Shown piece by piece: positions 1 through 64,000 of a stretch of DNA of 64,000 bases. The stretch covers positions 43,139,642 through 43,203,641 of the forward strand of contig OX637394.1 in NCBI GenBank assembly GCA_951799425.1. Direction: 5' to 3'. Under the pieces are notes generated by a model. The model made no database searches. It saw nothing but the letters and a program-made list of their open reading frames with translations, and was not told where the DNA came from. The stretch comes from Ilex aquifolium. Taxonomy: Eukaryota; Streptophyta; Magnoliopsida; Aquifoliales; Aquifoliaceae. Position numbers and translations under genes: made by a program. The first letter of the stretch is position 1. The number at the start of each line of letters is the position of its first letter.

Positions 1-578
1 TTCATTTTTTTTTTTTGTCTATTTCCCTAATTTGTCTCTCTCTCGTTCGTTTCTCTCTGAACCCCACTGTCACGAAGACGAAGACGAATAGGAGAACGCG
101 AAGAAGATGAAGACAAAAACGAACACGAAGACCATATATATTAATTGACACAAAGACCCTATATATTAAAATTATACCATATATATACATAAATCTACAT
201 ATATGTTATTATATATTCATAGATTTACATGTGTGTATTTATTTGTGTTGTGTGTGTATATGTGGATCTATGTGTGTGTCTGTGTGTAATTTGTATATGT
301 CTGTATTTGTAATTTGTGCATGTCTGTGTGTGTCTCCGCAACAAGAACATCTCAAATTGATGTATTTTAGATTAAAATATTAACTAAAATAACAATAATA
401 TAATATTAACTAAAATAACAATAATACCAAATATATTTTTTATTTTTTATAATTTTTTAAATATAAATGACTACTAAATATATTTTTTATTTTTGTCACA
501 AAAAAATAAAAATTAATTCTATTATTTTTATAAAAAAAACATAAACGAAACACACCTCCTACCAAATACACCCTCTAA
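1..578. other. AT-rich intergenic DNA, no gene seen
   Basis: This stretch has a CT/GA-rich start, then TA/TG-rich low-complexity sequence, then a short imperfect direct repeat around 420-520 built on 'aaatatattttttattttt'. The open frames are short and compositionally biased, and I see no coding or RNA gene. Confidence 0.5.
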
Positions 579-895
579 GGGCTTGTTTGGATGAATTTTG
601 GGGAGGGGTTTAGATTGGCTTCTCCAAATCCTGCCAAACCCAAAGCCCTCATTGCAAAGATGAGATTCAACATTCAATCTGGTCAATACCTACGTTTGGT
701 ATGCAACACATACACATGTAGGACTCACGTATATATCATAATTATTAACAACTATTTGTTCTGTAAATGACTATTTTACTCTTGATCAATCAAATTCATA
801 CTCATGATAAGGGGTACAATTATCTTTTGAATTCTTAACCCCTTACCCATCTTCTTAAATCCACCTCCCCTTGGTTTGACGAAACTTATGATCAT
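579..895. mobile_element. Tourist/Harbinger-like MITE, diverged
   Basis: It begins GGGCTTGTTTGGATG and ends near 895 with the rough complement (CCTTGGTTTGACGAAAC). The interior (short words such as 'ttggcttctccaaatcc' and 'gagattcaacattcaatc') is collinear with the MITE at 61347-61781, so the two are one family. The right terminus is too diverged to fix exactly and no clean target duplication is visible. No coding capacity. Confidence 0.5.
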
Positions 896-1404
896 AAGTT
901 TAATCTTTGGGTCAGCTACAGACCGAGTTTGAAAATCCATAACTGAATTTTTCATACAAATATAAAATTTGAAAAAACTTTAAACTATTTTTTCCAAATT
1001 TATCTCGTCAAAGCCCCTCGTACCCCTTACCAATGAGTCCGTTATAATATGAGGAGTTTGGCACGCAGTTGGGAAGAAAGGACTTAAATTTTTGGACTTG
1101 GCTTCGGTACCGAAAAGGTAAAAATCGGTACGATACCGAAAAATTAAAAGAACTGAATGCTCGCCACGTGTATACTTCAAAATTCATAAAAATCTTTAAC
1201 CGGTTTCACCGGTTTCGATATATACTTTAAAAATTTTAAAATGATGATTATTCATTATATTTAAACATGAAATCAAAATATAAGAAAAAATGTACAAGTT
1301 AATGAGTGAACATGAACATAAACCCCTATACACTTTAAAAATAAGTGATAATAGAAATTAAAATAATAATTATTTATTATATTTAAACATGAAATAAAAA
1401 TATA

Positions 1405-1640
1405 ACAAAATCAAAATTATCATCATCATTTATTAAAATTAAGATTGAGATTATAGTAAAAAAAAAAACTGAGACGACGAAGAAGAAGATGGAGTTGCAA
1501 AATTATTTTTGTTCCTATGAATAGATTTTAAATCATCATCATTTATTAAAACTAAGGTTGAGATCATACTAAACTTATATTTAAAAAAAATAAATACATT
1601 TTTTGTTTATTTGCTTAAATTACACTGGTACCATTAACAG
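1405..1640. repeat. Outer AT-rich module, left arm
   Basis: A module of roughly 120-150 bp reads 'aagattgagattatagta', a poly-A stretch, then 'gaagatggagttgcaaaatt'. It occurs twice here, again at about 2840-3120, and as the reverse complement at about 12120-12420 and 13800-14060. The copies vary mainly in homopolymer length. It forms the framework between the 21-bp arrays. Confidence 0.7.
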
Positions 1641-2690
1641 TAAAATTGGTTAAGATTATCACTTTTTTGGTTAATAATACCACTTTTTTGGCTGAAATTA
1701 CCACTTTTTTGGATAACATTACCACTGGTTAAAAGTACCTCTGTTTTGGTTAAGATTACCACTTTTTTTGTTAAGGGTACTATTTTTTTGTTTAAAATTA
1801 ACACTGTTTCGATAAGAGTACCACTTTTTTGGTTAACATTACCACTGTTTTGGTTAAGAGTACCACTGTTTTGATTAAGAGTACCACTTTTTTGGTAAAG
1901 ATTACAACTTTTTTGGTTAACAATACTACTGTTTTGATTAAGAGTACCACTGTTTTGGTTAAGATTACCACTTGTTTGGTTAAGATTACAACTTTTTTGG
2001 TTAAGAGTACCACTTTTTTGGTTAACAATATCACTGTTTTGATTAAAAGTACCATTTTTTGGGTTAATATTACCATTTGTTTGGTTAAGAGTACCACTTT
2101 TTTGGTTAATTTTACCACTGTTTTGGTTAAGAGTACCACTTTTTTTGTTAACAATACCATTTTTTTGGTTATGATTATAACTTTTTTGGTTAAGATTATA
2201 ACTTTTTTGATTAAAGGTACCACTTTTTTGGTTAATTACCACTGTTTTTTCTAAGAGTACCTTTTTTTTGTTAACATTATCACTGTTTTGATTAAGAGTA
2301 CAATTGTTTTGGTTAAGATTACCACTCTTTTGGTTAAGATTACAACTGTTTTGGTTAACATTACCACTATTTTGGTCAAGAGTACCACTGTTTGGTTAAC
2401 ATTACCATTGTTTTGGTTAAGAGTACCACTGTTTTGGTTAAGAGTACCACTGTTTTGGTTAAGATTACCACTCTTTTGGTTAAGATTACAACTTTTGTGG
2501 TTAACATTACCACTGTTTTGGTTAAGAGTACCACTGTTTTGGTTAAGATTACCTTTTTTTGGTTAAGATTACAACTTTTTTGGTTAAGATTACCACTTTT
2601 TTGGTTAAAATTACAACTTTTTTGGTTAAGAGTACCACTTTTTTGGTTAACAATACCACTGTTTTGATTAAAATGTAATAATTTTAACTT
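1641..2690. repeat. 21-bp tandem repeat array, left arm
   Basis: About 50 degenerate copies of a 21-bp unit, consensus 'ttggttaagagtaccactgtt', where the ends of units vary between aagag, aagat and aacat. The period is a multiple of three and the unit lacks stops in several frames, so long artefactual open frames cross it on both strands (heptapeptides such as NQNSGTL or VKSTTVL). A shorter block of the same unit lies at about 3140-3275. It is mirrored by 12585-13750. Confidence 0.9.
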
Positions 2691-3278
2691 AACCCCAAAA
2701 AATGGCAACGTAAAATAGTGGTGAACTTAGATAATCTAATCTAACATTCTAATATTTTTAACTTAAATTTAATGTCAATCAACAACCCCAAATATTATAA
2801 TTTTTTTAGTATATTTTTATTTAGTTTTAAATAAGATAAATAATCATCATTTATTAAAACTAAGATTGAGTGGTAGTCTTTTCATAAAAAAAAAAAAAAA
2901 AACTGGGAAGATGAATGAGAAAGATTAAAGTATGAAGTTGCAGAATTATTTTTATCTTATGAGATTATAAAATCATCATAATCATTTATTAAAACTAAGA
3001 TTGAGATTATAGTAAATTCATAAAAAAAAAAACTCACACGACAAAAAAGAAGGAATAAAGAAGAAGATGGAGTTGCAAAATTAAAACGAAGGTTAAGATT
3101 ATAGTAAACTTATATTTAAAAAAAATAAATACACTTTTTTTTTGTTAAGATTATCATTTTTTTTATTAAAATTACAAGTAAAACTTTTTTGGTTAACAAT
3201 AACATTTTTTTGGTTAAGATTATCACTTATTTGGTTAAGAGTGCCACTTTTATTATTAAAATTACCACTTTTTTGGAG

Positions 3279-3660
3279 TGCTCATAGCGATCCACTATTC
3301 ACTTAAGGATCAAGTTTGCAAACCAATCTGGATTGGATCCCTACTATTCTTTGAGCGCTCAAACCAGCGATCAAGCTTGTCCAATAAATTTAACTTATAC
3401 CCCTAAATTATCACATTTTTTAAATTTTTTCATCATATTTTTCATATTACACCATCAACTATATTATTAGTTTCATATTACCCCAAATGTTTTTACATAT
3501 TTTAATTTAACACCGGTCTACCAAAAATTATAACTTTGTTATAATTTATTTAGCGTGAAAAATGTAATAATTTTAACTTAACCCAAAATATAACCCCCAA
3601 AAAAAGAAATTTTACCCAAAAAATTGTGGCAGTATGTAACATTGTAATAGCCAAAAAAAA
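3279..3660. repeat. Single-copy spacer of the left arm
   Basis: A non-tandem segment lying between the 21-bp array and the AT-rich satellite. It carries the octamer palindrome GAGCGCTC near 3355, and its exact-looking reverse complement occurs at 11606-11985. Compared with the right copy it has two small insertions, about 11 bases after 'agcgatcc' and about 17 bases after 'acccccaaaa'. It is the best anchor for measuring arm divergence. No reading frame. Confidence 0.8.
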
Positions 3661-6600
3661 TGTGCTAAACTTTAACATATAATTTTATACAATTAAAATT
3701 TAATTTATCAAATTAACATTCAATTCATCAAATTAACACCAAATTAACAATAAATTTCATCAAATTAACATTCAATTTTTTCTAATAAGCATTTAATTCA
3801 CTAAATTAACATTCAAATTCAACTAGTTAACATTAAATTAATCAAATAAACTTTTCATTTCATTCAATTAATACTCAATTCATCAAATTAACATTCTAAT
3901 TATCAAATTAACTTTCGAATTTATCAAATTGACATTCAATTTCATCAAACTAACATCTAATTTATCAAATCAACACCAAATTAACATGTAATTTCATCCA
4001 ATTCAAATTTAATTTATCAAATTAACACCAAATTAACATTCAATTCGTCAAATTAATATTCAATTCATCAAATTAACATCAAATTAACAATCAATTTCAT
4101 CTAATTAACATTCAATTTTTTCTAATAACCATTTAATTCACCAAATTAACATTCAAATTCAACTAGTTAACATTAAATTAATCAACTAAACTTTCAATTT
4201 CATTCTATTAATACTCAATTCATCAAATTAACATTCAAATTATGAAATTAACATTCTAATTTATCAAATTGACATTCAATTTCATCAAATGAACAGCAAA
4301 TTAACATTCAATTTATCAAATTAACACCAAATTGACAATAAATTTAATTTCATTAACATTCAATAATTTCTAATAACCATTTAATTCGTTAAATTAACAT
4401 TCAAATTTAACTAGTTAATATTAAATTAATCAAATAAACTTTCGATTTTATTCAATTAGCACTCAATTCATCAAATTAACATTCAGATTTGTCAAATTGA
4501 CACTAAATTTTATCAAATTAACAAGTAATTTCATCCAATTAAAATTTAATTTATCAAATTAAAATTAAATTAAGATTCAATTCATCAAATTAACACTAAA
4601 TTGACACTCAATTTAATGTAATTAACAATCAATTTTTTCTAATAAGCATTTAATTCACTAAATTAACATACAAATTCAACTAATTAACATTAAATTAATC
4701 AAATAAACTTTCAATTTCATTCTATTAACACTCAATTCATCAAATTAACATTCAAATTATCAAATTAACATTCCAATTTAGCAAATTGACATTCAATTTC
4801 ATCAAATAAATACCAAATTAATACGTAATTTCATCAAATTAAAATTTAATTTATCAAATTAACATCCAATTCATCAAATTAACACCAAATTAACAATCAA
4901 TTTTATTTAATTAACATTCAAATTTTCTAATAAGCTTTTAATTCACCAAATTAACATTCAAATTCAATTAGTTAATATTAAATTAATCAAATAAACTTTG
5001 AATTTCATTCAATTAGCACTCAATTCATCAAATTAACATTCAGATTTGTCAAATTGACAATAAATTTCATCAAATTAACATGTAATTTCATACAATTAAA
5101 ATTTAATTTATCAAATTAAAACTAAATTAACATTCAATTCATCAAATTAACACTAAATTAACACTTAATTTCACCTAATTAACATTCAATTTTTTCTAAT
5201 AATCATTTCATTCACTAAATTAACATTCAAATTCAACTAGTTAACATTAAATTAATCAAATAAACTTTCAATTTCATTATATTTACACTCAATTCATCAA
5301 ATTAACATTCAAATTATCAAATTAACATTCAAATTTAGCAAATTGACAATGAATTTCATCAAATAAATACCAAATTAACATGTAATTTCATCCAATTAAA
5401 ATTTAATTTATCAAATTAACACCAAATTAACATTCAATTCCTCAAATTAACACAAAATTAACAATGAATTTCATTTAATTAACATTCAATATTTTCTAAT
5501 AAGCTTTTAATTCACCAAATTAACATTCAAATTCAATTAGTTAACATTAAATTAATCAAATAAACTTTTAAATTCATTCAATTAGCACTCAATTCATCAA
5601 ATTAACATTCAGATTTGTCAAATTGACATTAAATTTAATCAAATTAACATTCAATTTCATCCAATTAAAATTTAATTTATCAAATTAAAACTAAATTAAC
5701 ATTCAATACATCAAATTAACACTAAATTAATACTCAATTTCATCTAATTAACATTCAATTTTTTATAATAAGCATTTAATTCGCTGAATTAACATTCAAA
5801 TTCAACTAGTTAACATTAAATTAATCAAATAAACTTTCAATTTCATTCAATTACCACTCAATTCATTAAATTAACATTCAGATTTATCAAATCGACATTA
5901 AATTTCATCAAATTAACATTCAATTTCATCCAATTAAAATTTAATTTATCAAATTAAAACTAAATTAACATTCAATTCCTCAAATTAACACTAAATTAAC
6001 AATGAATTTCCTCTAATTAACATCCAATTTTTTCTAATAAACATTTAATTCACTGAATTAACATTCAAATTCAACTAGTTAACATTAAATTAATCAAATA
6101 AATTTTCAATTTCATACTATGAACACTCAATTCAACAAATTAACATTAAATTTATCAAATTAACATTCCAATTAACATCTAATTTCATTCAATTAAAATT
6201 TAATTTATCAAATTAACACTAAATTAACATTCAATTCATCAAATTAACATCAAATTGACAATAAATTTCATGTCATTAACATTCAATATTTTATAATAAG
6301 CATTTAATTCGTTAAATTAACATTCAAATTTAACTAGTTAACCTTAAATTAATTAAATAAACTTTCAATTTCATTCAATTAGCACTCAATTCATCAAATT
6401 AACATTCAGATTTGTCAAATTGACATTAAATTTCATCAAATTAATATGTAATTTCATCCAATTAAAATTTAATTTATCAAATTAAAACTAAATTAACATT
6501 AAATTCAACAAATTAACACTAAATTAATACTCAATTTCAAGTAATTAACATTCAATTTTTTCTAATAAGCATTTAATTCACTAAATTAACATTCAAATTC

Positions 6601-8470
6601 AACTATATAACATCGAATTAATCAAATAAACTTTCAGTTTCATTCAATTGACACTCAATTCATCTAATTAACATTCAGATAATCAAATTAACTTTCAGAT
6701 TTATTAACGTGACATTCAATTTCATCAAATTAACATGTAATTTCATCAAATCAACGACAAATTAACATGTAATTTCATGCAATTAAAATTTAATTTATCA
6801 AATTAAAACATAATTAACATTCAATTCATCAAATTAATATTCTATTCATCGAATTAACTCCACAATAACGCTGAATTTCTTCTAATTAACATTCAATTTT
6901 TTCTAATAAGATTATAATTCACCAAATTAACATTCAAATTCAATTAGTTAACATTAAATTAATCAAATAAACTTTGAATTTCATTCAATTAGAACTCAAT
7001 TCATCAAATTAACATTCAGATTTGTCAAATTGACATTAAATTACATCAAATTAACATTGAATTTCATCCAATTAAAACTAAATTAACATTCAATTCATCA
7101 AATTAACAATAAATTAACACTAAAATTAATCTAATTAACATTCAATTCTTTCTAATCAGCATTTAATTCACTAAATTAACATTTAAATTCAAATAGTTAA
7201 CATTAAATTAATCATATAAACTTTCATTCTCATTCTATTTACACTTAATTCATCAAATTAACGTTCGAATTATCAAATTAGCATTCCAATTTAGCAAATT
7301 GACATTCAATTTCATCAAATAAATACCAAATTTACATTTATTTTCATCCAATTAAAATTTAATTTATCAAATTAATACCAAATTAATATTCAATTCATCA
7401 AATTAAGACAAAAATTAACAATCAATTTCATTTAATTAACATTCAATATTTTCTAATAAGCTTTTAATTCACCAAATTAACATTCAAAATCAATTAGTTA
7501 AAAATAAATTAATTAAATAAACTTTGAATTTCATTCAATTAGCACTCAATTCATCAAATTAACGTTCAAATTTGTCAAATGGACCTTAAATTTCATCAAA
7601 TTAACATTCAATTTCAACCAATTAAAATTTAATTTATCAAATCGACTAGTTAACATTAAATTAATCAAATAAACTTTTAATTTCATTCTATTAACACTCA
7701 ATTCATCAAATTAACGTTCAAATTATCAAATTAACATTCCAATTTAGCAAATTGACATTCAATTTCATCAAATAAACACCAAATTAACATGTAATTTCAT
7801 CCAATTAAAATTTAATTTATCAAATTAACGCCAAATGAACATTCAATACATCAAATTAACATTCAAATTTTCAAATAAGCATTTAATTCACTAAATTAAC
7901 ATTCAAAATCAACTAGTTAAAATGAAATTAATCAAATAAACTTTCAATTTCATTCCATTAAAACTCAATTCATCAAATTAACATTCAAATTATAAAATTA
8001 ACACTCAGATTTATGAAATTGACATTAAATTTGATCAAATTAACATGTAATTTCATCAAATTAACACCAAATTAACTTGTAATATTATCCAATTAAAATT
8101 TAATATATCAAATTAACACCAAATTAACATTCAATTTATCAAATTAACACTCAATTTCATCTAATTAATATTAAATTTTTTCTAATAAACATTTAATTTC
8201 CTAAATTAGCATTCAAATTCAACTAGTTAATATTAAATTAATCAAATAAACTTTTAATTTCATTCAATTAACACTCAATTTATCAAATTACCGTTCAAAT
8301 TATTAAATTAAAAGTTAGATTTATCCAATTGACATTCAATTTCTTGTAATTTCATCAAATAAAAAACAAATTAATATATAATTTTATCCAATTAAAAATT
8401 AATTTATCAAATTAACACCAAATTAACATCAAATTCATCAAATTAACATTCAATTTCGTTTAATTAACTT
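3661..8470. repeat. AT-rich satellite, left arm (20-bp unit, ~275-bp higher order)
   Basis: Built from units like 'atcaaattaacattcaattc' (about 20-21 bp) arranged in a longer repeat. The marker 'tctaataagcatttaattc' recurs about every 250-340 bp (for example near 3780, 4120, 4640, 4926, 5196, 5496, 5763, 6035, 6291, 6558, 6902, 7153, 7450), giving roughly 16 higher-order units. No genes. Orientation flips at the axis near 8470. Confidence 0.9.
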
Positions 8471-11400
8471 TCAATTTGATGAATTCAATGTTAATTTGGT
8501 GTTCATTTAATAAATTAAATTTTAATTGCGTGAAATTACATGTTAATTTGATGAAATTGAATGTCAATTTGATAAATCTGAATGTTAATTTGATAATTTG
8601 AATGTTAATTTGATGAATTGAGTATTAATTGAATGAAATTGAAAGTTTATTTGATTAATTTAATGTTAATTAGTTGAATTTTATTGTTAATTTAGTGAAT
8701 TAAATGCTTATTAGAAAAAATGAATGTTAATTAGATAAAATTGATTATTAATTTGGGGTTAATTTGATGAATTGAACGTTAATTTGGTGTTGATTTGATG
8801 AAATTACATGTTAATTTGATGGAATTGAATGTCAATATGATAAATTTGATAATTTGAATGTTAATTTGCTGAATTTAGTGTTAATATAATGAAATTGAAA
8901 GTTTATTTGATTAATTTAACTTTAACTAGTTGAATGTGAATGTTAATTTAGTGAATTAAATGCTTATTAGAAAAAATTGAAAGTTAATTAGAAGAAATTG
9001 AGTTTTAATTCGGTGTTAATTCGATGAATTGAATATTAATTTGATGAATTGAATGTTAATTTGGTTTTAATTTGATAATTAAAATTTTCATTGGATGAAA
9101 TTACATATTAATTTGGTGTTGATTTGATGAAATTGAATGTCAATTTGATAAATCTGAAAGTTAATTTGATAATTTGGATGTTAATTTGATGAATTGAATG
9201 TTAATTGAATGAAATTGAAAGTTTATTTGATTAATTAAATGTTAACTAGTTGAATTTAATTGTTAATTTAGTAAATTAAATGCTTATTAGAAAAAAAAAT
9301 GAATGTTAATTAGATGAAATTGATTGTTAATTTGATGAATTGAATGTTAATTTGATAAATTAAATTTTAATTGTGTAGAAAATTAAATGTTAATTTTGTG
9401 TTGATTTGATGAAATTACATGTTAATTTGATGAAATTAAATGTCAATTTGATAAATCTAAATGTTAATTTGATAATTTGAATGTTAATTTGATGTATTGA
9501 GTGTTAATTGAATGAAATTGAAAGTTTATTTGAATAATTTAATGTTGTTAACTAGTTGAATGTGAATATTAATTTATTGAATTAAATGCTTATTAGAAAA
9601 AATTAAATGTTAATTAGATGAAAATTGAGTATCAATTTAGTGTTAATTTGATGAATTGAATGTTAGTTTTGTTTTAATTTGATAAATAAAATTTTAATTG
9701 GGTGAAATTATATGTTAATTTGATGAAATCTAATGTCAATTTGACAAATCTGAATGTTAATTTGATGAATTGAGTGCTAATGGAATGAAATTGAAAGTTT
9801 ATTTGATTAATTTAATGTTAACTAGTTAAATTTGAATGTTAATTTAACGAATTAAATGGTTATTAGAAAATATTGAATGTTAAAGAAATGATATTTATTG
9901 TCAATTTGGTGTTAATTTGATGAATTGAATGTTAATTTGGTGTTAATTTGATAAATTAAATTTTAATTGAATAAAATTACATGTTAATTGGAATGTTAAT
10001 TTGATAATTTCAAAGTTAATTTGATGAATTGAGTGTTAATAGAATGAAATTGAAAGTTTATTTGATTAATTTAATGTTAACTAGTTGAATTTGAATGTTA
10101 ATTTAGTGAATTAAATGCTTATTAGAAAAAATTGAATGTTAAATAGTTGAAATTGAGTGTTAATTTAGTGTTAATTTGATGAATTGACTGTTAATTTAGT
10201 TTTTATTTGATAAATTAAATTTTAATTGGATGAAATTGAATGTTAATTTGATGAAATTTAATGTCAATTTGACAAATATGAATGTTAATTTGATGAATTG
10301 AGTGTTAATTGAATGAAATTCAAAGTTTATTTGATTAATTTAATGTTAACTAATTGAGTTTGAATGATAATTTGGTGAATTAAAAGCTTATTAGAAAAAA
10401 TTGAATGTTAATTAAATGAAATTGATTGTTAATTTGGTGTTAATTTGATAAATTAAATTTTAATTGGATTAAATTACATATTAATTTTGTATTTATTTGA
10501 TGAAATTGAATGTCAATTTGCTAAATTGAATGTCAATTTGCTAAATTGCAATGTTAATTTGATAATTTGAATGTTAATTTGATGAATTGAGTGTTAATAG
10601 AATGAAATTGAAAGTTTATTTGATTAATTTAATGTTAACTAGTTGAATTTGAATGTTAATTTAGTGAATTAAATGCTTATTGGAAAAAATTGAATGTTAA
10701 TTTCATGAAATTGAGTGTCAATTTAGTGTTAATTTAATGAATTGAATGTTAATTTAATTTTAATTGGATGAAATTACTTGTTAATTTGATAAAATTTAAT
10801 GTCAATTTGACAAATCTGAATGTTAATTTGATGAATTGAGTGCTAATTGAATGAAATCGAAAGTTTATTTGATTAATTTAATATTAACTAGTTAAATTTG
10901 AATGTTAATTTAACGAATTAAATGGTTATTTGAAATTATTGAATGTTAATGAAATTAAATTTATTGTCAATTTGGTGTTAATTTTATGAATTGAATGTTA
11001 ATTTGATGAAATTGAATGTCAATTTGATAAATTGGAATGTTAATTTCATAATTTGAATGTTAATTTGATGAATTGAGTATTAATAGAATGAAATTGAAAG
11101 TTTAGTTGATTAATTTAATGTTAACTAGTTGAATTTGAATGTTAATTTGGTGAATTAAATGGTTATTAGAAAAAATTGAATGTTAATTAGATGAAATTGA
11201 TTGTTAATTTGATGTTAATTTGATGAATTGAATATTAATTTGACGAATTGAATGTTAATTTGATACATTAAATTTAAATTGGGTGAAATTACATGTTAAT
11301 TTGGTGTTGATTTAATAAATTAGATGTTAGTTTGATGAAATTGAATGTTAATTTGATAAATTCGAAAGTTAATTTGATAATTAGAATGTTAATTTGATGG

Positions 11401-11605
11401 ATTGAGTATTAATTGAATGAAATGAAAAGTTTATTTGATTAATTTAATGTTAACTAGTTGAATTTGAATGTTAATTTAGTGAATTAAATGATTAGAAAAA
11501 ATTGAATGTTAATTTTATGAAATTTATTGTTAATTTGGTGTTAATTTGATGAATTGAATGTTAATTTGATAAATTAAATTTTAATTGTATAAAATTATAT
11601 GTTAA
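8471..11605. repeat. AT-rich satellite, right arm (inverted)
   Basis: Reverse-complement orientation of the left satellite. The marker now reads 'aattaaatgcttattagaaa' and recurs near 8700, 8955, 9280, 9590, 10110, 10390, 10670, 11160 and 11490, about 11 higher-order units. Fewer units than the left arm means copy number has changed independently since the inversion formed. Confidence 0.9.
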
Positions 11606-11985
11606 AGTTTAGCACATTTTTTTTGGCTATTACAATGTTACATACTGCCACAATTTTTTGGGGGTTATATTTTGGGTTAAGTTAAAATTATTACATTTTT
11701 CATGCTAAATAAATTATAACAAAGTTATAATTTTTGGTAGACCGGTGTTAAATTAAAATATGTAAAAACATTTGGGGTAATATGAAACTAATTATATAGT
11801 TGATGGTGTAATATGAAAAATATGATGAAAAAATTTAAAAAATGTGATAATTTAGGGGTATAAGTTAAATTTATTGGACAAGCTTGATCGCTGGTTTGAG
11901 CGCTCAAAGAATAGTAGGGATCCAATCCAGATTGGTTTGCAAACTTGATCCTTAGGATCGCTATGAGCGCTCCAAAAAAGTGGTA
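11606..11985. repeat. Single-copy spacer of the right arm
   Basis: Reverse complement of 3279-3660, including 'gagcgctcaaagaatagt' and 'gtgctaaactttaaca' read on the minus strand. It is near-identical apart from the two short indels described for the left copy. No gene. Confidence 0.8.
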
Positions 11986-12584
11986 ATTTTAATAATAAAA
12001 GTGGTACTCTTAACCAAATAAGTGATAATCTTAACCAAAAAAATGTTACTGTTAACCAAAAAAGTTTTACTTGTAATTTTAATCAAAAAAGTGATAATCT
12101 TAACAAAAAAAAAGTGTATTTATTTTTTTTAAATATAAGTTTTCTATAATCTTAACCTTCGTTTTAATTTTGCAACTCCATCTTCTTCTTTATTCCTTCT
12201 TTTTTGTCGTGTGAGTTTTTTTTTTTATGAATTTACTATAATCTCAATCTTAGTTTTAATAAATGATTATGATGATTTTATAATCTCATAAGATAAAAAT
12301 AATTCTGCAACTTCATACTTTAATCTGTCTCATTCATCTTCCCAGTTTTTTTTTTTTTTTATGAAAAGACTACCACTCAATCTTAGTTTTAATAAATGAT
12401 GATTATTTATCTTATTTAAAACTAAATAAAAATATACTAAAAAATTTATAATATTTGGGGTTGTTGATTGACATTAAATTTAAGTTAAAAATATTAGAAT
12501 GTTAGATTAGGTTATCTAAGTTCACCACTATTTTACGTTGCCATTTTTTTGGGTTATATTTTGGGTTAAGTTAAAATTATTACA

Positions 12585-13750
12585 TTTTAATCAAAACAGT
12601 GGTATTGTTAACCAAAAAAGTGGTACTCTTAACCAAAAAAGTTGTAATCTTAACCAAAACAGTGGTACTCTTAACCAAACAGTGGTAATGTTAACCAGAA
12701 AAGTTGTAATCTTAACAAAAAAAAGTGGTAATCTTAACCAAAACAGTGGTATTCTTAACCAAAAAAGTTGTAATCTTAACCAAAAAAGGGGTAATCTTAA
12801 CCAAAACAGTGGTACTCTTAACCAAAACAGTGGTAATGTTAACCACAAAAGTTGTAATCTTAACCAAAAGAGTGGTAATCTTAACCAAAACAGTGGTAAT
12901 ATTAACCAAAACAATGGTACTCTTAACCAAAACAGTGGTAATGTTAACCAAACAGTGGTACTCTTGACCAAAATAGTAGTAATGTTAACCAAAAAAGTTG
13001 TAATCTTAACCAAAAGAGTGGTAATCTTAACCAAAACAGTTGTACTCTTAATCAAAACAGTGGTAATGTTAACAAAAAAAATGGTACTCTTAGAAAAAAC
13101 AGTGGTAATTAACCAAAAAAGTGGTACCTTTAATCAAAAAAGTTGTAATCTTAACCAAAAAAGTTATAATCATAACCAAAAAAATGGTATTGTTTACAAA
13201 AAAAAAGTGGTACTTTTAACCAAAATAGTGGTAAAATTAACCAAAAAAGTGGTACTCTTAACCAAACAAATGGTAATATTAACCCAAAAAGTGGTACTTT
13301 TAATCAAAACAGTGGTATTGTTAACCAAAAAAGTGGTACTATTAACCAAAAAAGTTGTAATCTTAACCAAACAAGTGGTAATCTTAACCAAAACAGTGGT
13401 ACTCTTAATCAAAACAGTAGTATTGTTAACCAAAAAAGTTGTAATTTTTACCAAAAAAGTGGTACTCTTAACCAAAACAGTGGTATTCTTAACCAAAACA
13501 GTGGTAATGTTAACCAAAAAAGTGGTACTCTTATCGAAACAGTGTTAATTTTAAACAAAAAAGTGGTACCCTTAATCAAAAAAGTTGTAATTTTAACCAA
13601 AAAAGTTATATTCTTAACCAAAAAAGTGGTAATCTTAACCAAAACAGAAGTACTTTTAACCAGTGGTAATGTTATCCAAAAAAGTGGTAATTTCAGCCAT
13701 AAAAGTGGTACTATTAAGCAAAAAAGTGATAATCTTAACCAATTTTACTG
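12585..13750. repeat. 21-bp tandem repeat array, right arm
   Basis: About 55 copies of 'aaccaaaacagtggtactctt', the inverse of the left array, flanked by the same AT-rich modules at 12120-12420 and 13800-14060. The uninterrupted frame across 12538-13548 (336 codons) is explained by the period of 21. It switches between NQNSGTL-type and VVLLTKT-type heptads wherever a one-base indel shifts phase, so it is not evidence of a protein. Confidence 0.9.
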
Positions 13751-14210
13751 TTAATGGTACCGGTGTAATTTAAGCAAATAACCAAAAAATGTATTTATTT
13801 TTTTTAAATATAAGTTTAGTATGATCTCAACCTTAGTTTTAATAAATGATGATGATTTAAAATCTATTCATAGGAACAAAAATAATTTTGCAACTCCATC
13901 TTCTTCTTCGTCGTCTCAGTTTTTTTTTTACTATAATCTCAATCTTAATTTTAATAGATGATGATGATGATTTTGATTTTATAATCTCTTGAAGGGATAA
14001 AAATAATTCTGCAACTCTATATTCTTCTTCTTCGCCTGAGTTTTTTTTTTTTTTTTTTGAATTTGTAAGCCAGTGGGTAGCCGGTAAAAAGTTGTAGAGT
14101 TGATCAACGGTGGAAGTTCTTCCTTATATATCTACCGTTCATTTTTTTTTTCGGTACCATACCGAAAACTGGCTGGCGGTACCGTAGTCGAACCCTAAAT
14201 TTTTAGGACC

Positions 14211-14757
14211 CACAAAGATTTATGGCATCTGTCATGTGTGTTGGGCAAATAAATTTAGTATAAATCTTGGTAGCATAGCATTACTGTCCATGCAGTGGTG
14301 GAGCCCACTCCTCTTAATTAATTATTTTTATCAATATACTTTTATATTTTATTTTATTCCGTAAAAGTTACCATGTATAAAATTTATTTATTTTAATTTG
14401 TTAAACAATAATTTTAAAAGATCCCAAACAATATTAATGAGTAGGTTGGTTTTTGCCACCAAACTAATTTGAGATCGTAACCCTATCTTGGTTGGGGGTG
14501 TGATACATACTTAAGACTAGTTCTAAGTTTTAGCGAACCAAGTTTGTTATATTTAGTCAACACCAACTATAATATATTATGTTCTCGGTGTGTCAATTAA
14601 ATTGTTACATTTTGAACTCGAATATATTTATTTCAATTAAAATTAAATAGTATTTGATTTTAATTTAATATGTTTAAATAAATTCTATCTATTAATCATT
14701 TTGTGCTTCAATCAACGCTCTAACCTCATTGTCTTTCAACAAAGTCGGCATTAATAT
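14211..14757. other. Intergenic, no gene seen
   Basis: AT-rich sequence without coherent reading frames, tandem arrays or recognisable element termini. Confidence 0.4.
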
Positions 14758-14935
14758 TAGAGTAATGCTACATAAATTTAAAAATTAAACTTAAATATTA
14801 GATTTGATAATTACAATCATTGATTTTACTGTATGTCTCATTATTTATTGAGACCCACTACCTATTCAATGGTTGTGATTATCCAGTTTACTTTTTAAGT
14901 CGGGATCTAATAAGATTTTACACTTGCTCTCAGGA
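14758..14935. mobile_element. Small MITE, family shared with 34549-34685
   Basis: The left end 'agagtaatgctacataaa' and following 'aaaattaaactt' pair imperfectly with 'actttttaagtcgggatc' at the right end. The central words 'gagacccactacc' and 'attcaatggttgtg' match the inverse strand of the element upstream of the MYB gene. About 180 bp, no coding capacity. Confidence 0.55.
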
Positions 14936-15401
14936 CTTAAACACAACTCTCTTGATGTAAGCAAGCTTGACCCAACTATATAAAAGATAGGTACTAAAAC
15001 ACGAAAACTTGAGAAATTGGATATTTTTTAACCATAATTCGTCAATTTTATATTGGGTTTGTATCATATTGACGTGTCGCGTGTTAAAAACTATTTACCC
15101 CTAACTGCAACCAAAAAAAAAGAAAGAAAGGGATATCTCTCCTTTCGTATTTTTCTTACAAAAAAACTATCAGACATAGATTTCTTAAGCTAGTTATTAG
15201 AATGTGAATTATGTGATATTAGAATCATTTACATAATCATGTGTAGATAAAATGAAAAAGTTAGAAAATAATATGATACTAAAAATTACTTTACCGTGTT
15301 GGACCGTAAAGTAAAAAATACTCCAAAAGATAGTTAATTCCTACTCTAAAAAGTGATAAACTCTATCAAAAAAGTGGTAAGTGAGCCCTAAAAATTATAA
15401 G

Positions 15402-15938
15402 TGAGTGTGTTAATTGTACTGGAGGTTCTAAAAATATAGAGTTTGTCTCATTTTGGTCTCCAATATTTCAATTATATTATTTTGGTCCTTGAAGTATTGA
15501 ATATGTTTCTATATGTTCATTCAAGCGGATAACGTCCAATTTGCTAACAATTTTTTATCATAAACATATCATGTAATACCTAAATATGGACAAAAAATAA
15601 TTTTGAAACAAAATTTGGGTAGCTTTTAACAAAATATGGGTAACTTTTGACTAAAATTTGGATAATTTATGATTAAAACTGTGTAATTTAGGTAGTTATT
15701 TAACTAAAATTTGAGTAAACATTTGGTCAAGAGTTATCCAAATTATTTTTTGTCCATATTTAAGTATCATGTGATAAATTTATGATAAAAATTGTTAACA
15801 ATCTGGACGCTGTTTGCTTGAGGGACTATATAGAAACATATTCAATATTTTCAGGGATCAAAATGATGCAATTGAAATATTGGGGACCAAAATGAGACAA
15901 ACTCTATACTTTGGGAACCTCTAGTGCGATTAACTCTA
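15402..15938. mobile_element. Foldback MITE with ~200-bp terminal inverted repeats
   Basis: The left arm from about 15402 (GTTAATTGTACTGGAGGTTC) and the right arm ending near 15938 (GAACCTCTAGTGCGATTAAC) are inverted copies. They share 'agagtttgtctcattttgg', 'ccaatatttcaatt', 'attgaatatgtttctatat' and 'aaatatggac' in order, leaving a centre of only about 130 bp. This is MULE/foldback-style architecture. The class is inferred and no target duplication is clear. No gene. Confidence 0.75.
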
Positions 15939-17151
15939 AGTGAATATAAACAGTAAGTACACCCCAAAATTAGTATAAAAACCCAAAAAAGTGATGGTAC
16001 TAATTTTTTTTTTCCAATACCATTGTGAAACCCCACCTTGATATTGTACACCTAAGGCTTAATCATTCAAATTACTATATGATACATGATTTCAGGTTCA
16101 GCATTTATTCTAAAGACAGAATAGCTATATCAATAATAGGTAGTTGGATACATGATTTTATTCTATAAATGTAGGGTTTTGGACTTGGGAAAAATAGCAT
16201 CTTTATTTCTCTTGTGTTGGGTGCCATTTCAACAAAAATAGTTTGCCCAAAGGTTGAAGAAGATCCTTCCTTTTTTGTCAATGAGATCCAAAACTTTTTA
16301 AGGTAGGTTGGGATTTTCTTTTGCTGGGAAGGGATCATCAATTCTTTTATATAATCATGTTGGATTTGGATCGCGTTCAATATATTTTTTTGAAAACTTT
16401 TTCAAGGAAGTATCATTATCGATAAATGGAATCCCGATTAATGCATGATATATGATCTAATGGTAAAGAAATATATTAAAATAGATCTACATTCGTTCAT
16501 TTTTAGGATGAGGTTGAATATCTATTCGTTCGTCCTAATAATTTGGTTCGTGTTAACTAATTTACAGTAAAACTCAACATTATTTTCGATGGACCTCGTC
16601 GGTGGAAAATATGGTCACATTAAAATTTGAAATACCAAAGCCCAAGATAGAAAGAATTTTAGATTTTCTATTTAGAAGTAATCAATTGTCCCACAAGAGT
16701 AGGCTACTTTGTTGACAAAAAAATAAAAAATAAAAAAATTCAATTATGCGGTTTTTTTTTTTGGGGGAAGGAAGAGGGGATAAGGTTTGGACTCTACCCA
16801 CCTACGGACAAAAGTGAACTGTTAAGGCTAGAGTTATCCTCCGTATCTTAAATGTTAGTTCGTGGTCTGAAAACTCCTAACTATTGAACCAAAAAAAAAA
16901 AAAAGTTAGTTCGAAGGCACAAATGAAGACCTGGCAAGGTTGGCCTTTGGATTAGCTATTGGCCCAAGCCCAACTATTGGGTCTTTGCCTCTTGATAAAA
17001 GGGCCGAATATGTCAATAAGTATAGGCCCAACAATTACACCATTGCCATTTGGACAAGGCTCAATCAATGGGCTAATATTCCAAAAATGTCGATGACATT
17101 TACTTCTAACATTTTTATGGTGCATGCAAGTGTCTGATTCTTGATAAAAAA

Positions 17152-17185
<34 letters not shown>

Positions 17186-18779
17186 GTCTATAATGAGTTT
17201 AGCCCTACAATACATAACCTAAACTTGTTTAATTAATGAATTGCTAAGGTTGTCACCAGCTAATAACGCATTCAGTGTAATAGAATCCTCGGGATAGACA
17301 ATGTGAAACAGAGTCTAAATCATAGCCCAGTTGGAGGTGGAGACTTCTTTCTCGGTTTTAACAACCAAAACTTTTTAACATTTTTACCTAACACAAGAAA
17401 AGAACCCATTACACAACTGATTTCATATTTGTATAATAATGAATTCATATTTGGATGGACCCACGTTTCCGATATGGTAGAATCATTTAGGTTAGAGATG
17501 GACAGGGACGGAACCATGATTTAACATTAAGAGGGGCCGAACAATGATATTCAAGAGATTATTTTAACATGATACACTCCAATATTATCTATTTTCAATT
17601 AAATCGAGAGAATTGGTTCAATTTTTTCCAATTACTTATACAAATATTGATCAAATAAAAATAATAAACAATTTCAACTTGATTTTATCTACGAATCACT
17701 TGTGTTGTGTACCACTAAATGTCAATCTAGTTTCATTATATTTTCAATAATTGCAATGCAAATTCATCAAATAATTTAAAAATTATAACTAAATACGTGC
17801 TCTACTACACAAATAGTCCATCGTTTCAGCCCAGTTCAAAAAATTATTTAATGATTTAAAAAAAATAAATAGATACATTTACTCGAGAGGAGTTACCGAC
17901 AAAGTACAAAGTCATACATATAACACCAACTTGAATCGGTGACTACCTAATTTTTTGAGACTTTCTATTACGTCTTTGCCCCTAAAAACAACAATTGTGA
18001 TATTTTTAGAGGATCATTAAATTACATATAATAATTTCACAAGTACAATGTCTATATAAGAGTTTTTGTCCAAAAAATGAGTGGGCCACGGCCCCTCTAG
18101 GCCCCTTAATATTTCCATTACTGGAGATTTTTTTTTAAAAAATAAAATAAAAATCATAATGAATAGCCTCTCTCTATATAAGACAAGAATATGTACAGAT
18201 TACTCTTCTCAGATTCCACAATAATTGCAGTCTCAATTATTGTCAACAACTACTATTGGATATGGGTCGATAAGGACTAATTAAGATTTTTGAATTTTTA
18301 ATTCCTAAAAGGGATTTAACTTTATGGCATGAAAAGAAAAAGTTATTAATCCAACAAATAATTAATGTGGTGTGGAGCATTTCCGAAGACAAACTCACCT
18401 TTGTGTTGCACCTACTAACCTAAACCAACATTATATGTTATTTTGTTCTTAGTCATGGCGTTGGTTTTGGTTTAGTGGGAGCCTTGTCATTCAAAACTTT
18501 GTATAGTGTGGAAATCATCTCTTTCAGGTTTGTCAATCTCACTAATTACAGTCACAATGACTGCAAATCTTTCAAAATGACTTCCTTTCGGTTTCGGATA
18601 AGATGTACACAATGTTATTTAATTCTAATTTGTTAGTTTTATCGGTTTGTTAATCAAAACTCAACAAAAAAATTGTGTACATTAATTAATTATGCTCACC
18701 ATTTTACATTTACATTTTCATTTTTTCAAACACCGCGGCCACAATTACTTCACTCAAAACATTGTTGATTCCTCAAAAT
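15939..18779. other. Intergenic with SINE-like tail and AC/AT microsatellite
   Basis: No convincing gene. 16755-16905 resembles a decayed SINE on the plus strand, ending 'aactattgaacc' plus a poly-A run. A (CA)n(TA)n microsatellite lies at about 17151-17186. The open frame at 16105-16380 (minus, 91 codons) has no recognised domain and no splice context I could support. Confidence 0.4.
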
Positions 18780-19190
18780 AAGCAGGACCGGCTCAATCAT
18801 TAGGTAAGTTAAACAACCACTTAGGACAGCTATGATACCCGTAGCATATTGGTATTGCGGTCAAGGATGTACGAGACAATTTACACGCACTTCGATTAAT
18901 TTTCTTTAAAAAATAATTTCTCGTGACCTAATTTAAGAAAATTGTCAAGTTTTAAACTTTTTCGATCCTTCATTTAGTCACCATGAAAAGGTGAAAGACT
19001 TCGTTCAACCTCATCATCAGAAATAGTCTTTTTTTTTTTATAATAGATAATAAAATTAATTAGTAATTTTATATTTCAAAAAGAGAGAACAATAATTGTT
19101 AAATACTATTGTAAATATGCTATTATAAATGTGTATTATATTTTGAAAGAATTCTTATTAAAACTTTCACATAAGAACCTATTTTTTATC
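18780..19190. other. Intergenic with SINE-related fragment
   Basis: 18840-19000 contains 'gtacgagacaatttacacgc' and 'ctcgtgacctaatttaag', which loosely match the minus-strand SINE copy at 19232-19450, so this may be an older copy. Otherwise the sequence is AT-rich with no gene. Confidence 0.3.
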
Positions 19191-19231
19191 GAGTTGGCTT
19201 TGCCTGAAGTATCATCGGTAAATATGTTCTT

Positions 19232-19450
19232 TTTTTTTTGGTTTTAACGATCAAGGGTGTTCGAGTCAGTTTACACATCCCTTAAGTAATTTCCTCTCCG
19301 ATTTGATTAAAGGCAAACTATCTATACTGGGATCAGGGTATTCAATCCCTCATGACCTGACTTCAAGGAATTGTCAACATTCGAATTCAGAAAGTCTGAA
19401 TTTTTAGTTCGTCTATTTTATCAGTCCCAGTGAGAGTTGTGACTAGTGTT
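19232..19450 (-). mobile_element. SINE, minus strand
   Basis: Read on the minus strand, this copy runs from 'gaattcgaatgttgacaatt' (a B-box-like region) through 'catgagggattgaatacc' to 'cgttaaaacc' followed by poly-A. The body is collinear with the split copy at 27590-28520. There is no protein coding, and transcription would be by Pol III if active. Confidence 0.6.
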
Positions 19451-19599
19451 ATAGGTCGTTGGACGGCCAAAAGATTGCCACAAATAAGTCAATTTGGGAG
19501 ACCGAAGGTAGTTCTCCGTGCACCGGACACGTAACTTACCAAATCACTTGAGCTGGGATTGGTAAATAGTTGTTGTGAAATTACTAACTTTTACTTTTG

Positions 19600-20340
19600 T
19601 TTTGACAAAGTAGACAGCCATCCCAAAGCGATGATTGGGTGAGTTTGCTGTCCACTTAAATGTCTATAATACATTTTATTTTAATTATGTATAACTTTAT
19701 TGTTTAACTGCATCATCAACTGTAATTAACGACCTAATAAAACTCTCAACCAAAATCTATTCATATCTCTTGGTACTGTTTTTTTTTTTCCTTACCCGCA
19801 TACTGGTATCATGTATGTACATGGCAGTTGACTTGAGGGCATTTGGAAAAGTTACACCAGATTTTCATTGGATGATGAGGCAAACTGGCAAAAGGACAGG
19901 AGAACCACCTCTGACTTGTCTTCCTGGGCATGGAAAATGGAACCACTGGCCAACACCTAGTGGGACCTTATTAGTGCCGTCCACATTAGATATCAGATAG
20001 GCTTCCACACACACATATAAATATACATATATAGAGAGAGAAAGAGAGATGAAAAAAAACCATTTTCATATGGTGTATTTGCAATGCTTCCCTTCAGGCA
20101 GCACAGCTTGTGGTGAGTAAAAAAAACCCATCTTTAGGGCAGATTATGCAACTCATTACAAAGGGTCTCTCTCTCTCTCTCTATATATATACACACACAC
20201 ACACACACATATTACACATATATAGAAGACCCAGCTACTTGAAAGAAAGAGTATGTTCTCTGACTCTCTCTCTCTCTCTCAATGTTTAGACAGGCCTATT
20301 ATCACAAGGCTTTTGGGAAGATGGATCATGGGAGGCTGCA
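19600..20340 (+). other. Upstream region of the MIR171-type hairpin; unrecognised short frame
   Basis: A GC-richer patch at about 19815-20000 contains a 76-codon open frame from 19770. Its residues (for example DFHWMMRQTGKRTGEPP) match nothing I recognise. It may be promoter or part of the primary transcript of the hairpin 400 bp downstream. CT and CA/TA microsatellites lie at 20166-20212 and 20265-20280. Confidence 0.3.
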
Positions 20341-20344
20341 GCGA

Positions 20345-20490
20345 TGGGAGGGTGGGTGACTGGGTGTTGACTAGATGAAGATATTGACGCGCCTCAAGCT
20401 AAAGGCATGGTTAGATGAAAGATTAGCCATGTGATTTTGATTGAGCCGCGTCAATATCTCCTTTTTTGTGGCTCCCCCTCGCACCCAAAT
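20345..20490 (+). ncRNA. MIR171: MIR171/170-type microRNA precursor
   Basis: The 3' arm at 20438-20458 carries a 21-nt mature-like sequence beginning TGATTGAGCCGCGTCAATAT, the miR170/171 family form. The 5' arm at 20380-20400 (GATATTGACGCGCCTCAAGC) pairs with it over about 18 of 21 positions, leaving a loop of about 37 nt. The stem continues imperfectly outward (GGGAGGGTGGGTGAC against GGCTCCCCCTCGCACCC). In plants this family directs cleavage of HAM/SCL6-class GRAS transcription factor mRNAs; none is encoded here. The strand follows the mature sequence orientation. Precise precursor ends are not determined. Confidence 0.88.
20438..20458 (+). ncRNA. Predicted mature miR171/170
   Basis: 21 nt on the 3' arm of the hairpin, 5' U, matching the family core GATTGAGCCGCGTCAATATC. 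It differs from the copy at 50289-50309 at two core positions: CGCGTC here against CGTGCC there. Confidence 0.85.
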
Positions 20491-20499
20491 TCAGATTCT

Positions 20500-21188
<689 letters not shown>

Positions 21189-21199
21189 GGGAGAGTCAT

Positions 21200-22329
21200 C
21201 AACAAGGGAGTAGGTAAAGAGGGTGTATCAGTCGGTTTTAACTCTTCCACTCCACACAAAGTATATTCTATAATTCAAGAACCTAGTGTCAAATGGAAAA
21301 AAAGAAAAGAAAAGAAGGTCTAAGGGCTCAAGATAATCTTTACTCTAATCCTCCTACTCGTATTATTGACAAACCAAAAAACATTAAAAATCCGTAAACC
21401 CTAGGAATTCATTTGGAAATGATCTTTTGAACGCCAAATAAAATTGCGTATATTTGAATTTTATCAAAGCCTACAATAACGAGAAGTTCGTTCACTAAAC
21501 TGTCTTTTGATAACTTGTAGGATTGTATTTAGGTATATATTCATTGTCCAAATGACCAGCATGAGTTCATACGGATATATTTAGTATGAAGCTCAATAGA
21601 ATAGTACCTTTTTGCCATTGTAGTTCTTTTGTTTTACGTTTTGTTCACGGTATTGATAAGGATATGAGGAAAACTAAGAAGGGAAGAAGACAGAGCTGAC
21701 GAAGGAATCATTCACGTCCTGCGCTGTTGGCGTAGCGGGAACCATAACTGCAACGTCAATGGGACCCTTGAGATTAATGCTTTCAGTTTTGGTTGCATTT
21801 TGTTGTGGTTTATCTGGATGCATGCTATCGTCATGCCATTATATTGCCATATATACGAGAAAATATTTAGTGTCACGGTAGTATTACGTTATTATTGTAA
21901 TTTGATTGAGGTCTACATTTAATAAGAAAGCACCAAGTGACTGGGTGAACTTCCACACACTATATAATAGTAATAACTACCATATGGAAAGAAATGAGGT
22001 TACAATTTATTCATTTGTTTATTTATTATTGGATGGTGACTCTGTTAACAAATTGTTTATTATAATTAATTAATTAATTTCATGAGGTCACAATGTAAAT
22101 CTCAATTAGATTCATGGTCATGAGTTATAAAGATAAAGATCCAAAGTTAGAAGAAGAAAGAAGTCCAAGCTATAAAATTATATTATGAAGACCTCCCAAG
22201 ATCTTTCAATGCTTAGGAAAGATAAAGACATTAGAGACTTTAAGTCACCCTTAGTATTTTTTACTTGAGTACTTTGATTGAATAAATGGATTTCATATGA
22301 CTATTTATTGAAAATATTTTGAAAACAGA
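21200..22329. other. Intergenic, no gene seen
   Basis: Ordinary AT-rich sequence with no coherent frame, RNA hairpin or paired transposon ends that I could establish. Confidence 0.4.
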
Positions 22330-23565
22330 GATTGAGTAATGGTTCAGATCCCGATTGATCAACACCCCTTAATTCTCAATAAGACAAGTTTTTGCTTGGT
22401 TTAGGCTTAAAAATTAGTAGAGGCCGCTCTCTGCTCGTTGGTCTATTGCTTGAGTGATCTTTGAAACAGTCAAGAAAATTTTGAGAAAAGGCTAAGTAGT
22501 TGACAGTGGAGATAGCTCTTTAGTCGCTCTAGCGACATATAGACGGCTCGAGCGGTTTGACCATGGCTCGAGTGGTCCTTGTTCAACTGACTTGGAATTT
22601 TCCATCTCATTCCAGTGATACCAGGCCTCTAACAGCTCAAGTGATCCCTCACAAATTTCAGTTTTCTCAGGCACCAAGTTGAACCTATTTTTAGGGCTTA
22701 TATATGGGCATGCCTTTTCCAATTGGGGTATCTCTAGATAACTCTCTATAAGCCTCTAATAGCCTTTTATATCCTCTAGATAGCTAAGACCAAACCTTGA
22801 CAATCCCCAAGTATCCAAGGCCAAATCTATCTTCGTTAATCTCATACTTCACCTTCAAATCAAGAATAAGAGAGAGATCTTGTAGAGACCCACCAAACTC
22901 ACATCGGTGTGTGAAGGAGTAGATCTTGGAAGAAATCGTTGAAGATTGAAAGAGGAAAGCCGGATTGTGGAGCTCAATTCACCTTTTGAAGCTAGTACTC
23001 AAGACCTTGTGGTGCCAATTTCAATAAGAAGATACAAGGTGGAAAGCGTCTAACCATGGACTTTGTTGAGGAATAAGACTTTGGACCTTGTAATCATATT
23101 TTGAGTATAGTGGATTACGTTTAGGGAGACCAAGAATGGTCTCATGGTTTTTTTTTGGAAGGGTTTTTATGTTAAAATTGTCTCATGTTATGGTAGTTGT
23201 TGATTTACTTATTTTGCACGTGCACACACACACACACACACACATACACACACACACACCAGGTGTTTGATGATATGATTTTATGATTGATATTCTTGAA
23301 TTATCATCATTGTTGTTTAAAAATTGGTGAAAAAGATTGGAGGGATAAGGATTATGGATTTGAATTGATTGATTGTTGATTATTGATTATTGAATTGAGC
23401 ATCTTGCAACCATGCATTCGTTGAAAGGGTTTGTTCATCCAAAAAGGGGTTCATCAAACTTAATTTCACAAATGAATTGGTAATTGTGTAAGTCTAAATT
23501 TGTGTATGTTTTCGCTTGAAGTGTAAAAGATCTGTTCACCCCCTCTACTGATAGAGTAGTGTACT
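22330..23565 (+). mobile_element. Probable solo or truncated Copia-type LTR
   Basis: Features typical of long Copia (SIRE/Maximus-like) LTRs on the plus strand are seen in order: GC-richer 'ggctcgagcggtttgacc' boxes at 22540; a TATA-like 'cttatatatgggcatgc' near 22700; 'gtagagacccaccaaactca' near 22885; 'gttaaaattgtctcatgtt' near 23170; and a terminal 'tctgttcaccccctctact' near 23535. A (CA)n run sits at 23221-23260. No matching second LTR or polyprotein follows directly, so boundaries are estimates and the call rests on resemblance. Confidence 0.45.
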
Positions 23566-23689
23566 AAAAGCTTATTTTTTGTAGTGAAACTCATTTTATT
23601 AATAAAAGTTTGTTCTTTCCATTTTATTGAGAATTTGTATGGGTAAAATGTTTGCATTATATTTAATATATGGTATGCATGTGTGACTT

Positions 23690-24931
23690 ATATTTTATAT
23701 TGTAGATAATCTGGTGTGTAGAGTTCGGCTTATACACAGAAGACCAGATTATCGGATCATTATATAATATGAACATATGTTCACAATCCTAGATAGAATT
23801 GGACACACCATTGGTATGATTGTAGTGTAATATTCTGGCATAGTCTGTCTTGACTGTAGGAGACTGTTTGATGTCTCGGATTATTGCACTAGTACACTTT
23901 GTGTATTGAACAGATCTATGTTGAGGTTATTATCTTTTATTGATTCAATAAAATAATAAATACCTCATGATTATTATGATTACTTATACTCTTAATCGCA
24001 AAATATTTAATTGTCACGTGCATATAATATTTGTCACTTTAATTCATCAAATGATGAGATTCATATTGAGTCAGTAAATTCGGTGAATTGAGAGACGACG
24101 TTATTTGTATGGCGGAAATTAAATATTAAAGGAAACCACATCCTAGTATTTAAATGGGTTGATGATGTCCTTTTGAAGAAACTCATAAGTTTTGTCCATG
24201 TCAAACCCTGCAGGTAGATTTAATTATCCGACATGACAAATAAGTTGAATAGTAAGGTCTCAAAGAATAAAAGAAGTCAATTAAATATAATTGTCAGTAA
24301 TTTATTTAATTGATAAATATCTGTAATCTTAAACGTGGGGAGATTATTAAGTATATAATAATAAAAAGCTTGAATATAATTTTGAAATAAGGTTCAGAAG
24401 ATCAATAATAAGTCTTTAGTGAACTGACTTATTATTAATGGGTTGTAGGATGTTTGTTCTGGGTTGAACATAAGATTCTTAAGCCCATTGGAAGCCTGAT
24501 CCTTATTTCTCCTTAGGTCTCTGTCGTAGCCTATATATAGACGTCTAAGCTCTTTTATTCAGCATCTATTCTTTACTCACGTTTTTTAGAGAGGCTGAAA
24601 GAGAGAGCAAGGATTTGGAGGTTTTGACAGCCCACACTGCATCCGGATTCTAACGTTTGGGGATATACGACAGAAAGCCGCGAGGTTTGTCGAGCTGTCA
24701 TTCGGTTGCTTGTTGATTCTGTTCTGCGTTCGTGCTGAGACGAGATCAATCCCGAGGGATGTCGAAGGTAAACCCTAATTCTGCCTTGTAAGGTATTAAA
24801 GGAAAATTTTTTATATTCGATACATACGCGCTATCAACAACTCTTGAAATTTCCGTTCCAACATCTACGTCGTGCATTATGTGATTTCACGTATACAATT
24901 GTATTGGGGACGATTGAACTACACATTTCTA
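23690..24931 (+). mobile_element. Probable 5' LTR of a decayed Copia element
   Basis: It lies immediately upstream of a primer-binding-site-like sequence at 24934 and of gag remnants from 25060. It has a TATA box (TATATATAGACG) near 24530 followed by a GA-rich transcribed leader. The left end near 23690 is inferred. No 3' LTR is seen within the window, so LTR identity and TG/CA termini could not be confirmed. Confidence 0.5.
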
Positions 24932-24933
24932 AT

Positions 24934-24950
24934 TGGTATTAGACTATGGT
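24934..24950 (+). promoter_or_regulatory. Primer-binding-site-like sequence (initiator tRNA-Met)
   Basis: TGGTATTAGACTATGG resembles the TGGTATCAGAGC primer-binding site of plant Copia elements, with substitutions. It sits just after the presumed LTR and about 120 bp before gag remnants. Confidence 0.5.
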
Positions 24951-25059
24951 ACTTCGAGAATTGCACTTGAACACTTAATGGGCATTCATTAAGTTTTTAC
25001 TTATTTGAGCTTGTTTTTGTTTGTTTGAGATTCATTAGAAAAACCAATTTTTTATTAAT

Positions 25060-26172
25060 GGATTCTCTTAGAGAAGGAGGCTCAATTTAAATACCACCTT
25101 TTTTTGATGGTACCAACTATACCTATTAAAAGACTAGGATGAAAACGTTCCTCAAGTCCATACACGAGTGCGTGAGGTTTACCACCCAAATAGGATTGAA
25201 AGAGCAATGCTATGTATCTCAAATCTCTAACCCAAATTTTCATCCCAAATCAAGGGAGACCATTGGATAAGTGGGTCCCATTTAAAAAAGTTGATGGGAT
25301 CCACTCATCCAATAGTCTCCCTTCATTTGAGATGAAAATTTGGATTAGAGATTTGGGATATATAGTATTTCCCAGGATCGAAATCGTCCACATGACCACT
25401 GTGGCCGATTAGAGCCCTTTTGACACATGGGCTAAGGACGAGTACGAGATTTTTAGTTGGAATTCAAAAAACTTGAATGCGATATTTAATGTCATAACGC
25501 CGAATGAGTTCCGGAAGATTTTCACTTTTGAGTCCTCTAAGGAAGCTTGTGATGTGTTGAAAGTTTCCCTCGAAATGACACCTCAGCTTCAAAGATTGAC
25601 TTTCTAATTTGAGACCTTGAGAATGGAGGAGAATGAGACTTTTATCGATTTCTATGCCAAATTGAGTGACATAGCGAATTCATCTTTCTTTCTTGGTTAA
25701 TTGTATGATCACCCCATCTTAATGTGAAAAATCTTGAGATCTCTACCGGAAAGATTTCAAACTAAAGTGATGGCTCTTGAGACAGGAGTTGATTTGGAGA
25801 AGTTAATGGTGGAAGACCTTGTAGGGTCTATTTGTACTTTTGAAATGAATATTCGATAGCCTAAAAAGTGTAAGGGCATTGCATTGAGCTCTATCCAAGA
25901 GGAAGATGATGATTCTGAGTCACCTTACTAGGAAGATGAGGAGCTAGCCTATTTTTCAAGAAAACTTACAAAATATGCTAAGGAATGATGGCTCTTCCAA
26001 GTCAAAAAACAAGTTCAATAGACCCAAGACTTCTAAGGAAGGAAAAGAGAGAAAGGGACAAAATAAATTTCAACAGGATGCTAAAAAAAAAAAGGCCTCC
26101 AATGCTTTGAATGTTAAGGGTATTGACGTATGGCTGCACAGTGCCCAAATAAAAAGAAAAATAAGGAAGTGA
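25060..26172 (+). pseudogene. Copia gag pseudogene (UBN2-type, CCHC remnant)
   Basis: Conceptual plus-strand fragments in the order of a Copia gag: PPFFDGTNYTY near 25100 and KTFLKSIHECV near 25150; then, after a MITE insertion, FDTWAKDEYEIF near 25420, FESSKEACDVLK near 25535, RMEENETFIDFYAKLSDIAN near 25625, and LPERFQTKVMALETGVD near 25745. A zinc-knuckle remnant follows near 26105 (CFEC, GY, MAAQCPN). Stops and frame changes interrupt it repeatedly, for example after SSFFLG. No protease, integrase or reverse transcriptase follows: the element is truncated just before the Helitron at 26484. Once a capsid-like gag; now non-functional. Confidence 0.85.
25207..25369. mobile_element. Small MITE inserted in the Copia gag remnant
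   Basis: The left side 'atctcaaatctctaaccc' and 'ccattggataagtggg' pairs with 'tccactcatccaatagtc' and 'ggattagagatttggg' on the right, forming a near-complete foldback of about 160 bp. Gag-like coding continues on both sides, so it inserted into the retroelement. It is the same family as 43349-43487. Confidence 0.75.
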
Positions 26173-26483
26173 CCAAAGATTTCTTGGTTAATATCTCAAA
26201 ATTCTATATTTAAATTTTGTAATAGATGTTTTTTAATAATCACCGTATGTATGATTTATGGGTGATTGCGTCAACACTAATCCTATTTCTATTATTAATT
26301 TGGTTGTGTATTCTATTTCTTTTGGCGTTTTTTTGTTTTGTTTTTTTGTTAGTGTTTGTCTCAAATCAATATAATAATCTCTCTAAACAACTTGTGTATA
26401 AATTTTGAGTCTTTTCAATCATTACCAAATGTTTCTTAGTTTGATATTTTAGCAATTAAATAAGTATATATTTTTCATTATTA

Positions 26484-27473
26484 CTAGCAATGCACCATGT
26501 GCGTTGCACGTGAATAATTTTCAGACATAAAAATTGATATAATATATTAGTACATGTGTATCTGAATTAAATATTATCTCAAATTTATCAGACTTAATTT
26601 TTTATTACTCACATTCTATTATATGATTATGAAAACTTAATATATTTCAAAATTCGTTATTCTAACTATAAGAAAAAAGATAAAAAAAAAAATAGTTAAA
26701 ATTCTATTTTTATTTTTTATTTTAGAATTTTGTGATTGAGAGTAATTTTTTAATAATGTTTGAAAAATTAATTTTTTTGAAATTCATTCGATTAAAATTT
26801 CATTTATAATTCCTTGAATAAAGTAAAAATAATTGTCAATATACTACTTAATTATATTGAAATTTTACTGTAATTAAGAATTAGTTAGGTCAATTAGGAT
26901 AAGATTTAATATAATACTCTATAATATATATTTTAAAACATATCAAAATTTAAAAAAATTCAAGTCTTAATGCAAACTATTTTCACATAAAATCTTAATA
27001 CAACTTAAAAAGTTTATTGTAAACTAAAATTATATTGATGTAGTATAAATTAATTTTAAAAATTATATATATAATTATTTTTTATCTTAGAAATAAAAAG
27101 GTTAAACTTTTTAAATAAAATGGAAAATAAACATATATGCAGATAATGTTATATTTGCATATGAGATAAATAATATTAGATTGATGAAGTTATTGAAAAT
27201 TTTTTGAAACTTTTATTGAAAATATAATGATGCATATTTTTTAAAGATAATATAGTCAATCAAAAAGTTTCATAGAAATTGATATTTATATAGAGAGAAT
27301 AGATAATTAAAAGAGAAGTTAAAAATAATTTAGAGATTTTAATACATAAGGAGATAATAGATAATTTAGATATTTAATTGTAAAAGGATAGAGTGGTATT
27401 TATAACTTTTTATAAGGGTAAAATAGAGAATCAAAAATTTTTCATTTTAAGGTACTTTTATTAGTAGTATAGA
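26484..27473 (-). mobile_element. Complete non-autonomous Helitron
   Basis: Read on the minus strand, the element starts TCTATACTACTAATAAAAG at 27473 and ends with CTAG at 26484-26487. Just before that end is a short GC-rich hairpin-like segment, CACGTGCAACGCAC. It lies between host A (27474) and T (26483) as Helitrons do, with no target duplication. The interior is 990 bp of AT-rich sequence without RepHel coding, hence non-autonomous. The canonical TC start, subterminal hairpin, CTRR end and A/T insertion site are all present. Confidence 0.88.
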
Positions 27474-27589
27474 TATATGGAGTATGAATTATCAAAATAA
27501 CCCATAATCCATCGTCAAAATAAATTATTTAAATACAAAAATTTAAAACTTGTAATGTCATCGTCTCGCATTACATTACAAAAAATCTC

Positions 27590-28520
27590 TAAGGGATAAC
27601 TCAAGTGGTAATAAGTACGAGCTGTAAACTCAAACGTCTTGAATTTGAATCTTGACAATTCCTTGAGACCAGACTATGAGGGATTTAAACCTTATGTATA
27701 CCCTAATTCTGGCGTGAATGACTAGGGGTGCAACTTGGGCGGTCAACCCGAATCCAACCCAGAAAAAATAGGGTTTGAGTTGAGATTTTTAATAATTGGG
27801 TTGGACCAGGGCAGAAAAATATCAACCCGAATTGAATTCAGGCAGTACCCGGGTTAAAGTCTTGGGTTATTTTTACCCAATAACCCGAGACTTCCACCCG
27901 AATTTAAAATCAGATTCAACCCGAATTCTAAATCGGACTTAACCTGAACATATTTAAAAATAAATATATAAATCAATATAGCAATATAACTTATAAGTTA
28001 AAACACTAAGGATCAGTCTTATGTTAAACATTTGACTATTATGTCTTTATGTTAAAACAGTGATTTTTATTCTTTAAATACTATGGTTTTTATGTTAAAC
28101 ATTTTTTTTTTTTTTGATATTTTATGTTAAACATTTGATTGAAGTCGTTGGTTGCTACTTTAGGTAAATGCTATGCAGTATATATCATGTTTAGAACAAC
28201 AGACTGATTTCGGGCTTGAATGAGCCCAACTCGAATTTAACCTGAAATCAGTCCAAATTATGTAACCCGAATTCTAACTTAAAATTTGTCCGAATTACGT
28301 AACCCGAATTCAACCCGAGTTCGTCCGAATTAAACTTGGGCAATACTTGGGTTGAGATCGTGTTAGGGTTGAGGATAATATACCTAAAATTGGGTTAGGG
28401 TTGACTCTTCAACCCACCCGAGTTGCACCCCTATAGATGGCTTGTCTTTGACTGAACCGAAGAGAAAATTAATCGAGGTGAGTATACACTGGTCCAAACA
28501 GTCTTGACCGTTGAACAAAA
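27590..28520 (+). mobile_element. SINE interrupted by a hAT element
   Basis: The 5' part (27590-27722) has an A-box-like 'taactcaagtggtaataagt' and a B-box-like 'ttgaatttgaatcttgac', then 'tatgagggatttaaacc'. The 3' part resumes at 28434 ('tagatggcttgtctttg') and ends 'cttgaccgttgaac' plus poly-A near 28520. The minus-strand copy at 19232-19450 is continuous across the junction, showing that the hAT at 27723-28433 inserted into a pre-existing SINE. Confidence 0.75.
27723..28433. mobile_element. Non-autonomous hAT element inside a SINE
   Basis: Terminal inverted repeats TAGGGGTGCAACTTGGG (left) and CCCGAGTTGCACCCCTA (right) bound 711 bp. Flanks TGAATGAC and TAGATGGC are consistent with an aged 8-bp duplication (5 of 8 identical). 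Subterminal 'aacccgaattcaacccg' motifs repeat in both directions, as is common in this hAT group. No transposase. Confidence 0.82.
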
Positions 28521-28529
28521 AAAAACAAA

Positions 28530-29155
28530 GAAAAAAAAGAATTACATTACAAAAATCTTTCATTTTAATGATGTCAGATAAGCATCATCATTTTATCACC
28601 TTACAAGAGTCTAATGGGCATTGGTGATTGATTATGTGGGTGTTGACAATGAGCAGTTTATTTATATACATTTATTATCGATTATAACCAACTCCTTTTA
28701 AGCAATTTTGTCTTCACTCATAATATGATAACATAAAAATCAAAATCAAGAGACCCACTTAGGAGATTCGTTTGGATATGGAAAAATCATGACACTTTTT
28801 TATTACATTAGTGTTTTCCACAGCCTTGTTTCTTTCCCTTTGAAGTTTGATACAACAATGAACAAAACTTCCAATTTGAAAACGCAAGCCTTTTCAATCC
28901 TACAACTCACTTTTTCAAACACCCTTTTGGTCTGGTCATCTTGTTTACCACCAACTATAGTGCAATCAATTTTGTTTGAAATGGGAGGTGATTGTTTGAT
29001 TTGAAAGGAATTTACTTTTTTTTGTCCAATCAAAATATTTTTTTCTGTCAATGATGGAGAATCGCCATAAATTTAAGTGAGGGCCACCGATTAAATATGG
29101 TGAATAATCTATTATTAAAAACTAGGGTAAATTTTATTTACCGAAAAAAAAAAAC
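28530..29155. other. Intergenic, no supported gene
   Basis: Overlapping 70-80 codon frames on both strands at 28789-29051 have no recognised motif. The rest is AT-rich. Confidence 0.35.
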
Positions 29156-29444
29156 TAGGGTAAATTTTACTGATATTCTGAAAAATAGTCTAATTACGAG
29201 GATACTCTCTATAGTTTTTGAAATATCACTGTCACCCAAGTCAATTTTTATCTCTGAAAGAATGTAGTAGAAAGTTTTAAATGACATTACTATCCTTAAT
29301 AGAACATTCTTTTCTTTGTCCTATAGACTTATTACTTAATTTTACCCTACATTAAGTATTTATTTGACCAATATTAAAAAAAATTAATGATAGTTACATT
29401 CTCTTCTTTTATTTTTTTACAAACGCATACATACATATATAATA

Positions 29445-29483
<39 letters not shown>

Positions 29484-30328
29484 TATACAATAGCAATAAT
29501 AAAATAAGAATTATATATTTTAAGAGTTACCAAATTCCTATTTTACTTATTTATGCCTGTTGTTACACGCACACCCCCCAAGTTGACCTTCATTTTATCA
29601 AATTAACACCAAATGACCTTTAATTTTATTAAATTAGTGTTTAATTTCATCAAATTTGCACAAATTTTTTCAATTTAACACCAACTTAACATTTAATTTC
29701 ATTTAATTAAAATTCAATTTTATCAAATTAAAATTTAGTTTCATCCAATTAACACATATTTCATAAATTTAACACTAAATTAACATTCAATTCCATCCTA
29801 ATAATATTTAGTTTTATCAATTTGATATTTAACTTTATCAGATTAATACTAATTTTATCAATTTAATACCAAATTAATATTTTAACTTTATCAATTTAAT
29901 ACCAAATTAATATTCAAGTGATTTTGGTAGGTGGTGGTGAAGGCCCAATTTTTCACTTGCTTACAAATTGATTAAATGTGTTTGGGTGTTTTGTGTGTAT
30001 GAAAGATAATTAATGTGTGAGATACGAAAAAAGATGAAAATGAAGGACATGAGGGTTGTTTGGTTTTAGAATTAGTTTTATTTGGTAAAAGAATAAAGGT
30101 GTTTGCATACAAGACTTACATATAGTTAGTTGAAGGATAAAATTGCCATTTATGAACAAGTATTACTGACATATCACTTTTTGGATGTGTCAGGAACGTC
30201 TCTGATTGTAAGGATTGTATGTTAAATGAACATATAAATTGCAGGGGTGACAAAAATATTTTAGAAATTATAGAGGGTGTCCCTGTAATTAGGTCCTATT
30301 TCAGGGGGTGCTAGTGAAATTTACCCTA
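29156..30328. mobile_element. 1.2-kb terminal-inverted-repeat element with satellite-like core
   Basis: The left end TAGGGTAAATTTTACTGATA and the right end, read inversely, TAGGGTAAATTTCACTAGCA begin inverted repeats of about 60 bp (also 'ctaattac' and 'actctctatag'). The terminal type is common in plant MULE/Harbinger MITEs; the class is undecided and no clean target duplication is seen. The left terminus is partly duplicated in tandem (29122-29165). The interior has a (CA)n microsatellite (29450-29475) and satellite-like units. Confidence 0.72.
29578..29925. repeat. Short array related to the giant foldback satellite
   Basis: Units such as 'tatcaaattaacaccaaat', 'caatttaacaccaactta' and 'aatttaataccaaattaat' repeat at about 20-22 bp, the same monomer type as 3661-8470. 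It is more diverged, and lies inside a different TIR element. Confidence 0.75.
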
Positions 30329-31783
30329 AAGGCTATTAAGACAGTGCATTTGGGAGAATTTGAACGAATATTTTCGAAGTACATGTCTCTATTTCTGATT
30401 TCTATGATTTTTTGTACACTTCATAGGCCTAACTTCAAGTCCTTGATGGGTTAATCGATTTGATTTTGTTTTGTTAACGATGCCACAATGGCTAAGTTTA
30501 ATGATAGTATTTTTTGTATGTAATTTAGAGATCCATAGCATTATAATTACGGGATTAGTTACGACTCCATACAAGACTGAGACTCGTTATTCATGTAATT
30601 ATGACAATGCATTAAGCCCCTAAAATAAGTCTGAATAACATTGTTCAAGTTTTAATACCAATCCATGTTGATCTAAATTCTATCTGTTTTATTATCATAT
30701 TTTTGGGCTATATTATAATTATTATAATTAAAATTTCAAATCATATTAGTTCATTTGAATATAATTGTTGATGCAAAATTTTGAATTGCTTGCAAGCTGG
30801 TAGAACCACAGTCACCTAAAAAAAAGTTGGAGATAGGTGTAACTTTAGGGGTAGCTTTAATACCTCCCTACACTTGTGTCATTAAGGGACTCAAAACAAA
30901 TTTGGTGGTTTCAAAAGCTGAGAATGACATGCCAACTTCATCCCTTCATAGCTTTATTTTATAGGAATGAAAGAGTTTGAATGCTAGTAGGAAATGACTC
31001 TTACTCAACTTAATTGATTGTTAGGAGGATGACTATTTGGTTGAATTAATCTGAATTATATGCTGTCCATGTATCAAAATTTTCAATGCAAGAGCCATCA
31101 AAATCATCATACTATGAAATGAAAACTCTGATAGACTTGTCGGACTCCTTTAACTTTCAATGTCTTTCATCTTGTCATATATTTTCCAACCATCAAATTT
31201 TACTTTTTTATGTTTAATAGTATACTTAACCATTTCAAGGCATCACATTGGTGGATTTTACATTCTATGACTACCCCCCAAATACTCCAAGACTCATGGG
31301 TTATATCTTATTTGACATTGACATATTTTTTGCTCTTTATTTTTTGTCACATTATTAGTTGCTTGTGTAAAAAACTACATACATTGACAATACTTTCTTG
31401 CTTTGGATAAAAAAAAATGAAAAATAAAAACAATATGATCTTGGATATTTAGTTTATATTGTAAGTAGAGTAATTTGAATACGCTGTCTATTCCCACTTA
31501 ATTCTCTATTTTTAGAGAGTCAGCCATCAAAAATCAGTATCTAATAATAGGCTCCTTATTTAGACTAGCTAAAATATAGAGTATAATTTGACTCTCTACA
31601 TTTTGAGAGTCAAACTCACTCTCTACTTTATAATTAATAAATAAAAAAATGACACATATACATGTTTTATTAAACGTTTTGATTTAATTTTGAGAAGCGA
31701 GGGTCTAAAATTACATACAAATAATGGTGGAGAGCCTATTGGAGATAGGAAAATGCTATTTGGAGATATACCTATCTAGAGGG
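30329..31783. other. Intergenic, no gene seen
   Basis: AT-rich with only short unsupported frames. 31480-31760 has repeated words such as 'taggctcc' and 'agagcctattggagata' that may mark another small foldback element, but the ends are not clear. Confidence 0.35.
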
Positions 31784-32414
31784 CAGGGCTGGCCCTATTA
31801 CAAGGCCGACAAAACTTGGGCATTGAGCCCAAATTTTTTTATGTGTATAGTTAGTCCAAATCAAAATTTTTAAATTAATAAAATTTTAGGCATTAAAAAA
31901 AGTCTTATAAAAATTTAAACTCAGTCAAAAAAAAATTTGAGTAGTTTGGGCTCATGAACTCAATCCATAATATTAAAAATATACTAAAATAATTTTTTTA
32001 GAAAAAAAAGGGAAAAAACTAAGGGTTAAAAAAATAATTTTGACTAGTCAACCAAAACATACCATTCATTTGTAACTATTCTCCCTCTCGGTAGTAAATT
32101 AAGGCCCTCGCTCTCACTCACTCTCTAGTAAATACAAATTCTTTTTTTTTTTTTTTGTGTTACGAGTTTTTTTTTTAATTTTTATTATGAAAAATAAAGC
32201 AAAATATTTTTTTTATTAAACTAGAAAAATTAAAATGAATAGATTATGAATGTTTAAAATTAAAGTTGATAAAATCTTCCCTAAAATCTACTACACAACA
32301 AAAATTAGACTACTTTTAATCTAAAAAAAAATTTTAAAAAAATTATTAATATTAAAAATAAAAAACCTCATTTGTAATAATCGTTTTAGGCATCAAGTAG
32401 TCTTGGCCGCCCTA
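31784..32414. mobile_element. Non-autonomous hAT element (Ac-type ends)
   Basis: The left end CAGGGCTGGCCCTATTA and right end CTTGGCCGCCCTA are inverted repeats differing at the first base, as in Ac-type elements. Flanks CTAGAGGG and ATAGAGGA are an 8-bp target duplication with 6 of 8 identical. The interior of 631 bp is AT-rich without coding. Confidence 0.82.
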
Positions 32415-33356
32415 ATAGAGGAGGTTGTGTTTGATTATATATAAAACCGTCAGCCCCATGTGTGCCTATGTTTTCTAAACAAACTTGAGTTGGCATGGTG
32501 AACGCCATGAATCCCATGTTAGCATTCCAACCTATTGGGATTGGAATGAGTAGAAAATGCAATTAATTAAGATCAACACATTTTTTTTTAAAAAAAAAGG
32601 TAAATTCCACAATATATCCTTTTTTTTCTTTTTCTTTTTCTTTTTTTATAGGAGATGAGGGAACGGTAAGGTTCGAATTTGCGACCTAATAATCTAACAA
32701 TAAGCTGCGGCGGCCATTAGGCCAACCAGTGATTCTCATATCAACACATGCCACCATCCAAACAAGACCTAAATGTTATACTTGGACATGTTGTGTAGAA
32801 GGCACTTGATATTAAGACAAATGTAATGTCGATTTTGGGTTTAGCCCAAAATTCAAACCCAAACTAGCTTCTTTGGAGGGTTGGAATTGGATTGAAAGGA
32901 AGAGATGATTTAGAGACAAAGCCTTCGAAGAGGTAAAAAAAGGCCCAAACTAGCAAACAACTAAGCTACTTGGGTTTAGATTACTGTAATATAATTGAAT
33001 AATTTAGATTATTTTATGAGTAATGTTATTTAAAAATAATTTATTGACATAATATGTTAACTTAATGAGTCGATTCTATTGAATTGACAAAAAAAATCCT
33101 AATATTAGTGGAGGCCCATTTCTAATCAAAAGACTGTGATGCATTATGTCGATAATTTAAGTTAAAATATAAATTATTATTATTAGTATATTGGATACAA
33201 ATAGGATTATTAATTCTTCATATAACTAACCTACCAAAAATTGTCAAAAAGAGTAGACAAAGAGAACCCAAGCTGAAACTTACCATGTAGCATGCAATCC
33301 GTCCTGAAAAGAAAGCTTATACCTCTATAAGTTCTCACAAGCCTGCAGGGTCTCTG
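32415..33356. other. Intergenic, no gene seen
   Basis: No coherent frames. A fragment at 32655-32720 ('aaggttcgaatttgcgacc') resembles dispersed SINE/tRNA-derived sequence but lacks a tRNA fold. Confidence 0.35.
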
Positions 33357-33938
33357 AGTAAAGGTGGCAATTTTAAGTCAAGGAGTCATTTTAATTAAAC
33401 GGGTTAAAATGAATTACAAATGGGTATTCATTGAGTTGAGTATTTATCTTTCTATAAATAATACAAGTAATAAAATCAAATAAATATATGAATATATTAA
33501 AAAATACACACACACACTAATACACCAAAAATACATACACATACACTAATACACCAAAAACACACACACATTAATACACCAAAAGCACACACACTAATAC
33601 ACATGACCCATGACCCGACCCTTCCCAACACACAATCCCGACCCTCTGTGTGTATTTTGGTGAATAGTGTATTTTTGTGTTTTATTAAATGTGTTGTATT
33701 TTGTGTTAGGATATATGTGTGTATTTTTGGTGTATTTGTGTTTATTTTAGTGTATTAGTATGAGTTCATATTAAGAGTTCTAATTATTTTACGGGTAAAC
33801 AGGTATAACCCAACTCGTTATACTCCAACCTATTATAACTCGTTTATTAAGTAGGTTGAAAACGAATTGAATTTATTTTACACTTAACCCATCTTGAACC
33901 AGTCTATAACCAACTAACCCGCCCATTTGCCATCTCTA
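33357..33938. mobile_element. Non-autonomous hAT element
   Basis: The left end AGTAAAGGTGGCAATTTT and right end CATTTGCCATCTCTA are inverted repeats. Flanks GGTCTCTG (33349-33356) and GGTCTCTC (33939-33946) form an 8-bp duplication with one mismatch. Internal 'acacactaatacaccaaaa' units repeat between 33505 and 33600. No coding. Confidence 0.83.
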
Positions 33939-33946
33939 GGTCTCTC

Positions 33947-34548
33947 ACTCACCGACCACGAGTAACTAATAGGTGTATCGGTTACACCATCTAATTATTT
34001 TCATGTAATATAATTGTTCAATGATAACTTAACAAATAGAAAAATTGGATCCCATTTATTCAAATAACTATTCATTCATGTAATACACTAACCAAACCAA
34101 GTAAAAAAAAAAAAAAAAAGTGGGACATTTTGATCACTTATTTATTTTTGAACGATTACACTACATAATAATACGGACGTGATCTAACCGCTAAATCCAC
34201 TATTTACTCACACATACCACAACCCTCATTCTAAAGAAGGATTGGATATAACGGTGACATCACATCATCATTGATACATGGCAATGGTGATGTGGTGTCA
34301 CTCTTATACCCAATATTTTGTCCTAATTCTTAAGTAAATATTTTGTTTTCATGTCAACATTAATACATGGTGTAACCGTTCAATGTTAAATAAATAAGTG
34401 AAGAAGGTAACCTCACTTTTTTTACATGAATGATTCCTGTCTCACGTAGAGGAATAGTTATTTGAATGAGTGAGATCTACTTTTCATATTTGGTGAATTA
34501 TCATGGAAGGATTATACTACGTCACAATATTAACAATAGAATAATGTT
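33947..34548. other. Intergenic upstream of the MYB gene
   Basis: AT-rich with words repeated in both directions ('aacaattacacc', 'catgtaatac'), suggesting decayed MITEs. No gene. Confidence 0.35.
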
Positions 34549-34685
34549 AGATTGACTTAAAAATTAGACTTGATAATCTCAACCATTGAATAGGTAGTAG
34601 ATGTCAATAAATGTTGGGACCCACAATAAAATTCATTGTTATAATTATTGAGTCTAATTTTTAAGTTCATATAACATTACTCTTA
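34549..34685. mobile_element. MITE immediately upstream of the MYB gene
   Basis: The left 'agaataatgttagattgac' and 'ttaaaaattagactt' are inverted at the right as 'gagtctaatttttaagttc' and 'atataacattactctt'. It is the same family as 14758-14935. It ends about 190 bp before the MYB start codon, so it probably lies in the promoter or next to the 5' untranslated region. Confidence 0.7.
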
Positions 34686-34876
34686 ACAATATTGACGTGA
34701 TAGAACAATTACACCAAATATTTCCTCCACATTGTGAACTTTGGTCCCACCCCAATTCTCTCTCTCCTTTCATTACTCATCTCTCTCAATATCTTCCCTT
34801 TCTCTCCCGTTATTTCTTTCAAGCAAGACTAAGGAGGGGACAGGATAGTTCAGAAAAAAACGAAAGAAAGAGGAAG

Positions 34877-35356
34877 ATGGCCTTGGATGGCGATGGTGGG
34901 TCAAGGAGTGGCAGTGCAGAGACGCGGAAGAGCGGAGGCTGGTGCCAGACGCTCAAGAAGGGGCCGTGGACGGCGGTGGAGGACTCGATCTTGATGGAAT
35001 ACGTGAAGGAGCATGGTGAAAGGAACTGGAATTCAGTTCAGAGAAATTCTGGGTTGGTGAGGTGTGGGAAGAGTTGTAGGCTGAGATGGGTTAACCATCT
35101 GAGGCCTAATCTCAAGAGAGGTACATTTTCTGATGCAGAAGAGAGGCTCATCGTTGAGCTTCACGCTAAGTTCGGTAACAAATGGGCTCGCATGGCTGCT
35201 CAGGTTGTTTATTGTCATTTCTCTTTCTCTCTCCTTGTTCTTCAATTTTTTTTTTTTTTTTTTGATTTATTTGTGCTTTATATGGTAACGAGTTACAAAT
35301 TTCAATGTTTTGATGATTTCATCTGTTTTATGGTGTTTTCATAATGACTCTCTCTC

Positions 35357-35391
<35 letters not shown>

Positions 35392-38300
35392 GAGCACACA
35401 CTCATGTAACTACACTTTGATTTGTCAATCACCAAACGTAGACTTTTGTTCTCTCTCTCTCTCTCTCTGTTAGGCACTGTATGCTCTTACTTTTCATTTT
35501 TGACCTACTGCTTTGTTTGTCTTGTTTCTTTTAGTCTCCTTGTCTGATTCATTTACTGTTGACCTCTGGATAGCTTCCTGGCAGAACAGACAATGAGATA
35601 AAAAATTTCTGGAACACGAGAGTGAAGAGACACCAGCGAGCTGGTTTGCCCATATACCCTCACGACATCCAACCAAAGGACCACCACCACCACCACCAGC
35701 GAAGACAACCCAGCCACCACCAAAGAGAACGCAACTCTGCATCATCTTCCCTTTCATCCCTTTTATCACCACAATCTCAGCGCCAAAAGAAAACCTACAG
35801 TCCCACCCACCCCCTCTTCAATCCGACCAATTCTTCATCTACTGCAAATCCTCTACAGCACCACCGTAATTCTTTACCCAATTCCAATCACCAGTTCAAG
35901 CTCTTTCGTGACAACAATGGCGGTCTTGCTTTGGCACTCACATCCCCTACTTTGCCTTTTCCTTCATCCTCTGCACCATTGTTTAACCCAGGCCTTTCGA
36001 CTGAGGCGTTCAATTCTTTTAACTACAACAATGACGGTCTAGTGCACGAGAGTATCACCAATGAAGGGTCTAAAGAGGGTCAGAGTCAGATACACAGAGT
36101 CTTATCTCCATATGTAGAGAGGCTGTTTCCGCATAAATACAACAACAATCTAAGGCCTAATATTGGAGCCTCATTTAACCCAAACATTAGTTCAGTCTCC
36201 AGAATGGGAATTGAGCTGCCTTCAATCCAATCACCTGTGCTAACTAGTACTGGGAGTGACTATTTAATGGCTACTTCAAATGAAGCTGATGAATATGAGA
36301 TTGCACCAGAATTTTCACAAGGCAACTGTGGTTTGTTGGAAGATTTATTGCTGGAGTCTCAAGCTTTGACAAGCACTGAGATACCCAAGAAAGAGAAATT
36401 TGCAGCAGAGAATGAAGCTAAATGGAAATATATATCTGAACATGGTATAATGGAGGATAAGACTGCCGCTTTGCATGTGGATTCAAGCTTTGTTCATTCA
36501 TCCATTGGTAAGTTACTGATTATCTAGACATTACCTTTTGATGGAATCAATGACATTATATTTCAGGATAGAAATACCAAATCAATTTTTTTTTTTTTTT
36601 TTATCGTCGATTTTGATTTGATAGAAAAAAAAGTTAAAGTGTCCTAATATATTATAAATGAGTTTATCACCTATAGGCTTAAACTTTTAGGTGAGTATGA
36701 GTTTTAGAAATGTATATTGTACTTTAGATTAATTGGCTCCCCAATCCCCCAACCGGGCATATCAATTCGTGTCGTGGCGTGTGATTTGTCGGTATTTTCA
36801 TATTGTGTCATTGTTATTCATGTTGTTTTTGTATTAAGACCCACAAAAAAAACTATTTAGTGTGTTGTAAGTATCAAACATTAGTCTAAATTATTTATTA
36901 TACGTATTTAATAATCGTGTTAATTTTAAAATCGTGTCGTGTTGGGTTCGTATCAACGAGCCGAAGTTGACACCCCTAAAGCCCAACTGATGAAACAATA
37001 AAACAAAAACCCTAATTATATCGTTATTTAGCTGATAAAAGAGTTGATTTAGATTAAAAACTTTGCAGTCCACTAGTGCAAAGTAAGCCATGCAGCAAAA
37101 ATAATCTCTCTTGGAGACTTTAATTTTGACTTAGCTGGAAAGAATACCCAAATTAACTAGGGTGGCCCTCTCTACAGCTCGGCTCACTTTTGTAGGAGTT
37201 AAAGTGCAGAATCCTATTTAAGTCTTGTGTCTTTTTTATTTTTAGAATTAATTAACATATTAATTATTCTTGTCTTTTTATTACTCTCTCCGTTCCTAAA
37301 TATCTGTCGTTTTTTCCATTTTTGTTTATTCCATAATATCTGTCGTTTCATGATACCAAAGCATAATTAATATTTTTTCTTCCAAATTTACCCTTAACTC
37401 TTCAATGCATTTGATTAGGTGTAGGCTAAGTGTCTTTCATATTCCTTTTCTTCCCAATACGTATTGAATAAGGGTATTTTAGTCTTGTGCAATTATTTTT
37501 TACTCATATTAGAGCTATTTAATAGCTTCCTTAATCCCTGTGCAAAAACCTTAAACGACAGATATTTAAGAACGGAGGGAGTAGTACTCAACCCTTAATT
37601 TTAAGAACTACAACTACATTGATATTAATTACTATGTGGTTCATGCATTTTATCACTAAAATATATAAATGTAGGGCTGTTCAAAATTCGCCCACTCGAC
37701 TCGTTCTGCATCTTTTTTATCCAACCCTGCTTGATTATTGGAATTCTGCAAAATTTTGGTTGGCCAATGGAAGAAATTTTAGTATCCAGCAAAACTGTGG
37801 GTAGGAATGTGGAATACCCAAAAAAAATCTTCATTCCTACCCAACCCACACATATATTTAAATTTATTTTAAAAATAATATATTTGATATAAAATAATGT
37901 CATTTTATATGCTCATATTATTGGATTTATTATGTTTTCTTTAGTGTTATTGTTTTATAGTGTTGGTTTACATGTTCTTTTATTATATTTTAATAGCTTA
38001 ATTATAAAAGTAGTCCAATAATTTGGTAATTGAGTTGTTAAAATAATCTAAAAATTAATAACTTAAAAACTGAAAATATGTGAGATATTTCACATTCCTA
38101 TCCGACTTCCAAGCCAATTTTTTAGATGAAATTCGGCTCGGAACATTATCCTCGATCGGGTAGGGTCAGCCAAGAAATTGACCTTCCACAATTCATCACC
38201 TCAGAAGATGGAATACACTATTTTCTACCCGTCGGCTCAGATGAACAGCCCTACATAAATGTGTTTGGAATTTTTGGTGCAGCAGGGGTGAAAAGGAAGA

Positions 38301-38578
38301 AACCCCAATTGGAGGAGATCAATTATATGGATGAATATTTTTTGAACTTGCTTGACAATTTTCCAATGACTGTGCCTGTACCAGATTGGTATGATAAGAG
38401 TCCAAGAATGTCGAATGGGGTGCCATGGAACATGGATGATGGCAACGTTGGGATTAACAATAACCGGGAAGTTCCATACTCTCCAGTTGCGACCGCCTCA
38501 GCAATGCCAGACCATGACTGGGCTCTAGGCTCCTGCTGCTGGAACAATTTGCCTAGCATATGCGAAGACCAGAGCTGA
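34877..38578 (+). CDS. GAMYB-class R2R3 MYB transcription factor
   Basis: Nuclear R2R3-MYB DNA-binding regulator. Coding exons 34877-35203, 35574-36507 and 38283-38578 join in phase to 518 codons (TGA at 38576). R2 spans about residues 27-79 (Trp31, Trp51, Trp71) and R3 about 82-130, with Phe84 replacing the first Trp and Trp103 and Trp123 kept. LPGRTDNEIKNFWNTRVKR and QRAGLPIYP after R3 are typical of GAMYB (subgroup 18) proteins. LLEDLLLESQAL in the C-terminal part resembles the conserved GAMYB box. A miR159 site encodes ELPSIQ near residue 323. The start at 34877 is the first ATG in frame after a stop-free leader and gives a sensible N-terminus; a longer frame from 34697 is probably leader. 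The family mediates gibberellin and anther/seed responses; the exact orthologue (MYB33/65 against MYB101/97/120) is unresolved. Intron 2 (1775 bp) holds three transposons, the last 29 bp before its acceptor. Confidence 0.95.
35204..35573 (+). other. Intron 1 of the MYB gene
   Basis: GT at 35204 and AG at 35572, phase 0, splitting R3 after MAAQ at the conserved GAMYB position. It contains CT and CA microsatellites (about 35347-35395 and 35452-35468). Confidence 0.9.
36211..36231 (+). promoter_or_regulatory. miR159 target site in the MYB mRNA
   Basis: TTGAGCTGCCTTCAATCCAA plus one more base matches the complement of miR159 at 18 of 21 positions. Mismatches are at target positions 2, 8 and 21, with none in the cleavage zone (miRNA positions 10-11). 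Location and encoded residues (ELPSIQ) are as in GAMYB genes, where miR159 represses the mRNA. Confidence 0.9.
36755..36978. mobile_element. hAT-like MITE in MYB intron 2
   Basis: The left 'gggcatatcaattcgtgtcg' and the right end read inversely ('ggggtgtcaacttcggctcg') are loosely inverted, with 'cgtgtcgtg' motifs at both sides. This is typical of TAGGGGTGTCAA-type non-autonomous hAT elements. Boundaries are approximate. Confidence 0.5.
37284..37581. mobile_element. Stowaway MITE in MYB intron 2
   Basis: Inverted ends CTCTCTCCGTTCCTAAATAT and its complement ATATTTAAGAACGGAGGGAG bound 298 bp, flanked by TA on each side (37282-37283 and 37582-37583). These are the diagnostic ends and target duplication of Stowaway (Tc1/mariner) MITEs. 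The inverted repeats extend through ATCTGTCGTTT. Confidence 0.93.
37672..38253. mobile_element. Non-autonomous hAT abutting the last MYB intron acceptor
   Basis: Ends TAGGGCTGTTCA and TGAACAGCCCTA bound 582 bp. Flanks TATAAATG (37664-37671) and CATAAATG (38254-38261) are an 8-bp duplication with one mismatch. Only 29 bp separate it from exon 3, so the splice branch region lies in the duplication or the element end. An open frame crosses from the element into exon 3 (38126-38578), which could mislead gene prediction. A related copy lies at 50781-51446. Confidence 0.92.
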
Positions 38579-38696
38579 AACAGTTGCATTTGATTCGGAC
38601 AGACAGACGAAGAATTAATGGATTCTGCACTCATCTATTGATAATTATGCTGTCTTAGATATATTTTTAGTACTTTCTTGTGTTACCTAGTTTATG

Positions 38697-38829
38697 TTTT
38701 GGACAAAAAATAGTGACAACATTTGCTGACTCTCAACATCACTGTCACTGATTTAATTGTGGGTCCCAACATTTGTTAGGATCCGATGAAAGGAGTGAGC
38801 ACATGTTGTCAATATGTTTTTGTCCAAAT
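38697..38829. mobile_element. Small MITE downstream of the MYB stop codon
   Basis: 'ttttggacaaaaaatagtg' plus 'acaacatttgctgactc' is inverted as 'gagcacatgttgtc' plus 'tgtttttgtccaaa'. It starts about 120 bp after the TGA and so may lie in the 3' untranslated region. No coding. Confidence 0.7.
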
Positions 38830-38949
38830 AACATTTCTCTATGCTTAGTTGGGAGTACTAGTTTTCTAGCTGTTGGGTTAGACATTATGCAGTCTTAATA
38901 TTCAGCAGTTTAGACTGTTTTGGTTTGAGAATGTGGTAATGTTAGTGTC

Positions 38950-39640
38950 ATGTTTTGAGTTCTGATGATACCAAAGATAAAATCTCCATGTAAGCTGGAT
39001 CCACAATGTAGCAGAGAAACCAACAAGTTGAGGAAAAGTCTCAATCTACTCGCTAACGAGTAGGTCGAGACAGACCTGCTCGTTTAGAGGTTGAACCTAC
39101 GCTAGTAGTCTCCCAAGTGAGCTTGAAGCAAGTCGAACTACAAAGAGAAAAAGGATACGAAGTAAGTGCTCAATACCAAATTCCATCCACAGACGAATCA
39201 CCAACACCACGTCACCCGCTTCTAGAAGGTCATATCATACCTAAGGGAATGTAGATTTAACCGTTAGAGACTACATTTCCCCCAATATCCTAACAAACTA
39301 AGAGGCCACCCTATTATTGCTTGAGGACCACTCTATTAACCAGCATAAATAGGCAAACTCTTGCCTTGTAATGAAGAATGAACATCTCTGCACACTAAAA
39401 AATTATAACCGTCTTCTCTCCCATCAAACAATAATAGTTGCAAGAATAAGAGATTCCATTAAAGTAGATTAACCAAACTTTTTAGTTGGTAAACCACCGA
39501 TCTTCATGCCATTGTTAATTTCTCTGATTACTTTACTCATTCATATCCTATAACCCGCAAAATCTACGTATTCATTTTAGCGGAGGGCTATTCAACCTCC
39601 CTCTTCCATTCACCAGCACCGTCAAGTTTAGTTGTTTCAA
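38950..39640 (+). mobile_element. LTR-like segment, possibly solo LTR
   Basis: Starts 'tgttttgagttctgatgata' and includes 'cgctaacgagtaggtcgaga', a TATA-like 'cagcataaataggcaaactc' near 39343 and a leader ending near 'caccagcaccgtc'. The layout resembles a plant LTR with promoter. No second copy, primer-binding site or target duplication is seen here, so the call is tentative. Confidence 0.4.
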
Positions 39641-42600
39641 GGAAACACTTTCGAATTACTGAACTTGGCAATAAAGCTTATTGGAATTACTCTAATATTA
39701 TTACAATAAGAAAATCGCTTTGATACGATTTTATTGGACTCAAGAGGACTATCACACAAATATAATAGAAAAATCTTATATTGGAGAAAGCAAGAACTCT
39801 TAATTCATTCATACCCAAATGGGTGTATTACATAAGATATATATACAGATTCCTATACTTGGAGATTCAGGATGAAGTAGTGGATGAGTTTTGCTAAATT
39901 TGGATGGTTTACTTGAAGATTCCCATACTTGGAGTTTACTTTGTGTAGCGGTTTGTATTATTAACATGTCGTGTCCAAATTCACACTCTTAAAGAACAAT
40001 CTATTTAGATATGAGTGAATTAAGTGTTCTTACTTTCTTTAATATAAATCTCTTCCATTATCTTTGTGTGATAGTCCTCTTCATCCGGAATCTCACGAAG
40101 TAGTGGATGGTTCACTCGTGAACTAAAAGTGACCCAAATTATTTATGAGAGACCCAAATTTATGTAGTGGGAGATAAAAAAAAAAAAATGTAGTGGGAGA
40201 TAAGAAATTTTAAAGAAATAAAACTTATGTTTGGAGTCTTTGGACGTACTAACCTAAAGATTGGTAAAGTATTAGGGGGATCGCATTTGATAAAATACAT
40301 TTTAAAATTTTTTATTTGAATGTTGAACAGATAATATTTTAACAGCATAAATTTAAATTCGTTAAAAATTAAAAATGTAATATAAATATCTGATTCAAGA
40401 TGATTAATTCAATTAAACTTAATTTTCATAAATTAAATCTTGACATCAACTAAATTTTATCAAATAAGAAGTATGACTATCAATTGTGTCGGGTGAAGCG
40501 AGTTCGTGTCAAGTTTTAACGGATTTGTATCAAAAAATACTTCACTCATATTCGATTTATTTATTAATTCGTGTCTAGCGAGTCGTTTCATATGGGGTTC
40601 ATATCGTGTTAACAAGTTGTGTTATATTCTGACACTCCTAATAAAAAGTCAATTTAATCATATATTCTTGTGCAAATGTATAATTTGGATTGAACCACAA
40701 TTGGGTCGGATATATGTATATCCATATTTGAATCTATGAAACATGATATAACATATTTATATACGAATTCACATTTAGAATGTCGATTCAAGATACAATC
40801 CATATCCGACTAATAGAAATCGGATTTGACGACGGGGCTGACCATGGGCCAGTCATGTGGATAGATTGGACCAACTACTAAGACTCCTAATCGTGTGTGA
40901 ATTGAGTCTTGACAGCAGGATTGAGTCCTATAATCGAAGGGACTTTGTCATCTAAGTGTAAGTGTTTTACCAACAGATACAGATCTCATCTCATAGACCA
41001 TTGTTATATATCATCTTCTCTCGCAGGATGTGATGCTTTCTTTATACAACAACACCATTATGTTTTATTTAAGTACGATTCATTTAAATTCTCGACCGAT
41101 TTTAATCAAATGTTAAATTAAGTTAACTTTTTTAGGGTATTTTTGTGAGATTTCTATCTTGAACTCCCAAGTCCCAGATTAATCATATGTATGTCGTTTA
41201 TAGCAAATTGTGCATATCTCTAATTTATGTTATTGTCTTCAATCCAAAGAAGCTTAACCAGCTAGAGTAAATTGTTCCATGGTTGAGTCCTATTGGACTA
41301 CTCTGACTTTTGCTCTATTAGTGGATAATCCAATACAATTTGTTGTGCTGACCAATGGTGACCCAACACAAATTAGGGCATGAAACGAGAATTTTACGTG
41401 AGATTTTATTTAATATTTTAAGAAGATAATAATTTTTTTTAACAATTATTAGAGTTGCAGTATCATTTATTTTCAATGTTTTAATGATTTTGGGATTAGG
41501 CGAGATCAGATAATAAATTTGGTGTAATTGTGAAGTCAGTATCTTACAGATGAATAAATTGAATGAAATCTTAAAGAGGCTGCAATAAAGCTAGAGATAA
41601 GGACAAAGAACCAGAGCAAGACAATGAGGGTGGGAGGGAGAAAAAAAGTTGGAGAGAGTGGAGGAAAAAATAATGAAGAGAATTTGAGAGAGATTACTAT
41701 TTTTAAAGCTAAAAATCGTTACTTTTAGATTTTTTTAGAAAGCGTTGTTATATTTTAAGACTCTGTATAAGACTTTACATAGACTTGTGAAAAATATTGT
41801 TACATTTGAGGGCTTTCGATAAAGTTTTAAATAGACTTGTTAAATATATTGGACCTTTAATTTAGTCAATTCAAAAGAGTCTCAAAACATGAAGATCAAC
41901 TAAGGGTTAAAAATTAAGTTGGGACCCTGGACAACTATTTTAATGGTCGGGCCCTAGGGTCGGCCCTACTATAACTCATTCCATTCAAATAATCGAAGTG
42001 TTTGTGCATCTCCTAACAGTTGTAGTCTCTACTTGTTCCTCATTGTCGAGTTTTCGTCCATGAAATCGATTAAGTGAAACAAATTGATTACTAGATGACA
42101 CATAATGATTAAAAGATATATATGTGTTACTCTATATTTTATGCATTTTTTTAATTTATCAAAAATAATGTGTGGACCATTATTAGGTACTGTCATAATA
42201 AAAATGCTCAATATTACAACATGATGTCACATAATTTTTCTTTTAGCAATTTAGGCATTTAACATATATTAAACATTACATATGTGTTATTTCATACTCA
42301 TACTATCTGAGTGCGACTGTTCAATAATAAAATCCATAGAAATTGAAAATATACACAGATTATCATGGCTAAGTACACATTTTTTAGCAAACAAATTGAC
42401 ACAAATGTTTATCTCTCTCATCTCTTGCTTAAATTGCACTTTTCGAAATATAATATATATTATTTTATTACTATTTTTATGTACTTCTTATCTGTTTTGT
42501 ATGTTCTTCTTGAAATTTGTGGTATTACATTTAATATTCATTTATAATTTTTTGTTATTGAATTATTTTTTAATTTTTTTATGATCCTTAACTTGTTTAT

Positions 42601-43348
42601 ATATGCAACGTTCACCTACTGTTTCGATGTGTTTTATTTTCTTTGATAACAATTTTATTGAAAGTTTTTTTGATATTAATTAGTTTTTATTGTGAATCAT
42701 TTATAAGAATGAACAATTTAATTAGCTGGTGTTTTTGTGTTTAAATGAGAACAAAATCGAGTTTGAGAGAAGTATAAAATGTGTTTGATTTATTTTTATT
42801 TGTAGAAGAGAGAGGTACTTATTATACTTTTTTATTGAAGTATTAATCCATTTTCTATTCTTTAATAAATGTCTATGTGTGAGGTGGATTGTACTTTTAA
42901 ACCTAAATTTTAAATTTTATTTTGTTGACTTAATTTTCTAGAATTTTTTTTGTTAATTTAAGTTATAATGAGTTTTAATCTTAGATCCATACTTCATTAT
43001 TAAACTTTAAATTTTGAGATTTTTTTATGTCGGAGTTAAAACCTATACTTTTTTGACTACTATTGGGCCGATCATGGTGCTGACAATGTAGTGACATAAA
43101 AGGGTTTACTTAGAGGCTTAGAGCAATTTTCTGTAGGATTAATAAACTTGCTTACGAATTACAGGGGATGAAAAGGATGAGTCAGTGAGGCCTAAAGCTA
43201 GTAGGCGGCAACAATTTAATACAACAACGTATAAGCACGTCAGCTAACCAAACCCATTAATACAATAATTATCAATCTTAGTCTCGAGTCCCAAGACCGT
43301 CATCTCTTCTGGGCTTAACTCACTTTTTACGAAGAAAAATATTATGTA
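39641..43348. other. Intergenic with decayed hAT-type fragments
   Basis: No gene recognised. 40475-40650 has 'gtgtcgggtgaagcgag' and 'tgacactcctaata', and 41940-41966 has 'gggtcggccctac'; these look like single ends of non-autonomous hAT elements whose partners I could not place. 39720-40090 contains inverted words around 'gatagtcctcttcat' and 'gaggactatcacac'. Confidence 0.35.
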
Positions 43349-43487
43349 ACTCAAATTTATAACTCAAATGAAAGGGATCATTAGATGAGTAGGTCTCATC
43401 AACTTTTTTAAATGAGACCCACTGACATAATAGTTCCCTTTCATTTGAGATGTAAATTTGAGTTACAAATTTGGATTATATAGCATT
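43349..43487. mobile_element. Small MITE, family of 25207-25369
   Basis: 'attatgtaactcaaattt' and 'ctcaaatgaaaggg' at the left are inverted at the right as 'ccctttcatttgag' and 'gagttacaaatttgg'. The centre 'gagacccactgac' is shared with the copy in the gag remnant. Confidence 0.72.
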
Positions 43488-44319
43488 GATTTTCTACAAA
43501 TCCACGATACCACGAATCCTAAAAAGTCAAGAGGTTCTCTCTCTCTCGTTGGTGTGCTGAATCTGGGTTTCTTATGTTTCACGGCATCTGGGGTAGGCCA
43601 AATGTTGTATTGTGTCTATCTGTGTTTGTAGCGGTGTGAAACGTAGTTTAATTTGAAATTGACTTTTTGATAGATTTAAGAAGGGTTCGTATCAAAGTTG
43701 TTTACTTGTATTTATCTCTCTCTCTCTCTCTTGGCTTTTCTTTCAAATTTAGTCGGTTTAAATCTTGTGTTCTAAGAATGTGGTCAAATCCATTATCTCT
43801 TGTTCAAAATTTGTGCCTTCAAATAGGGAATGGATTTTGTTGAAAGAAAAAAAAGAAAAAAAGAGAGATTATATTTTCATCACCACGCCTAATGGTCCAC
43901 ATCATTAAATATCTATTTAGTGTTTAAAGAATCGGGCCGAGTCGGATACAACTGAGTCGAAAACCATGAGTAGCCTCACTCGACTCATGGTCAATTCAAA
44001 GAAATCTTGATTGACTTTGTTGAATTGATTGTATCATCTTTATCTAACTCCTATGTGTATGATCGCATCTTCTCACAATAGGAGTCTGTGTGTTTCCTTT
44101 TAGAACACTTGAGCCTTTTACGATCCTGCCATTTTAGAGAATAGTCCTTAATACTCACCTCCTACCTCCTCTTCTTTGGGATTTTTCATTGTATGTTTAT
44201 GGCGAGAAAACCCTTAAAGTTCATAGTCAAGAGTTCCTGCAAAACACTACTTAAAACTTTCTATTGATTACTGCTCTTTGAACAATTTCAAATTTGTCTT
44301 CATTTTGAATGTTTTTCAG
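43488..44319 (+). other. Upstream region and likely 5'-untranslated intron of the small protein gene
   Basis: A TC-rich leader-like stretch begins near 43537 ('ggttctctctctctcg'). A pyrimidine tract and AG ('gtttttcag') ends at 44319, six bases before the ATG at 44326. This suggests an intron in the 5' untranslated region; its donor was not fixed. Confidence 0.45.
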
Positions 44320-44325
44320 GAAACT

Positions 44326-44589
44326 ATGGGAAGCAAGGCACCAACTTGGGCTGATCAATGGGGCACGGGTGGCTATGGAGATGAACGCGATGACGAAACA
44401 GCCATGACCAACAAGAAAAGACTAGGAAACAGCAGCAGCAAGATGGAAGAGGTGAAGGCAGTAGCTTCCGCCGGATTCGACAAGGCCAAGGCAGCGGCGG
44501 TTGTTGGAGCCCAGAAGGTGAAGAGTGGAACTTCTGTGGGTGTCAAATGGATCAAGAACCAATACCAGAAAAAATGCTCATCTAAATGA
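44326..44589 (+). CDS. Small conserved-looking plant protein, unknown function
   Basis: A single-exon frame of 87 residues beginning MGSKAPTWADQWGTGGYGD and ending QYQKKCSSK. The N-terminus is Trp/Gly-rich and acidic (GDERDDE). The middle is Lys/Ala-rich with an amphipathic character (residues about 40-64, KAVASAGFDKAKAAAVVGAQ). The C-terminus is basic (VKWIKNQYQKK). No signal peptide or membrane segment. I believe short plant proteins with this layout exist, but I cannot name the family or a function. Support for a real gene is the coding-like composition, the AG acceptor just upstream, and a frame that starts exactly there. Upstream in-frame residues (MNNFKF...) lie in the presumed intron and were excluded. 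Confidence 0.75.
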   Translation: MGSKAPTWADQWGTGGYGDERDDETAMTNKKRLGNSSSKMEEVKAVASAGFDKAKAAAVVGAQKVKSGTSVGVKWIKNQYQKKCSSK

Positions 44590-45446
44590 ATTGTATGGAC
44601 TTTTATCGTTCCTCATGGCATCTAGGAGTTCTCTTCTTGTTGAACTGTATTGATTTAGAAGAATTGCCCTGTTCTAGTTTTATGCATACACAAAAACATT
44701 TTAGCTTGAATTGATCTAATCCCCGTTAGTTCATTTCATATATGTTATTTGTATTTCGTACTCGTGTCTATCCTTGGCTCGAAAGGGTTATATTCCAAGT
44801 TCGATTTGAAGCTGAATAGCTTCTGATTGTTTGGTGAAATCGAGGTCTGGCTATGGTTCATGTCATCTTGAGGTCTCGTATGTCTCGTATGTAGATATCT
44901 GCCTCTCGAATCTTGGCAGGGACTTTACATCTGGTCATTCCCTTAGATTCATGTACTAATCTGATTGTTGCACCTTCACAGCCAAGAGGTGTTAGTGTTA
45001 TAATGAATTGTATTCCTAATCTTATTTGCATCCAAGTCTGTTTTAGAAGATTTGGGGGGCAATCCATGGAGGATAGCCTGATAGGCTTGCTGGTATTTTT
45101 TGAGTTTTTTTGAGATTAAAATATTGAAAGCCTTCATATTGTGGGAACACGTCTATTGCTTGGTGAAGACTTTTTCTTCTTGGACTTAATGTCCTATTTG
45201 ACTTTGTCTAACATTGATTAGGACTTTTGATACCTTACTGCCAAGGTGCTTGGGAAATTTGGGATCTTGTTCCTACTTGTTTTGGGTCTTCTTAGGGGAA
45301 AATTAATGTTAGTGGAAAGAAGACTTTTTGACACTATTAATATTGTATTAGTGATAAAGCAAATACACGTTTTCTTGCCTTTGTTTTCAAGAACGTTGTA
45401 ATCTCCGTTCTTTAATAGTGAAAGTAGGCTTGTGTGTCGAGTCGAA
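44590..45446. other. Downstream of the small gene; likely 3' untranslated sequence, then intergenic
   Basis: TC/TG-rich, unique-looking sequence without coherent frames longer than about 70 codons. The first few hundred bases are plausible 3' untranslated region. Confidence 0.35.
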
Positions 45447-45562
45447 CCACATAAATTTGTGTATTCTGTTATTCATTTGTTTTTTGGCCTTTTGATCATA
45501 AACCCCACATAAATTTGTGTGTTCTGTTATTCATTTGTTTTTTGGCCTTTTGATCATAAACC
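45447..45562. repeat. Tandem duplication, 58-bp period
   Basis: Two adjacent copies starting 'ccacataaatttgtgt', containing 'ctgttattcatttgtt' and ending 'tttgatcataaacc', with only about one substitution. This is a recent local duplication. Confidence 0.95.
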
Positions 45563-46238
45563 TCACTCCGAGTCGAGTAAGTGAGCAAGACGGCCGGAGT
45601 GAAACGGAGGGATGGAGTTCGAAGGTGGGATATCGGAGCGAGGGCGGTGTCCAGCTGAAACTAAGCAAGAGCCTTGTAGATTATTCTAGTTAACAAGAAA
45701 GGAAAAACTCATAGACTGAGCTCAAATTGAACACGTACACGTCAAAACTGAAGGAGATCAATTCACTAACAGGTCAAGCTGATCAAAATTCTACCAAAAA
45801 ACAGGTCTCAAAAGTCATACACGGCTCAGCATATTTGCATCTCTCATGGCAAAGAAACTGCAATTTTCTATCCACACGAAACTCTCATTTTCATTCGATG
45901 AATAATTCAATCCACTATCAAATCATTTATGCGGCTTCATACCTCATTTTCATTCTAGAAATGAAGTGCTTGACTTCAGTGCCGTAGGAACAATAAGAGT
46001 GTAACAATATGATCAACTCTCTTCATTTCAATAAGATATGAAGCTCCAAAGTAGAACTATTTGCAGCATTGTAACTGAAAAATAAAATAGCCTTGAGATC
46101 TCAATTGGTGGAATTTTGTCCAAACAAGACAACTTTAATAGAGCACTAAACTAGCAAGATCGAAAGAGAATTTACAACCGATCTAGATATTTCACGTTTT
46201 TCCATTTTCCAAATCTGACAGATTCGGCCTGACTGGTC

Positions 46239-48086
46239 TTAGACCAACCCAAACGTGTTCTCGCCACTGTAGGTCATGTAAAGAAAACCATCTTCATCCT
46301 TGTTTTCCTCATAAATTGCAGACATCATAGCCGCTGCAATAAAGCAAATATCAATGAGATTTCTATGGCAACAACAATTGAAAATTGCTCTAGGAGCAAG
46401 AATGGAAGCATATGTATTGAGTCTCACCTGTTGGTGGTAGGATATTCTTCACGAATATAAATATGGCCTTCTCAGGACTCAGCTTAATCCTCTTTCGAAC
46501 CACATACACAAACTGGCCGACACTCAGATCAGCAGGAACCAGGTATCAGCCCATTCCGGGGAAAAAAAAAAAAGCAGTCGATCTTTTGAGAGAAAAAAGA
46601 GATCATATAGGAACTCTCAAGATATATCATAAGTTCATAAATCACTACTTGCCAATACCCAATGTGGTGGAAACTGCAGGAAATTGAATCCTAGACATAC
46701 GGCATCAAATTCAAAACTGTGGCTATTAATACATGAATATATACCAAAAACTCCATTATCGGAGTGTTATTATATTGTTAAGTCCGAGGTCCTGGAACAA
46801 TTTAAATATATGAAGCTGTAACTTGGAGTTGAGGTATTGCATGAAGTGAAAATCTGTCCAGTGAAATTCAAATGTTTTGAAGCAAACAGTAACAAGCCTA
46901 GGAATGGAACTAACAAAGGGATCAGCTTTGAAGTCTATGTTGTTCATTAATACAATAATTTAGTTCAATTCCCAAACTGCAAACAAAACAGCAAAATGAC
47001 ATTCAAGCATCCATGAAATGCCCTATTCAAATAATTCACAGATACTAATGCAAGAGATGACAGTGTTTTATTATAATAGGTCCCAAAAGGTTCAATGCCA
47101 ACGTAGACCATAGAATTTCTAACTCTAAAGCATATAAAATATTGAATTCTTATAAAGAATGCTAAAAATTACAAAAAAGCAGTTAGTGATGAGACTAACT
47201 TCTTCTTATCAATGTCAGGCATGTCACTCCTTTCAGCCCTTTCAACAATAACCTGCATTCCACACCAATTTTAAGATTTGATCTCAAGAGCAACAAACAC
47301 ACACACAACCACCATGGGAAGAAATCCATACAGGTATTCTATCAGGATATTTCTCCCTAATACGAGCAGCTTCTGCCTGCCTCCTTTCTGGCATGAGAAA
47401 AGAACACACTCTAGCATAAATACTATAAATACAAGAGATATTACAAGATCAACACATCAAAATCATGAAACCACAATCTTAAAAAAAAAATAAAAAATTC
47501 AATAAAATGGAATAAGAACTTATTATAAAATGGGTATGTCATTGGCTCGAGTTGGTTCTTTCCCAAATTGTTAATTTGTTCTAAAAGACAGACTACCTAG
47601 GCCTGAGTCTCAAATTCTGAAACAAAATCTTTTTATGAATATATTTTCTCTTTAATTTTCTTCTTGGTGGATCATACACCGTTAATAAGAATGTGAGTGA
47701 TGGCGGATCATACACCGTTAATAAGAATGTGAGTGAGCGATCCACTTGAATGCATGATAAATGATCTGTGAAAAAGAGAATTGAAGAAAAAATATATTGA
47801 AAGGAATCTGGATTCCTTCCTTACCGACAAACTATAATCTAAAATATACTTCTTTCACACCGGAAAAATTTGTTCATGCAATTCCGCAGAAAAACTTTTC
47901 AAATTCCAATTTTTTTCTTTGCAATTCCTCAGCGCAAACAGAAATTACAACAAAAACCCAGATCACAAACCACAAAATTCAGCAAACCCATTAAGCCAAT
48001 CCATCAGACATTGCACAATATAAAAAAGTTTTGCAATTGACAAACGAACCGAGAGGGTGTTCCAACTTGAAGGAGGTCTTGGCCAT
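46239..48086 (-). CDS. ATG8: Autophagy ubiquitin-like protein ATG8
   Basis: Ubiquitin-like modifier conjugated to phosphatidylethanolamine on autophagosome membranes; docks cargo receptors carrying AIM/LIR motifs. Minus-strand coding exons: 48086-48050, 47387-47332, 47252-47200, 46546-46428 and 46333-46239, in phase, 119 residues. It begins [20 protein letters not shown] and includes [39 protein letters not shown] and [20 protein letters not shown]. It ends [10 protein letters not shown]: Gly117 is the conjugation residue and Leu-Val is the tail removed by ATG4, so it is clade-I ATG8 (ATG8c-like). Acceptors of exons 2, 3 and 5 are AG. For exon 4 the only junction that keeps the conserved residues has TG instead of AG (see findings). 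A 5' untranslated exon with donor CACG/gtaagc begins at 48227 and splices to AG at 48089. Confidence 0.93.
46547..46548 (-). other. Apparent non-canonical TG 3' splice site of ATG8 intron 3
   Basis: Reading minus, intron 3 ends '...ccccggaatgggctg' and exon 4 must start 'A TAC CTG GTT' to complete Lys and continue YLVPADL. TGA in frame directly upstream rules out a longer exon. No AG lies between the 12-T tract and the junction. The donor at 47199 is a normal GT (gttagt). Confidence 0.6.
47669..47741. repeat. Tandem duplication, 36-bp period, in ATG8 intron 1
   Basis: Two adjacent copies of 'ggatcatacaccgttaataa' continuing 'gaatgtgagtga'. It lies within the intron between the first two coding exons. 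Confidence 0.9.
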
Positions 48087-48226
48087 GCCTAAACTTTTTA
48101 CAACTTCCCACAGGCTACAAAAGAGAAAGCGCATATATGTGGTGATCGAATTAGGGTTTGTTGATTATGAATAGGGGCTCAATCACAAACAAACCAATGA
48201 AATAAGCGAAACAAAACATTGCTTAC

Positions 48227-48290
48227 CGTGGCGAAGCGAGAGAAGGACGAAGTGCCCACTACGGAAAAGGAAGACAAAAATAAGGGTAAA
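48227..48290 (-). other. 5' untranslated exon and start region of ATG8
   Basis: On the minus strand, 'cttctctcgcttcgccacg' is followed by the donor gtaagc at 48226-48221. Splicing to the AG at 48089 places the ATG three bases into the next exon. The transcription start is not determined. Confidence 0.6.
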
Positions 48291-48932
48291 TTTCACCTAC
48301 GTCCCCTAACATTTGACTAAATAACATGTACACCTCTATGCTTTTCATTTGACTACAACTACAGATTGTGTTTTTATTACCTCAAATATTGTGAAAACTG
48401 ACTTCCAAACAAGGTGTATAGGTTAATTTTCTCGTATGTTCTTTGTTTGTGTCCAGAAAAGAAGTTGCTTTCGACCATAAATAAATTCCATGATAGAAAA
48501 AAACAGTCGAACACCACTGTCATAGACGATGGAGTGAATATGTAATATTCTTTCGCTTCATTTTCTTTTTTGTCAATATCTTTATTTATACTCCATATAT
48601 TTTTCATCTGTTTTTTTTTTTTTTTGGCATTGTGGATTTTATATCTAAAAAGTAAAAATATAATTAACCTCGTTTGTATGAGTTTTCATATGTGGCCCCT
48701 CGTCCGCCAGGTAAAAGTCTAGTTCCATCTCTACATCTACTCCTTCAAAAGTTGCACCTTTTTAGACGTGGTATGTGGACTTAAGTATGTCGGCCTTCTA
48801 AACTCTCTTGTGAAACTCCGTTGAGCGATCTATGTTGATGTTACATGAGTAGTTACATTTTGTGTGATAAATTTTGTGTTTATTAATCCGGGAAAAAAAA
48901 ACTCACCTAATTTATTGACTTGACGTGATATG
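48291..48932. other. Intergenic, ATG8 promoter side
   Basis: Starts with 'agggtaaatttcacctacg', resembling one end of the TIR family seen at 29156-30328; the partner end was not found. No gene. Confidence 0.35.
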
Positions 48933-49486
48933 TAGGCTTGTTAATGGATCAAATTTCGATTCAAATTTGAATCCGTTTAAGCAGATATTGATCAGATTTT
49001 TAATCTATTAATCAAATCCGATCCAAATCCGATTAAAGTTGTCTAAACGGATTCGAATATGGATTTATATTAATCCGATTTGAATAAAAAATATATTATG
49101 TAAATAAATATCACGCATATATTATATTTATATTAGAAAATAAGAAAAAATAGAGTGAATATTATAATGTATGACCCATTTTTTTTGTTTTTCTCTCTTG
49201 ATTGATTTTCCCTTTTACTTTTACTTTAATTTTTCATTTTTCCTGCTTTTTTTAGTTCATTATCCAAATTCTTATTGTTAATTTTTTGGTGTACATGTGT
49301 TTTTTGTGATAATTAGATCGGATCGAATTTTTGGATCAAATATTTAAAAACTAACGGATTCAGACATGGATTGAATTTTTCAAATCCGTCAGATAATCAA
49401 ATCGGATCGGATCTACAAAAAACTTAATCGAATTCAGATTCGGATATATGTCAATCTGGTCCATATTTGATCTGTTGATAGGCCTA
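48933..49486. mobile_element. Non-autonomous hAT element
   Basis: Ends TAGGCTTGTTAATGGATCAA and TTTGATCTGTTGATAGGCCTA (read up to 20 bases each) are inverted repeats bounding 554 bp. Flanks GTGATATG and GTGACATA match at 6 of 8 positions as a target duplication. Subterminal 'aatccgatccaaatccgat' type repeats are present. No coding. Confidence 0.8.
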
Positions 49487-49968
49487 GTGACATAAATATG
49501 ATCCAATAGTATTGTTTGTGACCATAACTGTTGAGTTTCTTCATTGAAACTTTATCACTTGATATATCATTATGTCAATAAATTAATTTTTTTAGAAAAA
49601 AAACTTTGAACGAGGATAAAGAAAAAACCACTAAAAAAAAAAAAGCGGCAATTGAATAAGTAGTTTCAAACTTTGAATGGTAGGATGAGACAGAACAGAA
49701 CCAACATCCTCTGCCCTCCTCCATAGCCAATAAATGCAAAAATTAAAAGCTCCAGCTTTGTCTCCCTTTGCTTTTTTCACGATTCGTGTAACTTCTTAAA
49801 TTAATGTTCCAACTTCCTTTATTGTTGAGTAGTTGAAAATTTTAATGCAACTTCTTCAATGCCTCCATTTGCATCTCTCTCTCTCTCACACACATAAAGA
49901 GTAGAAGACATGAGCTCTCTCTTTGAACATCACATAACCATTACCACAACAAACACCTGCATGTCAAT

Positions 49969-49996
49969 CCCCCCCCCCCCCCCCCCCCCCCCCCCC
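49969..49996. repeat. Poly-C run (28 C)
   Basis: Uninterrupted cytosines about 235 bp upstream of the MIR171 hairpin, adjacent to CT/CA-rich sequence that probably belongs to its promoter or leader. The true length is uncertain because of sequencing. Confidence 0.95.
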
Positions 49997-50204
49997 ATCT
50001 TTCTTTCTCCATTCATCTTCACATTTTCCTCTGACTGAGGAAACCTCTCTCTTGTTTTCTTTGTTGATTTTTCTGATTATTTGAGGAGTGAATGTCTCAA
50101 GTTTCAATTTTTACAGCCCTATTTTTTTTTTTTTCCCTAAAAAAACACAGAAGCATCGACCATCGAAAGATATCGAAACCTAACATGGTGGTGCCGTGGT
50201 GGTC

Positions 50205-50345
50205 GGTCAGAGTTATAATCAGTTATACCGGGATATTGGTGCAGTTCAATGAGAAAGTCATTCTCGAAATGCTCTGAGTCCCACTTTTTGATTGAGCCGT
50301 GCCAATATCACGTGTTACTTCTCCCAAAACTTATAACCTTCAGAC
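50205..50345 (+). ncRNA. MIR171: MIR171 microRNA precursor
   Basis: The 3' arm holds TTGAGCCGTGCCAATATCAC from 50292, the miR171b/c-type mature sequence. The 5' arm GGATATTGGTGCAGTTCAAT (from 50231) pairs with it with G:U wobbles and about two mismatches, over a 37-nt loop. The stem extends outward through 'agttataatc' and 'aacttataacc'. This miRNA directs cleavage of HAM/SCL GRAS mRNAs in meristems. TC-rich leader-like sequence (49880-50090) precedes it. The short frame over it (50092-50277) is not considered coding. Confidence 0.92.
50292..50312 (+). ncRNA. Predicted mature miR171
   Basis: 21 nt starting TTGAGCCGTGCC and ending ATCACG. A three-nucleotide-shifted form from 50289 (TGATTGAGCCGTGCCAATAT) is also plausible, as the family shows both registers. 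Confidence 0.88.
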
Positions 50346-50780
50346 CCAACAGGCAATTAAAGGTAGCTGTTATTTGTGTTTTACTTTTCTTCTAATGAAG
50401 TGTTTTTTGTCAAGTAATGGTAAGGTCATCTCTAAATTTGTCCAAGTTCTTGATTATGGCCCAATGTTAGAAAACAGTTTCTGAGTATACACAGTAAAAA
50501 AACAACTAGATCAATGCACCTTTCTGGCTATTTATTTATGTATATAAATTCTCCTTTTTTTATTTGTAACTAACAACTCAAGAACTTTTTAGGTTTTGTG
50601 TTTATAAATCATCAAGGTTTTGCTAGTACCTGCCTCTAAGGATTAAAAATTCGTTTCGGTGCGTTGTTTTAGTCACCGAAGAAATAAAAATGTTACAAAA
50701 ATGTTTTGTAAACATATTGAAAATATAATGGAAACGAAAAAAAAAATTGAGAATTTATTTTCAAAATATTCTGAAATGGT

Positions 50781-51446
50781 TAGCCGCAAAAATCGGGTAG
50801 GAATGCGGAAGAGTTTTTGGTCTTCCGATTAAATCGGGTAGGAATGCGGAATAACCATCAATTTCCACATTCCTACCCTACCCTACCCGCAAAAAATATA
50901 TTTAAGTTTTTTATATTTTTTTTAGTAATTATAAGAGTATTTGTGTGGTATAATTTATATTATAACAATATTATTGTTGTGGATGTTTGAGTTGCTAAAA
51001 CATGAACTTGTTTTTTGTGTAGATTATATGATTTGTGGTGAACTGGTGATCTATTGGAGCAATTATAATTTTAATGTATTTCATATAGTTTAAACTTAAA
51101 ATAATTGTTATTGTATTTGTGTAACAATTATGATGGATTGATGTTCATGCTTTCTTGTGTTTTATTGTAATTGTTGTTGTAGTTGTTTTAAGTTTTAGTA
51201 TTATTGATTTATTATGTTGTTAAATTGGTGCATATTATTTAATTGAATTGTTAAAATGATTCAAAATTTAATAGCTACAAAAGTGTTTACCCGATTTTCT
51301 ACCCGATTAATTGGGTAGGAAGTCTGGTAGAAATACCACACCTGATCGAGTAGGGTAGGCCAAGAAAAAATTCTTTCGCAAAGTATCGAGTAGGAAGACG
51401 GAACACTATATTTCTTACCCGTAAGGTAGGGTGAACACCCCTATAT
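50781..51446. mobile_element. Truncated hAT relative of the MYB intron element
   Basis: The right end GGGTGAACACCCCTATA matches the TAGGG-TGTTCA terminal type, and the 3' part ('gatcgagtagggtaggccaag', shown up to 20) parallels 38145-38175 within the MYB intron hAT. The left side starts with 'cgggtaggaatgcgga' repeats but no terminal repeat, so it appears 5' truncated or diverged. Confidence 0.62.
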
Positions 51447-52720
51447 GCCAGAATATCTTGAAACACCACGAGATATTCCAAAACACCTTGAAATATTGAC
51501 ATTTTAATTCAATCACTAATTTCTTTTGAAAACAAAAATATTTTAGGTGTTTCAACCATTTTGAAACGAAATTTTGATCCTTAACTGGCTTCACCTCTAG
51601 GAAAGAGAGAGAAAATTTCTGGTTCTTCATCATGTAGCATCTGCCCTCCTATCACCCTATTGTACCATCTTATTCTATAGTTGCTTACTTGTTTTTTTGA
51701 AGTTGTTTAGAAGTTCTTTGGGTTGTTCAGACATACTACTATTTTTAGGAGAATATTTGCAGATACATATAGGATAGTACCTGCTATATTCATAGACATA
51801 GTTGTATCTCGTCCTAAATTTATTTGTATTCTCTTTTGGATATCATGCCGAGTTCAGATTCTTTAATATCTGATGAGACATAAAACAAATAGCAGATGCT
51901 GAATATTACATCATTGTTTTCAAACAGTTGAGAGTCTCCGGGCAGCGGTAAAGTGGTTCTATTGTCATCCGATGTCATGATTCGAGTTATAAAAACAATT
52001 TTTCAGTGTGAGAATGTAAAGTTGCATATATCAACCATGCATATACCTTGCAACAAGGAGCCTCAGATAAATAATGTTAAATAGCTTTGTTCTGTTCAAC
52101 ATAGTTTATCTCCAGCTCCTCACCTGGTAGCATAACTAGCAGTATTTGTGAAACTATGGTGGCTACAGATTGTAGAAAAATTAACTGTATTTTTAGTTTT
52201 TGACAACCTAGGAGTCATCGTGTGTAATATTATTTGTTAGAGACACCAGAGAAATGAAACTACATAAAGAAAAACCAGGTTTTGAATCATTCAGTATCAT
52301 GCAAGTTGATCTTAAGATATCCAATCTAGAAAAGAGAGCAAAAAAAAAGCATACCTTCATCATCATGTCATTTGTGAAATGGCTCGTTGCGAAAATATAT
52401 CATGAAGAGAAAGTGCAGAAAAGGCCTAAAAAATTATTGGTTTTATTATGAGCTCAATGTCTACCGGATACAATTTAGCCCTCCAAGTGGTAAAAACTGC
52501 GTAGTGATGCCACTGCTTGCGTTGGCTGCTTTGGCAGTCAGGCTTCTCTACTAAAATGGAGAAGGTTTGCAAAGCAAGGCCTCTCTCTCTCTCTCTCTCT
52601 CTAACTCTTTCCCTATATATATGATATGTATTCTCTATACTCGTGTAAATGAAACAGATTACTAGCACAAGTGCTCAACATTATCACCTTCCTGAGTTTG
52701 GAGGAATTGCTAGTCAATTC
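51447..52720. other. Intergenic; includes probable 3' untranslated region of the galactosyltransferase
   Basis: No gene recognised. A (CT)n run is at 52582-52601. The part just left of 52720 is downstream of the galactosyltransferase stop on the minus strand. Confidence 0.4.
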
Positions 52721-55700
52721 TCAAAAGGCAGCAGTCCACACAGCATTCTCACCTTCGCCGCATCGCTGATGGACCTCTTTAATCCTCTCAGCAGACCTGC
52801 AAATCCCACTGCAGCTCCAGTCAAATGAAGCAACACAGATGTTGCCCGCCTGTGCCTTCCACTCGCAATCTGCAGTGACAAGTTGCATCAAACTCACAAA
52901 ATATGTCTTTGCAGTTCCTAATCGGTATGTGACAAATTTTCATATATGGGTTTATCTTCGCTCCATGCACCCCAACTTGAAGTGGTATGAGCTACATACT
53001 GGTTGCAGTCCATGTCATGATGTATGAGGTTTTTCTTTTTGAAAGGTATCATGAAGTATGAGTTAGTAAGGTAGATGACAATCTTTGTGCCATGACAACC
53101 ATAGCCTCTATCCCCTGACAACAAGAGATAGTTTTGCAGAAGTGAAGCGAAATGGCAAACAGGAAGACCCCATAGTTGGGTTAAAAGCTTGGTTGAGTTG
53201 AGTAGCTCAAGTGATCTTTCCTTTTTTCACTAGGCTCTAAGTACATACTTTCAAGGTCTGTGTGATAAATCATACCAACTTTCCAAAGTAGAATAAATCA
53301 TATGCCGTTTTTAAGATCAACTCAAATTCAGAAGGTTTCCATTTTCCCTATCGAAGACAACAAAACAGGAATAGCATGGTAATTATTTTCATGAACTTCA
53401 AAGTTTACCTGGTGGGGTTCCACAACATAGTCTCCGATCATCAATATGCTGCACATCGAGCCCAATAAACCAAGATCCCAAAGATACATCCTCGTTAGCA
53501 TACTTGTGCAGTACATGCCTGAAACAATTACAAAAACAAAATGACATGAGTGCAGTGAGACAATGTCAAGCAACGATAGTATCCCGATAATAGTTTATCC
53601 TCTTAATTAACCTCAAATAAAAAATGAAACTTAACTGGTTTATTGAAATATAACTAGCCAAATCTTTTGAAATAGCATATAACTGTCCTGTAGCGTGACG
53701 GAAATACTTGTTTCCTGCCTCCCCAAACTTCCAATATTCTGGTTCATGGTATCTCACTCCTCTGTTCCATGGAATAAAAGTAAAGATAGTATAAGCCAAA
53801 GCAGGTTCTCAATATTTAGTTTAGGGTAAATTACAATTTATACCTTAAAGGATGCACCTAATTCCTATTTGATCCTTGAAATTCCAATTGCAGCAATCAA
53901 AACCTTAAGAGTTTTAATTGAGTTTCAATTTAGTTCCAACATCAAAACTCACCAATTTATTATGACAAAATAGTCTTTTGTGACCAACACATGACTTGAG
54001 TATATTTGTCTAGTGAAAGATTTGTTATGTATAGGCTAAAAAACCTTACTTTATTTTATCCGATTTTGAGGAAAAATAAGGATAACAAACCCAAAAAAAA
54101 TAATATAGAGTGAGAAATTGAGAAATATTGGGAGATGGAGAGATATTTTTTGTTGGACAAATATAACCTTATGGGCAAGTATTACAACGTTTTTTTATCA
54201 GAACAAATTTAATAGATCAAGATAGAATGACTGAATTAAACTTAGTTAAAACTTGATGGATGTAATTATATAGACATTATGTGCATATTTTAAGGGTTTA
54301 AATTGTAAATTACCCTTTAGTTTCATGTAACAATTTAAGAAAAAAATGACTTACTTTTGAGCAAGGACGGGACCAGATTTCATGCATCCAATATATACCC
54401 GTGGTTTTCTCCGATATCTAGCTAAAGTTTCTCCCAGTGTAGCTGCAATAGAAATTAAAATTACTTTGGACTTGACAAAAGGAAAATAATTTATAAACAA
54501 GCAATCCATTGATATGACTACTAAGCAGAAAACTGGAGGTGTTAGACGTATTCTCATTCTCTCTCTCTCACGAGAAACAACTTATCAAATATGGATAAGA
54601 ACTTAGATGAACACAGACATTGACATTTCCTGATGGGGTTGGTATTTGCAAGGTGTAGCAAATTGAGCGTGTTTTGAATCAAAGTCTTGGAACTTAAGCC
54701 TGGGAACGTCAATGTAGAAATATACTAATTACCTATATTCACATGAACATCATCGTCAACTTTGATATAGAACTCTGCATCCCATAAAGCAACAGCAGCT
54801 GCAAAATATGTCCTTGTCTTAGCTGACAATTCAAGGTACCCCTCAACATGATCCTGCTCAAATAGCATGAACGCAAACATGTTAACTTTTATTGTACAGA
54901 AATAAAATAGAGCACTGTCCGTTGCCACGGTGTACAATAGAACTGGAAAAGAACAGGATACGAGTATCACCAGTCTCAAAATATCGCCATGCTTTTTGTC
55001 CTCTGCTTCAATAGCTCTATCCAATATACCACCAACTGTGGCACTGGTAATAAAAAAAAACCAATTCATTATTTTAATCAGCATTTGTGAGCAGTTGTGA
55101 AGTCTATGTAACCCATACTTTCATTCTTTAAATGGACCTGAGATTCAATAAAATTATTTTCTAGCAATAGACATCATCATGTAAAAGCATTCTGCAGGAG
55201 ATGGCAACTTTCAGCCAATAAGCCTAACTGCCTGACATAAAAGAATTCCGAGTGAACTCCAAATAGGCTTAAATGTTTTGGTGCACAAATAGCTTAGAGA
55301 GGCATGTGGAAGACTGTTTTGTACAAACACTGGATGAAATCAGACATTGAAGGGAAATAGAACCCACCCATGACCAATGACAAAGCGTACAATAATCCCC
55401 TTCTCTTCCTCCAACTTTTTCCGCTTTTCTCCTATTTTCAGTTTTCCAGATAATCAAAAATAGGATATCAGTTCCAAACAAACAACTAAAATGGAAGGAG
55501 TATCTATCGTTGGGGAAAAGAAAAATGATGGATCATTTAATGAACCTTGTGGCATCCAGGTAGCACGAACAGAATCTCTTCTTTTTCGGCTGCTAAAAGC
55601 AGTGTTGACTCCTATAACCATAAAATATTTCCTTTTCCCAGATGAACCAGTGTTCATGTCTTCTGACAGAGGAGAACCGCTAAGGATAGACTCTTGTGCT

Positions 55701-57312
55701 GCCCTTGCAGCAGCTAATTCCAACTCTAAATTTGAAATAGTTTTATCCAATGTCCTACATCCAATGTGCAATGATGTTATGCATTCAGGCTAACCAGAGA
55801 TCAAATAAAGAGACCAGCCATGGGTAATCTATATGGAAAATAAAGAACAAGCAAAACTTACTGTATGGCATGATGAGTCCTAGACACTTCCCCAAAAATA
55901 TCTTTGGATTCACGCTTAACATCCTTGTTATACAATTAGAGGGAACCATCCAATCAGATTAACATGTATGATTGGTAAAGAGGAACACAAAGGAAAGAAA
56001 AAAAAAAAACGTTGCTTGTAGTGCTGTCCACATGAACAATAAGTAGCATTATTAAACAAAATTAAGAGAAGAGTGGAGATACTTACAATATTTGGATCAC
56101 AACCTTCTGAAACTAACTTTAACCTGTCAGCTTCTACTGCAGTGGTCCTTGTGATACCTTTAGATTCAGGCACCATCCACATTCTGTTAACAATTGTTTT
56201 TAGTTACTATAAACCCACCATATTTCAAAAATTAGTAGCCTCAACAATCATTTTAGCAGTGCCTTATCCAATTACATTTCGAACAAGAAAAATTATTGTA
56301 AGTATACCAAGATTGCAAACAAAGTCTCGAATTCTAAGATTGCTAAACAACAGCAGAATTGCAGTCAAGAAAATTGCACAATCCGTTGCCTGATACAAAA
56401 GTTTTAAAGAAAAAAAAAATTGTACTGGTAGTTCTTTGGTGCGAATAAAATCTCAAAAGGGATTATACAGTTAGAGCTACCAGTAGAGAAATAAGGGTAT
56501 GGGATTGATTGCAGATGTCAGGGGCATTGCAGCCCATTAATAACGATATGGGCGTGAAACGTGGTTAAACGATATATAAATTTAATAAATACGCAGATTA
56601 TGGCATCAGAAGCTGAGGCACACTTTCAATGATGATAATCAAATGGCAGAAAATTGTGTCTAAGTAGTTAAAACTAGGCAAATTTCAATTAACAGCCAAA
56701 TTTAAACACGAAAGAAGGGAAACATACTCAACTCAATAAAACCTTGTCCCAACTTGTTTGCTGTAGACTATATAAATCCTATACTTTCATTGTGGTCTAT
56801 CAGGGACATATTTTCTGTTATATCACAAGTTTTCATATGATTTCTTTTACTATTTTATTCAATGTTAATTTTGGTTTAAAACATATATGATTGGCATCCC
56901 TATCAAGAATACCAATTTAGATCTATTGACCTTTACCAGCAAGTGGGCAATTTGATATAAAGGAATCATAACAAAATGCAATGAACACAGAGAGAGAGAG
57001 AGAGAGACCCAGAATCCAAATGTCAAAAATTCAAGAAACAAAATTCTTGAAATTATTTACTACTGTTTCATCACAGAACTCATACCCAATTCACAAAAAT
57101 TCCAAAATTAACAGTTAATGATGAAAATTACAACAGAATGCCATTAAGAGAAAGTAATTACTGAAAGTTCAAGAAAAACAAGAACTTGTGATGGGATAAT
57201 ACCGATTAGTGAAGAGCATTCCTACACAAAAGCTTCCTAGACAAAGCAAAAGAGCCCATTTTTTAGGTATAACACTTCTTGCAGCTGGCTCTCCTCTGCT
57301 CTTGACAGACAT
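52721..57312 (-). CDS. Beta-1,3-galactosyltransferase, GT31 family
   Basis: Golgi type II glycosyltransferase adding beta-1,3-galactose to glycan or arabinogalactan acceptors; the exact acceptor is unknown. Minus-strand exons: 57312-57203, 56183-56087, 55923-55862, 55754-55546, 55431-55368, 55043-54971, 54853-54733, 54442-54355, 53761-53636, 53518-53409, 52869-52721, all GT-AG and in phase, 402 residues. A cytosolic tail [18 protein letters not shown] is followed by a membrane anchor at about 19-35 ([16 protein letters not shown]). A DUF4094-like stem reaches about residue 110. The GT31 domain holds [34 protein letters not shown], the metal-binding DDD at 238-240 (VDDDVHVN), GCMKSGPVL and [19 protein letters not shown]. 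The Cys-rich C-terminus is CCGTPPDCEW and CSGICRS. Length and order match plant B3GALT proteins and no lesion is seen. One oddity is Gly instead of the usual Ser at the exon 5/6 junction (IGHG). Confidence 0.95.
53819..54319. mobile_element. TIR MITE in galactosyltransferase intron 8
   Basis: Ends TTTAGGGTAAATTACAATTT and AAATTGTAAATTACCCTTTA are inverted repeats bounding about 500 bp between exons 8 and 9. Both adjacent splice sites are intact. No coding. Confidence 0.75.
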
Positions 57313-59828
57313 TTCCTACACAATTTTCTTTTCTCTCTCACTCAACCAACAGCTTCGTTAACAAAAGCCCATAAGCAATATAGAGATAACAAACCGCATC
57401 AAGGACAACAAGAAGCAAACAAAGACCAAGTACTACGAATTTACCAACAGAACCAATTTGAAACTCAGTTTTTGCCTTTAGGAACAAAAACTGAGGATGG
57501 TAGAGAGATAAAGAAAGTCAGTTGTTTCTTCTTATTTTGTTCCTTTCTTCTTGCCTTTTCATGGTTCTTGTTCCCTCTCTCTGCCCCTCTCTCTATCTCA
57601 ATATTCTGTGTGTTTCTCTCTCTCACTACACTTTGCAGGGAAGGGACGTCGAACAGAAGTGAGAAGACCCACTAACGGCCACCGCTTATACCAAATTTAC
57701 CAAACGGTCCTTATCAGACCTTCTTTATTAACAGGAGTGGTCTTTGTAACTGTAACAGCGACATCAATGCCCCATTTACTCTCTCTTGAATGTCTGATTG
57801 TTAACTCAAGAGCTAAGGTACAACCACCCACTAGTGTGGTCCAGGGTAGTACCGATCCAAGTTGGAGTTTCAAATCGAGTTTACATTGAAACTTAGTGAT
57901 AGATCACTATGTTAACTTAGTTATATTTATTTTTGAGAGGTGTAACGGACACCACGAATTCTCATATTTCTACCCGTGAAAACCTATCACGGTAGTCTCG
58001 TAGCGTCCAATTCTAACTTAAATTTAGACTTAAATTTAAATTTAAATAAAAAAATTTAAAAAACTTGCTCTAACCATTGACTTAACCTTTGAACTTGTCT
58101 ATTGGAGTCTTTTATATTAAATCAAACTTTTTACTCAAATATGTTAATTTAAATTTTAATAAATATTTGAGTCACGATTGGAGATACTCTAAAGTATGAG
58201 TTATAATTTAGATATCTTGATATTGAATTTTGATAATTTTTTGGGGTCAAATTATTAGAGATTTATCCTTTATAAATATCTTAATCCCGACGTAAATGAT
58301 TTATTTTTTATTGAACCAGAAAAAAAAAATACATTATGCATAAATTGACCCCACAACCTTAAACCAAAAGTATTTTATCCCAATCTGGTCAAATTTACAA
58401 TTATGTGCTATCTCTTGTCGTTGTCATACCCTAATAATTTTCTAACAATGGGTTGTGTTGACTAAGTAGGCTGGACCATGTTATAAAGCAGGTCAATAAT
58501 CATTGGAACAAAACTCTTTACTTATTCTAACTATAATAAGCTCTTCTTGCCAAACTCTCTCTAAGAGTTGTTGAGATCTATTCTAATAAATTGTATCATA
58601 ATATGCCCGACTAAATCATTATCATGAGACCATAACCTTTTCCTTACTTGTTTTCAGAAGCTAGACAGTTTTGAGATGATGTCCACCTGACAGGAGATCA
58701 CATGCAAGTATGGATACCTGATGTTGAAAGTATGTCCCAACTTCAATTCCCACCATACACTATTAAGACTCTTCTCCTGCACCTTCAATGCATTATTATT
58801 TAAGTTATTTCATTTGTCATGACTGAGCATACTTGGGTGAGGTTGACTTGAGGTCTTCTGGATACACAAGCATCTAACATTGAAGTGACATCATAGAAAT
58901 TGTGGAGAGAAAATGTTGTATGTACAAAAGTAGTAGGGTTGGATTTACGGGTCTCCATGTCTTGTTTATTAGTGTTTCGGTGGTGGTGTGGTGACAGACT
59001 ACTCTAAAATGATCTGTAACTGTGACTAACCGAACATTCCACATCGAGGGAGACTCTCGTAATCACATCCAGGGGTGGTCACTACTTGCTGATAACCCTC
59101 TCCCCCTTTTCATCTTTCAAAAAAAAAAAAGCTGCAAAAGTACAACAATGTAGTGCCACTTATTCAACACCAAAAGTATCTTTTGGTGAAAGCACCCAAA
59201 AAAGAAAAAAGAAAAAAAGTATCTTTTGGTCGGTGGACAATCCAGTCCAAGTCTTGGTAAGGATTATATTACCCAAGAAATGCTTCACATCTATATTTTT
59301 CTCATTATATAATTTTGTATTATTTTATGATTTTTTGGGCTAATGATTATAAATCATTCAATTCAAAATTTATGATAGAGATTAATAAATGCATGATATC
59401 ATCGTTGCCTTACTCCAAATCCAATTACATATTGGTCATTTCTTATCGTGCTCGGTCAGGTATAAATTTTTATACACGTATGGTTGACTCAATTGATAGA
59501 CTTGTGATATGACATTTATACATGAGTAACTCTTTACAATCAAAATCAAAATAAAAAAATTATAATTTAAATATATATCATCCATTAAATGAGTTAATTT
59601 TATTAATTTTTTAGTAAGACAGGGATGATATACATTTAAATTACTGTTTTTAGATTTCATTTGAATTATTTAGCATTTTTTTGATATTTTTATAGTTCAA
59701 TAAGACAGAATTTTTGTTATTATATAAAGGCAAGTTTAATTATTCTTCATGGGGAACCCATGTGTTGATGTCATTGTGGGTAGAGCATGGATGTTGATGC
59801 GAAATACCCGGAACACACAAACATAAGA
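57313..59828. other. Upstream of the galactosyltransferase; no further gene recognised
   Basis: 57313-57640 is TC/GA-rich and is probably 5' untranslated region and promoter of the minus-strand gene. Short plus-strand frames at 57472-57889 are low-complexity (SLPLSLSQ). The remainder is AT-rich with no clear element ends. A patch near 59035-59085 ('cacatcgagggagactctcg') has a small inverted word. Confidence 0.35.
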
Positions 59829-61250
59829 GTTAAATTACAACATGTCTCATTTAACTTATGGTCATGTTGCAATTAAATCCTTTAGGTTTTAATTTGAACA
59901 ATTTGTCCTTATACTTTGAACATTATCTTAATCACTCATGCCATTAACTCTCCACCGTCAAAACTAACAGAAATTTCTCACGTGACCTGCAATTTATTAG
60001 AAAATCAACTAAAAAGCCTAATTTACCTTCTAATCTATAATCTTAAAAAACAAAAATATAAAATTGCACAAATATTTCATCCCCACCTTCAAAGGCTCAG
60101 CCAGCAACCCACCTAGCTCCTTCACCAACAACCCTAACTCTTCCCCTACCTTTCACTAGCCTATAACCCCACCATCCAACCACCAGCAATGACCCTCCCG
60201 ACTAGCAGCTCACTGACATAAGCCCCATACCCCAAAATCATCTTGTTCACTGACTATACTACCTCCCATACACTAGCGAACGTGAATGCGCGCACACATA
60301 AAAACACAAACGTACGCACACACTTTCTCCTCGTCGTCGGAATTCTATTAGAGGTCTAAGTAGGATTAGAGTTTGTACATAGCTGCGCTTTGGATTTTGA
60401 TGGAAATAAAGTATGATTGTGTGGAATTGGATCTCTATTTGGGGGTTGGGTGTCGAACCAGTTGAATAAGAGCTTTGGTGTTGGTTATGGCACTCCATTT
60501 GCAGTAGTGATGGTACTCGGTAATGGTTGGTGTATTTGCGGCAGACTTGATCTCTTTTTCATATTTTTCATTTTCTAATTGGTGGCTGGTGACGGTTGGT
60601 GGTAATTGCGACAGTGACTAGAGTGTTATTTGTCGCATTGGGATTTTGGAGGTGGCCTTGGTGGGTGTTGCTATTACCACTGGGTATCGTTGATTCGCAC
60701 TATTATCGATTCCGATTCAATGAAACTTTAAAGTTTTCTCATTGTCGTTGGTTCATATTTTTATGAATGGGCGGTGATTGCAATGACGATGGGGAAAAGA
60801 GGTGGCATTGGTGTTTGTCGTTAGTGTCCTCGTGGGAGTGGCGTTGGTTGTTCAATTTTTGATGCACAACCACTGGTTGATATAGAATGAATTTGAATTT
60901 TTTTGGTTAAATTAATTGACTAAATGAATTCTCTTAAACATTGTTTTTGATTGAATTGATTTGTGATTAGAATTGTTATTGAAGTGAGTTATAGTGGAAG
61001 CGGAGGTTGGGCGGTGTTGACAGTTAAGGCGGATATGTGAAAATGGTGGCAAAGTATACAAGGAAAGAAAGTAACTATAAAGGTTATGGTTAGAAGGGTA
61101 GTTTAGGAATTTTATATTTTTCATTCATTCAGTTAATCAATTTAGTCTGTTGAGAATTTGAGGGGATAAATTGCTTAAACTAAAACCGAAGGGAGCTAAT
61201 TGTAATATGACCTAAAGTTGAAGGGTTTTTTATAATTAACCCTAAAAATA
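59829..61250. mobile_element. 1.4-kb TIR element with GC-richer interior
   Basis: The left end (from about 59829: 'gttaaattacaacatgtctc', 'tatggtcatgttgcaatt', 'ggttttaatttgaacaattt') is inverted at the right end ('taaattgcttaaactaaaacc', shown to 20; 'taattgtaatatgacc'; 'ataattaaccct'). The interior has C-rich (60085-60240) and G-rich 'ggttggtggtaattgcga' (60590-60860) stretches of opposite strand bias. No transposase. Non-autonomous; class undecided. Confidence 0.65.
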
Positions 61251-61346
61251 ATTAGAGGTTTCGCCAATTCGGTGTTAATTTTAGTATAAAATTTAACAGC
61301 ACAGCAGAATATAACACTAGAATTTGTGTCATATTTTGAAGTTTTA

Positions 61347-61781
61347 GGGCCTGTTTGGTATGTTTTTTGGGAGAGGTTTGGATTGACTTGTCCAAATCCT
61401 TTCAAACATAAAGATGAAATTCAACATTTAATGTTGTCCATAACCATGTTTGGTATGCGCAGTGATATATGATTATTATGATAATATATTTATATATAAA
61501 TGATTATTGTGCCCCTTAATCAATTTAATCCAAACACGGGTATGTATATATGAGTGGTATAAATATCATTTGAATGTGAAACCTCCAAACCCACATATGA
61601 AACTCACCCCCCATGGGTTTCATGAAACCCATGAACTTGGGTTTCATGACCGGACCGGATTTCAAACCTTAGACTACACATGCATAGTTACCAAATATGA
61701 GTTTAAAGGGGTTTAGTCCCCAACCCATCTTCCAAACCCCCCTCCCCCCCCAAAAAAAAAACTCACATACCAAACAACCCC
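61347..61781. mobile_element. Tourist-like MITE
   Basis: Ends GGGCCTGTTTGGTATG and CATACCAAACAACCCC are inverted repeats bounding 435 bp, with TTTA present on both sides. The terminus type is that of Tourist/Harbinger MITEs. The interior ('gattgacttgtccaaatcc') is shared with 579-895. Confidence 0.82.
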
Positions 61782-62459
61782 TTTATTGTTAACTCTTCAC
61801 ATAGAAGGTGTGATGGCGTTGTGACGGTCCAATGATGCAAGTACCAAGATAAACAATAAATAATAAATAAGACATACACAAAGATAAAAGAGATTTATGT
61901 AATTCCGCAAAATATATGTTCATATTTACGGAGTATGATCATATTCAGTATAAGAGAAATTGAGAATATCAATACATCACTCAAAAAATTTGGTTCTCAA
62001 ACACAAACTCTTAAAAGCTTGTATACCCCTCTCGACTCACACTCTCATGTCCAATAAGAAAGTAAGAGTTTTTTTTTTTAGTCAAGCTCTCACCCGCATT
62101 GAACTCCAATGCTCTCTAGTTTATTCCTTCAATTTGCAATTCAAAATCATATAAAAATCAGTGAAGTTATTGGCATAAAAGAATCTAATGTAGTTTTGTT
62201 AGGGATGTTTCCATAATTTGGGGGATTGACTTCTTTTTTTTTCTTGGATTTCATCGAAACATCTCCCATCACTTTCTATATTACTTTAGTCAAGGACAAA
62301 TCAAGAATTTATTCTCAAGCTGAAAGCCTATGGAACGATTTATTAAATTTTCAGAAAACCTCTGCAGTGTTTGTCGGTGAGATGCCGGGACTAGCATTCA
62401 TATTTTCCGGGACTAGCTTTCTTGGCACCTTAGTTCTCTTGACAAAGTCATTTTCATGC

Positions 62460-63110
62460 CAGGTTTGAATTCGAAACAGTGGGTAAAAGATATACATCAT
62501 TTCCTTAACACAGATGAGTTTGTCTTATTTCCCGTCCATTGTTGGTTGATTTGGAAACATCGTAATGACCTGGTTCATTCGAGTGCTTCTAAAAATCCAA
62601 CTTTTATTGCAAGAGAAGCTATAGATTATTTAGACAGATTTTTCCAACAGATAAGTGATGGGCGGCGCATTTTATCACATACATCTCTTTCAGCTTCTTG
62701 GATCCATCCCAAGACTGGTTTTTTAAAAGTTGACTTTTGTGGTATTGTGCTTACAGAAGGTTAGGGACAATAATGGCTTCTTTGTGGCTGATCTTGCTAA
62801 GAAATTAGACTCAAGCGGGCCAACAATGGACGTGGATGTCATTGCCATAATGAAAGCTATTTAGCTATTCATTTTGCTTTGCAGCAGGGGGGGTACAAGA
62901 TCTCTAGACGATACCTTTGGAGATGCATTTGGACAGCCTCAAAAATGATTTTCAAGGCTTTAGACATCAAGAAGTAAAAATAGTTCGTAGAAAATGAAAA
63001 TCAAGTAGCCTTTAGTTTTACAGAACATGTAAAGAGTTCCGGACTTTGTAATGTCTCTTCTATTATGTGATATCCCTTATGAATAAGACACACCGTTTCT
63101 ATTAAAAAAA
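62460..63110 (+). pseudogene. LINE-type RNase H remnant
   Basis: Plus-strand fragments resemble the C-terminus of plant non-LTR retrotransposon proteins. HCWLIWKHRNDLVHSS (62540) is the 'W-x-x-RN' linker seen before the RNase H domain; SASWIHPKTGFLKVDFCG (62690) is its first strand. After a frameshift come VRDNNGFFVADLAKKLDSSG (62758) and VIAIMKAI, ending at a stop. Stops and frame changes follow and the segment ends in a poly-A-like tract near 63105. Upstream reverse transcriptase is missing, consistent with a 5'-truncated, decayed copy. Confidence 0.65.
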
Positions 63111-63519
63111 ATCTCGAGATATACAATTTGAAATTCAAAGAATATGATATACCTAGTATCACCCAAAATTGTTGTGATTTAAATGGTTGATCATTGGTTC
63201 GAATCTTGTATCATTCTCCCTTGTCAAAAGAATGGTTCAATAGTATCTTATTATATTCTCTATAACAAAAAAACATGATATTAGAACATCAGAAGAGAAG
63301 AAAATAGTATTGTGATTAGCAATATTAAAATATGATATGATTTATTAATACGATACGAAATTAGAGGATTGAGTCTTTTTAAAGTTATCAATTTTATAAA
63401 CGAATAGATCCGATACGACATGATCAATAAATAAATTGAGTATGGATAAAATTTATTTAAAAAAAAATACTCAATTCACCTTATTTATATATATTAATTA
63501 TATACGACTCTCGCCTCAT
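63111..63519. other. AT-rich intergenic, no gene seen
   Basis: No coherent frame and no terminal repeats identified. Confidence 0.4.
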
Positions 63520-63835
63520 TGGATAGCATATACCGACAAAATTCTGACTTGTGAGAAGGTGAGTTCCACAGTAGGATTGATTAACGGCACAGAATCGCCC
63601 AGCGCGCCAGTGAGGCTAGAATGATTGAAATGGAAAGGCACGTGATCGTCTGGCAAGTTAACACGTGTCATTGATGGGCCCATATCACGGGTAGTCCTGA
63701 CACGTACCATTATGCCGGTGACCCCGCCATTTTTAATGATCTCAACAACTGGAAACGGCCATCTCGTTCTGTTTTGAAGAGGGTAGTTTCGTCCTAACGG
63801 CATTAAAAATGGGCTATGGATATCCAAAATTAAAG
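63520..63835. promoter_or_regulatory. Promoter-like segment with clustered ACGT boxes
   Basis: A GC-richer island bears GCACGTGATC (63640), ACACGTGTCA (63661) and GACACGTACC (63699), all ACGT-core G-box/ABRE-like motifs within about 75 bp. TGGGCCCATA at 63676 is a site II-like element. Such clusters occur in plant promoters answering light or abscisic acid through bZIP/bHLH factors. The gene it would serve lies outside the window. A 103-codon minus-strand frame (63827-63516) has no recognised domain. Confidence 0.5.
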
Positions 63836-63837
63836 AA

Positions 63838-63851
63838 GGGGGGGGGGGGGT
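63838..63851. repeat. Poly-G run
   Basis: About 13 consecutive G. Beyond it to the window end is AT-rich sequence without a recognised feature. Confidence 0.9.
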
Positions 63852-64000
63852 TTGGATGTGTACTGATATTCTTGACTTTTCAACTTACCGACTTATTTTT
63901 CATGACTTTTCAACTTGAGAATGACTATGACACCTCTTTCAATATTACTATATTCAAAATTATATTAATTAAAAATTAAGTTATAATTTTTTTATTTTAT

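Follow-up and report, generated by a model that had tools for sequence, protein, structure and literature searches.

Positions 1094 to 14195 of the analysed window form a 13,102-bp element that is best explained, at a probability of roughly 0.88, as a non-autonomous foldback transposon of the MULE superfamily, putatively moved by the transposase of its relatives. The window is the whole 64,000-nucleotide stretch of Ilex aquifolium DNA that was analysed (G000:C4:43139642-43203641); the genome comprises 103 contigs and measures 800 Mb. The assignment follows from the ends of the element, 9-bp target duplications, the insertion site of a copy on C15, recently moved copies, and transposase-bearing relatives.

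Structure of the element

The sequence-only reading proposed a 13-kb layered inverted repeat at 1080-14210. The inverted repeat is confirmed by self-alignment, tandem-repeat search, composition, and arm alignment, and the extent of the element is corrected to 1094-14195 by the end motifs and the target-site duplication TAAATTTTT, which is identical in sequence on the left (1085-1093) and the right (14196-14204). The left arm, on the plus strand, is composed of a terminal region with no mirror on the right (1094-1406, delimited by genome search and arm alignment), module A (1407-1645), a 21-bp tandem array (1646-2671, from tandem-repeat search), a spacer (2672-3671, also seen in genome copies), and an AT-rich satellite that runs to the axis (3672-8480). 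The right arm, on the minus strand, continues with the satellite (8481-11605), the spacer (11606-12586), the 21-bp array (12587-13742), module A (13743-13980), and a terminal region with no mirror on the left (13981-14195, delimited by right-end searches, arm alignment, and the end motif). Tandem-repeat search and arm alignment define both satellite halves and the right array; arm alignment defines the right spacer and the right module A.

The proposed mirroring of these parts in order is borne out in each of them. Global alignment of the two arms, with identity taken over aligned letters and gaps left out, gave 98.3% for module A, 97.5% in register for the 21-bp array, 98.9% for the spacer, and 94.5% for the satellite. 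The satellite alignment has 1,708 gapped columns, owing to the greater length of the left array. The arms are accordingly unequal, at about 7.4 kb on the left and about 5.7 kb on the right. Self-alignment matched 1646-6745 to 13621-8531 in inverted orientation at 87%, and 1655-2671 to 13691-12671 in register at 93%. GC skew is near -0.7 to the left of the axis and near +0.7 to the right of it, and the predicted RNA fold of 801 nt at the axis has an energy of -328 kcal/mol against a shuffle mean of -128 (n=20; z -22).

The claim that nearly the whole span is mirrored holds for 1407-13980 and fails for the outer 313 bp on the left and 215 bp on the right, where forced alignment gave 78.7% identity and shuffles a mean of 77.8% (n=20). 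The mirrored part is nonetheless most of the element, and the arms carry tandem repeats that differ in number between left and right, as in foldback elements. The terminal inverted repeat is of the MULE kind, short and imperfect, with agreement at 14 of the first 19 bases.

The satellite is built of units of about 20-21 bp. Its best-scoring higher-order period is 269 bp rather than the 275 bp first suggested, and periods of 248, 300, and 310 bp also occur. The satellite unit and the unit of the 21-bp array reach a cyclic identity of 11/21, which was equalled by 71% of 5,000 shuffles. This fits the earlier description of two unrelated arrays, and a common origin of the two units is unsupported at such a shuffle-level value.

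No transposase was found in the window copy, and the open reading frames of the window all lie outside the element, frames within the arrays excepted. A Myb domain match was seen among the window ORF analyses. A tRNA search of the window returned none, and the four Rfam matches, all MIR171, are outside the element.

Family of copies

When positions 1040-1640 were searched against the genome, 19 places, the window included, matched right through to the query end; a further 17 shared the outer part only and are referred to as group B. Matches other than the window itself began at query positions 37-60, mostly 54-55. Inspection of the fetched loci fixed the left end exactly, and the flanks differ at each. 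The left terminal region (1094-1406) is 93-99% identical in windowed matches to other family members, including group B, and it is the only region that group B has in common with the window copy. In group B, portions of the left subterminal region gave several matches within a single locus, and units of 162-164 bp adjoin the left end in all four loci examined.

Right-end searches revealed two types, that of the window copy and that of C15, which is diverged. The classification of 14 copies as one-armed was wrong for most of them; with a probe taken from the C15 right end, 12 of the 14 proved to have a right end. The right end of the C12 copy was located by pattern search, and none is listed for C10:987329.

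At up to 3 mismatches, the left motif matches the genome 212 times, versus 2 for the reversed-pattern control; at up to 2 mismatches, the right motif matches 199 times versus 17. For end pairing, 100 left and 100 right motifs were listed and a partner was sought within 60 kb. Among the 100 listed left ends there are 55 convergent pairs, 2 partners in the wrong orientation, and none on the outer side. The listed convergent pairs span 51 bp to 49.6 kb, many of them 10-15 kb.

Target-site duplications and insertion sites

The description of this locus as a foldback element is upheld by the end motifs, the many copies, the 9-bp duplications, and one copy for which an uninterrupted site exists. The suggested genome search for further copies with a target duplication found them at other sites, with their own duplications. 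The end-pair test covered 25 left/right pairs, namely the window and 24 others, 7 of which belong to group B. An exact 9-bp duplication, within the range of about 8-10 bp for MULEs, is present in 12 of the 25, window included. None of 600 mismatched control pairs matched at 9 bp, and none of the real pairs matched at 10 bp. In the remaining 13 pairs, the ends as called are not bounded by an exact duplication. On inspection, a 2-bp shift of the right end makes the duplications of C8:3.81M and C4:48.80M exact, and those of C6:1.75M, C16:10.38M, and C18:13.47M differ at two bases; 8 of the 25 pairs, including the window-type C4:13.14M, have no clear duplication. Because copies of like build elsewhere have their own target duplications, an assembly duplication is an unlikely source of the mirror.

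The C15 copy sits inside a dispersed repeat. When its flanks were joined with one copy of the duplication, all 40 listed places were continuous across the junction and matched at 89-91% over nearly all 473 bases. The same search with the joined flanks of the window copy gave 41 matches, none of them across the junction. These were to both of its own flanks and to a dispersed repeat that covers roughly query bases 1-340 (window about 694-1033).

Four fetched, partly overlapping stretches of the C3:6.72M copy were compared with the C5:42.43M copy and showed 4, 7, 6, and 7 substitutions over 4,024, 3,982, 3,951, and 2,068 columns. These two near-identical copies have different flanks and their own duplications, GGCAACTGT and TAAATTGTA, and therefore moved recently.

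Transposase-bearing relatives

Placement in the MULE superfamily is further supported by relatives that have the same ends and carry a MULE transposase homologue. The L073 locus (C3:43.40M) contains a gene that is interrupted by one in-frame stop and encodes FAR1, MULE, and SWIM domains; a group B left end lies at a distance of 7.5 kb. A genome search with the first 524 residues of this transposase gave 82 scored matches, and long open frames are present at many of them. With the 23 best homologues tested, 12 of the 55 listed convergent pairs enclose a FAR1-MULE-SWIM homologue. These pairs, delimited by end motifs, are 16.6-49.6 kb long, and the enclosed homologues are 93-95% identical to the query and are all transcribed towards the left end. 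Two of the relatives, C1:39617585-39654005 and C2:51395334-51431754, each measure 36,421 bp between motifs. In C12:19847353-19879650, one of the 12 enclosing pairs, the left terminus is 95% and the spacer 96% identical to the window copy, and the enclosed transposase homologue has an open frame of 837 aa.

Half of the 24 tabulated transposase places are outside any listed pair. Three of these 12 are near a left end (C3:43.40M, C1:3.58M, and C13:24.97M), the last of which deviates from the left-end pattern. The interval C13:24962958-24991829 is flanked by the exact duplication TTCAATCAA and encloses a MULE domain.

Among the giant relatives, the interior was read for L073. A PF20167 match is present in L073:1-1500. 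Of 39 tabulated PF20167-related places, 16 are within 15 kb inside a left end and in like orientation, none is on the wrong side, and 23 are near no listed left end.

Origin of the arms

The C15 copy has the satellite and the 21-bp array in matching order on both sides. As a foldback it is less perfect, with 21-bp arrays that agree at only about 79-81% and with no mirrored spacer seen. Near-perfect arms are therefore a trait of the window subfamily. Such arms would fit later copying from arm to arm, and the right spacer of the window copy, 98.9% identical to its own left spacer, fits the same process. In the arm tree, the left arms of the window, C5, C3, and C4_13 copies form a clade with a support of 0.97, and their right arms group as drawn, outside the nodes above 0.9. 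The arms of C8_17.6, C1_2.07, and C4_2.97 show no clean left/right sorting, and repeated arm-to-arm exchange is possible. Arrays akin to the 21-bp array of the window are present at about 2430-3530 of L073 (about 75%) and at L068 301-650.

From these sequence comparisons, a path to the present element may be outlined. An ancestor like C12:19847353-19879650, with the left arm of the window copy and a transposase homologue, would have lost its interior, after which its left arm would have been copied, inverted, beside the right end. The foldback unit would have spread afterwards, and its arrays may have been altered in length via slippage or unequal exchange. Judged from its sequence, the window element probably moves in trans: a transposase made elsewhere would recognise the common terminal regions and mobilise the element through a cut-and-paste reaction in which the cuts are staggered by 9 bp.

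Alternative explanations

The long arms and arrays could be retained as transposition enhancers, for example as extra transposase binding sites. This is a tentative proposal and rather improbable. Many copies measure 10-15 kb and some of these are recent, the arrays recur in other family members, and a similar idea is discussed in the available text of reports on tandem TIRs (PMC3310237) and foldback arrays (PMC4079207). However, the terminal motif was not seen in the window arrays by inspection.

It is also unlikely that the element naturally silences its own family, with transcription across the axis yielding hairpin RNA and then siRNAs against relatives, in the manner of Mu killer. As far as its description is available (PMC3440606), Mu killer of maize is, like the window element, a MULE-derived inverted duplication that could give kilobases of hairpin RNA. 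The predicted hairpin at the axis is very strong, and 1,975 of the 2,192 matched bases in module A, the array, and the spacer fall in perfect runs of at least 21. Of the 2,166 distinct 21-mers for which perfect pairing between arms is possible, 45 are present in the transposase-bearing L073. However, Mu killer duplicates part of a transposase gene, and no inverted copy of the transposase gene was found in the window arms, which have no 21-mer in common with L073:5224-7513. Moreover, 5 of 10 group B terminal loci are without any pairable 21-mer, and the left terminal region common to group B falls outside the mirrored part. A hairpin-siRNA role, if any, would possibly act on the arrays.

A broader scheme is improbable. 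Giant autonomous MULEs, commonly 25-37 kb long with a FAR1-type transposase and a conserved PF20167 gene near the left end, would spin off 10-15 kb hairpin satellites; these would ride on the transposase of the giants, and siRNAs formed from them upon cross-axis transcription would brake the arrays of the giants.

That the structure is immobile and arose from an assembly artefact, or from a satellite region that underwent a one-off inverted segmental duplication, is very improbable: the window copy by itself could resemble such a case, and its joined flanks gave no empty site, but the 9-bp duplication at both ends, the many same-ended copies in convergent pairs, the 0/600 control, and the uninterrupted C15 site oppose it.

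Relation to known elements and significance

The non-autonomous foldback MULE proposed here was called unusual by the sequence-only reading, which is true in part. Foldback elements with composite tandem-repeat arms have been described (PMC3169594, PMC4079207), and none of this size and layering appears in the accessible text of those reports. The comparisons that follow likewise refer to the accessible portion of each source. The closest described builds are Tm1 and Tetris. Tm1, a Mutator/Foldback element of root-knot nematodes (PMC3169594), resembles the window family in its 9-bp duplications, composite arms, varying tandem-repeat number, short asymmetric ends beyond the inverted repeat, and transposase elements of the same family. 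Its arms have units of about 14 bp, whereas each arm here has two array kinds and a spacer in a 13-kb element, and its transposase is of the Phantom type, in contrast to the FAR1-type homologue here. Tetris of Drosophila virilis (PMC4079207) is likewise a non-autonomous foldback element with internal tandem repeats and was assigned to Mutator on its 8-10-bp duplications.

Among plants, MuTAnT of Medicago and FARE of Arabidopsis (PMC4486113) are foldback MULEs like the window element, but 90% of MuTAnTs are 200-300 bp and they target TA repeats. Multiple-TIR MULEs (PMC3310237) share duplicated terminal sequence and amplified copies with target duplications; theirs are in tandem, whereas the window arms are mirrored and long. 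The 16-kb FHY3/FAR1 mobile element of Kochia (PMC6808082) is, like the relatives described here, large, with a FAR1-SWIM gene and further genes, so FAR1-bearing plant elements can be large. It is half the size of the 36-kb relatives, and no foldback arms are described for it in that text. A literature search by title or abstract opening found no description of giant MULEs, and the Pack-MULEs of one study are at most 7 kb, according to the consulted part of a review (PMC6431247).

The foldback MULE kind is thus already known. Distinctive here are the size, the two arrays and spacer per arm, and the large, same-ended, transposase-bearing partners. The findings suggest that FAR1-type plant MULEs can far exceed their usual size. 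They also connect, within a single genome, a foldback element of very large size with relatives that have the same ends and carry a transposase homologue. Such a connection is reported missing for Tetris, for which no transposase-bearing partner was found according to the text available (PMC4079207). The series of copies, which includes C12 with the same left arm around a transposase homologue, could be used to trace how foldback arms, and arrays within transposons, come into being.

Sequence outside the element

A dispersed repeat at window ~694-1033, with 81-86% identity at many places, stops just short of the foldback element. Elsewhere in the window, two matches to the MIR171 precursor (20370-20470 and 50222-50321) lie ~30 kb apart. 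Domain matches comprise a Myb DNA-binding domain on the plus strand (34658-35341) and galactosyltransferase with DUF4094 on the minus strand (54728-55789).

Relatives sharing the terminal motifs

Among the ends listed, 12 pairs of left and right end motifs enclose a transposase homologue and span 16.6-49.6 kb, which is very large by MULE standards. Two of these, C1:39617585-39654005 and C2:51395334-51431754, are both exactly 36,421 bp in length. Nested insertions and segmental duplication may be involved in these elements. Also among the ends listed, the motifs are separated by only 51 bp at C17:27893556-27893606 and 74 bp at C7:20164727-20164800, as if nearly all of the interior had gone.

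Seven consecutive matches to the stretch bearing PF20167 ("putative plant transposon protein") span ~16 kb at C5:31853059-31868827, possibly a tandem amplification. At L073, a C3 locus with a family left end and a transposase homologue, a PF20167 match falls within positions 1-1500 (C3:43391900-43393399). Of 39 tabulated PF20167-related places, 16 lie within 15 kb inside a family left end; the gene is close to the left end in many family members.
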